Positions 1 through 41,509 of a DNA stretch of 41,509 nucleotides are shown in pieces (the first letter of the stretch is position 1; each line of letters starts with the position of its first letter). The notes under the pieces were generated by a model that did not search any database, was not told where the DNA came from, and saw only the letters and a program-made list of their open reading frames with translations. The translations under genes were made by a program, and so were the position numbers. This stretch comes from a virus: the IMG/VR virus record IMGVR_UViG_3300042542_001960, positions 1-41,509 of that record; one strand, 5' to 3'.

Positions 1-462
1 TTAAGGTTTTGTTTCATATTCGAATATGTCTTTCTTTATAAGAGCCTTAAGTTCCTGCGACTGTGAGTCGTAGATCTTGGGGCCGACGGTTGAGAAGTTA
101 TCATTGAGACTACCTATGCAAGCCTCTTCTCTGTCGGAGAAGGGGATCTGAACATAGATCGACTCGTTGAATATCGAGTGAGTGTTGGTCTCCTCTGTGC
201 TTAAGGTTCCCAGTATCTCACCGCTAGTTGATACCACAACAGGACCATCGTTGATCCATTGTGCATTCTCTGTCACGGAACTGAGGAGAGAACTGGTTGA
301 GAAGTCTCCCGTCTTGGTTCCGGATTCGTTACTGACCGAATCAATCAATGCTTCGTTGGCGTTAAGGATACCGAGGTATCCATCTCCGTCCTCGCCCCAA
401 GCGCCGAGCGCCGAGGAGAGGAGGACTATTCCAACGAGAAGTCTGCTAGCTTTAGTTCCCAT
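1..462 (-). CDS. Secreted hypothetical protein, 153 aa
   Basis: The protein starts with a short basic segment and a hydrophobic stretch (residues about 7-22, LLVGIVLLSSALGAWG), which reads as a cleavable signal peptide, so the product is probably exported. The rest is polar, rich in Ser, Asn and acidic residues, with no motif I recognise. The stop codon TAA sits exactly at the window edge, so the gene is complete. The ATG lies inside the 3' end of the upstream gene (37-base overlap), and it is the last member visible of the minus-strand small-gene chain. Function unknown. Confidence 0.7.
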   Translation of the reverse strand: MGTKASRLLVGIVLLSSALGAWGEDGDGYLGILNANEALIDSVSNESGTKTGDFSTSSLLSSVTENAQWINDGPVVVSTSGEILGTLSTEETNTHSIFNESIYVQIPFSDREEACIGSLNDNFSTVGPKIYDSQSQELKALIKKDIFEYETKP

Positions 463-716
463 GCTTCGTCTCCATTCTCGAGCTCGAACGATTCGAATTC
501 CTGGTGCGCGGTCTCCAATAGTTGTAGAGCTCGGTTCATTTTTAGTTTGGCAATATCAGGAGTGAAGTCATCCATGACCTCAACCCCATGCACCTTTAGT
601 ATCATCTGAGTCAGCGGGTTGTACACCTTTTCCATGAAGTCGGGGTCTTCCTCGGCCACCTTGGCCAAGACTCCGATCCCGATCATGCCAAGAGCAATAG
701 CGTCTGTGGTTGTCAC
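426..716 (-). CDS. Hypothetical protein, 96 aa
   Basis: The start is a GTG whose last two bases form part of the upstream gene's TGA (GTGA overlap), which supports both the start and translational coupling. The N-terminus (residues 7-19) is mildly hydrophobic and could be a membrane-associated or buried helix; the C-terminal half is acidic and probably helical (ELENGDEAWELKL). I do not recognise a family. It is part of the run of small accessory genes at the end of the minus-strand arm. Confidence 0.65.
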   Translation of the reverse strand: MTTTDAIALGMIGIGVLAKVAEEDPDFMEKVYNPLTQMILKVHGVEVMDDFTPDIAKLKMNRALQLLETAHQEFESFELENGDEAWELKLADFSLE

Positions 717-904
717 GCCTTGGCCTCCCGCATGATTGCCTCGTGAACCTCGCTGGCCAACGGAGCCTGCATGGCTTCCATCAACGCAGTCGGGGCATCG
801 TATTCCATATCGACTATCACCCCGCCTCTGACCGTCCCGCTGTAGGGAACGATGTACGAGTCATCTGCAAACACATATAACAATTCACCTTTAACTTCTT
901 TCAT
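713..904 (-). CDS. Hypothetical protein, 63 aa
   Basis: I chose the ATG at 904 (protein begins MKEVKGELLYVF) because a GGAGG lies 8 bases upstream; the earlier in-frame GTG and ATG sit on or too near that ribosome binding site. The ATG shares one base with the preceding gene's stop (TAATG). The protein is short, has a beta-rich N-terminus (ELLYVFADDSYIVPYSG) and a helical acidic C-terminus. No family is recognised. It ends in a GTGA overlap with the next gene. Confidence 0.7.
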   Translation of the reverse strand: MKEVKGELLYVFADDSYIVPYSGTVRGGVIVDMEYDAPTALMEAMQAPLASEVHEAIMREAKA

Positions 905-1119
905 TAGCATGTCCTCCACATTCCGATCACAGCTCCATCCCGTGCGGTCACTAGACCTTTCGAGTTGAACGTGATCTTTCTTTTGTTGGTTGTCCGCCCA
1001 GTCTTGAGACTGGTCATCTTGTTGAACCAGTCATACGCGACCTCAAGGCTTTTAAATTTAAAGACCTTGTGTTCTTTCGACCACGGGTCTTGTAGATATG
1101 TTACAAAGTTATACTTCAT
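904..1119 (-). CDS. Hypothetical protein, 71 aa
   Basis: A small basic protein with many Lys and Arg residues, starting MKYNFVTYLQDPW. Its ATG overlaps the upstream stop as ATGA. Its C-terminal coding region carries the GGAGG used by the following gene. No family is recognised. Like its neighbours it is probably an early accessory protein of the phage, but nothing in the sequence shows its role. Confidence 0.7.
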   Translation of the reverse strand: MKYNFVTYLQDPWSKEHKVFKFKSLEVAYDWFNKMTSLKTGRTTNKRKITFNSKGLVTARDGAVIGMWRTC

Positions 1120-1355
1120 TCTTGTCCTTTCTGTTCTGGTCCCAGCTCAGTCCATAGCGGGAACAGCTCGCGCTGTTTACCTGCTGGCCAAGGATGGGCG
1201 ACGGCTATCCCGCTGACCTGCCGAGCTTCCTTGAAGACGTCTTCCGATTCCGTGTAGCCACGGATGTTATCGGCTTTCAGCCCTGGCATTAGCTCTGTCC
1301 AAGTGTCATCGATTGTTAAGTACAGACCGTCCGAACGTTTGATTGCATATGTCAT
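1116..1355 (-). CDS. Hypothetical protein, 79 aa
   Basis: A small soluble protein starting MTYAIKRSDGLYLTIDDTW. An AAAGGAG-type ribosome binding site precedes the ATG. It overlaps the next gene by ATGA. The N-terminal 30 residues look like a small beta sheet (YAIKRSDGLYLTI). No family is recognised. It continues the minus-strand accessory chain. Confidence 0.7.
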   Translation of the reverse strand: MTYAIKRSDGLYLTIDDTWTELMPGLKADNIRGYTESEDVFKEARQVSGIAVAHPWPAGKQRELFPLWTELGPEQKGQE

Positions 1356-1372
1356 AGTGTTGCTCCTTTCAA

Positions 1373-1645
1373 TTATAGTACGAGTAAGTATCGCTTCATT
1401 ACTTTGAAGTGGTCTTCAGATACTCTCTGATATGACCCAGCGTAAGTTATAACTTCACCGTTATGCCAGAAGCCGCCATCTTCTTCGGTTTTCGATGAGT
1501 CTTCACCATACCAATCTCGAGCAACTTTCTTGGCATATTCTTCTGGGCTTCCTAGAGTTTTAAATAAATACTTTTGATTGTATTCATACTCTCCGTTGTG
1601 TTCTTCAACTTCCCCTAAGTAATAATGTATCTTGGGTTTCTTCAT
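1373..1645 (-). CDS. Hypothetical protein, 90 aa
   Basis: A small charged protein rich in Glu, Lys and Tyr, beginning MKKPKIHYYLGEVEEHNGEY. The central part is probably helical (SPEEYAKKVARDWYGED). It overlaps the upstream gene by ATGA. No catalytic or binding motif is visible and no family is recognised. Confidence 0.7.
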   Translation of the reverse strand: MKKPKIHYYLGEVEEHNGEYEYNQKYLFKTLGSPEEYAKKVARDWYGEDSSKTEEDGGFWHNGEVITYAGSYQRVSEDHFKVMKRYLLVL

Positions 1646-1860
1646 AGTGTTGCTCCTGTCTTGTGTTCGTATACCATTGTGTTGAGGAGACCAATCACCT
1701 TGGCCTCGAAGGTGTCGATAAATTCACCGCTCACCCTAGATGGTGGAGCTTTCAATGGGGCGATGCCCATCTCCATCCTCGTCTTGTTTCGCTCCTTGAA
1801 CTTGGCACTAGCCAAGTCCAACGCCGATCGTTTGACCGCCGCTTTGTTAAGTAGACTCAT
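1642..1860 (-). CDS. Hypothetical protein, 72 aa
   Basis: I start this gene at the ATG at 1860 (MSLLNKAAVKRSALDLASAKF) because AGAAAGGA lies 8 bases upstream and because that ATG overlaps the upstream stop as ATGA; an open frame 11 codons further upstream has no support. The N-terminal 40 residues are basic and look helical. Nothing identifies a function. Confidence 0.7.
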   Translation of the reverse strand: MSLLNKAAVKRSALDLASAKFKERNKTRMEMGIAPLKAPPSRVSGEFIDTFEAKVIGLLNTMVYEHKTGATL

Positions 1861-2462
1861 GCTGTTATCCTTTCTGGTTGTAAGACTCCCCATTGGGAAG
1901 CCATTGCTTTTGCTATACCGTCGAAGGTCTTTGCTCTGTTCTTCTGTCTGTCCTTGCCACCCTTGTTAAACCAGTTGCCAGGAATCTTGCTACTCTGCGG
2001 GTTCTTAACAACCCGTGTCGGTTTCAGCGGTGGCAGACCTTTGAGCCATAGGCATGTCCGCTTCTGCACGGGATGCCCGAACTGGTAGGGTTGAATAACT
2101 TGGGTGTTGGGTAGCAGATGGAAGATCTTGGATGGCGTGGGGTTCTCGATGGCGATCATAGGAATGTCAGCATTCCATAGCGTCATAAAGAACGCACGGC
2201 CTTCCATGCCCAGCTTGAGTCTAGCCTTGTTCAGCTTGCCCTTTGGATACAGGAACCTAGCTCCTGCGTTGGACAAGTAGGTACAAGGGGGATGGGCAAT
2301 CATTAAGTCCCATCCGTTATCAAGCACATCTCTCACGTCCCCTTGGTAGTGGGGGCCGGGGACATCCGTGGGTATGATGTCACAGCTCATAGCCTCGTGG
2401 CCTCGAGCAATGAAAGCATCACGGACTGTACCGGAGTACTCGCATGCTACTAATACTTTCAT
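1857..2462 (-). CDS. Compact C5-methyltransferase-like protein, paralogue A (201 aa)
   Basis: The protein resembles the catalytic core of DNA cytosine-5 methyltransferases. The N-terminus (VACEYSGTVRDAFIARGHEA) is laid out like the SAM-binding motif I region. Residues 57-61 (HPPCT) look like motif IV with the catalytic Cys, and IENP (105-108) like motif VI. At 201 residues it is far shorter than typical C5 enzymes and has no room for a normal target-recognition domain. I start it at the ATG at 2462, matching the paralogue at 3141-3797 and overlapping the upstream stop as ATGA. It may methylate phage DNA or a nucleotide, or be a non-catalytic relative. Substrate unknown. Confidence 0.7.
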   Translation of the reverse strand: MKVLVACEYSGTVRDAFIARGHEAMSCDIIPTDVPGPHYQGDVRDVLDNGWDLMIAHPPCTYLSNAGARFLYPKGKLNKARLKLGMEGRAFFMTLWNADIPMIAIENPTPSKIFHLLPNTQVIQPYQFGHPVQKRTCLWLKGLPPLKPTRVVKNPQSSKIPGNWFNKGGKDRQKNRAKTFDGIAKAMASQWGVLQPERITA

Positions 2463-2671
2463 GCTAGCGTCCAGTCGTGCCAATCAAGTTCGACCGAGGA
2501 CTTCTCTGGATTAGAATCCTTGGCCACCCTCTTTAACCAACGCCTAGCTTTTGATTCCTGCCCTTCATGTTTTGCTTTGTCTAAGTCAACAACAAGAATC
2601 TTAACACCTTTGGGTAAGTTGTATCCGTATACGAATCCTTGTTCGACTGTTATGAGTAATGGTTTCTTCAT
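2459..2671 (-). CDS. Hypothetical protein, 70 aa
   Basis: A small protein starting MKKPLLITVEQGFVYGYNLPKGVKILVVDLD, with an AAGGAG ribosome binding site 6 bases before its ATG. The first 30 residues look beta-rich and the rest helical and basic. It sits between the two methyltransferase-like paralogues and is joined to paralogue A by an ATGA overlap, so it is probably co-translated with it. Function unknown. Confidence 0.7.
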   Translation of the reverse strand: MKKPLLITVEQGFVYGYNLPKGVKILVVDLDKAKHEGQESKARRWLKRVAKDSNPEKSSVELDWHDWTLA

Positions 2672-2680
2672 GTGTTCTCC

Positions 2681-2893
2681 TTATGTAATGATCGCTCGGT
2701 TGTCTTGGATGACGATGCTACGGGCATCGCCCCATACAACGGCACGAGGTTGCGCCTTGCGTTTGCGATCGTGTGTTGCGACACGACAATCGAACCCTTG
2801 AATCGGAACGCATTGACCTTGGTAGTGGATTGTCCACCACACATCCTTGCGTCGCTGAGACAAGGGTTTGTTGAAGTGATAAAAGAATCTCAT
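2681..2893 (-). CDS. Hypothetical basic protein, 70 aa
   Basis: A very basic protein (many Arg and Lys) with aromatic residues, starting MRFFYHFNKPLSQRRK. The composition would suit nucleic-acid binding, but no motif proves this. Its ATG overlaps the upstream stop as ATGA. No family is recognised. Confidence 0.65.
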   Translation of the reverse strand: MRFFYHFNKPLSQRRKDVWWTIHYQGQCVPIQGFDCRVATHDRKRKAQPRAVVWGDARSIVIQDNRAIIT

Positions 2894-3144
2894 TGGATTA
2901 GTCCTTTCGGGTAATAGGTTTTAGCTTCGTCAATCGAATCGAAGTGGCCAAGGAACTCTCGGTTCCCATAGCTTGTGATGTCTGTGCCTTGCTTTGCCTT
3001 GGAGTGATACTTGTAAACATCACAGCCTTTATACTCGAGCCGTTCGTATGCTGGCTCACCCGAAGAATCGGGTGGGCGAACATCCCATTGCGGTTCGATG
3101 GCTGTGTATGTTCTCTGTGCGAATACCTTGAAGTTTCTTTTCAT
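2890..3144 (-). CDS. Hypothetical protein, 84 aa
   Basis: A small mixed-charge protein with several Tyr residues, starting MKRNFKVFAQRTYTAIEPQW. The C-terminal part (FLGHFDSIDEAKTYYPKGL) is of a type often seen in small phage accessory proteins. The ATG overlaps the stop of methyltransferase-like paralogue B as ATGA, so the two are likely co-translated. Function unknown. Confidence 0.7.
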   Translation of the reverse strand: MKRNFKVFAQRTYTAIEPQWDVRPPDSSGEPAYERLEYKGCDVYKYHSKAKQGTDITSYGNREFLGHFDSIDEAKTYYPKGLIQ

Positions 3145-3797
3145 GGTCTACCGTCCTGTCCTACCCAGCCCATGCCGGCGTAGTCATTCTGATCTTCGTA
3201 CTCTTCAAGGTCACCCCATTGCTTTGCCATAGCCTTGGCGATTCCCTTGAAGGTCGTGCTCCTAACCTTCCAGCGATCTTTCCCCGGCGCTTGCCAATGA
3301 ATCCGTTGTTGAATCTCAATGGGCAACGCATCGGTCTCATCTTTGAGATCGGTGGTTGGTACAAGCTTGGGCAATCCTTTAAGCCACAAGCCAGTAGCTT
3401 TCTTTTCTTTGTGCCCGAACATCCAAGGCTGGATGATCTGGTCGGGGCCACGACCAATGATGGCCTTCGCATACTTATGCATGATGGGATTCTCGATGGC
3501 GATGTGAGGGATGTCGGCCTCAAGCAACTGCTTGAAGAACTCGGCACCCGCTTTCATCTGGTCCCAGCGTCCCTCTTTCTTATCCAACCAGCACACACCC
3601 GAGTTGCACAGGTAAGTGCAGGGCGGATGAGCAACCATCAAGTCCCATCCTTGGTCAATAATATCGAACACACTACCTTGGTAGTGCGGTCCTTTCTTAT
3701 CGGTCGGGAGAAGATCGCACGACATGGCGTCGTGTCCTCTTGCGATGAACGCATCCCGAACCGTACCAGAATACTCGCAAGCGATAAGTACTTTCAT
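3141..3797 (-). CDS. Compact C5-methyltransferase-like protein, paralogue B (218 aa)
   Basis: This is a clear paralogue of the gene at 1857-2462: the first 60 residues are nearly the same (MKVLIACEYSGTVRDAFIAR). It shares the HPPCT motif (57-61), an IENP motif (101-104) and the C-terminal GIAKAMAKQWGD segment. As in paralogue A, the motif I-like, PPC and ENV-like elements suggest a cytosine-5 methyltransferase core without a normal target-recognition domain. A good ribosome binding site (AAAGGAGAACAT) precedes the ATG. The central parts differ clearly between the copies, so they probably have different substrates or partners rather than being a recent duplication. Confidence 0.7.
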   Translation of the reverse strand: MKVLIACEYSGTVRDAFIARGHDAMSCDLLPTDKKGPHYQGSVFDIIDQGWDLMVAHPPCTYLCNSGVCWLDKKEGRWDQMKAGAEFFKQLLEADIPHIAIENPIMHKYAKAIIGRGPDQIIQPWMFGHKEKKATGLWLKGLPKLVPTTDLKDETDALPIEIQQRIHWQAPGKDRWKVRSTTFKGIAKAMAKQWGDLEEYEDQNDYAGMGWVGQDGRP

Positions 3798-3809
3798 ATG
3801 TTCTCCTTT

Positions 3810-4037
3810 CTATTCTCTGAAGTGGTCAGCGTAGCTCTTGTCTAGCTCTGCTTCAGTTATGTAGCCACCCCAATCCTCAAAGGCTTGTTTGAAGTTTGTC
3901 TCGGTGTCTGTTCGACCTTTCTTACATTCGAGATACGCTTTGCGAAGAGTCTTCTTCGCACCTGCTTCTGTCAATGAGGCCACGGCGATGCCGTAGCCAA
4001 AGATGTCAGGGATAACTCCAATCCAAATGTATTTCAT
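3810..4037 (-). CDS. Hypothetical protein, 75 aa
   Basis: A small protein starting MKYIWIGVIPDIFGYGIAVASLTEAGAKKTL. The N-terminal 20 residues are hydrophobic but contain Pro and Asp and look more like a beta-alpha unit than a membrane helix. The ribosome binding site is GGAAG before ATG. No family is recognised. Confidence 0.7.
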   Translation of the reverse strand: MKYIWIGVIPDIFGYGIAVASLTEAGAKKTLRKAYLECKKGRTDTETNFKQAFEDWGGYITEAELDKSYADHFRE

Positions 4038-4039
4038 TA

Positions 4040-4756
4040 TTAGCTTCCTTTCTTATTCTTTTTGTTGTAACCCGTCCAGCCTAATTTTCGTAGGGCTGAC
4101 AAGGCTTTGGATGCATAGCTCCCCGCGGGTTGTACACCGTGGATGAGGAGACCGAACGACTTGCCAGACTTGTAAGCGTGGCTGTCGTCGTGGTCGATCT
4201 CTAGCCCCTTGATCTTTGCTTCCTCGTGACTGAACACAACCTCGGCAGACTTGAGTTTATGGGTGTCGATCAGCCAGTCGTGGATACCGCCACGGCTAGC
4301 ATTGAGGGCGAAGTTCTTGGGGATATCACCCAACCGAAGCACCCACATATGGACGCTCTTGGTGTAGGCGTAGAAGGTACGCAACGGATTCTTCCGTGCG
4401 ACTTCCATCCAAGCATCGAAGTATTGTTGATTGAAGAAGTCTCCGCTGACGTGAACACGGATGAGGTTGGCTTTCTTGGGAAGGCTAGCCTCGATCAGTT
4501 GTGTCATCTGCTCGGTCGTCTTGCCCTTCAACAACTCGAAGTTGAACCATCGTTGTTCACGGACATTCTTGTATTGGACTTCGTCCGATGCGGCAAAGCA
4601 TCGGAACTTGGTATCCAATCCATCTTGGATTCCGCTTCCGTGTCGACCAGCTCGGGACAAACAATCCTTCGCGCCGGGGCAGGCGTAACCTGCTGGCAGA
4701 CTGAAGGTGAAGATGTCGTTGCCAAGCTTGGCGTTACCTTTATTGAACTTAAGCAT
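4040..4756 (-). CDS. GP88-like phage protein, 238 aa
   Basis: The N-terminus has the look of the phage 'gene product 88' family: a short lead (FNKGNAKLGNDIFTFSLPAG) followed by a Cys-containing CPGAKDCLSRA segment, then FRCFAASDE. The middle (NLIRVHVSGDFFNQQYFDAW and TFYAYTKS) is also typical of that family as I recall it. The biochemical role of GP88 proteins is not established. I start at the ATG at 4756, with AAGAAAGG upstream, rather than an upstream frame extension; the ATG overlaps the preceding gene by 8 bases. Confidence 0.65.
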   Translation of the reverse strand: MLKFNKGNAKLGNDIFTFSLPAGYACPGAKDCLSRAGRHGSGIQDGLDTKFRCFAASDEVQYKNVREQRWFNFELLKGKTTEQMTQLIEASLPKKANLIRVHVSGDFFNQQYFDAWMEVARKNPLRTFYAYTKSVHMWVLRLGDIPKNFALNASRGGIHDWLIDTHKLKSAEVVFSHEEAKIKGLEIDHDDSHAYKSGKSFGLLIHGVQPAGSYASKALSALRKLGWTGYNKKNKKGS

Positions 4757-5177
4757 TGATGAACCTTTCTTTCCATTGCTGGAATGTTGGGGGTGTGATG
4801 TTCTCTGCGATACCACGGATAACTTCGGATAGATACTGAGCCGTGCCTACATAGTTAGCGTAAGTCTCGAAGTCTAAAGCACCCGTGGATAAGGCTGGTG
4901 TCATCCTCCACCTGTTATCTCGGAATGAGATGTCGGTGTGACAGGTGGTTATTGAATCATAGTCACCAGCATTGGGGCACTTAACTCGCTGTGAAGTCCT
5001 ATAAGTTAGACGAATAGACTTAGAGTCGTGTTGCCATCTTAACTGACGGATAGTTATCTGCTTGTCTGGGAACTCAGCCGTTACGGTTGAGGATGGGAGT
5101 ACTTGGTCTAATACAATGTGATTGTTGAGGAGCTTCGCCAACGCTCCAGATTTAACGGCGATGGGTAATAGTTTCAT
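4749..5177 (-). CDS. Hypothetical protein, 142 aa
   Basis: A soluble protein of mixed character starting MKLLPIAVKSGALAKLLNNH. The middle (residues 40-95) is rich in Thr, Arg and aromatic residues and looks like beta strands; the C-terminus is helical. It follows the hairpin at 5203-5231 and has a GAAAGGAAT-type ribosome binding site. It may be translated with the GP88-like gene, whose start it overlaps. No family is recognised. Confidence 0.7.
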   Translation of the reverse strand: MKLLPIAVKSGALAKLLNNHIVLDQVLPSSTVTAEFPDKQITIRQLRWQHDSKSIRLTYRTSQRVKCPNAGDYDSITTCHTDISFRDNRWRMTPALSTGALDFETYANYVGTAQYLSEVIRGIAENITPPTFQQWKERFINA

Positions 5178-5202
5178 TGGTTATTCCTTTCAAGAATATG
5201 AA

Positions 5203-5231
5203 CCCCGCTACAGGGGTAACCTGTAACGGGG
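5203..5231 (-). terminator. Intergenic hairpin after the rIIB-like gene, possible terminator
   Basis: In minus-sense RNA an 11-base-pair stem (CCCCGUUACAG with CUGUAGCGGGG) closes a 7-base loop, with one U-G wobble and no mismatch. A short U-rich stretch follows (UUCAUAUUCUU). It starts 11 bases after the rIIB-like stop and ends about 25 bases before the next start. It may stop or attenuate transcription, or protect a processed end. Confidence 0.55.
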
Positions 5232-5242
5232 CTCGGGTTATG

Positions 5243-6088
5243 TTATCGGTTAGCGAGGTCGAACAAGATGTTGCGGATACCCTCGAGGGCTTCCTCGATC
5301 TTGTCGTTGTTAGTTACGGAGACGGAATCACCGTTACCGTATTCGTCTTCGTCGTTGTACAAGTTGCCATCGTTGGCCATGGTATTCCGAAGAGCACCAT
5401 TGAACTCATCGACGACCTCGTACTGACAGGTGCGAAGCTTCTGGCATTCGCAATCTGTCGGGACGCTGACGACATCGGCGGGGTTGATCTTGACGATCAC
5501 GATGCGTTTGTCCCCACTGCCGAAGGACTGAGCGTACTCCAACGAGCCAGCGTGGAAGCCATAAGAGCATCCGATGCCAGCGTCGTCGCATACCTTGCGT
5601 CGCTCCATCCGTAGGGTTGAGCCTACTCGGTTGGAGAACTTGCCCGTGTGATGATCTGTATAGTCACCACGCAAGGACTTGTATGCCAAGAAGCACCCGT
5701 CTGGGGTGATCGGCATATGCCCGTGGGCAAGGAATGTGTACAGCTCGGTGCGGGCACGACGACTGTCGTTCCGTTCCAAGTTCTCGAAGAACCGAAGCAA
5801 CGGGTCGAGTGGCAATCCGTTGCGATGGCATTCGAGGATACGCTGAACAAGTACGCCGTGTACTTCTTCGCCGTTGTACTTCACCGAGTTTTCGGACACT
5901 TCGAACGCACCACCAAGATACTTGGTCAATGCGATGCGAGGGTTGATCAGCTCGATGACTTCTGCTTCGGGAGCACCTGCCCGAATCGCATCCAAGACAG
6001 CGTTGAAGTTGCCGTGGGTTGCGGATAGAGTATACGACTGGCCGTTGGCGACCACCGTGATACTCTCGTTAGTGATGATGTATGTCAT
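5243..6088 (-). CDS. rIIB-like: rIIB-like protein, 281 aa
   Basis: The region at residues 95-190 matches the T4 rIIB type: a LDPLLRFFENL helix, MPITPDGCFLAYK (125-137), a DYTDHHTGKFSNRVGS segment and CSYGFHAGSLEYA (174-186). The N-terminal third resembles the predicted DNA- or protein-binding part of rIIB, and the last 50 residues are acidic and probably flexible. It lies directly downstream of the rIIA-like gene, the usual pairing. In T4 the pair is membrane-associated and affects lysis and exclusion by resident prophages; the role here is inferred from that. Start ATG is preceded by AAAGAGAGG. Confidence 0.88.
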   Translation of the reverse strand: MTYIITNESITVVANGQSYTLSATHGNFNAVLDAIRAGAPEAEVIELINPRIALTKYLGGAFEVSENSVKYNGEEVHGVLVQRILECHRNGLPLDPLLRFFENLERNDSRRARTELYTFLAHGHMPITPDGCFLAYKSLRGDYTDHHTGKFSNRVGSTLRMERRKVCDDAGIGCSYGFHAGSLEYAQSFGSGDKRIVIVKINPADVVSVPTDCECQKLRTCQYEVVDEFNGALRNTMANDGNLYNDEDEYGNGDSVSVTNNDKIEEALEGIRNILFDLANR

Positions 6089-6107
6089 TGTCTATCCTCT
6101 CTTTCTT

Positions 6108-8360
6108 TTATTTGTTTCTCTGAATGATCCCCAGATAGGAGATCAAAGTTTCTGTGGCTGAAGACTTATACTTCTTCGTCCATTGAGTATCGTTGTTCCA
6201 ATGGCTACGGCTAAGCGTAGCCCAACGAACCATCGGCCAACCCCGCAGCAAGACATCGGAGTGATGCTTGACTGTGAGTTCGTCGTCTGGTTTGAAGGAC
6301 TCGAGTGTCTTGCTAGACATCAACTCCTTCAGCCCGAACCGTTCGGGTTGCTGGATGAGGTAAGCTAGGCTGACGACTTGGCTGGAATACTTGGTGTCCA
6401 ACAACTCAACTACCTTCTTGGCTGGGTGTTGGACTGGCAGACCAGAAGCACGGATTGCTTTAGGCAAGTCGCCGTTCTTCCAATGGTCGTCATTCAACCA
6501 AGCGTAGCCGTCGAAGATGGCTCGCTCCTCACCGTTGCACAAGTTGAACTCGAGCCGACGCCAGACCAGTTCGCCCAAGGCTTGGTTGTCCTTGAACATA
6601 AGGGTCATAGCATTCTGCAAGGCAGTATCAAACCAAGAGCCATCGTCGGGTAGCTTCTCGCCTTTCTTCTTGGCGAGTATCCTACCCTTGAATAGCTTGG
6701 CTAGGGTCAACTCCTGCACCAGCTTCTTGAGATTGCGGTTGTCGAGGAGAGGACTTGTCGGTTCGAACTTCTCAATCTCAACCCACCAATCATCATCGGT
6801 GTATTCTCCATCGAACATCTTCCAATGATCAGACTCCTTGCTTGCGTGTCCCGTCATATCCATATCCAACTCGAATGTCTTGCCCTTGGTGTGCTTGGCA
6901 TTCTTGTCGTAGGACTGACCGCCACCGACCGTATTGGCAGGAGGCTCGGGCAATGTGTTGTAGTCCACATACTTGATCTTGGCTAGCTCCTTGTGAGTCT
7001 TGCATAGATCATCCCAATCCTTCTTGCAGGTGATCACATAGACGGTTGCGTTCTCCTTGATGTGGCCGTTGGCATACGCAAACTTGAGTCTGCCAGTACG
7101 GAAGTGCTTCTTGTCGGGGACAAGATATACTTCGACATATCGGTTGACCATAATGGAGTGAGGAGATTCCTGGCGGAGTCTGTTCTTACCCCAGTTACGC
7201 CAACCGCATAGCGTCACGGACAAGTCGGGGTGTACAACCTTCGACCCATCCTTTGTCACCATTGGCAGTTCAACGATGCCATCTACCTTCTGTCCCTTCC
7301 ATAGCACCTTGTTCTTGATCTTCTTGAGCAGGTTTTCCATCCGACTATCGTGATGGTAGCTCCGACTCTTGAAGATGTTGGCTTCGATGCAAGCATCCCA
7401 CCAAGTTGGTGCGGACTGGATACGACTCTCGACTACCCGTGCCAAGCTATCGATCACCTTCTTAACCTCGGCGGTCAATCGCTTGACGGTCATCGGAGTG
7501 TACATCAGAGCCTCACGGCTTGGTGCAACCTGCAATCCACCAACCTCGATGTCGAAGGTGATGCCAAGATTAGTGGCTACTCCCAGATCATCGGGCAACT
7601 TGAATGAGTTGTAGTTGATCGGGTATCTGACATCGCCCATCACAACATAGGAGTGTGTGTCCTCGTTGGGGTCTGTTATCTGCCAGTTATCTTCCTTAAG
7701 CACGATGGATTGCGGTACGAGGTTGATGTCCCGATACTCGTCGGCTGTTGCATTGCTCACCGTGGGTTTGACACGGAAGACATTGAACACCTCGACTGCG
7801 GTACTTCTGAACCGCTCCACATCGTTGGCCTTGACGGGTAGCTTGACCTCGACGCCGTTGGGTTCGTCCGTCTCGGACTCTTCCAAGGTATCGAAGGACG
7901 GCACACCGAACTCGTCCTTGAAGCATACCAGTACCCACTTCTTACCACCCTTGATGCAGGTGATAGTCCATTGGTCGGTGTACGCGGCCGGTGCTTTACA
8001 GCCCAGACCGAAGCCACCAGTATACTCATTGCTGGTGGACTTGTATTCACCAGACGAGCCATAGCTTGCCATCAGCTTGCCGAACTCGTCGATGTCTAAG
8101 CCTAGTCCCTCATCCTTGATGATGAAGGTCGGCCCCGATGTGCTGGGGAATGTCACCTTGATGGGCGACTTGTTCCCGCTTGCCTTGTGGGATTCGTTGG
8201 CATTGACGGACAGCTCACGGATTACCGCCTTGATTGGGTCGGCATACAGACCAGACAAGATGCCCATGATGTGGGCACGATTGGCTAGGTTGACCGTGAA
8301 CTGTGCTCGCTTGCCAAGGGTCTTCGCCACGGGGTTAAACCTTGACTGCGTTGTTATCAT
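6108..8360 (-). CDS. rIIA-like: rIIA-like protein with GHKL ATPase fold, 750 aa
   Basis: The N-terminal 200 residues form a GHKL (Bergerat) ATP-binding domain: N box ELSVNANES (49-57), G1 box IKDEGLGL (81-88) and G2 box GGFGLGCKAP (115-124). The length and the adjacent rIIB-like gene fit T4 rIIA. The rest is a long alpha/beta region with no recognised motif. It probably acts at the cell membrane with its partner and affects lysis timing or exclusion of other phages, by analogy with T4. The ATG has AGAAAGGA upstream and overlaps the previous gene by 26 bases. Confidence 0.88.
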   Translation of the reverse strand: MITTQSRFNPVAKTLGKRAQFTVNLANRAHIMGILSGLYADPIKAVIRELSVNANESHKASGNKSPIKVTFPSTSGPTFIIKDEGLGLDIDEFGKLMASYGSSGEYKSTSNEYTGGFGLGCKAPAAYTDQWTITCIKGGKKWVLVCFKDEFGVPSFDTLEESETDEPNGVEVKLPVKANDVERFRSTAVEVFNVFRVKPTVSNATADEYRDINLVPQSIVLKEDNWQITDPNEDTHSYVVMGDVRYPINYNSFKLPDDLGVATNLGITFDIEVGGLQVAPSREALMYTPMTVKRLTAEVKKVIDSLARVVESRIQSAPTWWDACIEANIFKSRSYHHDSRMENLLKKIKNKVLWKGQKVDGIVELPMVTKDGSKVVHPDLSVTLCGWRNWGKNRLRQESPHSIMVNRYVEVYLVPDKKHFRTGRLKFAYANGHIKENATVYVITCKKDWDDLCKTHKELAKIKYVDYNTLPEPPANTVGGGQSYDKNAKHTKGKTFELDMDMTGHASKESDHWKMFDGEYTDDDWWVEIEKFEPTSPLLDNRNLKKLVQELTLAKLFKGRILAKKKGEKLPDDGSWFDTALQNAMTLMFKDNQALGELVWRRLEFNLCNGEERAIFDGYAWLNDDHWKNGDLPKAIRASGLPVQHPAKKVVELLDTKYSSQVVSLAYLIQQPERFGLKELMSSKTLESFKPDDELTVKHHSDVLLRGWPMVRWATLSRSHWNNDTQWTKKYKSSATETLISYLGIIQRNK

Positions 8361-8562
8361 TCACTTTGTCCTTTCTTGTTAGGGTTACAGTCCAGAGTGA
8401 TACGCCTTCGGCTTTTTCCCAGAAGCGTATGCGAGTCATATCTGGTTCGGCTTCGTAGATACTCGGATACAGACGATCAGAGACCAGCACATTGTCCTTA
8501 TCGAACAATGCGTAGCCATCCCACTTCCGTATCGACTCGTGTACCTTTACTCCCTTACTCAT
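8335..8562 (-). CDS. Hypothetical protein, 75 aa
   Basis: A small protein starting MSKGVKVHESIRKWDGYALFDKD. It looks beta-rich in the first half. It overlaps the rIIA-like gene at its 3' end and its own ATG overlaps the previous stop as ATGA, so it is translated as part of the same unit. No family is recognised. Confidence 0.7.
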   Translation of the reverse strand: MSKGVKVHESIRKWDGYALFDKDNVLVSDRLYPSIYEAEPDMTRIRFWEKAEGVSLWTVTLTRKDKVNDNNAVKV

Positions 8563-8879
8563 CCGAGTGTGGGGAGTAAGCTGGATAAGAACTTGGGGAA
8601 GGACTTCTCCACCTTACAGTTGCTCACCAAGGACTCTGCATCGTGGATGCCACGAGCCTTGAGTTCCCCGATCAGCTTGGTCATTGAGATGTCAGACCTT
8701 GAGCCTTGGCTGGCCGTGATCTGCCACTTGAGACCTTGGAAGTGCGTGACTCCCCGACTCTCGAGTGCCGTCTTGAACACGGGGATGATGCTCTCTCGGA
8801 GCTTCTCCGCATTCAACTTGGTCTGGTTGTATTCGCCGAATAGGTCTACCTGTTCAGCCGTATATATTAGTTTGCTCAT
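8559..8879 (-). CDS. Hypothetical protein, 106 aa
   Basis: A soluble, mainly helical protein starting MSKLIYTAEQVDLFGEYNQTK. It begins a new group of genes after the hairpin at 8907-8924, with a very good ribosome binding site (AAAGGAGGACACAATG). The leader shares the 13-base string CAACCAATAAAAG with that of the gene at 10429-10674. No family is recognised. Confidence 0.75.
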   Translation of the reverse strand: MSKLIYTAEQVDLFGEYNQTKLNAEKLRESIIPVFKTALESRGVTHFQGLKWQITASQGSRSDISMTKLIGELKARGIHDAESLVSNCKVEKSFPKFLSSLLPTLG

Positions 8880-8906
8880 TGTGTCCTCCTTTTATTGGTT
8901 GGTGTA

Positions 8907-8924
8907 CCCCACCTAACGGCGGGG
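8907..8924 (-). other. Small intergenic RNA hairpin
   Basis: In minus-sense RNA, CCCCGCC pairs with GGUGGGG around a 4-base loop, with one G-U wobble. It starts four bases after the stop of the 47-aa gene and is followed by a shared leader and a strong ribosome binding site. No U-tract follows, so it may be a processing or stability element rather than a terminator. Confidence 0.45.
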
Positions 8925-8928
8925 AAAT

Positions 8929-9072
8929 CTATGCGTCTGCGTCTTCTCTTGGGGCGTAGTCGCCAGTCTGATTCTCGTAATCCTCTCGGTCGAGTTTCTC
9001 AGCCCGCTCCTCGTCCCACTTGCATTGCTCACGCAAGTCCTTCTCATACTCTTCGTCTGGGTCGGTGCTCAT
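8929..9072 (-). CDS. Small acidic protein, 47 aa
   Basis: The ATG at 9072 (MSTDPDEEYEKDLREQ) follows an AGAGGAAG ribosome binding site. The protein is very acidic and probably helical or disordered, in contrast to the very basic 35-aa protein encoded just before it. Such a protein could mimic DNA or bind a basic partner, but nothing proves this. The ATG overlaps the stop of the upstream micro-gene. Confidence 0.65.
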   Translation of the reverse strand: MSTDPDEEYEKDLREQCKWDEERAEKLDREDYENQTGDYAPREDADA

Positions 9073-9176
9073 AGTTTCTTCCTCTTTCTTTGTTGTTTCT
9101 TTGCGAGTTGAACTAGTATCTCGCCGAGAGTATCCAAGATATCTCGACTGAGCCGTCGCTGTTTGGCCTTGGTCAT
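9069..9176 (-). CDS. Micro-gene, basic 35-aa protein
   Basis: This 35-codon frame fills the gap between its neighbours: its ATG overlaps the upstream stop as ATGA and its TGA overlaps the ATG of the next gene. The product (MTKAKQRRLSRDILDTLGEI...) is a basic, amphipathic helix-like peptide ending in RKRKKL. The exact overlaps at both ends are the main evidence that it is real. It could bind nucleic acid or a membrane. Confidence 0.6.
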   Translation of the reverse strand: MTKAKQRRLSRDILDTLGEILVQLAKKQQRKRKKL

Positions 9177-9424
9177 ATATCAAACTCCATCTGCTGGGCG
9201 ACTGGTTCAATCTGATAGCCGTATGCCCAGTTGCCAGACGCTAGGTCGAACACGCAACCACCCTTCTCGGCCACGGGTATGGATTCCACGGGGTCTCCAT
9301 ACTTCCCGCCGTCGGGGCACTTGTCGATGTTCACTACCTTGGTCTGCTTCCAGCCATCAGTTCCGAACGAACCCCGCCACCAGACGAGGTCACCTTTTCG
9401 GATTGTCATTGGTTTGAGTGTCAT
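9173..9424 (-). CDS. Hypothetical protein, 83 aa
   Basis: I start at the ATG at 9424 (MTLKPMTIRKGDLVWWRGSFG) because GGAGGTG lies just upstream. The sequence is rich in beta-type segments (GDLVWWRG, TKVVNID, VFDLASGNWAYGYQI), suggesting a small SH3-like or barrel fold. The start overlaps the upstream stop by 4 bases. No family is recognised. Confidence 0.7.
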   Translation of the reverse strand: MTLKPMTIRKGDLVWWRGSFGTDGWKQTKVVNIDKCPDGGKYGDPVESIPVAEKGGCVFDLASGNWAYGYQIEPVAQQMEFDI

Positions 9425-9609
9425 TTCACCTCCACAAACTCGGCAACCCCGCAACGGTTTCCGTTAAGGTCGACGAGTTTTTCGGGGACGAATCCAGAGG
9501 CCATCGAGGCGGATACTTCACCGAGGATTCTGGATATCTCGGCAAACATTCCGTTCTCCTCAAAGGCTTGGTTGCCCGTCTGAATTTCGATCTTGAACTT
9601 GTGTTTCAT
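9421..9609 (-). CDS. Hypothetical protein, 62 aa
   Basis: A small protein starting MKHKFKIEIQTGNQAFEENG with a strong ribosome binding site (AAAAGGAGAAG). The pattern of a first beta strand, a helix (MFAEISRILGEV) and two later strands is common in small phage proteins. It overlaps the end of a candidate upstream micro-gene by 50 bases and the next gene by ATGA. Function unknown. Confidence 0.75.
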   Translation of the reverse strand: MKHKFKIEIQTGNQAFEENGMFAEISRILGEVSASMASGFVPEKLVDLNGNRCGVAEFVEVK

Positions 9610-9703
9610 TGTTCTTCTCCTTTTGGTATTCGACCAGCACGGAGTATAGAATCTCCTGCCAGTCGTCGATTGCTTTGTCTATCTTTGATTTGGGATGCTT
9701 CAC
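9560..9703 (-). CDS. Candidate micro-gene, 47 aa, GTG start
   Basis: A GTG overlapping the upstream stop as GTGA opens a 47-codon frame (MKHPKSKIDKAIDDWQEILY...). The first 32 residues look like a normal helical protein. The frame then runs 50 bases into the next gene in another phase, which is a large overlap for this region and lowers confidence. If not real, this stretch is a 90-base untranslated gap. Confidence 0.45.
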   Translation of the reverse strand: MKHPKSKIDKAIDDWQEILYSVLVEYQKEKNNETQVQDRNSDGQPSL

Positions 9704-9825
9704 AGATCAACTCCGGACTTCTTCAACAGCCAAACTGCTCCGAAGCTAAGTAGGATGCACGGCACGACCCATTGGCCGATCTTCCAGAACACGAGTGCCA
9801 GGAATACGGCGTTCTCGGCCGTCAT
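9700..9825 (-). CDS. Micro-gene, single-span membrane protein, 41 aa
   Basis: An ATG that overlaps the previous gene's stop as ATGA opens a 41-codon frame. Residues about 5-35 are strongly hydrophobic (ENAVFLALVFWK, WVVPCILLSFGAVWLL) and the tail is KKSGVDL, so it should be an inner-membrane peptide. The overlap and the membrane pattern support a real gene. Holin-like or superinfection-related roles are possible but unproven. Confidence 0.65.
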   Translation of the reverse strand: MTAENAVFLALVFWKIGQWVVPCILLSFGAVWLLKKSGVDL

Positions 9826-10061
9826 TTACGCCTACCTACTTGGATGTTGGAGTTGCGATTCTCGAACCGAGTCCGATGATACCGCTTCTCCACGACTGCT
9901 TCGATGATGGCTTCGCAAGCACGGTGGAATCTCTTGGACTTCCGTGCCACATCGCCATTGATTCCACGGATGCATTTCACATCCACGCTGTCCCGTCTGC
10001 CCGTTAGCTTGTCCCAATCTTGGGGACGCTTTATCGGGTCAAGTATGATGTCTTGTTCCAT
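9822..10061 (-). CDS. Hypothetical basic protein, 79 aa
   Basis: A basic protein starting MEQDIILDPIKRPQDWDKLTGRRD, rich in Arg, Lys and His, with a central helix (RACEAIIEAVVEKRYHRTRF). A very good ribosome binding site (AAAGGAGG) precedes the ATG. It may bind nucleic acid, judged only from composition. No family is recognised. Confidence 0.7.
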   Translation of the reverse strand: MEQDIILDPIKRPQDWDKLTGRRDSVDVKCIRGINGDVARKSKRFHRACEAIIEAVVEKRYHRTRFENRNSNIQVGRRK

Positions 10062-10074
10062 ATAGCCTCCTTTG

Positions 10075-10200
10075 TTATTGGCCTCCGAGAAAGAGGAATC
10101 CTTTTCCCCTTACGCAAAGGCCACGCTTCTCCATCTTCCTTAGGTAGAGTTCGAGTCTTATGCCCCGAACCCACCCAAGTATAATCTTGTGTAGTTTCAT
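10075..10200 (-). CDS. Micro-gene, basic 41-aa protein
   Basis: A 41-codon frame with a strong ribosome binding site (GGAGG 6 bases before the ATG) fills the gap between two recognised genes. The product (MKLHKIILGWVRGIRLELYL...) is a basic, amphipathic peptide with alternating hydrophobic and Arg/Lys residues, and may sit on a membrane surface. Function unknown. Confidence 0.6.
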   Translation of the reverse strand: MKLHKIILGWVRGIRLELYLRKMEKRGLCVRGKGFLFLGGQ

Positions 10201-10213
10201 TTGACTCCTCCGA

Positions 10214-10447
10214 TTAAACCGCTCGCCCGCCAGCAAACAATACATTTCTTAGTACGGATTGTTGGCCTTTACGATTGGTGATCTTCTTGTGGCGTTCAAA
10301 ATCCTCGGGGTTCTTGAACACTTGGATTGTGCCTCCCGTTTTATGGTCGAAGACGAGAGACCCCCGATACCTTTCGACATCGGGGAGTCTCGTCGCCTTT
10401 CTATAACCTATCGGGAAAGCTGGATAGGTTACGACCCTGGCGTCCAT
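10214..10447 (-). CDS. Hypothetical basic protein, 77 aa
   Basis: A small basic protein starting MDARVVTYPAFPIGYRKATRL. The middle looks like two strands and a helix (GSLVFDHKTGGTIQVFKNPEDFERHKK). The start overlaps the preceding gene by 19 bases. No family is recognised. Confidence 0.65.
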   Translation of the reverse strand: MDARVVTYPAFPIGYRKATRLPDVERYRGSLVFDHKTGGTIQVFKNPEDFERHKKITNRKGQQSVLRNVLFAGGRAV

Positions 10448-10674
10448 GTGACGGACAGCTTATCCAGCTCGGCCTGCGTCGGCATCTCGTACCGAATCTT
10501 CACACCGAAGTCCGAGGCACGGGCGTTGACCATCCGCAGGTCGGCGTTGTACTCGTGCATCGCTTGAGCCTTGGCGAAGTTGGGAAGCCTTGCAGGTGTT
10601 CCCTCGTATCCATTCTTGAGTCGGGCGGTATATGATACCACTCCGAGGTTATTGGTTTGAGCTATCACTTTCAT
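10429..10674 (-). CDS. Hypothetical protein, 81 aa
   Basis: A small protein starting MKVIAQTNNLGVVSYTARLKNGYEG. The leader carries the string CAACCAATAAAAG followed by AAAGAGG, close to the leaders of the genes at 8559 and 5243. It is the first gene after the structured non-coding stretch at 10675-10919, so it probably opens a transcription or processing unit. Function unknown. Confidence 0.7.
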   Translation of the reverse strand: MKVIAQTNNLGVVSYTARLKNGYEGTPARLPNFAKAQAMHEYNADLRMVNARASDFGVKIRYEMPTQAELDKLSVTWTPGS

Positions 10675-10919
10675 TATGTACCTCTTTCTTTTATTGGTTG
10701 TTGTTTGTTACCCGTCACCTAGCGATGAAGGGTGAACGATGCAGGTGGTAGAACTAGCTACCCAACCCCACATATGCTCAGTTACCCCGATTGCAGTCGG
10801 AGATACCTGAGACTCCATACCTCGCCTAAATTAACGACCAAGCTATGGACTGCACACCATAGCTCGAATCTCTAGGGTCCTAGGATGTTAGTGTTGTGGT
10901 GGCCTGCACCGTTCACCGT
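10675..10919 (-). other. Non-coding intergenic stretch with several stem-loops
   Basis: No convincing gene is present on either strand. In minus-sense RNA the best stem is CGAGCUAUGG with CCAUAGCUUG (10839-10866), 10 pairs with one G-U and an 8-base loop. A nested pair of stems (CTCAG/CTGAG enclosing CCGA/TCGG) and a GGTAG/CTACC stem also occur. No tRNA T-loop was seen. It may be a structured leader, a small RNA or a termination region. Confidence 0.45.
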
Positions 10920-11063
10920 TCACCGATCATATCGGATTATGGATACATCGTCCCGATCTTCGCTCCAACCTTTCTCTTTCAAGAAAGATTCAGCTCGTTC
11001 GAGATTCTCGAAGCTTTTCACAATATAGTTATTGCGAACGACAAACCATTTTTGTTTAAGCAT
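10920..11063 (-). CDS. Small hypothetical protein, 47 aa
   Basis: A 47-codon frame with an AAGGAG ribosome binding site 6 bases before its ATG. The product (MLKQKWFVVRNNYIVKSFEN...) has the strand-helix-strand look of small phage proteins: FVVRNNYIVKSF, then a helix ERAESFLKEKGW, then VSIIRY. It starts back-to-back with the plus-strand small-terminase-like gene, 33 bases away. Function unknown. Confidence 0.7.
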   Translation of the reverse strand: MLKQKWFVVRNNYIVKSFENLERAESFLKEKGWSEDRDDVSIIRYDR

Positions 11064-11096
11064 TGTGTTCTCCTTTCAGTTAGTTATATAGTACTT
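11064..11096. promoter_or_regulatory. Short divergent intergenic region
   Basis: Only 33 bases separate two genes that point away from each other. The stretch carries the minus-strand ribosome binding site and an AT-rich core (TTAGTTATATAGTA) that could hold a -10 element. No clear -35 box is visible, so promoter assignment is tentative. Confidence 0.3.
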
Positions 11097-11579
11097 GTGC
11101 CCAAGAAGTTGGATGTAGATTGGAAAGCCATAGAAGGTTTATACACTATGGGGATGAAGCCAGACGCAATAGCCCACACATATAACCTTAACATTCAATC
11201 ACTTCGAACGAGGATTAAAAGGGGTCAATGGAGGGTTCAAAAGGATGCACTAAGGGCTCAAAAAGAGGTCATAGTGACCCAAGAGCGGGCTCAGATGGTC
11301 GCCAATGCTGGCACCGCCTATCAACAAAGGCTGACAAAGCACGTCGAAGCGGGGCTCGCCGTTCTCGACGACAATCTGCCCACCACCCGCCCCGAAGTCT
11401 CCCAACATTTTGATGCGTTGGGTAAGGTGGATAAGATTGCCGTTCGAGCCTATGGTTTGGAGTCCACAGTCCACGGTTCTCAGTCCACCACCCTCAATCT
11501 AAATCTTTTGCGTGTGGATGCAACACCTTGCACCGCAGAGACTTCCGTGAAAAAGGCGGAAGTGATTGATGTGCAGTGA
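11097..11579 (+). CDS. terS-like: Probable small terminase subunit (HTH protein), 160 aa
   Basis: The N-terminal 45 residues fit the helix-turn-helix of small terminase subunits: DWKAIEGLYTMGMKPDAIAHTYNL followed by SLRTRIKRGQW, the usual 'layer, spacer, recognition helix, then R-x-W' arrangement. The rest is helical with a charged tail, suiting oligomerisation and contact with the large subunit. I start at the GTG at 11097 so as to keep the conserved DWKAIEGLY lead; an ATG at 11151 has a better ribosome binding site but would cut the domain. The gene is the only plus-strand gene in its area and lies about 14 kb from the large terminase. A transcription regulator is the main alternative. Confidence 0.6.
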   Translation: MPKKLDVDWKAIEGLYTMGMKPDAIAHTYNLNIQSLRTRIKRGQWRVQKDALRAQKEVIVTQERAQMVANAGTAYQQRLTKHVEAGLAVLDDNLPTTRPEVSQHFDALGKVDKIAVRAYGLESTVHGSQSTTLNLNLLRVDATPCTAETSVKKAEVIDVQ

Positions 11580-11604
11580 GTTGCTACTCGGTTTAATACA
11601 ATGA

Positions 11605-11772
11605 CTATTGTGCGACTTTTCGTAAGCGTAGCCATTCCTCGGTTGTTCCTCGGAAAGTGATTACTGACTTCACTCGTTTTGGTTTGGGGTTGCGGAAGCC
11701 AACTCCCAAGTTATTGCATATTGTATTGATGTTAGAACGATAGCGACTCATCATAGCTAGGTTAGTTTTCAT
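11605..11772 (-). CDS. Small basic protein, 55 aa
   Basis: A 55-codon frame preceded by AAAGAAAGGTTCA. The product (MKTNLAMMSRYRSNINTICN...) is strongly basic with a RNPKPKRVK stretch and ends in a short helix (TTEEWLRLRKVAQ). Composition suits nucleic-acid binding. It is convergent with the small-terminase-like gene, whose stop lies 25 bases away. No family is recognised. Confidence 0.6.
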   Translation of the reverse strand: MKTNLAMMSRYRSNINTICNNLGVGFRNPKPKRVKSVITFRGTTEEWLRLRKVAQ

Positions 11773-11808
11773 TGAACCTTTCTTTCTCCGCCTGTTAGCG
11801 GTGTCGAA

Positions 11809-11829
11809 GCGGGGGTGATTAGCCCCCGC
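11809..11829 (-). other. GC-rich intergenic hairpin
   Basis: A perfect 7-base-pair stem (GCGGGGG with CCCCCGC) with a 7-base loop lies between the genes at 11605 and 11857. No U-tract follows on either strand, so it is not a standard terminator. It may limit read-through or stabilise an RNA end. Confidence 0.45.
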
Positions 11830-11856
11830 CTCGGTAACCGTTAACCCTTGGTAGGA

Positions 11857-12306
11857 TTAGCTGGCGATGTCGATCGCCTTGGTCTCCATCTTAGCCTTGA
11901 GGGTACGATAGGCCGTCTTTTCGTCCTCGGTAAGATTGGAGTAGCCCTCGGGCAACTTCTCCTCTTTGACCTTGGCCTTGGGTACTACCTTGCGAATATA
12001 GGAGACGGACATCCGCCTCACTCCATTCTCGTCGGTATTGACCGAGACCTTATCGAACACTAGGCCGTTCTTATCCTCCATCCGAGTGATAAGTAACCGC
12101 CCGTTGCCGTTGGTCTCGTTGCAGTGTGCCGAGTGTTTCTTCACCCGCTCCTCGTGGGTGGAGTTGTCGTTGGTCAATCCTTCTGATTCGCAGAAGGCTT
12201 TGAATTTCAACGCCCCGCCGTAAGTCCTCGTTTCCGAGTTCTTATAGGTGCGGGTTGCCAATGCGTTGGCGGGATTAATCAATGCGAGTGTAGTATCTGT
12301 ATTCAT
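11857..12306 (-). CDS. Hypothetical protein, 149 aa
   Basis: A soluble protein starting MNTDTTLALINPANALATRTYKNSE, with a strong ribosome binding site (AAAAAGGAGAAAC). Residues 30-100 are mixed charged; the C-terminus (VPKAKVKEEKLPEGYSNLTEDEKTAYRTLKAKM) is helical and charged. It is the first gene downstream of the long repeat-bearing non-coding region, so a role in replication or early control is possible but only inferred from position. Confidence 0.7.
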   Translation of the reverse strand: MNTDTTLALINPANALATRTYKNSETRTYGGALKFKAFCESEGLTNDNSTHEERVKKHSAHCNETNGNGRLLITRMEDKNGLVFDKVSVNTDENGVRRMSVSYIRKVVPKAKVKEEKLPEGYSNLTEDEKTAYRTLKAKMETKAIDIAS

Positions 12307-13167
12307 ATTATGTTTCTCCTTTTTATGGGGTTGTTTCTATCCACCCTATCGGATGAATAGATGGCAACCCCCTTCAAAGCGTAAGGGGGAAGGGGACTAT
12401 CTTGTGAGTTTACACAAGGGAAGTATCCTATTCCTTACAGAAGGGGATTGTGATTCCCGAACCCTACCGAGCGATTCCCTCGGCGGATTCTTCCAACTCT
12501 GTCAGCAGGTGAAAACGCTAAACCGATTCTCAAAGAGGACTATCAGCCTTACCCCTTCCATCCCTTAGTGGAACGCATTGGAGACTATCTCCCGCTTATT
12601 CCCGACAAGAAGGGTAGTATTGAGGCTTTCCTCCCATCCACTTTCTCGTTTCTCCCCCCGCTTATTCCTCGGCGTTATCTTCCTCGGAAACCTAAACAGC
12701 CCTCTTGCTAGGATGGCCTATGTCAAATTTAACTACTAACTTATGCGATGCACCTACCCCAAACTTCCCACAAAGGGTAGGGGGACTCCCTATTCCTACC
12801 CCCCCGCTGGCTGTCAAGATTCCTACGTATAAGGACGTGAAAAATTTAATTTATTTTTTATCCCCTTTGGGCTAAAAACCCACCCTATTACACCCAAAAC
12901 CGTAAAAACTACCCCCAGGGTGGATTATCTTGATCCACCCTAATATAATCAACCCACCCCCTAAGTCGTTGATTTTCTTCTGTAGTGGTGTATATGGTGG
13001 ATTATATTTCTAATATATAGTAGTGTATAGGAAAATATAAGTATGGGCACAGCCCCATTTGTTATATAGGTAGCTCTTTCAAAAAGGCCCTTTTGATCCA
13101 CCATATACACCACGTCTCAAGTAAATCAACGACTTACGTCGAAAAACCTAATCCACCCTGATTTTCC
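12307..13167. other. Long repeat-bearing non-coding region, candidate replication origin
   Basis: About 860 bases hold no convincing gene in a genome that is otherwise packed. The region has repeated ATCCACCCT-type 9-mers in both orientations, a 41-base imperfect inverted repeat (12962-13136) around an AT-rich 93-base centre, an AT-rich tract near 12840-12865 (TTTAATTTATTTTTTA), and a CCCCCTT/AAGGGGG hairpin (12368-12389). The left half also has a 12-base direct repeat CCCGCTTATTCC at 12591 and 12657. Iterons next to AT-rich DNA fit an origin bound by an initiator; a complex control region is the alternative. Confidence 0.5.
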
Positions 13168-13179
13168 TTAATCCACCCT
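12339..13179. repeat. Dispersed 9-mer ATCCACCCT family (iteron-like)
   Basis: Exact ATCCACCCT copies lie at 12339, 12933, 13151 and 13171; the inverted form AGGGTGGAT is at 12917, making a 9-base-pair palindrome with the copy at 12933 around a 7-base gap. Shorter copies (GGTGGAT at 12996, ATCCACC at 13096) lie inside the arms of the large inverted repeat. The last copy is just inside the 3' end of the next gene. Confidence 0.65.
12962..13136. repeat. 41-base imperfect inverted repeat
   Basis: The left arm is 12962-13002 and the right arm 13096-13136. Each arm has two conserved blocks, one of 14 bases (TAAGTCGTTGATTT) and one of 17 bases (TGGTGTATATGGTGGAT), separated by exactly 10 unconserved bases. 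The 93-base centre is AT-rich and has its own small GGGC/GCCC hairpin. Conserved blocks at fixed spacing look like paired protein-binding sites. Confidence 0.75.
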
Positions 13180-13404
13180 CCTAGGTCCACGCTTCGACAC
13201 CTTACGTCGTCTAGCCTTGGTAACTACCGTAGGCTCAGCAGCTTTCCAGATTTTGTAGTCTACATCCAGCTTTAAGGACTCCTCCATACAGAACTGATAG
13301 ACCTTCCAAGACCAAGGGTCCCATCCAAACCATGGGGTTCTGGATATAAGGTCACCGATCCAATAGTATAGATATGACACCGCGGATTGGAATCTCTTGA
13401 TCAT
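13168..13404 (-). CDS. Hypothetical protein, 78 aa
   Basis: A Trp-rich, helical N-terminus (SYLYYWIGDLIS and WFGWDPWSWKVYQFCMEESL) is followed by a very basic C-terminus (KARRRKVSKRGPRRVD). It may be membrane-associated through the aromatic part. Its ATG overlaps the FkbM-like gene's stop as ATGA, so the two are probably co-translated. This layout is common among small phage proteins, but I cannot name a family. Confidence 0.7.
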   Translation of the reverse strand: MIKRFQSAVSYLYYWIGDLISRTPWFGWDPWSWKVYQFCMEESLKLDVDYKIWKAAEPTVVTKARRRKVSKRGPRRVD

Positions 13405-14006
13405 ACACGCCTAGCCAGAATGTTCTCTCTGGACTTATGTACCTGTTCGAATCCCTGCAGCCGGAGTTCTTCGATCGTCGCGTCGTAGCTTCGCTCTTGA
13501 TTGTACTCGATACAGATGAGACGTGTAGAATCCAAAGTCCCACGCATAGCCTTTAGGATTTCTAGATCGAACCCTTCCGTGTCTATGCTGATGAAGTCGT
13601 AGGTCTCGGTTAAATCCTTGGGTGTTATGGTGGATACCAAGTACGACATTGGATACGGGGTTAGCGGAAATAGCTCCTTCGCATTGGGCGCAATCGAGGA
13701 ACTGTATTGTTCGTTCGTCCCGTCCAAGAAGAATCTGGTAAGCCCGGACTTATCCGACATTGCCGCGTTTATCAAAGTGAACCGCGAGTCCTGACCGTAC
13801 ATCTGCAGCAAGCTCATAAACAATCTTGGGTTTGGTTCGACCAGCGTCCCCCACCAACCGGAGAGGGCGAGTGCTCTGGTATTACTTAGCGTCTGTCCAT
13901 CGTAGGCCCCGATATCCAAGAACCTACCGCTGGGCAAATCGGCCAGCTCCCGTAGGATGACCGGCTGTTCGTCGGTCTGGGTGAAGTGTTCCATTGACCC
14001 GAACAT
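13401..14006 (-). CDS. FkbM-family methyltransferase, 201 aa
   Basis: A SAM-dependent methyltransferase of the FkbM type. Motif I is GRFLDIGAYDGQTLSN (residues about 27-42), the second acidic motif is LVEPNPRLF, and the typical YDFISIDTEGFDLEILKAM stretch is in the C-terminal half. FkbM enzymes usually methylate hydroxyl groups of sugars or related compounds, so the target may be a glycan on the virion or host surface. A second FkbM-type gene lies at 32223-32876 in the head module. The exact start is uncertain: ATGs at 14006 and 13994 both lack a clear ribosome binding site. Confidence 0.82.
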   Translation of the reverse strand: MFGSMEHFTQTDEQPVILRELADLPSGRFLDIGAYDGQTLSNTRALALSGWWGTLVEPNPRLFMSLLQMYGQDSRFTLINAAMSDKSGLTRFFLDGTNEQYSSSIAPNAKELFPLTPYPMSYLVSTITPKDLTETYDFISIDTEGFDLEILKAMRGTLDSTRLICIEYNQERSYDATIEELRLQGFEQVHKSRENILARRV

Positions 14007-14023
14007 AACCGAGGGGTAAATCC

Positions 14024-14095
14024 GTGTCCATGATTTTCCCAGCCCTGCTTATCCTACTCGGCTGCTGGGTTATCGCTTTTGTAATGACTCGTTAA
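14024..14095 (+). CDS. Candidate micro-gene, 23-aa membrane peptide
   Basis: A short frame starting at GTG 14024 with GAGGGG seven bases upstream. The product is almost wholly hydrophobic (MIFPALLILLGCWVIAFVM) and would span the membrane once. Cys in LLGC recalls a lipobox, but the peptide ends soon after. The short length keeps confidence low. Confidence 0.35.
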   Translation: MSMIFPALLILLGCWVIAFVMTR

Positions 14096-14140
14096 GAAAG
14101 GTATTGCGTTGCAGAAATACTTCTGATACGTATACGTGTA

Positions 14141-14575
14141 ATGCAAACAAATGCTCCGGCTGGTGGTGAATTCGTAGATCAATTTAATCGTGCCACAACT
14201 TTTGGACAGATTGCACTTCCAGGCTCGGCTCTGGCCAACCCCTTGGTTTTAGCTAGTGGCGCATCTTTGACTATCCCAAACCAAACCGGAACAATTGCCG
14301 TAATCGATATCGGATCAGATAATATTGATTTCCCATCCATCGGGGCTAATGCAACCGCAACGCATGATGTCACAGTTGCTGGGGTTGCTGCGGGTGATGC
14401 GGTTTTAGTGACTTGCACAACTGCCCGGACTGGAACTGCTCTGAGAGTAGTTTTTTCTGGGTTTGTTGCAGCCAGTCCTGCCAACACAGTAACAGTTCTC
14501 GCGAGTAATACCAGCGGCGCTTCAATTGATTTGCCAGAGTTGTCTTTCAAAATTATTGTTTTCAAGGGTATCTAA
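14141..14575 (+). CDS. Putative virion or fibre-associated protein with EFV...GQ motif, 144 aa
   Basis: Residues 10-24 (EFVDQFNRATTFGQI) match a 15-residue motif found three times in the protein at 35721-36035, which lies in the structural module. The rest is rich in Ala, Thr, Val, Ser and Gly and looks like beta structure (residues 40-144), a composition shared with phage fibre and decoration proteins. No good ribosome binding site is seen; a palindrome ACGTATACGT lies shortly before the start. The gene lies alone on the plus strand and its end overlaps the convergent UPF0489-like gene by 14 bases. Confidence 0.65.
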   Translation: MQTNAPAGGEFVDQFNRATTFGQIALPGSALANPLVLASGASLTIPNQTGTIAVIDIGSDNIDFPSIGANATATHDVTVAGVAAGDAVLVTCTTARTGTALRVVFSGFVAASPANTVTVLASNTSGASIDLPELSFKIIVFKGI

Positions 14576-15398
14576 GTCGGTCGATCCAAGCCTTAACGCA
14601 CTTGTCTATCTCGGCATGCTTGGCCGAGTCGGTAAACCCCGAGCCTACTGAGTCGATAAGGTAGATTCCTAAACAGTTATTGATATCCCTGCTCTTGTGG
14701 ATGAAGGAGCTTAGCTCCACCACCTTCCCCATAATCTCTTCGGTGCTATATGTAAAACTCGGAAGCAGACATCTGCAAATTGCCGTGAACACTCCCGGAG
14801 CCATCCTGTCGATATCGTTCCTGAACTCCTGCCATTCTACGAGCGTCCGTATCGTAGAGCCCTTGGTGTAGAGGGTACTGATTGTCTCCGCCCCGATCAT
14901 CTTGATCATCTCCTCAAGATCCTTGGCTTGGGGGTTTCGACATCCGAAGTAATCGTAGTCTATCGATAGGATCCATTTGGCATCACTAAATACTGGCTTG
15001 GATAAGTCCGTGACAACCGTGAGGGCCAACTCCCTTGATGTGATCAGAGCGTTCCGCGGTGCATAATCCTCATTGAGAAAGTAGAAGGGTACGGACAACG
15101 ATGAGCCCAGCCGAAGCCCTTCCCCCGTCCTACCGATTGCAAAGTTGTAGAATCCATCCATGAAGTCCATCGAGCCTTTGTCCTTAATCCAAGTTGCACG
15201 GTCCACCAATCCTAGGTCCACCATCTTCGATATGAAGTTGCCGATGTCGAGTTGTCCGGTGAACATTGCAAGATCGGAGTGGGCGTCGACATTCACAATC
15301 TCGAACGGGCCTTGGAGTCCGTCGTCGAGAACCTGCCAGAGCAATTCGTCATGCTCCTTGAGATGACTCACCTTCGGGATAGAACCTCCGGTGGCCAC
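14562..15398 (-). CDS. UPF0489-like protein (arginase-like fold), 278 aa
   Basis: The protein has paired acidic motifs typical of the UPF0489 group: FEIVNVDAHSDLAMF and ILSIDYDYFGCRNP. Such motifs resemble the metal-binding loops of the arginase/deacetylase fold, and the D-x-H-x-D order is preserved. The reaction of the family is not established. I start at GTG 15398 because GAGGAG lies upstream within the end of the primase gene; the frame stays open further upstream. It is downstream of the primase-helicase but has no obvious replication role. Confidence 0.6.
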   Translation of the reverse strand: MATGGSIPKVSHLKEHDELLWQVLDDGLQGPFEIVNVDAHSDLAMFTGQLDIGNFISKMVDLGLVDRATWIKDKGSMDFMDGFYNFAIGRTGEGLRLGSSLSVPFYFLNEDYAPRNALITSRELALTVVTDLSKPVFSDAKWILSIDYDYFGCRNPQAKDLEEMIKMIGAETISTLYTKGSTIRTLVEWQEFRNDIDRMAPGVFTAICRCLLPSFTYSTEEIMGKVVELSSFIHKSRDINNCLGIYLIDSVGSGFTDSAKHAEIDKCVKAWIDRLRYP

Positions 15399-15402
15399 GT
15401 GA

Positions 15403-17541
15403 CTAGTACTCCTCACGAGCCAGACTGATCTTCCAGATTGTAGTACCACGTACAATCTTTCGTTTCAGCCTCTCGTCTGTTGATGAGAGGTTAGCCAACA
15501 TTCTTCCAAGTGCCCGCGCCCCGTGGATAAACATCTTCACGGAGTCCCGGAGACTTGCGTCATTCTGGAAACCCAATAACAGTTCCGTTGCCGTGCCCGA
15601 CCATTCGATTTCTTCCGGATGATCCTTGGCGTACTGCTTTAGGTACAAGTCTAGGAACTCGGAAAATTCGTGTGAGCCGGACGACGACCTGGATTCCTGT
15701 AATAGTATCGGATGATGGTAGGACTTAACTCCGTACCGTTCCGAACCCTTGGTCTCCGCCGGCGGGGTCCAGCTTACCAACCATGCAGCGAAGTGGGGCA
15801 TCTCTTTGTTGAGAGTTGCTTCCAAGTCCGCGTGGCTGGGGAACTCGATGCCGTGATCCTTGAACTTGTATAGGCTGATCTTATCTAGGATCGAACCGTC
15901 GGTGTGGGGGATTGCTTGAATGGATTCTGGATCGTCGTTGAGAGTATCGATGATCCGCCCCATCCAGTCCACGGTCTGCGCATCATGGAACTTCCTGTGA
16001 TATGCATGGCGTGTGTTTGCTACACCCTTCTTGATCATCTGACTAAACTTCTTGTGGGACTCCAACGAATTCGCTGAAGACGAGTCGTCGACGTTCCATA
16101 CGGCTACTTCGAACAGTTCGGCGTTGAACGACGAACCATTGACGAGGTAATCCGATGCGTCGCTACCTCCCCCCATAAGGCTGGCAACGATGCGTGATCC
16201 GAAGAGAGTTTTACCTTTCCCGACGGGGCCAGCTATGAAAACTGCCTGACCGGGTACGAGGCGACCTTCGAGGGCGGAGCAGTAAAACCGCTTAAGCCAA
16301 GCCATCAGGTAGGTAAGGGAGTCGTGTGGGTCTAGAGCCCTGTCCAAGAAGTTCGCTATCCATGGGAAGTTCTCTCCCCAAGCATGGGAACCCTCGGCTG
16401 GCTGTACAATGCGTAGGCGCGAGATGTTGAGCACTCTACGCCCGTTCTGGATCAGGACCTCCCTTGGGTCGTAAAGACACGGTACAGGGGCATCTATGAT
16501 GCGAGAATCACGTATCCTACGCATCGCCTCATCCGCTTGGGATAGGGTACCCCGTAGATCGGGTGCCCCCGATAGCCCAAAAGAGCCAATGATATCCTGC
16601 TTAGCTACCCCAGACTCTGTAGACCGCCACTTACCTTCCAAGTCCCGACGCCAGTAATACTTGCCGTCGAACCAGAAACTGGAGATGGCACCACCGTATT
16701 GATCCTCTTGGAACTCCCGTACCCAGTTGGAACCGAACAAGTCTGCCCAGTTGTAGAAGCTACGTTCCTGTGAGAAGGCAACCATGCCTGTCTCGGTAAC
16801 GATTGCTGCGGTTGGGTTTGAGTTGGCTGTGGCCTCGGGGCTCCAGAACGCTGGGCCTCGGGCTCCGACTTCAAACGGTCCCATCCATTTTCCTGGATAG
16901 GTTGCTTGCAGTCTCTCAAATACTTTATCGAGTGGGATTGCCGCGTCACCTTCGCCACGATACTTGCGGGCTCGCTCCACCGCGATACCCAAAAGATTAT
17001 GGATTGCGTTAACCTTGATCGGTGTTTCGCTGAAGGTAATCGCCGGTGGCATCCAGCAGTAATATTGTTCGGGACGTTGGATGTTATCGTCCAGTCCGGG
17101 AAAAAGATTCTTAGCATTGGTTTCTTTTATTAGTAGTCCGAGAAATTCTTTCATCACTCCGGGGAGTATGGAGATTGGTTCTTCGAACATCCAGATGACA
17201 CGGCAGTTTCCGCTGACAGTACGATGAGCGAACATGGGTTTGAAACCCGTGCGTGTTCTACGTCCTAACCCGTCGGTGATTTCTTCACGGGTCACGACTG
17301 CATCATAGTCGGCGATCAGTCCGTGCATCTTCCACGGAGCATTCGTTTTGTTCACCCGACCGTGAGGATTGATTCCCTCATAGGCGGAAACGAAGTGACC
17401 TTCGGTCGTACTTAACGACACCCAGTCTTTGAACGCATCTTTGCTTTTCGGAAACTCTGGCCAGTCCTTGATCTCCCAAGGTTTGACTGGTGTGATGTTT
17501 CCGCTCGATAGGTTAGGGAGTGAGAAGAGAGTTGTCTTCAT
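15403..17541 (-). CDS. Primase-helicase (AEP-like primase with SF3-type helicase), 712 aa
   Basis: The C-terminal half has a P-loop (GPVGKGKT, about residues 438-445) and a Walker B-like strand (VAVWNVDDSS, about 479-488), as in SF3-type phage and plasmid helicases. The N-terminal part has a GLIADYDAVV segment (about 74-83), which resembles the catalytic acidic pair of archaeo-eukaryotic primases, and a later RTVSGNCRVIWMFEEP stretch. This layout fits a combined primase and replicative helicase. The start at 17541 is set by an ATGA overlap with the DNA polymerase gene upstream, so the two replisome proteins are translationally coupled. Confidence 0.82.
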   Translation of the reverse strand: MKTTLFSLPNLSSGNITPVKPWEIKDWPEFPKSKDAFKDWVSLSTTEGHFVSAYEGINPHGRVNKTNAPWKMHGLIADYDAVVTREEITDGLGRRTRTGFKPMFAHRTVSGNCRVIWMFEEPISILPGVMKEFLGLLIKETNAKNLFPGLDDNIQRPEQYYCWMPPAITFSETPIKVNAIHNLLGIAVERARKYRGEGDAAIPLDKVFERLQATYPGKWMGPFEVGARGPAFWSPEATANSNPTAAIVTETGMVAFSQERSFYNWADLFGSNWVREFQEDQYGGAISSFWFDGKYYWRRDLEGKWRSTESGVAKQDIIGSFGLSGAPDLRGTLSQADEAMRRIRDSRIIDAPVPCLYDPREVLIQNGRRVLNISRLRIVQPAEGSHAWGENFPWIANFLDRALDPHDSLTYLMAWLKRFYCSALEGRLVPGQAVFIAGPVGKGKTLFGSRIVASLMGGGSDASDYLVNGSSFNAELFEVAVWNVDDSSSANSLESHKKFSQMIKKGVANTRHAYHRKFHDAQTVDWMGRIIDTLNDDPESIQAIPHTDGSILDKISLYKFKDHGIEFPSHADLEATLNKEMPHFAAWLVSWTPPAETKGSERYGVKSYHHPILLQESRSSSGSHEFSEFLDLYLKQYAKDHPEEIEWSGTATELLLGFQNDASLRDSVKMFIHGARALGRMLANLSSTDERLKRKIVRGTTIWKISLAREEY

Positions 17542-19301
17542 TTCTCGTAACACTCCGCGTCTTTGGATTCGCTACCAATGGGACAACCCGGTAGCCATTC
17601 TGGTGTGGTACTCATAATGTGGTCTACGTCCTTACATTTCACGTCCTTATCAACTTCAAGGATAACTTCGTCGTGGACGTGAAACAGAACACGAAGCCCT
17701 TGGTTTTCGAGGCGTTGGACACATTCTGCGAACACGTCCCTCGCCGTTGCTTGAACTAGATTCTCACACAGCCGTCCGCCGTAAAGAGGATATTTCGGCC
17801 CTCCCAATTCTAGCGAAGCCCTCCAGTCTGGTTTGCCATGCTTACCCATTTGGGGCGTGACATCCCAATACTTTTGTGCCCGACCTGATGGAAGCTCTAC
17901 GTGGTAGTCTTCGCCTTTGGATTCCCGAAGCCCTCGCTCCAGCTTGCTCCATAGTTCCACCACTTTAAAATTTTTACGACGATAGTCGTCGACCAAGTCC
18001 CTGCTCCTAGCTTCGGTGATTGTCAGGCCAGCCATGAGTTTGGCGATGAGAACGAACTTCTTGGAACCGCACCCATAGCCCAGCCCCAAGACCTGTGCCT
18101 TGGCTAGGGCATAGAGATCCTTGGATTTCTTGAAGGTGCCCTTCTCACCCTTCCACATCCCCGTGGATATGGCAAAGGCTTCGTAGATGCCATAGCCGTT
18201 CCCTACAGCCTCAAGGAGGGCGGTATTACCCGCCAGCCATGCCAGTACCCTTGGCTCGATTTGGGACAAGTCGGAGATGATGAACTTCTTCCCTGGCCTA
18301 GGGATGAGGCAAGCCCGCAGGTCTACCCCGAAGCATGGGTCTCTCGGTAGGTTCTGGAGGTTGAACTTGCTGTCCCCTGACCACCTACCAGTATGGGCAC
18401 CAAAGTACTTTAGCCCGAAAGGCATAGTCCCATCGGGACGCCGGCGACGATAAAGGATATGCATCTTCTGCAAGAGCATGTTGGCCTTACGCCAGTCCCG
18501 CATAGCCCCAACCCAAGGGAACTTCTCGCCGTAGGTTTCTTCCCAGAGCTGACAGCCGGGATCGTCCTCGGAAGTGGACGGGGGTACCTCGATGCCAGCC
18601 TCACGGCAAGCCTTGGCTAGTCCCGTTACGGACAGCACGTCGCTGGTGTAGTCCCCGTCGGTCTTCCAAGGCATGTGCTCAATCGCCTTGATACGAATCC
18701 AATCGAGAGCGTTAAGCCCCTTGTCGACCAGTTCGGTGTTAACATTGATGCCATGCCATCCAGCCTGAACGGTATGCTTTGATAAAAATTTTTCCACCGC
18801 GGACATGCGGTCACCGAAAGTCTCGTATAGGTCTAAGCAATGCTGAGCGTCCTTCGCTGCGTAGAGCTTAAACTCCGCACCCTGCTCGGTATCTTTAACT
18901 TCATTCCAAGTCTTGCCCTTCATGCCAGAGCGAGGATCTTTTGACATGTCTACCCCGAGGAGTTGCTTAGAAGCCCCAGCCAAGTTACGGGGAGCACCCA
19001 TGTAGGCTGATAGGTTGGCTGTGCAGAAGAACTCCTTTGGCTTAGCCGTGGTGATACCCAGCTCATGCAAACGCTCGATACACGATCCGTCGAATGCGTA
19101 GTTATGTGCTACCCAACGCTGACCGTCGATCTTATCCCATGGTGCGTTCTTAGGGTGCCCAACGTATTCTACTCCCAGCCCCTTGATGGCAACCATGTAG
19201 ATGTCAGCCTTCTCGTGACGTAGGTAATGCCAAGTACCCAGCGTCGTGATGGACGTTTCCTTGTCGTAGTATGTTTCAAAATCTATGGCGTAGGTATTCA
19301 T
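17538..19301 (-). CDS. polA-like: DNA polymerase, family A, with 3'-5' exonuclease domain, 587 aa
   Basis: The N-terminus is a DnaQ-type proofreading domain: ExoI AIDFET (5-10), ExoII HNYAFD (66-71) and ExoIII YAAKDA (147-152). The polymerase domain has TGRWS (304-308), NLQNLPR (314-320), motif A SDLSQIEPR (343-351), motif B KAQVLGLGYG (401-410) and motif C HDE (543-545). No 5' nuclease domain is present, as usual in phages. The position equal to Phe762 of E. coli PolI is Leu405 here. In motif A the usual DYSQIELR is DLSQIEPR. It is the replicative polymerase and is coupled to the primase-helicase by ATGA. Confidence 0.95.
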   Translation of the reverse strand: MNTYAIDFETYYDKETSITTLGTWHYLRHEKADIYMVAIKGLGVEYVGHPKNAPWDKIDGQRWVAHNYAFDGSCIERLHELGITTAKPKEFFCTANLSAYMGAPRNLAGASKQLLGVDMSKDPRSGMKGKTWNEVKDTEQGAEFKLYAAKDAQHCLDLYETFGDRMSAVEKFLSKHTVQAGWHGINVNTELVDKGLNALDWIRIKAIEHMPWKTDGDYTSDVLSVTGLAKACREAGIEVPPSTSEDDPGCQLWEETYGEKFPWVGAMRDWRKANMLLQKMHILYRRRRPDGTMPFGLKYFGAHTGRWSGDSKFNLQNLPRDPCFGVDLRACLIPRPGKKFIISDLSQIEPRVLAWLAGNTALLEAVGNGYGIYEAFAISTGMWKGEKGTFKKSKDLYALAKAQVLGLGYGCGSKKFVLIAKLMAGLTITEARSRDLVDDYRRKNFKVVELWSKLERGLRESKGEDYHVELPSGRAQKYWDVTPQMGKHGKPDWRASLELGGPKYPLYGGRLCENLVQATARDVFAECVQRLENQGLRVLFHVHDEVILEVDKDVKCKDVDHIMSTTPEWLPGCPIGSESKDAECYEK

Positions 19302-19588
19302 TTGATTTTGATAATGGTGATTTTGTCTTCACCGATAATTGCTTTGGCCAGTACTTCTTCTATGAAGGCCATGACCCCAAGACACGCGGCAATACCCTGT
19401 GTATCTGTTTCATCCACGTCTTCTAAAATTTTCCCCAAAGCTCTGTGAGCTTTTACGTGGTTATCGATGATCTCAACTGGACCGAATTCTTCAACGATCA
19501 GCTTTGCTGATTTCGCCGCTTCGTCCAATCGAGGATCAGGGATTACTACAAATTCTTCCGATAGTTGTTGTGCTGTTTTGTGGTACAT
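19298..19588 (-). CDS. Hypothetical protein, 96 aa
   Basis: A helical, acidic protein starting MYHKTAQQLSEEFVVIPDPRLDEAA, with two likely long helices (EAAKSAKLIVEEF and KAHRALGKILEDV) and a final GIAACLGVMAFIEEVLAKAI. Its stop overlaps the polymerase start as ATGA, so it leads the replisome genes and could be a polymerase accessory factor by position. No family is recognised. Confidence 0.7.
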   Translation of the reverse strand: MYHKTAQQLSEEFVVIPDPRLDEAAKSAKLIVEEFGPVEIIDNHVKAHRALGKILEDVDETDTQGIAACLGVMAFIEEVLAKAIIGEDKITIIKIK

Positions 19589-19628
19589 AAAATTTTTGCC
19601 CGATTCATCTGTTCCGTCGTCGGGACCG

Positions 19629-19733
19629 CTACGGTAAAAGGTTGCCCCCTACTGATAGGGCTATGTCTCCAGGGGGCACCGCAGATGATACGGCCACAAT
19701 GAGAAGACATAACCCAAGTTTTATTTCTGCCAA
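19629..19733 (-). CDS. Candidate micro-gene, 34 aa, TTG start, signal-like
   Basis: A TTG-started frame (MLAEIKLGLCLLIVAVSSAVPP...) looks like a signal peptide followed by about 12 residues. An AAGG lies about 9 bases before the TTG. The same DNA carries a 7-base-pair GC-rich stem (GCCCCCT/AGGGGGC), so selection on RNA structure could explain the sequence instead. Weak evidence overall. Confidence 0.3.
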   Translation of the reverse strand: MAEIKLGLCLLIVAVSSAVPPGDIALSVGGNLLP

Positions 19734-19879
19734 AAAGCATTGCCTTGAGACACATGTCTCAATTCTTCTTCCTGCCTGATCTGTCGTATCCAGCTATTTC
19801 TTTCAGCGTTGGTTCCTTTTACGTAGCCAACGATCCAGCCAATAACAAACGAACCCAGACCAACCAAGGTGAAGAGCAT
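19721..19879 (-). CDS. Small membrane protein, 52 aa
   Basis: An ATG two bases after the previous stop opens a 52-codon frame (MLFTLVGLGSFVIGWIVGYVKGT...). Residues 2-20 form one membrane span; the rest is charged and helical (AERNSWIRQIRQEEELRHVS) and should lie in the cytoplasm. It may be an inner-membrane anchor or a holin-related protein; the context does not decide. Confidence 0.65.
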   Translation of the reverse strand: MLFTLVGLGSFVIGWIVGYVKGTNAERNSWIRQIRQEEELRHVSQGNAFWQK

Positions 19880-19880
19880 A

Positions 19881-20141
19881 TTAGTCCAGCGTTACGATGG
19901 CAGGGCCACCGTCGAGGGAGGTTGCGATCTCACCTTCAGCGGGCTTGTCGACAATGGTACCGCCAAGTTTTTTGTTGGCATCTTCCATACCGAGTTCGAG
20001 AGCTTTCTGAACGTAGGGCAACAAGAACATTGCTGCGGACTTCTCCTCGTTACAAACGTTTTCGTCTTGGGACATACGGATCTCAAAATCCATTCCCTTA
20101 CCTTCTTTGTCATACTTGCATTGAATCATTACTGATGTCAT
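19881..20141 (-). CDS. Hypothetical protein, 86 aa
   Basis: A soluble acidic protein starting MTSVMIQCKYDKEGKGMDFEIRMSQDE. It overlaps the previous gene as ATGA. The middle helix (EEKSAAMFLLPYVQKALELGMEDAN) is well formed. No family is recognised. Confidence 0.7.
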   Translation of the reverse strand: MTSVMIQCKYDKEGKGMDFEIRMSQDENVCNEEKSAAMFLLPYVQKALELGMEDANKKLGGTIVDKPAEGEIATSLDGGPAIVTLD

Positions 20142-20416
20142 TTGTTTTTTCCTTTCTTGGGTTTAACCGACGTCTTCAACCATTTTTCAAAATGTTTTTT
20201 ATCCACGTCCTGCATACAGTGCAGAGCGTAGAAGCCGAAGATAACTGCTGACATTGTGCTATCTTTTGCTTGGTTGAGATACTTTTGATCCGGATACATG
20301 AAGGTTACTGATTTGTCAGTATTAAACCGCAAACCTGTCTCCTCCTGAGCATCAATCGGCAGGAGATACAGTCTCCCGCGCAACAATAACTTTAGAGCTT
20401 TTATTACTTCATTCAT
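20138..20416 (-). CDS. Hypothetical basic protein, 92 aa
   Basis: A helical basic protein starting MNEVIKALKLLLRGRLYLLPIDAQEE. Residues about 55-67 are hydrophobic (STMSAVIFGFYAL) but too short for a sure membrane span. The C-terminus is Lys-rich (KTSVKPKKGKNK). The ends overlap both neighbours by 4 bases. Function unknown. Confidence 0.7.
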   Translation of the reverse strand: MNEVIKALKLLLRGRLYLLPIDAQEETGLRFNTDKSVTFMYPDQKYLNQAKDSTMSAVIFGFYALHCMQDVDKKHFEKWLKTSVKPKKGKNK

Positions 20417-20691
20417 TTTTTCTTCCCCTTTCGAGTTTTTGATGTTGGGCTTGAATCTTTTATCTGTCCAGCTTTTTCTTCAGCTGCCTGTCTACGTTTT
20501 TTAGCATGCTTAACTTCGCTACCGATGATGCCTCGGAAACCATCTCCGTAGTGCATTCCTCGGCGTTTGAAGAAGTCATTCATTCCCTTGTTGAACTTAG
20601 CGATCTCCGCCATGGTTAACTCTCGACTATGGCCGGAGACACCCATGCGTACGCTCTCACGTTTTTGAGATGGGCCGAAGTCGTCGCTCAT
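20413..20691 (-). CDS. Hypothetical basic protein, 92 aa
   Basis: I start at the ATG at 20691 (MSDDFGPSQKRESVRMG), which overlaps the upstream stop as ATGA. The second half is strongly basic (VKHAKKRRQAAEEKAGQ and KTRKGKKK), which would suit nucleic-acid binding. A central helix EIAKFNKGMNDFFKRRG is likely. No family is recognised. Confidence 0.7.
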   Translation of the reverse strand: MSDDFGPSQKRESVRMGVSGHSRELTMAEIAKFNKGMNDFFKRRGMHYGDGFRGIIGSEVKHAKKRRQAAEEKAGQIKDSSPTSKTRKGKKK

Positions 20692-20993
20692 TGAATTTTC
20701 CCTCTTTTCATTTTGAAAAGCAGGAATGCACAACGAACCAAAGCTCTTTCCATATGAGCTACCCTATCTTCCCCGAGAGCGTCCGGATTAGCCCGATTAC
20801 CATCGAGTTGCATAAGTGACTGACATATGTGGGAAATTGCACGATCTGCGTTATAGCGGATGCTATCATCGAAGAACCATTGGCCAAAAGTACTTTTGTC
20901 CGAGCCTTTCTCCATGATGCGGGTGACGGTGCAAAAAGTTTCATTCGCGACCTCGTTAATACTTGGCGCTCTAAAATCATTTTGCTGGCTCAT
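20688..20993 (-). CDS. Hypothetical protein, 101 aa
   Basis: A helical protein starting MSQQNDFRAPSINEVANETFC, with a second half of two helices (RAISHICQSLMQLDG and RVAHMERALVRCAFLLFKMKRG). Its start overlaps the upstream gene by 17 bases. No family is recognised. Confidence 0.7.
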   Translation of the reverse strand: MSQQNDFRAPSINEVANETFCTVTRIMEKGSDKSTFGQWFFDDSIRYNADRAISHICQSLMQLDGNRANPDALGEDRVAHMERALVRCAFLLFKMKRGKIQ

Positions 20994-21165
20994 TTTCTAG
21001 ATCCTTCTGGATACATTTAGCCATGAGTTTCGCTGCATCGATTTGGCAAATAGTCGCTCTAAAGATTGCTGCGCCAGCATGTGTGTCGCAATCATCCCTA
21101 AGTTTAGCCAACATCGTCCTGCTTCTATCCAACGTTTCAATCATCCATTCTATATCGTATTTCAT
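20977..21165 (-). CDS. Hypothetical protein, 62 aa
   Basis: A small, wholly helical protein starting MKYDIEWMIETLDRSRTMLAKL. The heptad-like spacing of hydrophobic residues suggests a short coiled coil or helical bundle. Its ATG overlaps the 3D-domain gene's stop as ATGA. Function unknown. Confidence 0.7.
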   Translation of the reverse strand: MKYDIEWMIETLDRSRTMLAKLRDDCDTHAGAAIFRATICQIDAAKLMAKCIQKDLENEPAK

Positions 21166-21590
21166 TTATTCTCCTGTTTGCGGATTTCCACTTCGGCATA
21201 TCTGCCTATCTTGGCGATCTCGCGTTCTGCTTCTTTCTGTGTTCTAAAGAAAAGATCGATGACGGGAAGTCTTTTTTTCTTAGGTTTTGACCATTCGCTT
21301 TTCCTGTTGACGACCGCTGTCCCGGTGTCTATTGCTCGCACAACTTTTCCCGTTTCCTTAATAGTCACATACGAACCGTACGGGATTACGTACGGGTCTA
21401 CCGCACACGATTTGCCAGAGACAAGCCTACGCCCAGTCGAGGATTGCATCCTGCTTGTCCATTGATCTTGGCCACACCAGTAAGCAGTAATGCGTACGAG
21501 CATCACCCTTGGAGGTTCGACTTCCCACATTAAGTTGGTCGCGCTAACCGGCACCGACCAGATGATAAGGACTCCTAGTAAATGCCTCAC
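21162..21590 (-). CDS. Secreted 3D-domain (double-psi beta-barrel) protein, 142 aa
   Basis: The protein has a signal peptide (MRHLLGVLIIWSVPVSA) followed by a 3D domain, named for three conserved Asp residues. These are seen in SCAVDPYVIPYGS (Asp65), AIDTGTAV (Asp88) and VIDLFF (Asp112). Such domains occur at the end of MltA lytic transglycosylases and in cell-wall proteins, so this one probably acts on or binds peptidoglycan in the periplasm. It lies far from the lysis cassette, among minus-strand genes. I start at GTG 21590, which overlaps the upstream stop; GTG 21596 is also possible. Confidence 0.8.
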   Translation of the reverse strand: MRHLLGVLIIWSVPVSATNLMWEVEPPRVMLVRITAYWCGQDQWTSRMQSSTGRRLVSGKSCAVDPYVIPYGSYVTIKETGKVVRAIDTGTAVVNRKSEWSKPKKKRLPVIDLFFRTQKEAEREIAKIGRYAEVEIRKQENK

Positions 21591-21880
21591 ACGCACAACT
21601 CGTCCTCCACCTCGATCTCCTCCGCCTCCAGCGGTGGTTCCTCGATTTCCCTGAACCGCTCTTGGTTGAATCCCCGTTCAGGGTGTGGTGGTGTGGACGA
21701 GTTGGGGTTTACCATCCCCTGCAAATACACAACAATCTCTGGGTCGCCTTTCCAACCTACCCCAACCCCAACGTCCCGTACCATGTACTGAGCGTCTTTG
21801 ACTGGTAGGAACGAATAGAAATTAATAACTTCCTTCGGGAAGTTGTCGTCGATGCAAACTACTTTTGATCCTCTTCTCAT
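21587..21880 (-). CDS. Conserved phage-type hypothetical protein, 97 aa
   Basis: The sequence KVVCIDDNFPKEVINFYSFLPVKDAQYMVRDV, then VVYLQGMVNP and ERGFNQERFREIEEP, has the look of a small protein family that is frequent in phages and prophages, where the same order of motifs is kept. Its function is not known to me. The C-terminus is acidic. It overlaps both neighbours by a few bases. Confidence 0.75.
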   Translation of the reverse strand: MRRGSKVVCIDDNFPKEVINFYSFLPVKDAQYMVRDVGVGVGWKGDPEIVVYLQGMVNPNSSTPPHPERGFNQERFREIEEPPLEAEEIEVEDELCV

Positions 21881-22014
21881 TTGAATAGTCCTTGTATTTT
21901 CTCAATCACCCACAGAATAAGAGCTACTGTGAAAAACGTTAAACAGAAACCCAACATTAAGGCTATACTTAAAAACATGATCTGGCCGATTAGATCCCCA
22001 AGCAACCTGATCAT
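21877..22014 (-). CDS. Small membrane protein, 45 aa
   Basis: An ATG that overlaps the upstream stop as ATGA opens a 45-codon frame whose TGA overlaps the next ATG. The product is mostly hydrophobic (MFLSIALMLGFCLTFFTVALILWVI) with a short amphipathic N-terminus. One long span fits. The exact overlaps at both ends make a real gene likely. It could be a holin-like or regulatory membrane peptide. Confidence 0.7.
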   Translation of the reverse strand: MIRLLGDLIGQIMFLSIALMLGFCLTFFTVALILWVIEKIQGLFK

Positions 22015-22196
22015 CCTTTGTTCTCCACTTCATTTTCGCTGTTAGCGCATATCTTCATAACCTTGTCGATATCTGCGTTTTGGCTAGCAAAAATAACTAT
22101 TTCCGTTTGATGGCTGTCTTTATCCATACCTGTGATTCGATATGCGAACCACCGTTTGGAAACCCAGAGCCAGAGTTGATATAAAATAATGTCCAT
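22011..22196 (-). CDS. Hypothetical protein, 61 aa, start abuts a terminator
   Basis: The protein (MDIILYQLWLWVSKRWFAYRITG...) has an aromatic N-terminus and a strand-helix second half (EIVIFASQNADIDKVMKICA). The ATG follows directly after the U-tract of the hairpin at 22207-22234 and has no ribosome binding site. A later start at 22130 (MDKDSHQTEIVIF) is an alternative. The stop overlaps the next ATG. Confidence 0.55.
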   Translation of the reverse strand: MDIILYQLWLWVSKRWFAYRITGMDKDSHQTEIVIFASQNADIDKVMKICANSENEVENKG

Positions 22197-22234
22197 AAAA
22201 AAGTGAGGGCACCGGGCTATTACACCCGATGCCC
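22197..22234 (-). terminator. Rho-independent terminator after the putative ssDNA-binding gene
   Basis: In minus-sense RNA a 10-base-pair stem (GGGCAUCGGG with CCCGGUGCCC, one U-G wobble) with an 8-base loop is followed by UCAC and six U. It lies 9 bases after the stop of the gene at 22244-22987, so it should end the transcript of the recombination genes. Confidence 0.8.
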
Positions 22235-22243
22235 CCAATAAAG

Positions 22244-22987
22244 TTATCCGAAGATTGCTTTTAACTGCTCACAGTTTTCGGGGGAATGTTTCCCACCGAT
22301 CTTGAGCTGGGGCACGAAGTACGAACCAGAGGGGCTCGTACGGATCTTGCTGGTCAGCTCATAGTAGGCTGTGTGGAGACCAGACTTCAGGAACAACTGA
22401 CTGTCCGTGAAGACCTGCTTTCCGGCAGAGCGGTATGCACTCTTGGCCATGAGCCATTGAGCCAAACCGTACTGCTTGTCACCGACGGCGAACGGGAACA
22501 AAGGATTATCTTTGTCCGGTGCCTCGATGGCGATGATGGTCTGGAGAGCTTCGCTGTACCGATCGGTATCAGCCTCGGCTTCCGGATCGTTGGCCAACGC
22601 ACCACCTGCCGCACGTACGTCGGACAGACGGTTGAAGGTCTTAGCGATCTGGTCAGAACCATAGACCACATCTTGGATGTAGATCTTTTGGAGACGCAGG
22701 AAGGTGATCTTCGCTGGCTTCTTGCCGTCGCCGATCACGACCTCGCGGTTATAAACGAATGATCCAGGCTGGAACGTGTTGGACAGTTCGCCTGTTTTAG
22801 CCACGAGGTTCAGCCGAGGGACGGTAAAGTCCTTCGCCGAGAATTCTCCCTCGACTTGGCCAGCCAATGTGTTGACGGATAGCGAAGCCATTGGGGCCTC
22901 GATAATCGCGCCTTCCTCTTTCGATTCGTCGACTGCTGGGGTTGCTGTTGGTTTAGTTGCTTTAGTAGGAGCAAATGATGTCTTCAT
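22244..22987 (-). CDS. Putative ssDNA-binding or recombination partner protein, 247 aa
   Basis: The protein has a flexible Ala/Thr/Pro-rich lead (1-30), then a beta-rich core (FTVPRLNLVAKTG, FVYNREVVIGDGKKPAKITFLRL) and a final segment GSYFVPQLKIGGKHS. I see no known catalytic motif. It lies directly downstream of a Cas4-like nuclease; in many phages such nucleases are paired with an ssDNA-binding protein of similar size, so I infer that role from position only. A strong terminator follows the gene. A structural or unrelated role cannot be excluded. Confidence 0.45.
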   Translation of the reverse strand: MKTSFAPTKATKPTATPAVDESKEEGAIIEAPMASLSVNTLAGQVEGEFSAKDFTVPRLNLVAKTGELSNTFQPGSFVYNREVVIGDGKKPAKITFLRLQKIYIQDVVYGSDQIAKTFNRLSDVRAAGGALANDPEAEADTDRYSEALQTIIAIEAPDKDNPLFPFAVGDKQYGLAQWLMAKSAYRSAGKQVFTDSQLFLKSGLHTAYYELTSKIRTSPSGSYFVPQLKIGGKHSPENCEQLKAIFG

Positions 22988-22995
22988 ATATTTGT

Positions 22996-24087
22996 TTAGT
23001 TTGTTTCTTTTGTTTTTGCCAAGTAGGTAACCTCTCCTCCGCCTTTCAATAGATTGGCTTCGTTGAGCTTATCCTCCAGAGCTTGTTTTGCTTGTTGTTT
23101 TTGGCCACGCGGAAATGATTCCGCGTAAGCCTTTTCGAGCTTGCTCCACGATATCGTGGCACAGGCTGAAAATTGTTCTGCTGTTAATTTGTCTTTGATG
23201 ATGTCGTACGTTTGCGTGGCGTCAACAATTTCTTTTTTCCCCGCACGAGTTTTGAGTTCATAGCCTGGGATGTCACCACCCGACATACGGAAGTCCATAT
23301 TTGATTTCTTGACGCTGTCGCACCACCTTTCCATGACGCGACGGATGGATTCAGCCTGCGATCTCTGGTCAGGAGTCGCAAGAGTAAGCGGGTCTGCGAG
23401 TACCGGCAACTCTGCGTCTCGGAGCATGTCGTATCCTTTGCCGATGACGAGGGCTTTTGAATGTAGTGCTTTGCATGTACCTTTGTTTCCACAGTAGAGA
23501 CATCCTTTCTCCGTCGGGTTCAGTTCCGGTTCTGGTTGCTGAGCTCGAGCGATGATTGTTTCTACGCGGAGTCTAAGCCGATCGTAATCTTTGTCACGAC
23601 TAAAAGTATGCCGACTGATCATGTTGATGCGTGGTTGTGCGAAGACCACCTCGACTTCGTCAACGTCTTTCCACTTCTCGAACACTCCCACGGCATACGC
23701 CCATCCTTGGATATTCTCTTCGGCGTCATCTACGGCATGCCATCCGAACTTGGCGTCACCAATCTTGGCTTTGCCTTTCCCGATCAAAACAATGTCAGCG
23801 GTTCCGAATGTCTTGCCTTCGGCGATCTGTAATTGAACTTCGGGAAGATCCGCAATGATTTCGCCCAGCTCGTTCTTCATCTGCTGGAAAACATCGGATA
23901 CCATCAGCACATTCTTTTTCTGCCATTCGTCCAAGCCCTCGTAGTTCCCGGTCTCGAGAGCTTTATGCATCATGGTTCCCTCTAGAGCGGCGACAGACCC
24001 GCCTTCCGTTGGCTGTGGTTCGTTATCCCAGCCTGGGCAGATCTCCCGCCATTTTAGTGAACTTGGTCCGTATTTGTGGTGGCTCAT
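22996..24087 (-). CDS. Cas4/RecB-like PD-(D/E)XK nuclease with Fe-S cysteines, 363 aa
   Basis: The core has the RecB/Cas4 signs: GTMMHKALE with a motif His (residue 41), GTADIVL (Asp98) and KIGDAKFGW (Asp111, Lys113). One Cys near the N-terminus (Cys17) and a late C-x2-C-x5-C group (CLYCGNKGTC, about residue 195-204) match the four-cysteine iron-sulfur arrangement of Cas4 and AddB. It belongs to the phage exonuclease type often called DUF2800. It probably resects DNA ends for recombination or replication restart, together with the helicase upstream (ATGA overlap) and the putative ssDNA-binding protein downstream. Confidence 0.82.
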   Translation of the reverse strand: MSHHKYGPSSLKWREICPGWDNEPQPTEGGSVAALEGTMMHKALETGNYEGLDEWQKKNVLMVSDVFQQMKNELGEIIADLPEVQLQIAEGKTFGTADIVLIGKGKAKIGDAKFGWHAVDDAEENIQGWAYAVGVFEKWKDVDEVEVVFAQPRINMISRHTFSRDKDYDRLRLRVETIIARAQQPEPELNPTEKGCLYCGNKGTCKALHSKALVIGKGYDMLRDAELPVLADPLTLATPDQRSQAESIRRVMERWCDSVKKSNMDFRMSGGDIPGYELKTRAGKKEIVDATQTYDIIKDKLTAEQFSACATISWSKLEKAYAESFPRGQKQQAKQALEDKLNEANLLKGGGEVTYLAKTKETN

Positions 24088-25358
24088 AGTATTGCTCCTA
24101 ATGTGTCCCCGTCCGAAAGTGTTTCGATGTTGTGAAGTTTTCGGCGGAGGCTCCTAGCGATTTGTGTTTCAACGGTTCCGTTTGCGAAAAGCAAGTATTG
24201 CCGACTGGCAGACAAAGCTCCTGCACGATGAATTCTTCCGAGAGCCTGCTTGGTTTCGATCGCCGAGTATGTCGGCGCGATAAGACTGATTCTTGGTACT
24301 CCTTGCAGGTCATGGAGCGACAATCCAACACCACCGGCTTGAATCATGCAAGCACATATTTTTACTTTGTTTGCTTGGAAGTCCGCGATATTTTGTACAC
24401 GGTCGTCATCCTTTTGATCGCCAATGATTTCTGCCGATTCCTCTCTGACAAGCTTTCGGTAGGCTTCAAGTGATTGTCGAAAGTTGAAGAAAGCAACGAC
24501 AGCATTTCCTTCTGCGATTGCCTGTTCCGTAAGCTCGAGAAAGACAGGTACACGCATCAACTCCGCTTCTTGCCTCGCCCTGAGTTTGATTGTGAGCGGG
24601 TTTTCGGACGTTCGTTTGCTTCGCAATTCCGCAAGCTGCGCCTGCATTTTTTCGTAGATGACGTCAACGTCCCCCATGTCGTAGCACTCTGCGAACACGG
24701 AGTTGCTTGGGAAAGCGTCCCCAAGGTCGGCGATTCGGATGCGGTGTCCTTTCTCGGGAAAAATAGATCTGTGAATTTCTTGTAGCATTTTCTTTCCGCC
24801 CATGAAAGCCAGACCACGGCCCCATGGGGCAGGTCGACAACCCATTTTGTAATTCCACCGGTAGAAGTCGTGGTATTCATGTAGGCCAAGCATGAAGCCT
24901 GTCGCTCGCATGTCCAGCGGATTCTCTGCAGCGGTAGCGGATAGCATCAATACTGGGTACTTCTTAGACCCTGTAAGTATCTTGGCATTAACGCTTGTGG
25001 CTCCTTTGCATCGATGTACCTCGTCAAAAATTAAAAGTTTTGCTCCCCTGAAAGTCCACTCCCAACTCTTCGCGTCGTTCCATTTTCCGAGCTTTGTCTT
25101 TCCAGTCTTGAGCTTTTCGTAGTTGATTACTTCGTGTTTAACCTCGCCTCGATCGAGCCATTCACGCCACGATGGGATGACTGCTTTCGGGCAGACGACG
25201 ATGACGTCTGCTCTTAATTGTTGGGCTAACCAGACCGCTTTAGCTGTCTTACCCGTGCCAGTATCGCTGGCGTCTAGGGCTACGTTATTTTTCTGAAGGC
25301 TTTGTAATAACGCTTCCGCTCCCGGTTTCTGCCACTCGAACAATGTGATGTCTGCCAT
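24084..25358 (-). CDS. SF2 (SNF2/DEAD-like) helicase, 424 aa
   Basis: The protein has a Q-type lead (LFEWQKPGAEALL), Walker A DTGTGKT (32-38), Walker B/DEVH box (112-115), SAT motif (140-142) and the motif VI QALGRIHRAG near residue 380. The single-chain length and the IFDEVHRCKG string resemble the compact phage SNF2-like helicases. It probably unwinds or remodels DNA during replication or recombination. The beginning overlaps the RuvC-like gene by 74 bases, yet the ATG at 25358 must be right because the Q-type lead follows it at once. The start of the nuclease gene overlaps its stop as ATGA. Confidence 0.88.
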   Translation of the reverse strand: MADITLFEWQKPGAEALLQSLQKNNVALDASDTGTGKTAKAVWLAQQLRADVIVVCPKAVIPSWREWLDRGEVKHEVINYEKLKTGKTKLGKWNDAKSWEWTFRGAKLLIFDEVHRCKGATSVNAKILTGSKKYPVLMLSATAAENPLDMRATGFMLGLHEYHDFYRWNYKMGCRPAPWGRGLAFMGGKKMLQEIHRSIFPEKGHRIRIADLGDAFPSNSVFAECYDMGDVDVIYEKMQAQLAELRSKRTSENPLTIKLRARQEAELMRVPVFLELTEQAIAEGNAVVAFFNFRQSLEAYRKLVREESAEIIGDQKDDDRVQNIADFQANKVKICACMIQAGGVGLSLHDLQGVPRISLIAPTYSAIETKQALGRIHRAGALSASRQYLLFANGTVETQIARSLRRKLHNIETLSDGDTLGAIL

Positions 25359-25794
25359 ATTCGAGTATCAATAGTGCATCGGCCGTGGATAATGTCACGC
25401 TTAAATTTGGAAATCTTCTTTGGGCTTCGGCTTTCAGTTTATTCTTCCATTCCGTCTTGCTGGCCATCCCCTTGCTATTTCCCAAGCTCAACGCCTTCTG
25501 CCATGTTTGGGGCCGAACCATTTCGATTCTAAACCCCAGCGTCATCGATACACCTAAAATAAAACCGAATCCACGACCGAAGTTAAACATAGCCGAACCG
25601 GGACTTCCTGCCCCACCTACGTACCCACCGACTTGTTCGATGACAATAACATCGTGATAAGTCCGCAAACTCTTTAGTTTACCCAGCACATCTCCTTCAG
25701 TCTCAGGCATCTTTACTGCGTCGACTAAACCGTTAACAGTTATAGATGCGATACCTCCGCTTGCTCCGGGATCAATAGCTACCATCCAGATCAT
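25285..25794 (-). CDS. ruvC-like: RuvC-like Holliday junction resolvase, 169 aa
   Basis: A RuvC-fold endonuclease with the acidic residues in place: Asp8 in VAIDPGASGG, Glu53 in VIVIEQVGG and Asp139 in STADALLI. It should cut branched DNA made during replication and recombination so the DNA can be packaged. It is the first gene of the minus-strand arm and starts back-to-back with the large terminase. The C-terminal 24 codons overlap the helicase gene. MIWMV and a later ATG (MVAIDPG) are both possible starts. Confidence 0.87.
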   Translation of the reverse strand: MIWMVAIDPGASGGIASITVNGLVDAVKMPETEGDVLGKLKSLRTYHDVIVIEQVGGYVGGAGSPGSAMFNFGRGFGFILGVSMTLGFRIEMVRPQTWQKALSLGNSKGMASKTEWKNKLKAEAQRRFPNLSVTLSTADALLILEYGRHHIVRVAETGSGSVITKPSEK

Positions 25795-25843
25795 CTCTTA
25801 TAAAAAGAGTGGATTGCCAAGGGGATTCTGTTACCATCAGGTA
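25795..25843. promoter_or_regulatory. Divergent control region between the two genome arms
   Basis: Forty-nine bases separate the resolvase (minus) from the large terminase (plus). They hold an AT-rich CTTATAAAAAG core, which gives a TATAAG-like -10 on the minus strand and a TTATAA on the plus strand, and a small CTCTT/AAGAG stem. No clear -35 boxes are seen, so the exact promoters are unknown; the position makes promoter activity in both directions likely. Confidence 0.4.
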
Positions 25844-27541
25844 ATGTCCCAAATCGAGAAGTATGGCCGAATGTGGCCCGAAGGGGCTACAGCACTTACA
25901 ATCGAGTTGTTGTCCTTTCGAGAGGGTCTGACCCCAGAGCAGGGAGGTCTTGGTAAAGAACAGCACTTCTGGAATGTAGTCGAGATGTTGTGGCCGTATC
26001 ATCCCAAAAAGAATCCTCAAGGTTTTCAGCGTAATCCGTGGGCAGATGATCAGATCGTCGAGCTCTGCAAATGGAACTATCTTGGCATCTCTGGACCCAA
26101 GTCATCAGCTAAGACTGAAGTGGTTGGGTTGTGGGGATTAGTTAATTGGTACTCCGCTCCGTTCGACACGTTAGTCTTGGTCACAACTACGTCGGTTCGT
26201 GAAGCCCGTAAGCGTATGTGGGGTCGAGTCCGTGAACGTCACATGCAGGCAAAGGTAATGCCCGGAAAGCTGGTTGACTCAATGGGCAAGCTTGTGCTGG
26301 AAGAAGGTAGTAGTGATCGGTCTAGTATCACGCTTGTTCCGTCTGCGAAGGATAAGGAGAAGGAAGCTTCCGAGAAGTTGCTTGGTCTGAAGAACAAACG
26401 GGTATTTCTTTTGATTGACGAGGCCACGGATGTATCCCCCGCCATCTTCGAAGCCACAGCCAATCTTTCAGCTAATCCCTTCTTCCAATGTGTGGCCTGC
26501 GGTAACTTCAATTCGGCTTACGATCCCTTTGGCCAGTTCGTTACCCCTAAAGACGGGTGGCAGTCGATCACTGTTGACGAAGGTGGTTGGGAGACCAAAG
26601 ACGGTTTTTGCTTACACTTGGATGGGGAGAAGACCCCTAACCTAGATCACGACGATAAGTGGCCCTTCTTGCTTACGGGTAAGAAACTAGAAGAGGATAG
26701 AAAACGCCTCGGTGAGAATTCTCTGTCTTACTGGCGGTTCATCCGTTCGTTCCCCGCCCCTGCTGGTTCCGAAGAGAACATCTATAGCGAGGCCGACCTC
26801 CGTAAGTTCGAAGCCCATAAGCCAGCTATGTGGGTGGGATCTAAACAACCCGTTGCTGTGGCTGGATTCGATCCTGGTTTTACCAGCGGTGGGGATCGAT
26901 CTGTTCTCTTTCTGGGGAAGTACGGGGAGACCGACGCCGGCATGACAGTTCATTTCGACAAGTACGTGGAACTCCAAGAGAACTCCTCGATAAAGGATAA
27001 TCCTCGCAATTACCAGATTGCCCAGTTGTTAAAGCAAGAGTGCGAGAAGTATGGTGTTCTTCCTCGGTACCTAGCAGTCGACGCCACGGGAGCGGGAGAC
27101 CCCTTGTGCGACATCATATCGACTATATGGAGTCCGTCTGTTCTTCGGGTTAAGTTTTCGGAGAGACCGAGCAATATGCCTGTTAGCAAAAGCTCCCGCA
27201 TGAAGGCCGACGAATCGTATGGGAACAGGGTATCTGAGCTTTGGTATGTAGGTAGGGAGTTCTTGCGGGCGGGGCAGATTAGGGGGGTAACTATTGATTT
27301 GGCTAGAGAGCTTGTGGCTAGGCAGTATAGGACGGCTGAACGGGGCAAAATCTTTGTAGAGTCAAAGAGGGATATGAAGTCTAGGTTTGGTAGATCTCCC
27401 GATATAGCTGATGCAGCCTTTCTTATGCTGGACGCCTGTCGTCAAAGGGCTAACGCCATAGCTGGGACTACTGTGGCTGGGGGTGGCAAATACAAGGATT
27501 TCTTGGCCTTTACTAAAAAGGTAGATGCCTTATATTCTTGA
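25844..27541 (+). CDS. terL: Large terminase subunit, 565 aa
   Basis: The ATPase half has a Walker A-like GPKSSAKT (about residues 84-91) and a Walker B VFLLIDEATD (about 187-196). The nuclease half has an RNase H-like first Asp in VAGFDPGFTSGGD, a second in LAVDATGAGD and a third in PDIADAAFLM. It drives packaging of DNA into the prohead and cuts the concatemer. I start at ATG 25844 (MSQIEKYGRM) instead of an upstream TTG. The probable small subunit is about 14 kb away. The portal gene follows at once. Confidence 0.93.
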   Translation: MSQIEKYGRMWPEGATALTIELLSFREGLTPEQGGLGKEQHFWNVVEMLWPYHPKKNPQGFQRNPWADDQIVELCKWNYLGISGPKSSAKTEVVGLWGLVNWYSAPFDTLVLVTTTSVREARKRMWGRVRERHMQAKVMPGKLVDSMGKLVLEEGSSDRSSITLVPSAKDKEKEASEKLLGLKNKRVFLLIDEATDVSPAIFEATANLSANPFFQCVACGNFNSAYDPFGQFVTPKDGWQSITVDEGGWETKDGFCLHLDGEKTPNLDHDDKWPFLLTGKKLEEDRKRLGENSLSYWRFIRSFPAPAGSEENIYSEADLRKFEAHKPAMWVGSKQPVAVAGFDPGFTSGGDRSVLFLGKYGETDAGMTVHFDKYVELQENSSIKDNPRNYQIAQLLKQECEKYGVLPRYLAVDATGAGDPLCDIISTIWSPSVLRVKFSERPSNMPVSKSSRMKADESYGNRVSELWYVGREFLRAGQIRGVTIDLARELVARQYRTAERGKIFVESKRDMKSRFGRSPDIADAAFLMLDACRQRANAIAGTTVAGGGKYKDFLAFTKKVDALYS

Positions 27542-27576
27542 CCCGAGGCAAGTAATTGAGTACGTAGGAGTTTAAC

Positions 27577-29868
27577 GTGGATCAGAACCTAGAGACAATC
27601 TCCCCAGAGGGTCGGCCACCCAAAACAAGGCTCAAAGATGCTCAATCAGCTTTTGCGATCTATACAAATCTTACTGACGCGGACGCTGAGAGTGCAGCGC
27701 AACGGGTGCGTGTCCAAGCGATGCTCGACGGTGAGCCACCGTACAATCCGAACACTCTGCGGAATCTCGGCCAGTCTTATCGTTCGAATCTGAATTTCTT
27801 GGAAGCTTCGGCTGACTTGGAATACGCCCTATCGGCCTATTCTGATTTAGTTAACGGCGTCCCGATGTTGGCCCAAGTAAAGACCAAGTTCGGCGACGCA
27901 ACTCAACGTGGCAATTACAGCCAGATTATTTCTGAAGAGTTTGATCGAGTTCTTCGCAAAGACTGGGACGAGTTCTTCTACAACCAGCAACGGCTAGCCC
28001 ACGAGTTTGTGGCCTATGGCGTCGGTTTCGCCTTCTTCGACGATGACATTGATTGGCGTTGGAAGGTCGCGGGACTTAAGGATTTCTACCTACCCCGAGG
28101 TATTCCAGCGACCGATAGCCGTATTGAGTTTTGTTGCGCCCGTCGTTCTTATTATGCCTACGAGCTTTATCAACACATTAAAGACCCTAAAGTCGCGAGA
28201 GCTGTCGGATGGGATATAGAAGAAACTCGTAGGGCAATTATCAACGCAGTTCCGGCTGATGTTTCTGGCACAAGACTCGAATGGGAAGAGATTCAAGAAA
28301 TGTTGAAAGACAACGATCTCTCACTTTCTTTTGCTCGTTCTGCTGAGATCCAGACTGTTCACTATTATGTGTTGGAGTTTGATGGAAGGGTGACTCACGC
28401 AATCGGACTCCGCGATGGCTCTAACCGGAATTTCCTTTTCCGCAAAGACAAGCGTTTCGCGAACATTAACGAGGCTTTAGTGATGTTTACCTATGGTATC
28501 GGCACGAATGGCAACTTGCATTCAGTCCGAGGATTGGCCTACAAGATTTATCCGCACATCCAAGTCAATAATCGCTTGCGGAACGCTATCATTGACTCGA
28601 CCTTGTTGTCGACTTCAGTAATGATTCAGCCACAGACGATGGATGACTTGCAGAATCTTACCATTGCTTACAACGGTCCCATGGCGATTCTTCCCCCGAA
28701 TCTCAACATTGTTGAGCGGACTTCCCCGAATCTTGCCAACAATGCTTTACCGATTGCTCAAGAGCTTTCGACTATTCGTAGGAATAATACTGGGAGTTAT
28801 GCTTCACAAGTTGTAAGCGCTGCTACGCAAGAGCGTACCGCAACTGAAGTAAGCGCCCAGCTCGAGAAAGAAGCAGTACTTTCTACACAGGCACAGAATT
28901 TCTATTATGTCCCATGGGGTAAGCTACTTAAAGAACAGTTCCGTCGACTTGCTTTAGGCAACTGGAGAGAAGCTCAACCCGGTGGTGATATTGCTATGAA
29001 GTTCCACAGGCGTCTACGTGAGCGAGGGGTCCCTATGCAGGCTCTCAAAGAAGTCTATGACGTGACGCCGATGAAGGCTGTCGGATACGGTAGTGCTCAA
29101 GCTCGGTTGCTTGCCTACAACGAATTCATGCAGATGTTGCCGATGCTCGATGAGACAGGTCGTGCGAATGTTATCCGTGATCGTATTGCCGTTCGTGTTG
29201 GATACGATCAGGTTGATCGTTATGCTTCTCCGAGTGCCGTACCCCCGAGGTTGCCCGTGGACGCCAAGATTGCTGAGCTTGAGAACGACTCTATGCAGAG
29301 CGGTCGAAGTGTCACCGTCCAACCCGGCGAGAACCACGCAGTCCATTTACAGATCCACGCAATGGATTCTGTTCGATTCTTGCAAGCACTCCAGCAGAAC
29401 GCCGTACCGCAGGTAGAAGCCTTCAAATATCTTTCCCTTTCCGGACCGCATATGACCGCCCATCTTCAACAGATTTCTTCCGATGTCAGTCGTCAGGCTG
29501 CCGTCGGCCAATACAAAGATATCATCAATAAGATCAATCAAGCTGTTCAGAGACTCGGAGAAAGTCTTGCCCGCGAACAACGGCAACAGCAGGAAGCCAT
29601 GGCGCAGATGCAACAGAAACAGTTACAGGACGCTATGCAGATGCAGGTTGATGATGCCAAGGGCAAACTACAGGCCGAATACGCAGTTAAGATTGCTAAA
29701 GTACAGGCAGACGCTGAGATTGATAGGGCCGCGTCGGATGCTAAGATTGCGATCAAGAGTGAAGAAGCTCGCCAGCGTATGGCTCTCCGAGACGCACAGA
29801 CAGCTCAGCGGTTAAGGGCTCAGTCCGAAAGGAATCAGTTAGCTGCGCAAAAGAAAAGACTTGCTTAA
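27577..29868 (+). CDS. Portal protein (head-tail connector), 763 aa
   Basis: Size, position after the large terminase, and sequence style fit a podovirus-type portal. The N-terminal 550 residues have segments such as YDLVNGVP-like SYSDLVNGVPML, DWDEFFYNQQRLAHEFVAYGVG and GLAYKIYPHIQVNNRLRNAI. The last 120 residues are a Gln/Ala/Arg-rich coiled coil (QQEAMAQMQQKQLQDAMQMQ), which should form the helical barrel or crown. The start is a GTG with GTAGGAG upstream. It should form a 12-mer through which DNA passes. Confidence 0.87.
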   Translation: MDQNLETISPEGRPPKTRLKDAQSAFAIYTNLTDADAESAAQRVRVQAMLDGEPPYNPNTLRNLGQSYRSNLNFLEASADLEYALSAYSDLVNGVPMLAQVKTKFGDATQRGNYSQIISEEFDRVLRKDWDEFFYNQQRLAHEFVAYGVGFAFFDDDIDWRWKVAGLKDFYLPRGIPATDSRIEFCCARRSYYAYELYQHIKDPKVARAVGWDIEETRRAIINAVPADVSGTRLEWEEIQEMLKDNDLSLSFARSAEIQTVHYYVLEFDGRVTHAIGLRDGSNRNFLFRKDKRFANINEALVMFTYGIGTNGNLHSVRGLAYKIYPHIQVNNRLRNAIIDSTLLSTSVMIQPQTMDDLQNLTIAYNGPMAILPPNLNIVERTSPNLANNALPIAQELSTIRRNNTGSYASQVVSAATQERTATEVSAQLEKEAVLSTQAQNFYYVPWGKLLKEQFRRLALGNWREAQPGGDIAMKFHRRLRERGVPMQALKEVYDVTPMKAVGYGSAQARLLAYNEFMQMLPMLDETGRANVIRDRIAVRVGYDQVDRYASPSAVPPRLPVDAKIAELENDSMQSGRSVTVQPGENHAVHLQIHAMDSVRFLQALQQNAVPQVEAFKYLSLSGPHMTAHLQQISSDVSRQAAVGQYKDIINKINQAVQRLGESLAREQRQQQEAMAQMQQKQLQDAMQMQVDDAKGKLQAEYAVKIAKVQADAEIDRAASDAKIAIKSEEARQRMALRDAQTAQRLRAQSERNQLAAQKKRLA

Positions 29869-29895
29869 TTTTCGGATTCTGCGACAAACATAGGA

Positions 29896-30183
29896 ATGAC
29901 TTTCCAAGAGTGGAGTAAGCGCGACGACTACGTAAAGCTTTGGGAAAAGACTTGGCAAGAGCCCCACATGCGGGCGGGCTTAACCGCTTTAATCCATCTC
30001 GGTATTCCTCAAGTTAGTATTTTGACCCCAGCAACAACCAATGGAGAGAGCATCAATATTCGAGCTCTTGCCCATTCGAGAACCGAAGGATGGTTCGCCG
30101 CTGTGAAAGCAATTGAACTTCTCAAGACACCCACTAACGAGCAACAAGAGTTGCCAGGACCTTGGGAAGACGCAACCAGATAA
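29896..30183 (+). CDS. Small head-module protein, 95 aa
   Basis: A small helical protein starting MTFQEWSKRDDYVKLWEKTW. It lies between portal and scaffold, where podoviruses often have a short protein of unknown role. The sequence contains a helix MRAGLTALIHLG and a short strand, and no motif. A head-assembly or internal virion protein is likely by position. Confidence 0.7.
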   Translation: MTFQEWSKRDDYVKLWEKTWQEPHMRAGLTALIHLGIPQVSILTPATTNGESINIRALAHSRTEGWFAAVKAIELLKTPTNEQQELPGPWEDATR

Positions 30184-30200
30184 AATAAGAAAACAAATAT

Positions 30201-31484
30201 ATGGCAACAAATTCTGATATCGGATCTCTCGGAGAAGCTCTTAATTCAGCTCTCGGCAATTCGGAGGCACCCCTAGCTTCCGCCACTCCCCTTTCCCAAA
30301 ACCCAGTTATCGAACCGGCTACTACCCCAGCCCCTGTTACAGCACCAGTTACCGAGACTAATACCGCTGTTACAGCTCCCGCAGAAGCCGTTAAAGAGAC
30401 TGAGGCCAAGCCTGTTGAAACAGATCTGGCTAAAACTCCCGAGATCAAAACGCCTTCGAAACTGATTGACTCTTTACTTACTCCCGAATCGGAAAAAACC
30501 AAAACTGTCGCAAGGGCAGAAGGCGAACTTACCGAAGAAGAAAAACTCCCCGGAAAAGCAACTAACTCCGCTAACTCTGCTTTTGCGGCTAAAGCAAGGG
30601 CGTTGAAAGCCGCTGAACAGGAGCTTGCAACGCTTAAGCAAGAGCTTGAAAAGTCTCGCAACGCTGGTAATGCAGAAGCTTCGTCAGAAGTCCAGAACAT
30701 CAAATCTGAACTGGAAGAAGCTCGCAAGTTAGTTTCGGATTACGAGAGTCAACTTTCTTTGGTCAGGGTGGAATCAACTCGCGAGTACAAACGCACCATC
30801 AGCGAACCCTTGGCTAAGGCCGAGAAGGGTTTGGCCGACTCCATAGCTGGTTACGAAGGTCTCAACGTAAAAGACGTATTGAAAGTGTTGGACATTAAAG
30901 ATCCAGCTCAACGTAGGGCTGAATTCAAAGATGTGATGAACGGGGTAGACGCGATGGATGCTTGGGCGGTTAAGACCAAGTTGGACGAGATTGAACAGCT
31001 TCGCTCTAAGAAAGAGGATATGCTGAAGACTGCTAACGACACTCTGGCTCAGATTGAGAGACAGGAAACGGCAGCCGAGCAAGAAGCTAGGTTGACCTTT
31101 GACAAGCAAGCCGACGTTGCTTTCGAGAATACTTGGGGTCAGTTCGAAGACTCTTTCCCGATCCTCAAACGTGGTCAGACCCCCGAGTGGGATAACACGA
31201 TCAAGGCGCTTCGCGAACAAGCTGTTTATCTGGATAAACAACCGCTCGATCACCAACAACGTGCCACTCTCACGTACCAAGCCGTATTGTTTCCTCTCGC
31301 CGTTCAGGTTGTCCGCGACCTTACAGAAAAGAGTAACGCGACTATCGCGGATCTTAAAGCTCAGTTGCAAAAGTTCCAAGCAGCTACTCCGGCAGCAGGG
31401 GCAGGCACGAATAATTCTCAGTCTGCTGGGTTGCCTTCTACTGTTGGCTTCCTAGAAGCTCTCGAAAAATCGATGGGTCGCTAA
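30201..31484 (+). CDS. Putative scaffolding protein, 427 aa
   Basis: The first 110 residues are Ala/Pro/Thr/Glu-rich and disordered; residues about 120-300 form long charged coiled coils (ALKAAEQELATLKQELEKS, NIKSELEEARKLVSDYESQL). The C-terminal part has a globular segment and ends in FLEALEKSMGR. The acidic, coiled-coil make-up and the place between portal and major capsid protein are those of phage scaffolds, which guide prohead assembly and then leave. The stop shares one base with the next ATG (TAATG). Confidence 0.75.
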   Translation: MATNSDIGSLGEALNSALGNSEAPLASATPLSQNPVIEPATTPAPVTAPVTETNTAVTAPAEAVKETEAKPVETDLAKTPEIKTPSKLIDSLLTPESEKTKTVARAEGELTEEEKLPGKATNSANSAFAAKARALKAAEQELATLKQELEKSRNAGNAEASSEVQNIKSELEEARKLVSDYESQLSLVRVESTREYKRTISEPLAKAEKGLADSIAGYEGLNVKDVLKVLDIKDPAQRRAEFKDVMNGVDAMDAWAVKTKLDEIEQLRSKKEDMLKTANDTLAQIERQETAAEQEARLTFDKQADVAFENTWGQFEDSFPILKRGQTPEWDNTIKALREQAVYLDKQPLDHQQRATLTYQAVLFPLAVQVVRDLTEKSNATIADLKAQLQKFQAATPAAGAGTNNSQSAGLPSTVGFLEALEKSMGR

Positions 31485-32242
31485 TGCTAGTCGTACTGCC
31501 AGTCGGTCCTCAGGATCGGGAGCAGGCGATTCGCTGGGTGAATTGGGTTGAAGAACTCGGGGGAATGGGTAGCCATCGCTTGATGGTCGCCTGTGCTCGT
31601 AGAGTACCGAATCCAACCGAAATCAGTCGGCATTACGAACTGTATGTCCCGCATGACGAAGACGAGCGTGGCTGGCCTATGAGCCCAAATCATTTGTTTA
31701 AGCGTGTGGCTCAGCATATTACTTGGGGGCCAAATCCAGAGGCATACTTCTGGTGTGAACCAGACTGTATCCCTTTAGTATCAGGATGGATCGACTTATT
31801 AGATTCTGAGTACCGCACCTGTGGTCAGTATTTCATGGGTGCTCGGGTCAATGTTCAAAATACTCCAGAGCACATGAGCGGAAACGCTATCTACCCAAAG
31901 AATGTCATGGAGCGGGCGTTTAATTTGATCCATGCTGATCTTGCCGCTTTTGACGTTGTTGGCGCGGAGCAGATTGTTGGTCAAGCCCATTGGACAAACT
32001 CGATTCAGCATGTTTGGCGTAACGACGAGGGGCGTAACTTCACCTTCCCCGATCAGGCCAGCGTCGATGCTATGGTCAGTAAAGAAGCTTTAGTGTTTCA
32101 CCAGAATAAGGACGGCACCTTGATTGAAAGGCTTCGCGAGCGTCGTTCACCTAAGAGAGTAGAAGTAGTCACGACCCCCGAGGTAAAACCTAAAAAGCGT
32201 AGGATGCGTAGGAAACCAGGAAGTGAAGATCCTACCAAATAA
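31484..32242 (+). CDS. Putative glycosyltransferase A, 252 aa
   Basis: The protein resembles a GT-A glycosyltransferase: an N-terminal Rossmann-like strand (LVVLPVGPQD), an acidic metal-site-like motif FWCEPDCIPL (residues about 87-96) and a later HMSGNAIYPKNV, which recalls the acceptor loop of such enzymes. The last 30 residues are very basic (KKRRMRRKP). It starts directly at the scaffold stop and overlaps the FkbM-like gene by 20 bases, so it is co-expressed with head genes. Its likely job is to add a sugar to a virion component; the target is not shown by the sequence. Confidence 0.65.
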   Translation: MLVVLPVGPQDREQAIRWVNWVEELGGMGSHRLMVACARRVPNPTEISRHYELYVPHDEDERGWPMSPNHLFKRVAQHITWGPNPEAYFWCEPDCIPLVSGWIDLLDSEYRTCGQYFMGARVNVQNTPEHMSGNAIYPKNVMERAFNLIHADLAAFDVVGAEQIVGQAHWTNSIQHVWRNDEGRNFTFPDQASVDAMVSKEALVFHQNKDGTLIERLRERRSPKRVEVVTTPEVKPKKRRMRRKPGSEDPTK

Positions 32243-32876
32243 CATCGCGGTACTAGAGAATGATTCTCATATTTCCCGCTGGGTCGAAGAGACTGGGAAG
32301 TTGGATCACGACGAGTACTCTCTCCCGATCATTTTAAAGCACATCAAGGATGGTGATTACGTCGTCGACGCTGGGGCATTCATTGGTGACCATACCGTTG
32401 CCTATGCTAGGGCTGTAGGTTCTACTGGGAGAGTCTACGCCTTCGAACCCAACCTCTCTGCTTACGAGTGTTTAGTTTACAACTGTCCTTCGGCTATAAC
32501 GGCCAAAGCTGGACTTAGTGATAAACCGAGTAGCCAGTTCTTTTCCGTAGCCGATAACGCTGGTTCTAGTCGCATAACTGATTCTGGGGATAGGGTTGTA
32601 TTTGTGGTAACTCTGGACTCGTACGACCTACCTCGGCTGGATTTCTTTAAGTTGGACGTGGAGGGATTTGAAGTATCAGCGTTAAAGGGTGCCAGGAAAA
32701 CAATCACGAAGCATCGCCCGGTTATGTGGATCGAGGTTAACGAACACGCCTTACAGCAACGAGGCGAATCGCCGATCTCATTAATCACTTATCTACGATC
32801 TGAACTTGGGTACGAATTACAATCATTCCCGCCCGAGGAAGGACCCCAATACGATCTTTTATGCAAGCCTCTGTAG
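32223..32876 (+). CDS. FkbM-family methyltransferase, 217 aa
   Basis: The SAM-binding signs are clear: GDYVVDAGAFIGDHTVAYAR (motif I), YAFEPNLSAYECL and the FkbM stretch LDFFKLDVEGFEVSALKGA. FkbM enzymes O-methylate sugars and polyketides. Lying between two putative glycosyltransferases, it probably methylates the sugar that they attach. The start is a GTG inside the end of the first glycosyltransferase gene. It is only distantly like the FkbM-type gene at 13401-14006, so the two were probably acquired separately. Confidence 0.85.
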   Translation: MKILPNNIAVLENDSHISRWVEETGKLDHDEYSLPIILKHIKDGDYVVDAGAFIGDHTVAYARAVGSTGRVYAFEPNLSAYECLVYNCPSAITAKAGLSDKPSSQFFSVADNAGSSRITDSGDRVVFVVTLDSYDLPRLDFFKLDVEGFEVSALKGARKTITKHRPVMWIEVNEHALQQRGESPISLITYLRSELGYELQSFPPEEGPQYDLLCKPL

Positions 32877-33556
32877 ACTTATTCATCCGTAGCTATAAGA
32901 AAGACTTTGAGTGGTTATCCTACTGTCTTAAGTCCTGCGCCAAGTCAGCCAAGGGATTTCGCCAGATCCATATTGTGGTACCGCATGGTGACCAACACGA
33001 ACTGAATCATCTTACCTTGGAAAAAGTACATATCTGCCCTAGGTACGCAGAGGATTATTTGGGTCAGCAAGTAACCAAGCTAAACGCTGATCTCTACTCT
33101 GATGCCGACTTCATATGCCATATTGATTCCGATACCGTCTGGTTGCACGATGTCTCTCCCAAGGATTTCATCCATAAGGGGAAAGCTATCATATACTACG
33201 AGCCATACGATAAAATTGGAGAATGCCCTTGGCAACCGATTGTGGAAGAAGCTATTGGGTGGAAACCTGAGTTTGAATTTATGCGTAGGCCACCACATAC
33301 ATTTCCTAGGTGGATATACAAAGAGATGAGAGACCATCTTCAAGCCACTCATAAAGTGCCTTTTGACACTTTCGTTTCTACTCGCCCAGACCGAAGGTTC
33401 AGCGAGTATAATACCTTAGGGGCATACGCTTGGAAGCACCACAGAGATAAGTTTGATTGGCGATATCCCGAACGGGATAAACCTACCGTTAGACAGTTTT
33501 GGTCTTGGGGTGGTATAGAGTTTAACCGGGAAGAATTAAACAAACTTTTAGTGTAG
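32861..33556 (+). CDS. Putative glycosyltransferase B (DUF6492-like), 231 aa
   Basis: The order of motifs fits a family of small GT-A-like enzymes: DLFIRSYKKDFEWLSYCLKS, a strand IHIVVP, then QQVTKLNADLYSDADFICHIDSDTVW with a D-x-D metal motif (DSD, about residues 86-88). A late PFDTFVSTRPDRRFSEYNTLG segment is also typical. It should transfer a sugar to a virion or cell-surface acceptor. Its start overlaps the FkbM-like gene by 16 bases. Donor and acceptor are unknown. Confidence 0.72.
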   Translation: MQASVDLFIRSYKKDFEWLSYCLKSCAKSAKGFRQIHIVVPHGDQHELNHLTLEKVHICPRYAEDYLGQQVTKLNADLYSDADFICHIDSDTVWLHDVSPKDFIHKGKAIIYYEPYDKIGECPWQPIVEEAIGWKPEFEFMRRPPHTFPRWIYKEMRDHLQATHKVPFDTFVSTRPDRRFSEYNTLGAYAWKHHRDKFDWRYPERDKPTVRQFWSWGGIEFNREELNKLLV

Positions 33557-33806
33557 GGTCTTGACACCCCGCATCAACTAGTTACATCGTATCTCAGTTC
33601 TTTGGCAGAGGTGTCGATGCGATGGGGCTAACTCGCCTGCGCCCTACAGGCTACGCTTAAATGACACCGACGCGGTATCCGACGGCTAACGGGTATCCAA
33701 CTAACTTCTAGGGCTTGCCGGCTCTTAAACTAAGAAACGACAAAAAGACACGCTCATCGTGTGATGAGAAGTCTTCAGTCATTACTTCAACAAGGAGATA
33801 ACTAAT
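33557..33806 (+). promoter_or_regulatory. Structured leader and possible promoter of the major capsid gene
   Basis: No gene is present in 250 bases. A TTGACA lies at 33561, without a good -10 at the proper distance. The leader has several possible stems: GACACC/GGTGTC (33563 and 33610), GCCTG/CAGGC near 33635-33652, and a perfect CTCATC-GTGT-GATGAG hairpin (33753-33768). A strong AAGGAG lies before the capsid ATG. It probably gives a separate, stable capsid mRNA. Confidence 0.45.
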
Positions 33807-35030
33807 ATGGCATGTACAAATATTGAGAATCTTCTGATTACTGAGTCCGGCCGTATCGGTGCGGATATCTATCGGAAGACTTTGAACACGTCCCCGTGGA
33901 CGACTCTGGTTAAGCAAGAAGCTTGGCCGGATGAGATGGGCACAACTGTTAACGTTCTGATCTATGAGCGGACCCTGCCGGCTTCCGGCGCTGGGATCAC
34001 GTTTACTGACGTTGCGTATAACGGTGTCGGCACTCAAGTCATCGGCGCTACCCCTACCGGTTCTAACACCGGACCCGGAACCTGCGCTGTGGCCGGTAAC
34101 GACCTCGGCTTCGCCCAGACTCTGCGAACCTATAACCTCCAGCAGGCTGCAATCAACTCGCCTGATATCTGCTTGAACGACCTTCGCTTCCCCGTGAAGC
34201 GGCAGGAACAGCTCCGCAATATCATGTCGGTTCTGTCTGAAAACACGCAGTATGCTTGGGAAAACCGTTACCGTGACGAATACGTTCGTCTCGCTAACTA
34301 CAACGTCAACGCTAACCAGACCGAACTTTTGGCGGCTTCCGGCCAGACCAAAGGTTCGTTCAGCACGAGCAATCTGCCTACGAGCCGGTTGACCCAGGGA
34401 ATCCTGCGGTACTTCTACTCTAGGTTGATCCGTGACGGCGCTGCTCAGAATGCGTACGGCAAAGAAAACGGTGCTCCCGTGTTCTTGCTCGTCACCTCCC
34501 CCGAGGCTTCTGACGACCTAATCAAGCTCAACGCAGACATCCGTCAGGATCTGCGTTATGCGAAACCCAGCGAACTAATCCAGCCTCTCGGCGTCGAACG
34601 TAGCTATGCTGGTTTCTACCACTTGGTAGACACCATGACTCCTCGCTACGACTTCGTCGGCGGAGCTTGGGTTCGTCGCTATCCGTATGCCACCGATGCT
34701 AACGCATCGAAGGGCACTCGGTTCATCCCGAATCCCGCGTACTTCACGGCGGAATACGAAGATTCCATTATCTTCCATCCCGACGTGTTCACCTCGCTGG
34801 TCGCGAAGCCCATCAGCTCCACCGGAGCTATGGCATTCGACCCGCAGAGCTACCGCGGTGACTTCCGCTGGCGGAATATCCCCAGCCGGGATTGTAACCC
34901 TGACGGCACGATCGGATTCTTCCGGGCTATCTTTAGCTCCGGTTCGAAACCCGTTCGTCCTGAGCTCGGTGTGGTTATTCGCCACAAGCGCTGCGCGGCC
35001 GACTTCGGCCTCGTTGGTTGCTACTCGTAA
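33807..35030 (+). CDS. Major capsid protein, 407 aa
   Basis: The size, place after the scaffold and its own transcription signals fit the major head protein. The sequence is balanced and beta-rich, with a long helix-like region (RFPVKRQEQLRNIMSVLSENTQYAWENRYRDEYVRLANYN) as in HK97-fold capsid proteins. It has an excellent ribosome binding site and a marked preference for C-ending codons, as expected for high expression. A strong terminator follows. I cannot name the closest family from sequence alone. Its gene directly follows the glycosyltransferase cassette. Confidence 0.85.
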   Translation: MACTNIENLLITESGRIGADIYRKTLNTSPWTTLVKQEAWPDEMGTTVNVLIYERTLPASGAGITFTDVAYNGVGTQVIGATPTGSNTGPGTCAVAGNDLGFAQTLRTYNLQQAAINSPDICLNDLRFPVKRQEQLRNIMSVLSENTQYAWENRYRDEYVRLANYNVNANQTELLAASGQTKGSFSTSNLPTSRLTQGILRYFYSRLIRDGAAQNAYGKENGAPVFLLVTSPEASDDLIKLNADIRQDLRYAKPSELIQPLGVERSYAGFYHLVDTMTPRYDFVGGAWVRRYPYATDANASKGTRFIPNPAYFTAEYEDSIIFHPDVFTSLVAKPISSTGAMAFDPQSYRGDFRWRNIPSRDCNPDGTIGFFRAIFSSGSKPVRPELGVVIRHKRCAADFGLVGCYS

Positions 35031-35047
35031 TCTGAGTAATTGAATTG

Positions 35048-35088
35048 AAGGGGGGCGTAGGTTACATCCCTGCGCCTCCCTTCTTTTT
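35048..35088 (+). terminator. Strong Rho-independent terminator after the capsid gene
   Basis: A 14-base-pair stem (AAGGGGGGCGUAGG with CCUGCGCCUCCCUU) with a short loop and two G-U wobbles is followed by CUUUUU. It begins 17 bases after the capsid stop. It should end the capsid transcript and, if leaky, set the lower level of the later genes. Confidence 0.88.
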
Positions 35089-35187
35089 ATAAATATGAGT
35101 TGTGGATGCAACGAGTGTATGGCGAAACGCGGTCGTGGTCCTACCATGGTCGTAATTGCTGTCGCTCCTAAAAGAGGAGATAAAAAT

Positions 35188-35442
35188 ATGAAGATTGCTA
35201 AGATTGTTACATTTGCAGTCCCGAAGGGTTTCACTCCGCCCGAAGGCGTCGTCGAGGGAGACACGTTCGAAGCTATGGCCACGTTTAAACACGGTGGCAA
35301 ATCTTTGGACTTGGTTTCTATCGAAGGAGCCGAAGCGGAAATGCCCGAGATGGAAAAGGAAGAAACCAGCAAAGCTCCCGCTGAAGCTGGATTCGCCGAA
35401 GCTATCGAAATGGCAGCTGCCCCCGAAGGGATGATGTCTTAA
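35188..35442 (+). CDS. Small acidic head-module protein, 84 aa
   Basis: I start at ATG 35188 (MKIAKIVTFAVPKGFTPPEG) because AGAGGAGATAAAAAT precedes it. The frame is open upstream to an ATG at 35095 (MSCGCNECMAKRG), which follows the terminator at once and lacks a ribosome binding site; this would add 31 residues with three Cys. The core (FTPPEGVVEGDTFEAMATFKHGGKSLDLVSIEG) is a compact beta unit; the rest is acidic and Ala-rich. A minor capsid or decoration protein is possible. Confidence 0.7.
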   Translation: MKIAKIVTFAVPKGFTPPEGVVEGDTFEAMATFKHGGKSLDLVSIEGAEAEMPEMEKEETSKAPAEAGFAEAIEMAAAPEGMMS

Positions 35443-35757
35443 GTGAAGCGTGAGGTGAAGGGCGAAGGCTGGAGAGAGTTCGTCTGCGCGATTGTCGAGC
35501 AGGGACTCCATGATCTAGACTTCGCCCTCACCGCACCTATTGGCCGTAAGCTTGACCCGAAAAATTCTTTCACCGCTTTACATTTTGATTTGTTTTTCGA
35601 TCAAGTTCCCGGTCTTTGTGAAGCTGCTAATATCCGTGTATCGGCAGAAGCTATCGAAAGAAAAGTAAGAGGAAAGATTGACAAACTACGAACTATCAGG
35701 AATAGAAGGAGGGAGAAACTATGTCAGAACCAACTCAAGCCAATGTCGAATTTGTAA
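35443..35757 (+). CDS. Hypothetical protein, 104 aa
   Basis: The frame opens with a GTG right after the previous stop; a second GTG at 35455 has a better ribosome binding site (GTGAGG). The first two thirds are alpha/beta with FTALHFDLFFDQVPGL; the C-terminus is basic and helical (KVRGKIDKLRTIRNRRREKL). Its end overlaps the next gene by 37 bases. No family is recognised; a head-completion role is possible by position. Confidence 0.6.
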   Translation: MKREVKGEGWREFVCAIVEQGLHDLDFALTAPIGRKLDPKNSFTALHFDLFFDQVPGLCEAANIRVSAEAIERKVRGKIDKLRTIRNRRREKLCQNQLKPMSNL

Positions 35758-36035
35758 GCCAACTCCGAAGGGCTTTGCTTTTCGGGCAAATTACCCGCGA
35801 TCAATTGCGTGGTACTACCGGAGAAAATCTCCAAGGCAGTAGCTATTACCCCGCTTCAGACGATTTTGTCCGAAACTTCCAACGGGCAGTAGCATCGGGT
35901 CAAGTGACCAATGCTCAGATTGCTAATCCTAGCCTGATCGAATCCGTTGATACCTACGCTCGTGCCAATAACGATTTTGTTTTACAATGTAATAGGGCAG
36001 GTGCTGCTGGCCAGCTCGTGACGACCGTAACTTAA
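35721..36035 (+). CDS. Small protein with three EFV...GQ repeats, 104 aa
   Basis: The protein has three copies of a 15-residue motif [ED]FV-x4-RA-x3-GQ-[IVL], beginning at residues 10 (EFVSQLRRALLFGQI), 48 (DFVRNFQRAVASGQV) and 85 (DFVLQCNRAGAAGQL). The linkers are Ser/Asn/Thr-rich. A fourth copy opens the distant protein at 14141-14575. The repeat looks like a short amphipathic helix followed by a turn, as in trimerising or docking helices. It lies among virion-like genes and has a very good ribosome binding site (AGGAGGGAGAAACTATG). Role unknown. Confidence 0.75.
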   Translation: MSEPTQANVEFVSQLRRALLFGQITRDQLRGTTGENLQGSSYYPASDDFVRNFQRAVASGQVTNAQIANPSLIESVDTYARANNDFVLQCNRAGAAGQLVTTVT

Positions 36036-36045
36036 GGAATAAATT

Positions 36046-36360
36046 ATGGCTCTATATCCCGAAGGCACAGCACCACTACCCTTGGACGACGTCCAGAGGG
36101 CAGCCAACAAAGCGAATGAACTAAGCCGTCAGGCTCTCGGTCAGAATGGAGCGGTTGTTTTGTCGGGCTCCGCAAACATCTCTGGTATCAACTTTGTCGC
36201 GATCCAGTTCTTGGCATCTACCGATGTTACCGTTTTGACTGCTCCAGGAATTACTGGCGCTGGTGGGCTACTCACAACTTTCCCCGCCGGTGTGACAATC
36301 TACGGAGACTTTAGAGCTATCACTATCACTAGCGGATTGTTAATCGCTTACAAGGCTTAA
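36046..36360 (+). CDS. Putative decoration or head-fibre protein, 104 aa
   Basis: The N-terminus is helical (DDVQRAANKANELSRQALG). The remaining part is a beta-rich small domain (FVAIQFLASTDVTVLTAPGIT, LLTTFPAGVTIYGDFRAITITSGLLIAYKA) of a type common in short phage structural proteins. The ending 'F..ITITSG..IAYK' recurs in many phage small proteins next to capsid genes. It is likely a virion surface protein; the exact role is not shown. Confidence 0.65.
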   Translation: MALYPEGTAPLPLDDVQRAANKANELSRQALGQNGAVVLSGSANISGINFVAIQFLASTDVTVLTAPGITGAGGLLTTFPAGVTIYGDFRAITITSGLLIAYKA

Positions 36361-36363
36361 GCC

Positions 36364-36702
36364 ATGCCACAGTTAGGGGCGACCCTGTCTTTGCAGAATG
36401 CACGGCAAAGCGAAGATGAGGTAGATGTATTACAGAATTCTAGTTCTGGTATTATTTCTGCTACTTCCATTGTATGTACCGGCGACTCCAAGATTTGGAG
36501 TGCTCGTTCGGTTGTTCCGTCTGGGGCTACAGTTAATTTTTCCCTTTTATCGGGCCCTGCTATTTTCTCTGGTGGTGTCAACGGTTTCACCTTAACCTTT
36601 ACCGGTATTGGACAACTTCAAATTCTACAAGTCGTACAAGGAACTCCGGGAGATTACTCTGACGGTGTTTCTGTTCGAACCTTACCGGGGGTAAACTGTT
36701 GA
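36364..36702 (+). CDS. Putative small virion protein, 112 aa
   Basis: A beta-rich protein starting MPQLGATLSLQNARQSEDEVD, with Ser/Gly/Thr-rich strands (FSLLSGPAIFSGGVNGFTLTFTGIGQLQILQVVQG). This resembles an immunoglobulin-like or fibre-associated domain. It is close behind the previous gene and its stop overlaps the next start as TTGA. A role in the virion is inferred from position and composition. Confidence 0.6.
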   Translation: MPQLGATLSLQNARQSEDEVDVLQNSSSGIISATSIVCTGDSKIWSARSVVPSGATVNFSLLSGPAIFSGGVNGFTLTFTGIGQLQILQVVQGTPGDYSDGVSVRTLPGVNC

Positions 36703-36830
36703 ACCCAACCCCCAAAGAAGAAGACCTCTTGGCTTGCATCAAATACCTTTGTGACGAAGGGTTCATTACTATCTACCAAGACGAAAAAGACGAGTGGTTT
36801 GTGAGAATTGCAGAAGTTGACAATGTTTGA
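36699..36830 (+). CDS. Micro-gene, acidic 43-aa protein, TTG start
   Basis: A TTG that overlaps the previous stop as TTGA opens a 43-codon frame (MNPTPKEEDLLACIKYLCDEG...). It is acidic with a helix then two strands (FITIYQDEKDEWFVRIAEV), like a small winged or beta-hairpin protein. The exact overlap and the normal composition support it. Function unknown. Confidence 0.55.
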   Translation: MNPTPKEEDLLACIKYLCDEGFITIYQDEKDEWFVRIAEVDNV

Positions 36831-36858
36831 TTTGTAGAGGATAGATAAGGAGACCTTT

Positions 36859-38619
36859 ATGGCAGCACTAACCGGACAAACAATTGCCAGCACTTATCCG
36901 CAGTTGCTCAAGACTGCTGCTGTTGGTGGTTTATCTGCTACCCCTACTATAGTCGAGGATGGTGACGGCACATCGTCGGCCCTTTCCGTCAGTACAGTCG
37001 GGGCGTCGGTAGCTGGTACTTTAGCCGCTTCTGGAAATTTTTCGATAGACTCCACAAAGTTCGCGGTAATCGCAGCTTCTGGAAACACTTCAGTTGCTGG
37101 AACTTTTGATACGGCTGGGGATTTCAAGGTAAGTGTAAACAAGTTCACCGTTGCCGCCATAACCGGAAACACGGTTGTAGCTGGAACTCTGAATGTTTCT
37201 GGTAACTCTGGATTTTCTTCCGATCTATCTGTGGCCGGAACCCTGTCAGTAGGGACCTTCAACCCGACAAACCTTTTAGTTGGTGGGACCGCGTCAGTGC
37301 TCGGTAATTTTGATGTTAATAGCACCAAGTTTACTGTGAACGCCACCTCAGGTAATACGACTGTTGCCGGAACCTTGGATGTTACGGGAACTATCACAGG
37401 TTCTTTGAACGGTAATGCCAGCACCGCGACTACTCTCGCAACGGCCAGGACAATCGCAATTTCTGGCGACATAACCGGAACAGCAACTTCTTTCAACGGA
37501 TCCGCTAATATCGCAATAGCTTCGGCAATCACCGCAGGTTCAATTGTTGACGCTGATGTTAACAATAGCGCAGCGATTGCAGACACAAAACTAGCTACAA
37601 TTTCAACGGCTGGTAAAGTTTCTAATTCTGCGACTACTGCTACGGCTGCCAACACTCCTAGCACGATTGTTCTTCGCGGAGCTTCTGGTGAGTTCGCTTG
37701 TGGCGCGATTACGGGTTCTCTAACTGGTAATGCCAGCACCGCAACTACTGCAGCTACCTTGACAACTGCTAGAACAATCGCAATTTCTGGGGACGTAACT
37801 GGGACGGCTACTTCTTTCAACGGTTCTTCGGATATTACAATATCTTCAGCTATTACCCCAGGTTCAATTGTTAACGCTGATGTTAATGCTAGCGCAGCGA
37901 TTGCGGACACAAAATTAGCCACTATTTCGACGGCTGGAAAAGTCTCGAATTCAGCGACAACCGCTACTGCTGCCGCCTCTTCGAACACGATTGTTCTTCG
38001 GGGAGCTTCTGGTGAGTTTGCTTGTAGTCAGATAAACGGATTATCTTTAAGCAGAGGCGGCAATAACAGCATTACTTCGAATATTGCTGTTGGTAATTCG
38101 GCTTTGGCAACTAACACAACTGGAAGCAACAACACAGCCACCGGAGTAGGCGCCCTCGCCACAAACTCCACTGGTTCCAGTAATACTGCTAATGGGCAGG
38201 GAGCACTTTATACTAATAATGGAAGTGGCAATGTTGCTGTTGGTATAAATGCACTCTTCAACAATACAATTGGGGGTAATAACTGTGCTATTGGCAGGAA
38301 TTCTCTTATTGCAAATATAGATGGTAACTCCAATACTGCTTTAGGATTTCAGGCTGGGGATACAATTCAAACTGGTGGAAATAATATATGTATTGGGGCT
38401 GGAGCAGATGTTAATACAGGATCAAGAGCTAATTGTATTGTTCTTGGGGCCAATGCGACAGCACAGGTTGACGGAGAGATTGCTTTTTCCTCTACTCTCG
38501 CAACCAAAACGACTATTGGCGCGAACGGGGGAGCAACCGCCCTCACAGCTCTTCCAGTTGGGTACATCCGAATTCGTATTGGCGCGAACGCTTTTCAAAT
38601 CCCATATTATAATGTATGA
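36859..38619 (+). CDS. Fibre protein with tandem duplication and YadA-like head repeats, 586 aa
   Basis: Low-complexity Ala/Thr/Ser/Gly/Asn make-up marks a fibrous beta-structured protein. The N-terminal third has three copies of KF-x-V-x-A-x2-GNT-x-VAGT (near residues 67, 95, 157). Residues 181-284 and 286-393 are a tandem duplication. Residues about 408-505 have repeated NxA-x-G-x2-A/S-L units (AVGNSALAT, TATGVGALAT, AVGINALF, CAIGRNSL), like the left-handed beta-roll of YadA-type adhesin heads. It is probably a trimeric receptor-binding or head fibre. The C-terminus (YIRIRIGANAFQIPYYNV) may cap the trimer. Confidence 0.82.
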   Translation: MAALTGQTIASTYPQLLKTAAVGGLSATPTIVEDGDGTSSALSVSTVGASVAGTLAASGNFSIDSTKFAVIAASGNTSVAGTFDTAGDFKVSVNKFTVAAITGNTVVAGTLNVSGNSGFSSDLSVAGTLSVGTFNPTNLLVGGTASVLGNFDVNSTKFTVNATSGNTTVAGTLDVTGTITGSLNGNASTATTLATARTIAISGDITGTATSFNGSANIAIASAITAGSIVDADVNNSAAIADTKLATISTAGKVSNSATTATAANTPSTIVLRGASGEFACGAITGSLTGNASTATTAATLTTARTIAISGDVTGTATSFNGSSDITISSAITPGSIVNADVNASAAIADTKLATISTAGKVSNSATTATAAASSNTIVLRGASGEFACSQINGLSLSRGGNNSITSNIAVGNSALATNTTGSNNTATGVGALATNSTGSSNTANGQGALYTNNGSGNVAVGINALFNNTIGGNNCAIGRNSLIANIDGNSNTALGFQAGDTIQTGGNNICIGAGADVNTGSRANCIVLGANATAQVDGEIAFSSTLATKTTIGANGGATALTALPVGYIRIRIGANAFQIPYYNV

Positions 38620-38948
38620 GCAATACAACTTACACTTGGAAAGTTACCAGCATGAGTGTCCTGCCCGAACAGGGTGGGGAAGCTGATGTTGTGGTTCTTA
38701 CAACATACAATGTCATAGGAGTACAAGATCAAACAACTGCCGATATTGGGGGGATACAACAATTCACCTATACTGGTGGGGAATTCACACCCTACGAAGA
38801 TTTGACCGAAGAACAGGTGGTCGGATGGATTCAGTCGGCACTTGGCGGAGACGGGATTAACTCTATTTATTCGTGTATCGACGGACAGATCAATTCCATT
38901 TTGAATCCTCCCCCAACACCGCAACCTGAACCTTTACCTTGGAGTTAA
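38616..38948 (+). CDS. Fibre-linked conserved phage protein, 110 aa
   Basis: The start overlaps the fibre stop as ATGA. The motif order TYTWKVTSMSVLPEQGGEADVVV, then GGEFTPYEDLTEEQVVGWIQSALG, is of a small family that often lies directly after phage fibre genes; I recall it without a confirmed function. The C-terminus is Pro-rich (PPPTPQPEPLP). A chaperone or a minor tail component is possible. Confidence 0.7.
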   Translation: MSNTTYTWKVTSMSVLPEQGGEADVVVLTTYNVIGVQDQTTADIGGIQQFTYTGGEFTPYEDLTEEQVVGWIQSALGGDGINSIYSCIDGQINSILNPPPTPQPEPLPWS

Positions 38949-38949
38949 T

Positions 38950-39147
38950 GTGGCCCCCAAGGACAACGAAAGACTAGCTCGTATCGAAACGAAGCTGGAT
39001 ACCGCTCTAAACCATTTAGGGGACCACGAGGCAAGAGTTCGGTTTATAGAAAAGGCTTGGTGGAAGCAGTCGGCCATCATAGGGGCTCTCATCGCTTGCA
39101 TATCTTGGTTCGGACCGGTTCTTAGGAAACATATTTTTGGTTCGTAA
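38950..39147 (+). CDS. Coiled-coil plus membrane-span protein, holin-like, 65 aa
   Basis: A GTG start opens a frame with an N-terminal coiled coil (RLARIETKLDTALNHLGDHEARVRFIE) and one membrane span (SAIIGALIACISWFGPVL). The same build is seen in XhlA-type and some holin-associated proteins. It opens the lysis cassette, so it is probably a holin partner or antiholin. Its end overlaps the frame upstream of the spanin start. Confidence 0.65.
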   Translation: MAPKDNERLARIETKLDTALNHLGDHEARVRFIEKAWWKQSAIIGALIACISWFGPVLRKHIFGS

Positions 39148-39175
39148 TTCTTACGCATGGAGCTATATTAAGCCC

Positions 39176-39562
39176 ATGAGACTATTAATCTTCCCCTTAT
39201 TGTTATTGGTCGGTTGTTCCACAATTAAACCCAAGGGCTCTCCAGAATTTGGTGGGGTTACCCGTAAGGTCGATGCCGTAGAACAGGCGGTCAACTCTGG
39301 CGATCTCCCCACCATCAAGAAGGAGTTCGGTAGTCTAAAGTCTCAACTGTCCTCTGCTCAAGCTGCCTGCGAAGCTCAGGCTGGGGACTACGAACGTATT
39401 GCCAAAGAAGCCAACGATTGGAAGGCTAAGCAACGGAAAGCCTTGAAAGAGCTTTGGATCTATCGAGGTGCTCTTATCGCGCTAGCTCTATGGATCTTTA
39501 GGGGTTTCATCTTTAGCGGTATCATGTTCGTGGCTAGGAAGTTTGTAGGGATTCCTTGGTGA
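39176..39562 (+). CDS. Candidate unimolecular spanin (u-spanin), 128 aa
   Basis: The N-terminus is a lipoprotein signal ending in LLVGC (Cys14), which would place the lipidated end in the outer membrane. The C-terminal 35 residues hold a membrane span (GALIALALWIFRGFIFSGIMFVA) for the inner membrane. A charged helical middle (KKEFGSLKSQLSSAQAACEAQ) can bridge the periplasm. These are the three parts of a u-spanin like phage T1 gp11, which fuses the two membranes at the last step of lysis. I start at ATG 39176, directly before the signal; 13 extra codons upstream are possible but would spoil it. Confidence 0.78.
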   Translation: MRLLIFPLLLLVGCSTIKPKGSPEFGGVTRKVDAVEQAVNSGDLPTIKKEFGSLKSQLSSAQAACEAQAGDYERIAKEANDWKAKQRKALKELWIYRGALIALALWIFRGFIFSGIMFVARKFVGIPW

Positions 39563-39903
39563 ACTTCCTTAAAACCAACGTACAGGGCTTAATAGCCCTT
39601 TTGGGGGCTCTTGGTCTGTTCTTTGGGCTAGGACCCCTCCTTCAGCATATAGACCCCACAGCGGGGATTATAGACATCGGAGCCCTACATTTACTAGTGT
39701 TCGGGTCGGTCAAATTTCTATTAGGGGTATTCATGGTGTGGCTCGTCGTTGCTTTTGACTGGAAGCCCTTCGATAAGTATTTGGACACCGGGGCGTTTGC
39801 AGACGACTTCCGTGAACTACACCCAGAGATGAAAGCTAAGTTACTGGTCTATCTCTTCATCGGTCTTTTGATTACATTCGCTCTGTGTACCAGAGGCTCT
39901 TAA
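39559..39903 (+). CDS. Putative holin, 114 aa, three membrane spans
   Basis: The GTG at 39559 overlaps the spanin stop as GTGA. Three hydrophobic segments are seen: about residues 8-27 (GLIALLGALGLFFGLGPLL), 42-66 (LHLLVFGSVKFLLGVFMVWLVVAF) and 93-109 (LLVYLFIGLLITFALC). Charged segments between them and the place between spanin and endolysin support a holin that makes holes in the inner membrane at lysis time. Function by context only. Confidence 0.65.
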   Translation: MNFLKTNVQGLIALLGALGLFFGLGPLLQHIDPTAGIIDIGALHLLVFGSVKFLLGVFMVWLVVAFDWKPFDKYLDTGAFADDFRELHPEMKAKLLVYLFIGLLITFALCTRGS

Positions 39904-40442
39904 ATGTTCTATTCCCTCAAGAGATTATTCTTGCGGTGCTTCTTTTCTTCGCAGGATCTGGAGTGGGAAATTCTAATCCGAAAGATCCTCGACCCGAAAA
40001 GATCATTGGATTCGCAAGAACCACTATCGGGATCAAAGAAGCCACAGGTAAAAACGACGGGGAAGACGTCGAAGAAATCCTCGAAAGCGTCGGGCTCGAG
40101 GGGACGGGCGCCCCGTGGTGCGCAGCCTACGTCGTCTGGGTTGGAGACTCTGCCCTCGGGAGAGATCGTAATCCCTACCCGAGAAGTGCGTGGTCGCCAG
40201 ATTTCGTCAGGAACCCAACTTGGAATCGGGGCCGTGGTCGATTACCCACCGAAGCGAGCACCTTCGGGGTCTATTTTCAAAGCCTTAAAAGAGTGGGGCA
40301 CACAGGATTAGTTGAGAAAGTATCTGGCGATTTTGCCATAACGATTGAAGGTAATACCAACAACGGGGGCAGTAGAGACGGAGATGGCGTGTATCGACGC
40401 CGGCGTCTCTTGAGCACCCTGTTAGCAAAGGATTGGTTATGA
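39885..40442 (+). CDS. Endolysin, CHAP-like amidase/peptidase, 185 aa
   Basis: The catalytic pattern of CHAP/TIGR02594-type enzymes is present: GAPWCAAYVVWVGDSAL (Cys79) and RVGHTGLVEKVSG (His139), followed by TIEGNTNNGG. The N-terminal hydrophobic segment (IILAVLLFFAGSGVG, about 13-27) may be a signal or signal-anchor sequence, so export could be independent of the holin. It should cut peptidoglycan cross-links or stem peptides. The GTG start overlaps the holin end by 19 bases; the true start could be a little downstream. Confidence 0.85.
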   Translation: MYQRLLNVLFPQEIILAVLLFFAGSGVGNSNPKDPRPEKIIGFARTTIGIKEATGKNDGEDVEEILESVGLEGTGAPWCAAYVVWVGDSALGRDRNPYPRSAWSPDFVRNPTWNRGRGRLPTEASTFGVYFQSLKRVGHTGLVEKVSGDFAITIEGNTNNGGSRDGDGVYRRRRLLSTLLAKDWL

Positions 40443-40849
40443 GTTTAAGAATCGGCGCCGTAGGAGTACAACGAGTTTCGGCCAAGCTATTGGAACATGG
40501 TTTCCTAGTTAGCCTTCCAGTATTTGATTCTGGGTATGACTTGGTATCGGATTGGGGTGGCAAACTCCACCGTATCCAAGTCAAGTCGACCATCGGTAAC
40601 GAAGATCAACGCAGGAGAAAGATCAAGTTCTTAGCGGTTAAGGGGCCGGGATATGGGTGGGGGTCTATGAAGAATATAAATAAAACCAAGAGCATCTACA
40701 GCAGAAGCGATTGCGATACCTTTATCTTTTATCATATCACGCAAGATGCTTTATTTGTGATGCCTCGATCTAAGATGCCTAAAACCAAGTCTATCTACTT
40801 GGAACCTAATTCAAAATGGCGTGATAATTGGGCTGTTATCAAAGACTAG
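40439..40849 (+). CDS. PD-(D/E)XK-like nuclease protein, 136 aa
   Basis: The early part (GVQRVSAKLLEHGFLVSLPVFDSGYDLVSDWGGKLHRIQVKST) has the order expected for a PD-(D/E)XK fold: an acidic residue in GYDLV, then Q-V-K in HRIQVK. It resembles small phage nucleases and group I-intron-like or resolvase-type enzymes. It overlaps the endolysin stop as ATGA. A role in DNA processing or attack on competing DNA is possible; nothing decides its target. Confidence 0.7.
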   Translation: MSLRIGAVGVQRVSAKLLEHGFLVSLPVFDSGYDLVSDWGGKLHRIQVKSTIGNEDQRRRKIKFLAVKGPGYGWGSMKNINKTKSIYSRSDCDTFIFYHITQDALFVMPRSKMPKTKSIYLEPNSKWRDNWAVIKD

Positions 40850-40884
40850 TTGCCCAGCAGGATCAAATCAGTTAAATATTCTTT

Positions 40885-41509
40885 ATGCCCATAGCTGATT
40901 CTACGCTAATCCTTGAAGGTCAACAGGATTTTTCGGGCGGGATGGACTCAAGTCTTTCCCCCACTTTGATAAATGGGAACTCTGTAGCCACGGCTGTCAA
41001 TCTTACGTTCCGTGGTGGTCGCCCCAGCAGTCGTCCCGGTTTTCGGCAGGTCTCTTTAGTTAGTGGAGCCAACGCAGGTCTAGATATTCTCACAAACCAG
41101 TATTTCCAAGGCTCTGCTTTTTACTTGGAGCGTCGTCAGAATTTCAACTCCTGCATCATCGGAGTCTTCGGGGGTAATGTTATTAAGATCGATCTCGGCA
41201 GTTTTGAAGTTAGCCGAGTGTATCCTTTGGATGGTTCGGGAAATCCTGTGGTTGGTACTGCTATGGATCCGTTTGAGAAGTGCTTTTTTGTACAAGCAGA
41301 AAAGTACATGATCATCCAAAACGGAAAGAACGTGGCTTTAATTTGGGACGGAGATAACCTATATCGCTCTGGTGTTGGGCCCGCTGGCTCGACTGGAGCA
41401 GTCTCACAACTCCATACCCTTGATCCAGGGACTATCATGGCTTACGGGCAAGGTCGTCTTTTTGTTGCTTCGCCCGATAGGACTGAAATTACGGCTGGGG
41501 ATCTCGTGT
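40885..41509 (+). CDS. Tail protein, nozzle/tubular-B-like, partial (N-terminal 208 aa)
   Basis: The frame is open from ATG 40885 to the window end. The start DFSGGMDSSLSPTLINGNSVATAVNLTFRGGRPSSRPGF is the typical beginning of podovirus tail tubular protein B or nozzle proteins: 'F.GG', then a run of residues with N-x-T/R and R-P-G. It is beta-rich thereafter, with repeated aromatic and hydrophobic strands (FFVQAEKYMIIQNGKN). It should form the tail channel below the portal. The rest of the gene lies outside the window. Confidence 0.75.
   Translation, partial: MPIADSTLILEGQQDFSGGMDSSLSPTLINGNSVATAVNLTFRGGRPSSRPGFRQVSLVSGANAGLDILTNQYFQGSAFYLERRQNFNSCIIGVFGGNVIKIDLGSFEVSRVYPLDGSGNPVVGTAMDPFEKCFFVQAEKYMIIQNGKNVALIWDGDNLYRSGVGPAGSTGAVSQLHTLDPGTIMAYGQGRLFVASPDRTEITAGDLV

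Follow-up and report, generated by a model that had tools for sequence, protein, structure and literature searches.

What occupies the some 860 bases between two early genes of an uncultured phage? The gap (positions 12307–13167) lies in a 41.5 kb phage genome fragment, hereafter the window, whose related contigs reach 64–66 kb. One of these, G007 (65 938 bases), carries a 155 bp end repeat with 99.4 % identity, its map therefore being circular or terminally redundant at around 65.8 kb. A first-pass annotation had read the whole gap as an initiator-bound replication origin. Our analysis supports this for the right half, while the left half behaves as a variable leader RNA: we consider it likely that the phage starts its replication at 12780–13180 by means of its own PrimPol-SF3 helicase (15403–17553), and that 12307–12770 is a separate leader RNA.

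Genomic context of the gap

Early genes run mostly leftward from around 25.8 kb down to the low end of the window, and rightward structural genes start at 25.8 kb. The gap falls within the leftward block and is bordered by the start of a 149 aa protein gene (11857–12306, minus strand) and the end of a 78 aa protein gene (13168–13404, minus strand), the latter overlapping the outermost repeat described below and being adjoined by a methyltransferase-like gene (13401–14006, phrog_8156). The 149 aa protein belongs to a small, fast-evolving family (26–47 % identity to two relatives); used as a single query against viral contigs, it confirmed no relative. The neighbour annotated as small-terminase-like (10896–11579) owes this label to a weak terminase small subunit match (E 5.8e-5).

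The gap itself is indeed gene-free, as first described: it holds only short ORFs of 50–106 aa, none of which is a clear conserved gene in the relatives, their translation matches being patchy and tracking conserved DNA elements. Searches of Rfam at gathering and relaxed thresholds gave no credible match, no tRNA or tmRNA was found, and neither the region nor its counterpart in a second clade showed DNA similarity in named phages. A search of genome contigs with the phage polymerase, aimed at the host, gave no match. Distant relatives of the primase-helicase occur in MAG contigs labelled Verrucomicrobiales, Opitutae, Blastopirellula and Acidimicrobiaceae, and are too distant for a host to be named from these labels.

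Repeat architecture of the candidate origin

Eight GGTGG(A/G)T iterons, some on each strand, lie in the interval 12780–13180 along with two TAAGTCGTTGAT boxes inverted to each other. GGTGGAT is found on the plus strand at 12919–12925 and 12996–13002 and on the minus strand at 12933–12939, 13096–13102, 13151–13157 and 13171–13177, and the variant GGTGGGT on the minus strand at 12878–12884 and 12952–12958. The boxes, at 12962–12973 (plus strand) and 13125–13136 (minus strand), belong together with one iteron each to the arms of a 41 nt inverted repeat (12962–13002 and 13096–13136, 88 % complementary), and both boxes and inverted repeat had been overlooked at first pass. Between the arms lies an AT-rich core of 93 nt (13003–13095), a candidate melting site. 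A second AT-rich block followed by the box AAGGGGATAAA, in minus-strand reading, is located at 12835–12875 and is conserved in the clade. Following the element as the primase-helicase gene is transcribed, one meets iteron, iteron, box, iteron, AT-rich core, inverted iteron, inverted box, iteron, iteron, inverted iteron, iteron. The A+T content reaches 75–87 % in 60 bp stretches, in all near relatives as well as in both other clades.

These repeats lie far above chance and are confined to the site. GGTGGATTA occurs four times in the interval (0.011 expected) and TAAGTCGTTGAT twice, numbers reached in none of 2000 dinucleotide shuffles in either case, and both are absent from the rest of the window. 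In an unbiased 8-mer recurrence scan, 12.8–13.25 kb was the first-ranked repeat cluster of the window, and the equivalent region also ranked first in the 65.9 kb G007. Elsewhere, dense short tandem repeats with 5–8 copies within 400 bases, i.e. at 1501–2200 of L022 and near 5250 of L025 (contig G009), outscore the origin cluster by the same score; judging from their position, they are likely to lie in tail or structural genes.

The proposal of an origin had been built on a 9-mer, ATCCACCCT, of which 12339–13179 holds five exact copies, i.e. at 12339 (+), 12917 (−), 12933 (+), 13151 (+) and 13171 (+), and three with one mismatch, i.e. at 12878 (+), 12994 (−) and 13096 (+). Three of the copies listed at first pass need correcting: the one given as 12996 starts at 12994 and carries a mismatch, the one at 13171 sits past 13167, where the 78 aa gene ends, and the one at 12339 belongs to an RNA hairpin described below. 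With one mismatch allowed, the window contains 20 matches compared with 9.3 expected, a number reached in none of 100 shuffles; further exact copies elsewhere are absent from the 41.5 kb. Such copies, like a conserved gene inside the gap, had been named at first pass as grounds for refutation, and both of these tests came out in favour of an origin.

In single-strand DNA folding, a stem-loop is strong in the window (z −8.3) and in L010 (z −10.1), around −3 in L061 and L063, not significant in L136 (−0.7) and absent in L005 (−0.7); a large stem-loop is therefore not a conserved feature. No copy of the DnaA box TTATNCACA, the mark of a DnaA-dependent origin, was found in the window. Cumulative GC skew, also suggested as a check, has its minimum at the switch of gene direction near 25.8 kb, at the equivalent place in G007 too, and makes no turn at the element. 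Since coding direction affects skew, this test is confounded, and we rejected GC skew as support for an origin. At fourfold sites, the genes to the left of the element differ in skew from those to its right, with no simple leading-strand pattern.

The left half of the gap

The segment 12330–12770 cannot be aligned across the relatives and exists in three unrelated versions, i.e. that of the window and L002, that of L005 (around 16240–16900) and that of L010 (around 15905–16590) and L008 (around 15880–16640), and these agree only in some 70 bases adjoining the 149 aa gene, which form a hairpin. L010 and L008 share one version despite more diverged flanks, as if it had been swapped by recombination. 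The 9-mer copy at 12339, counted at first pass among the iterons, instead forms one arm of an RNA hairpin (12337–12360, minus strand), all 10 pairs of which are kept in four sequences, with 3 of the 10 changed on both sides. Compared with shuffled sequences, RNA folding of this part is much better in L010 (z −4.9), moderately better in the window (z −2.6) and unconvincing in L005 (z −1.0). The strongly structured L010 version had no match in Rfam, and looking for the left-half RNA in further genomes returned only those already known. Because of the split into versions and the compensated hairpin, we read 12307–12770 (minus strand) as a leader of the 149 aa gene, probably transcribed, or as a separate RNA, in either case outside the origin.

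The element in related phages

The right half can be followed through three clades. Within the clade of the window, 12780–13180 aligns with L002 at 99.5 %, with L007 and L010 at 89 %, with L005 at 76 % and, over a shorter stretch, with L008 at 69 %, and the order of iterons and boxes is identical in L002, L007 and L010 and similar in L005 and L008. Clade 2 comprises L059–L062 and L132, with a polymerase 55 % identical to that of the window. Here, an element of around 400 bases lies 2.3–3.4 kb downstream of the primase-helicase gene among other flanking genes, with GGGTGGGG iterons pointing towards one another across an AT-rich core and, at its end, the box AGCCCTTTGGGGATAAA, similar to AAGGGGATAAA. 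Four of the five genomes also have a GTAAGTCCTTGAT box, the TAAGTC box being missing in L059 and, in clade 3, in L135. The element is nearly invariant in L060, L061, L062 and L132, while both flanks diverge. In L061, it sits between convergent genes, which argues against a role as promoter or leader.

Clade 3 consists of L063 and L135, which share 77 % identity with one another and around 44 % with the window, and in which the element lies directly behind the primase-helicase gene. The L063 repeats read TGACGTTT or TGACATTT, and all eight aligned sites differ in L135, where five are exact TGACACTT and the remainder close to it. Such a concerted change of many copies is expected from co-evolution with one binding protein, an indirect hint that the candidate initiator described below may bind the iterons. 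A different set of L063 repeats, AGGCTACA, numerous and in both orientations at 11851–12120, was dropped as iterons, since it is located inside the extended primase reading frame, i.e. in the N-terminal extension of the primase-helicase.

Across the three clades, the primase-helicase gene is found 0.1–3.4 kb from the element. The gene content between the two differs among relatives. Beside the candidate origin in L002 (14783–15697) there are copies of part of the tail-fibre-like gene of the window (36859–38619; window 38113–38670), far from the structural genes. Contigs of three relatives end in or near the candidate origin, i.e. L006 at 15690 (base 1 of contig G005), adjoining a TAAGTCGTT box, L002 at 17357 and L003 at 16088, equivalent to around 13117, 12315 and 13471 of the window, respectively; the assemblies were probably interrupted there by repeats and variable DNA.

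A candidate initiator with predicted PrimPol and SF3 helicase domains

The candidate initiator is a 716 aa protein (15403–17553, minus strand), predicted to combine an AEP-type PrimPol, an SF3 helicase and a winged helix. Its only Pfam match is DUF5906, no homologue was found in named phages at 1e-5, and a sequence search against the PDB gave chance-level matches only. The domain assignment draws on an AlphaFold model with a mean pLDDT of 84. The C-terminal 430 residues of the model best match the NrS-1 polymerase (Z 22 over 363 residues), and the model also matches the SaPI5 primase-helicase (7ola/7om0, Z 17), the primase-helicases of ASFV and poxviruses, and AAV Rep. The N-terminal domain folded alone best matches the S-2L PrimPol (Z 8.0 over 148 residues), and nearly all rows with a Z of 5 or more are AEP-fold enzymes; Foldseek E values remain just above 0.001. 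All of 36 sequences share D82, D84 and D155, in line with AEP catalytic acids. In the last 100 residues, the predicted secondary structure shows the helices of a winged helix and a terminal hairpin. In nearly all relatives with enough sequence, the gene is adjoined by that of a family A-like DNA polymerase (17538–19301, minus strand).

This part diverges more than the helicase between genomes with different iterons (31 vs 50 % identity between the window and L132, 66 vs 82 % between L063 and L135), which fits, without proving, a co-evolution with the iterons.

From this protein and the layout of the site, initiation may be pictured as follows. The C-terminal winged helix would bind the GGTGGAT iterons that face each other across the AT-rich core, whereupon SF3 rings could assemble on both sides and melt it, aided in some genomes by the 41 nt arms, which have the potential to fold into a stem-loop. 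The PrimPol would then prime the exposed strands, possibly at the GTG contained in most iterons of all clades, as the analogy with the NrS-1 polymerase and ORF904 of pRN1 suggests, and the adjacent family A polymerase would extend the primers.

Origin or another cis-acting site

Judged by its sequence, the element appears to unite what an iteron origin should have, i.e. a confined non-coding repeat cluster, an adjacent AT-rich candidate melting region and a nearby putative initiator gene conserved together with it. The inverted layout around an AT-rich core, recurring in three clades near the predicted PrimPol-SF3-winged-helix protein, points the same way. Several observations weaken the reading as an origin: GC skew makes no turn at the site, the stable stem-loop is present in the window and L010 yet not in L005, the TAAGTC box is lacking in L059 and L135, and most relatives below 44 % polymerase identity have no clear cluster, the repeat scan at 34–44 % identity mostly finding none beside the primase-helicase. 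Repeats of this kind may also serve regulation, packaging, recombination or partition, each of which is weakened because the gene context around the element changes.

The repeats could be operators at which a phage regulator controls leftward transcription, and 12915–12943 an intrinsic terminator, making this a regulatory region and no origin. The element does lie between two leftward genes, the iteron at 12919–12925 forms a terminator-like hairpin together with 12933–12941, two minus-strand promoter-like sites are present, albeit with promoters at chance level, and a concerted iteron change would equally fit a regulator and its operators. However, the convergent neighbours in L061 need no promoter there, the element remains near the primase-helicase though the adjacent genes change, and operators are not usually laid out as inverted iterons on either side of a long AT-rich core; we regard this explanation as improbable. 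A packaging site of the pac or cos type beside the small-terminase-like gene, suggested by the weak match 1.2 kb away, by contig ends nearby and by the end repeat of G007 around 1 kb from the element, seems very improbable. That end repeat lies outside the element, and the contig ends inside the element coincide with the inverted repeat and the variable stretch, both common places for assembly breaks. Moreover, in clade 2 more than 3 kb separate the weakly matching terminase-like gene from the element, and the clade 3 loci yielded no such gene, whereas all three clades have the primase-helicase close by. Recombination or partition sites (att, res or parS-like) with arm-type repeats show a similar layout of inverted boxes flanked by short repeats, but we give such a function hardly any credence, as the proteins scanned, which cover part of the genes of the full genome, included none recognisable as an integrase or partition protein, and the rIIA/rIIB-like genes together with the phage's own polymerase suggest a lytic phage.

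Comparison with known replication systems

The candidate origin has parallels among mobile elements. In staphylococcal pathogenicity islands (SaPIs), iterons flank an AT-rich region of the origin, and the SaPI primase-helicase shares the SF3 helicase fold with the model (7ola/7om0). SaPIs are satellites of Staphylococcus with no sequence relation found to the phage studied here.

Similar in domain order are plasmid pRN1 and Bordetella phage BIP-1, whose replication proteins likewise consist of AEP primase, SF3 helicase and winged helix (here by predicted fold). In pRN1, deletion analysis traced the origin to a stem-loop that lies just 3′ of such a replication gene, and the proposed BIP-1 origin is also a stem-loop, both without origin iterons, which were rejected in BIP-1 (PMC4234260). 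Like these, our element is non-coding and lies 3′ of the replication protein gene, and in the window and L010 it has inverted arms with a loop. In contrast, the iterons are the conserved feature here and the stem-loop is not, and in the clade of the window 2.2 kb of DNA with other genes separates the element from the primase-helicase gene.

The NrS-1 PrimPol-helicase offers the closest C-terminal fold and also joins PrimPol and SF3 helicase in one chain (PMC7102993, PMC8718748), although sequence identity is only around 12 % and the AEP domain here is closer to that of S-2L. For the NrS-1 polymerase, GTGG and GTGA are strong primase recognition sites with efficient priming (PMC8718748). The iterons contain GTGG in clades 1 and 2 and often GTGA in clade 3, a short match that is only a lead. 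The NrS-1 site TTTGGTTA has no copy in the window, which is part of the genome. In satellite phage P4, the winged helix of the alpha primase-helicase binds origin repeats (PMC4234260); alpha has a bacterial-type (TOPRIM) primase, whereas the N-terminal model here matches AEP primases, and no TOPRIM-type primase fused to a helicase was found.

Implications for phage replication

An origin in a phage is ordinary. The novelty lies in a clade-specific iteron origin candidate that recurs in uncultured phages next to an AEP PrimPol-SF3 protein. Little is known of the origins from which phage PrimPol-SF3 helicases work, and for this class the literature proposes a stem-loop lacking iterons, whereas the three clades described here show clade-specific iterons that change together. 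As both the DNA site and the protein can be named, origin choice by such an initiator is testable with one purified protein and a 400 bp fragment. It is tempting, though for now rather doubtful, to extend this to a widespread group of uncultured phages in which the AEP PrimPol-SF3 protein is an iteron-binding initiator, the iterons double as GTG start sites of the primase, and iterons and winged helix co-evolve. If true, origin recognition and priming would read one set of repeats.
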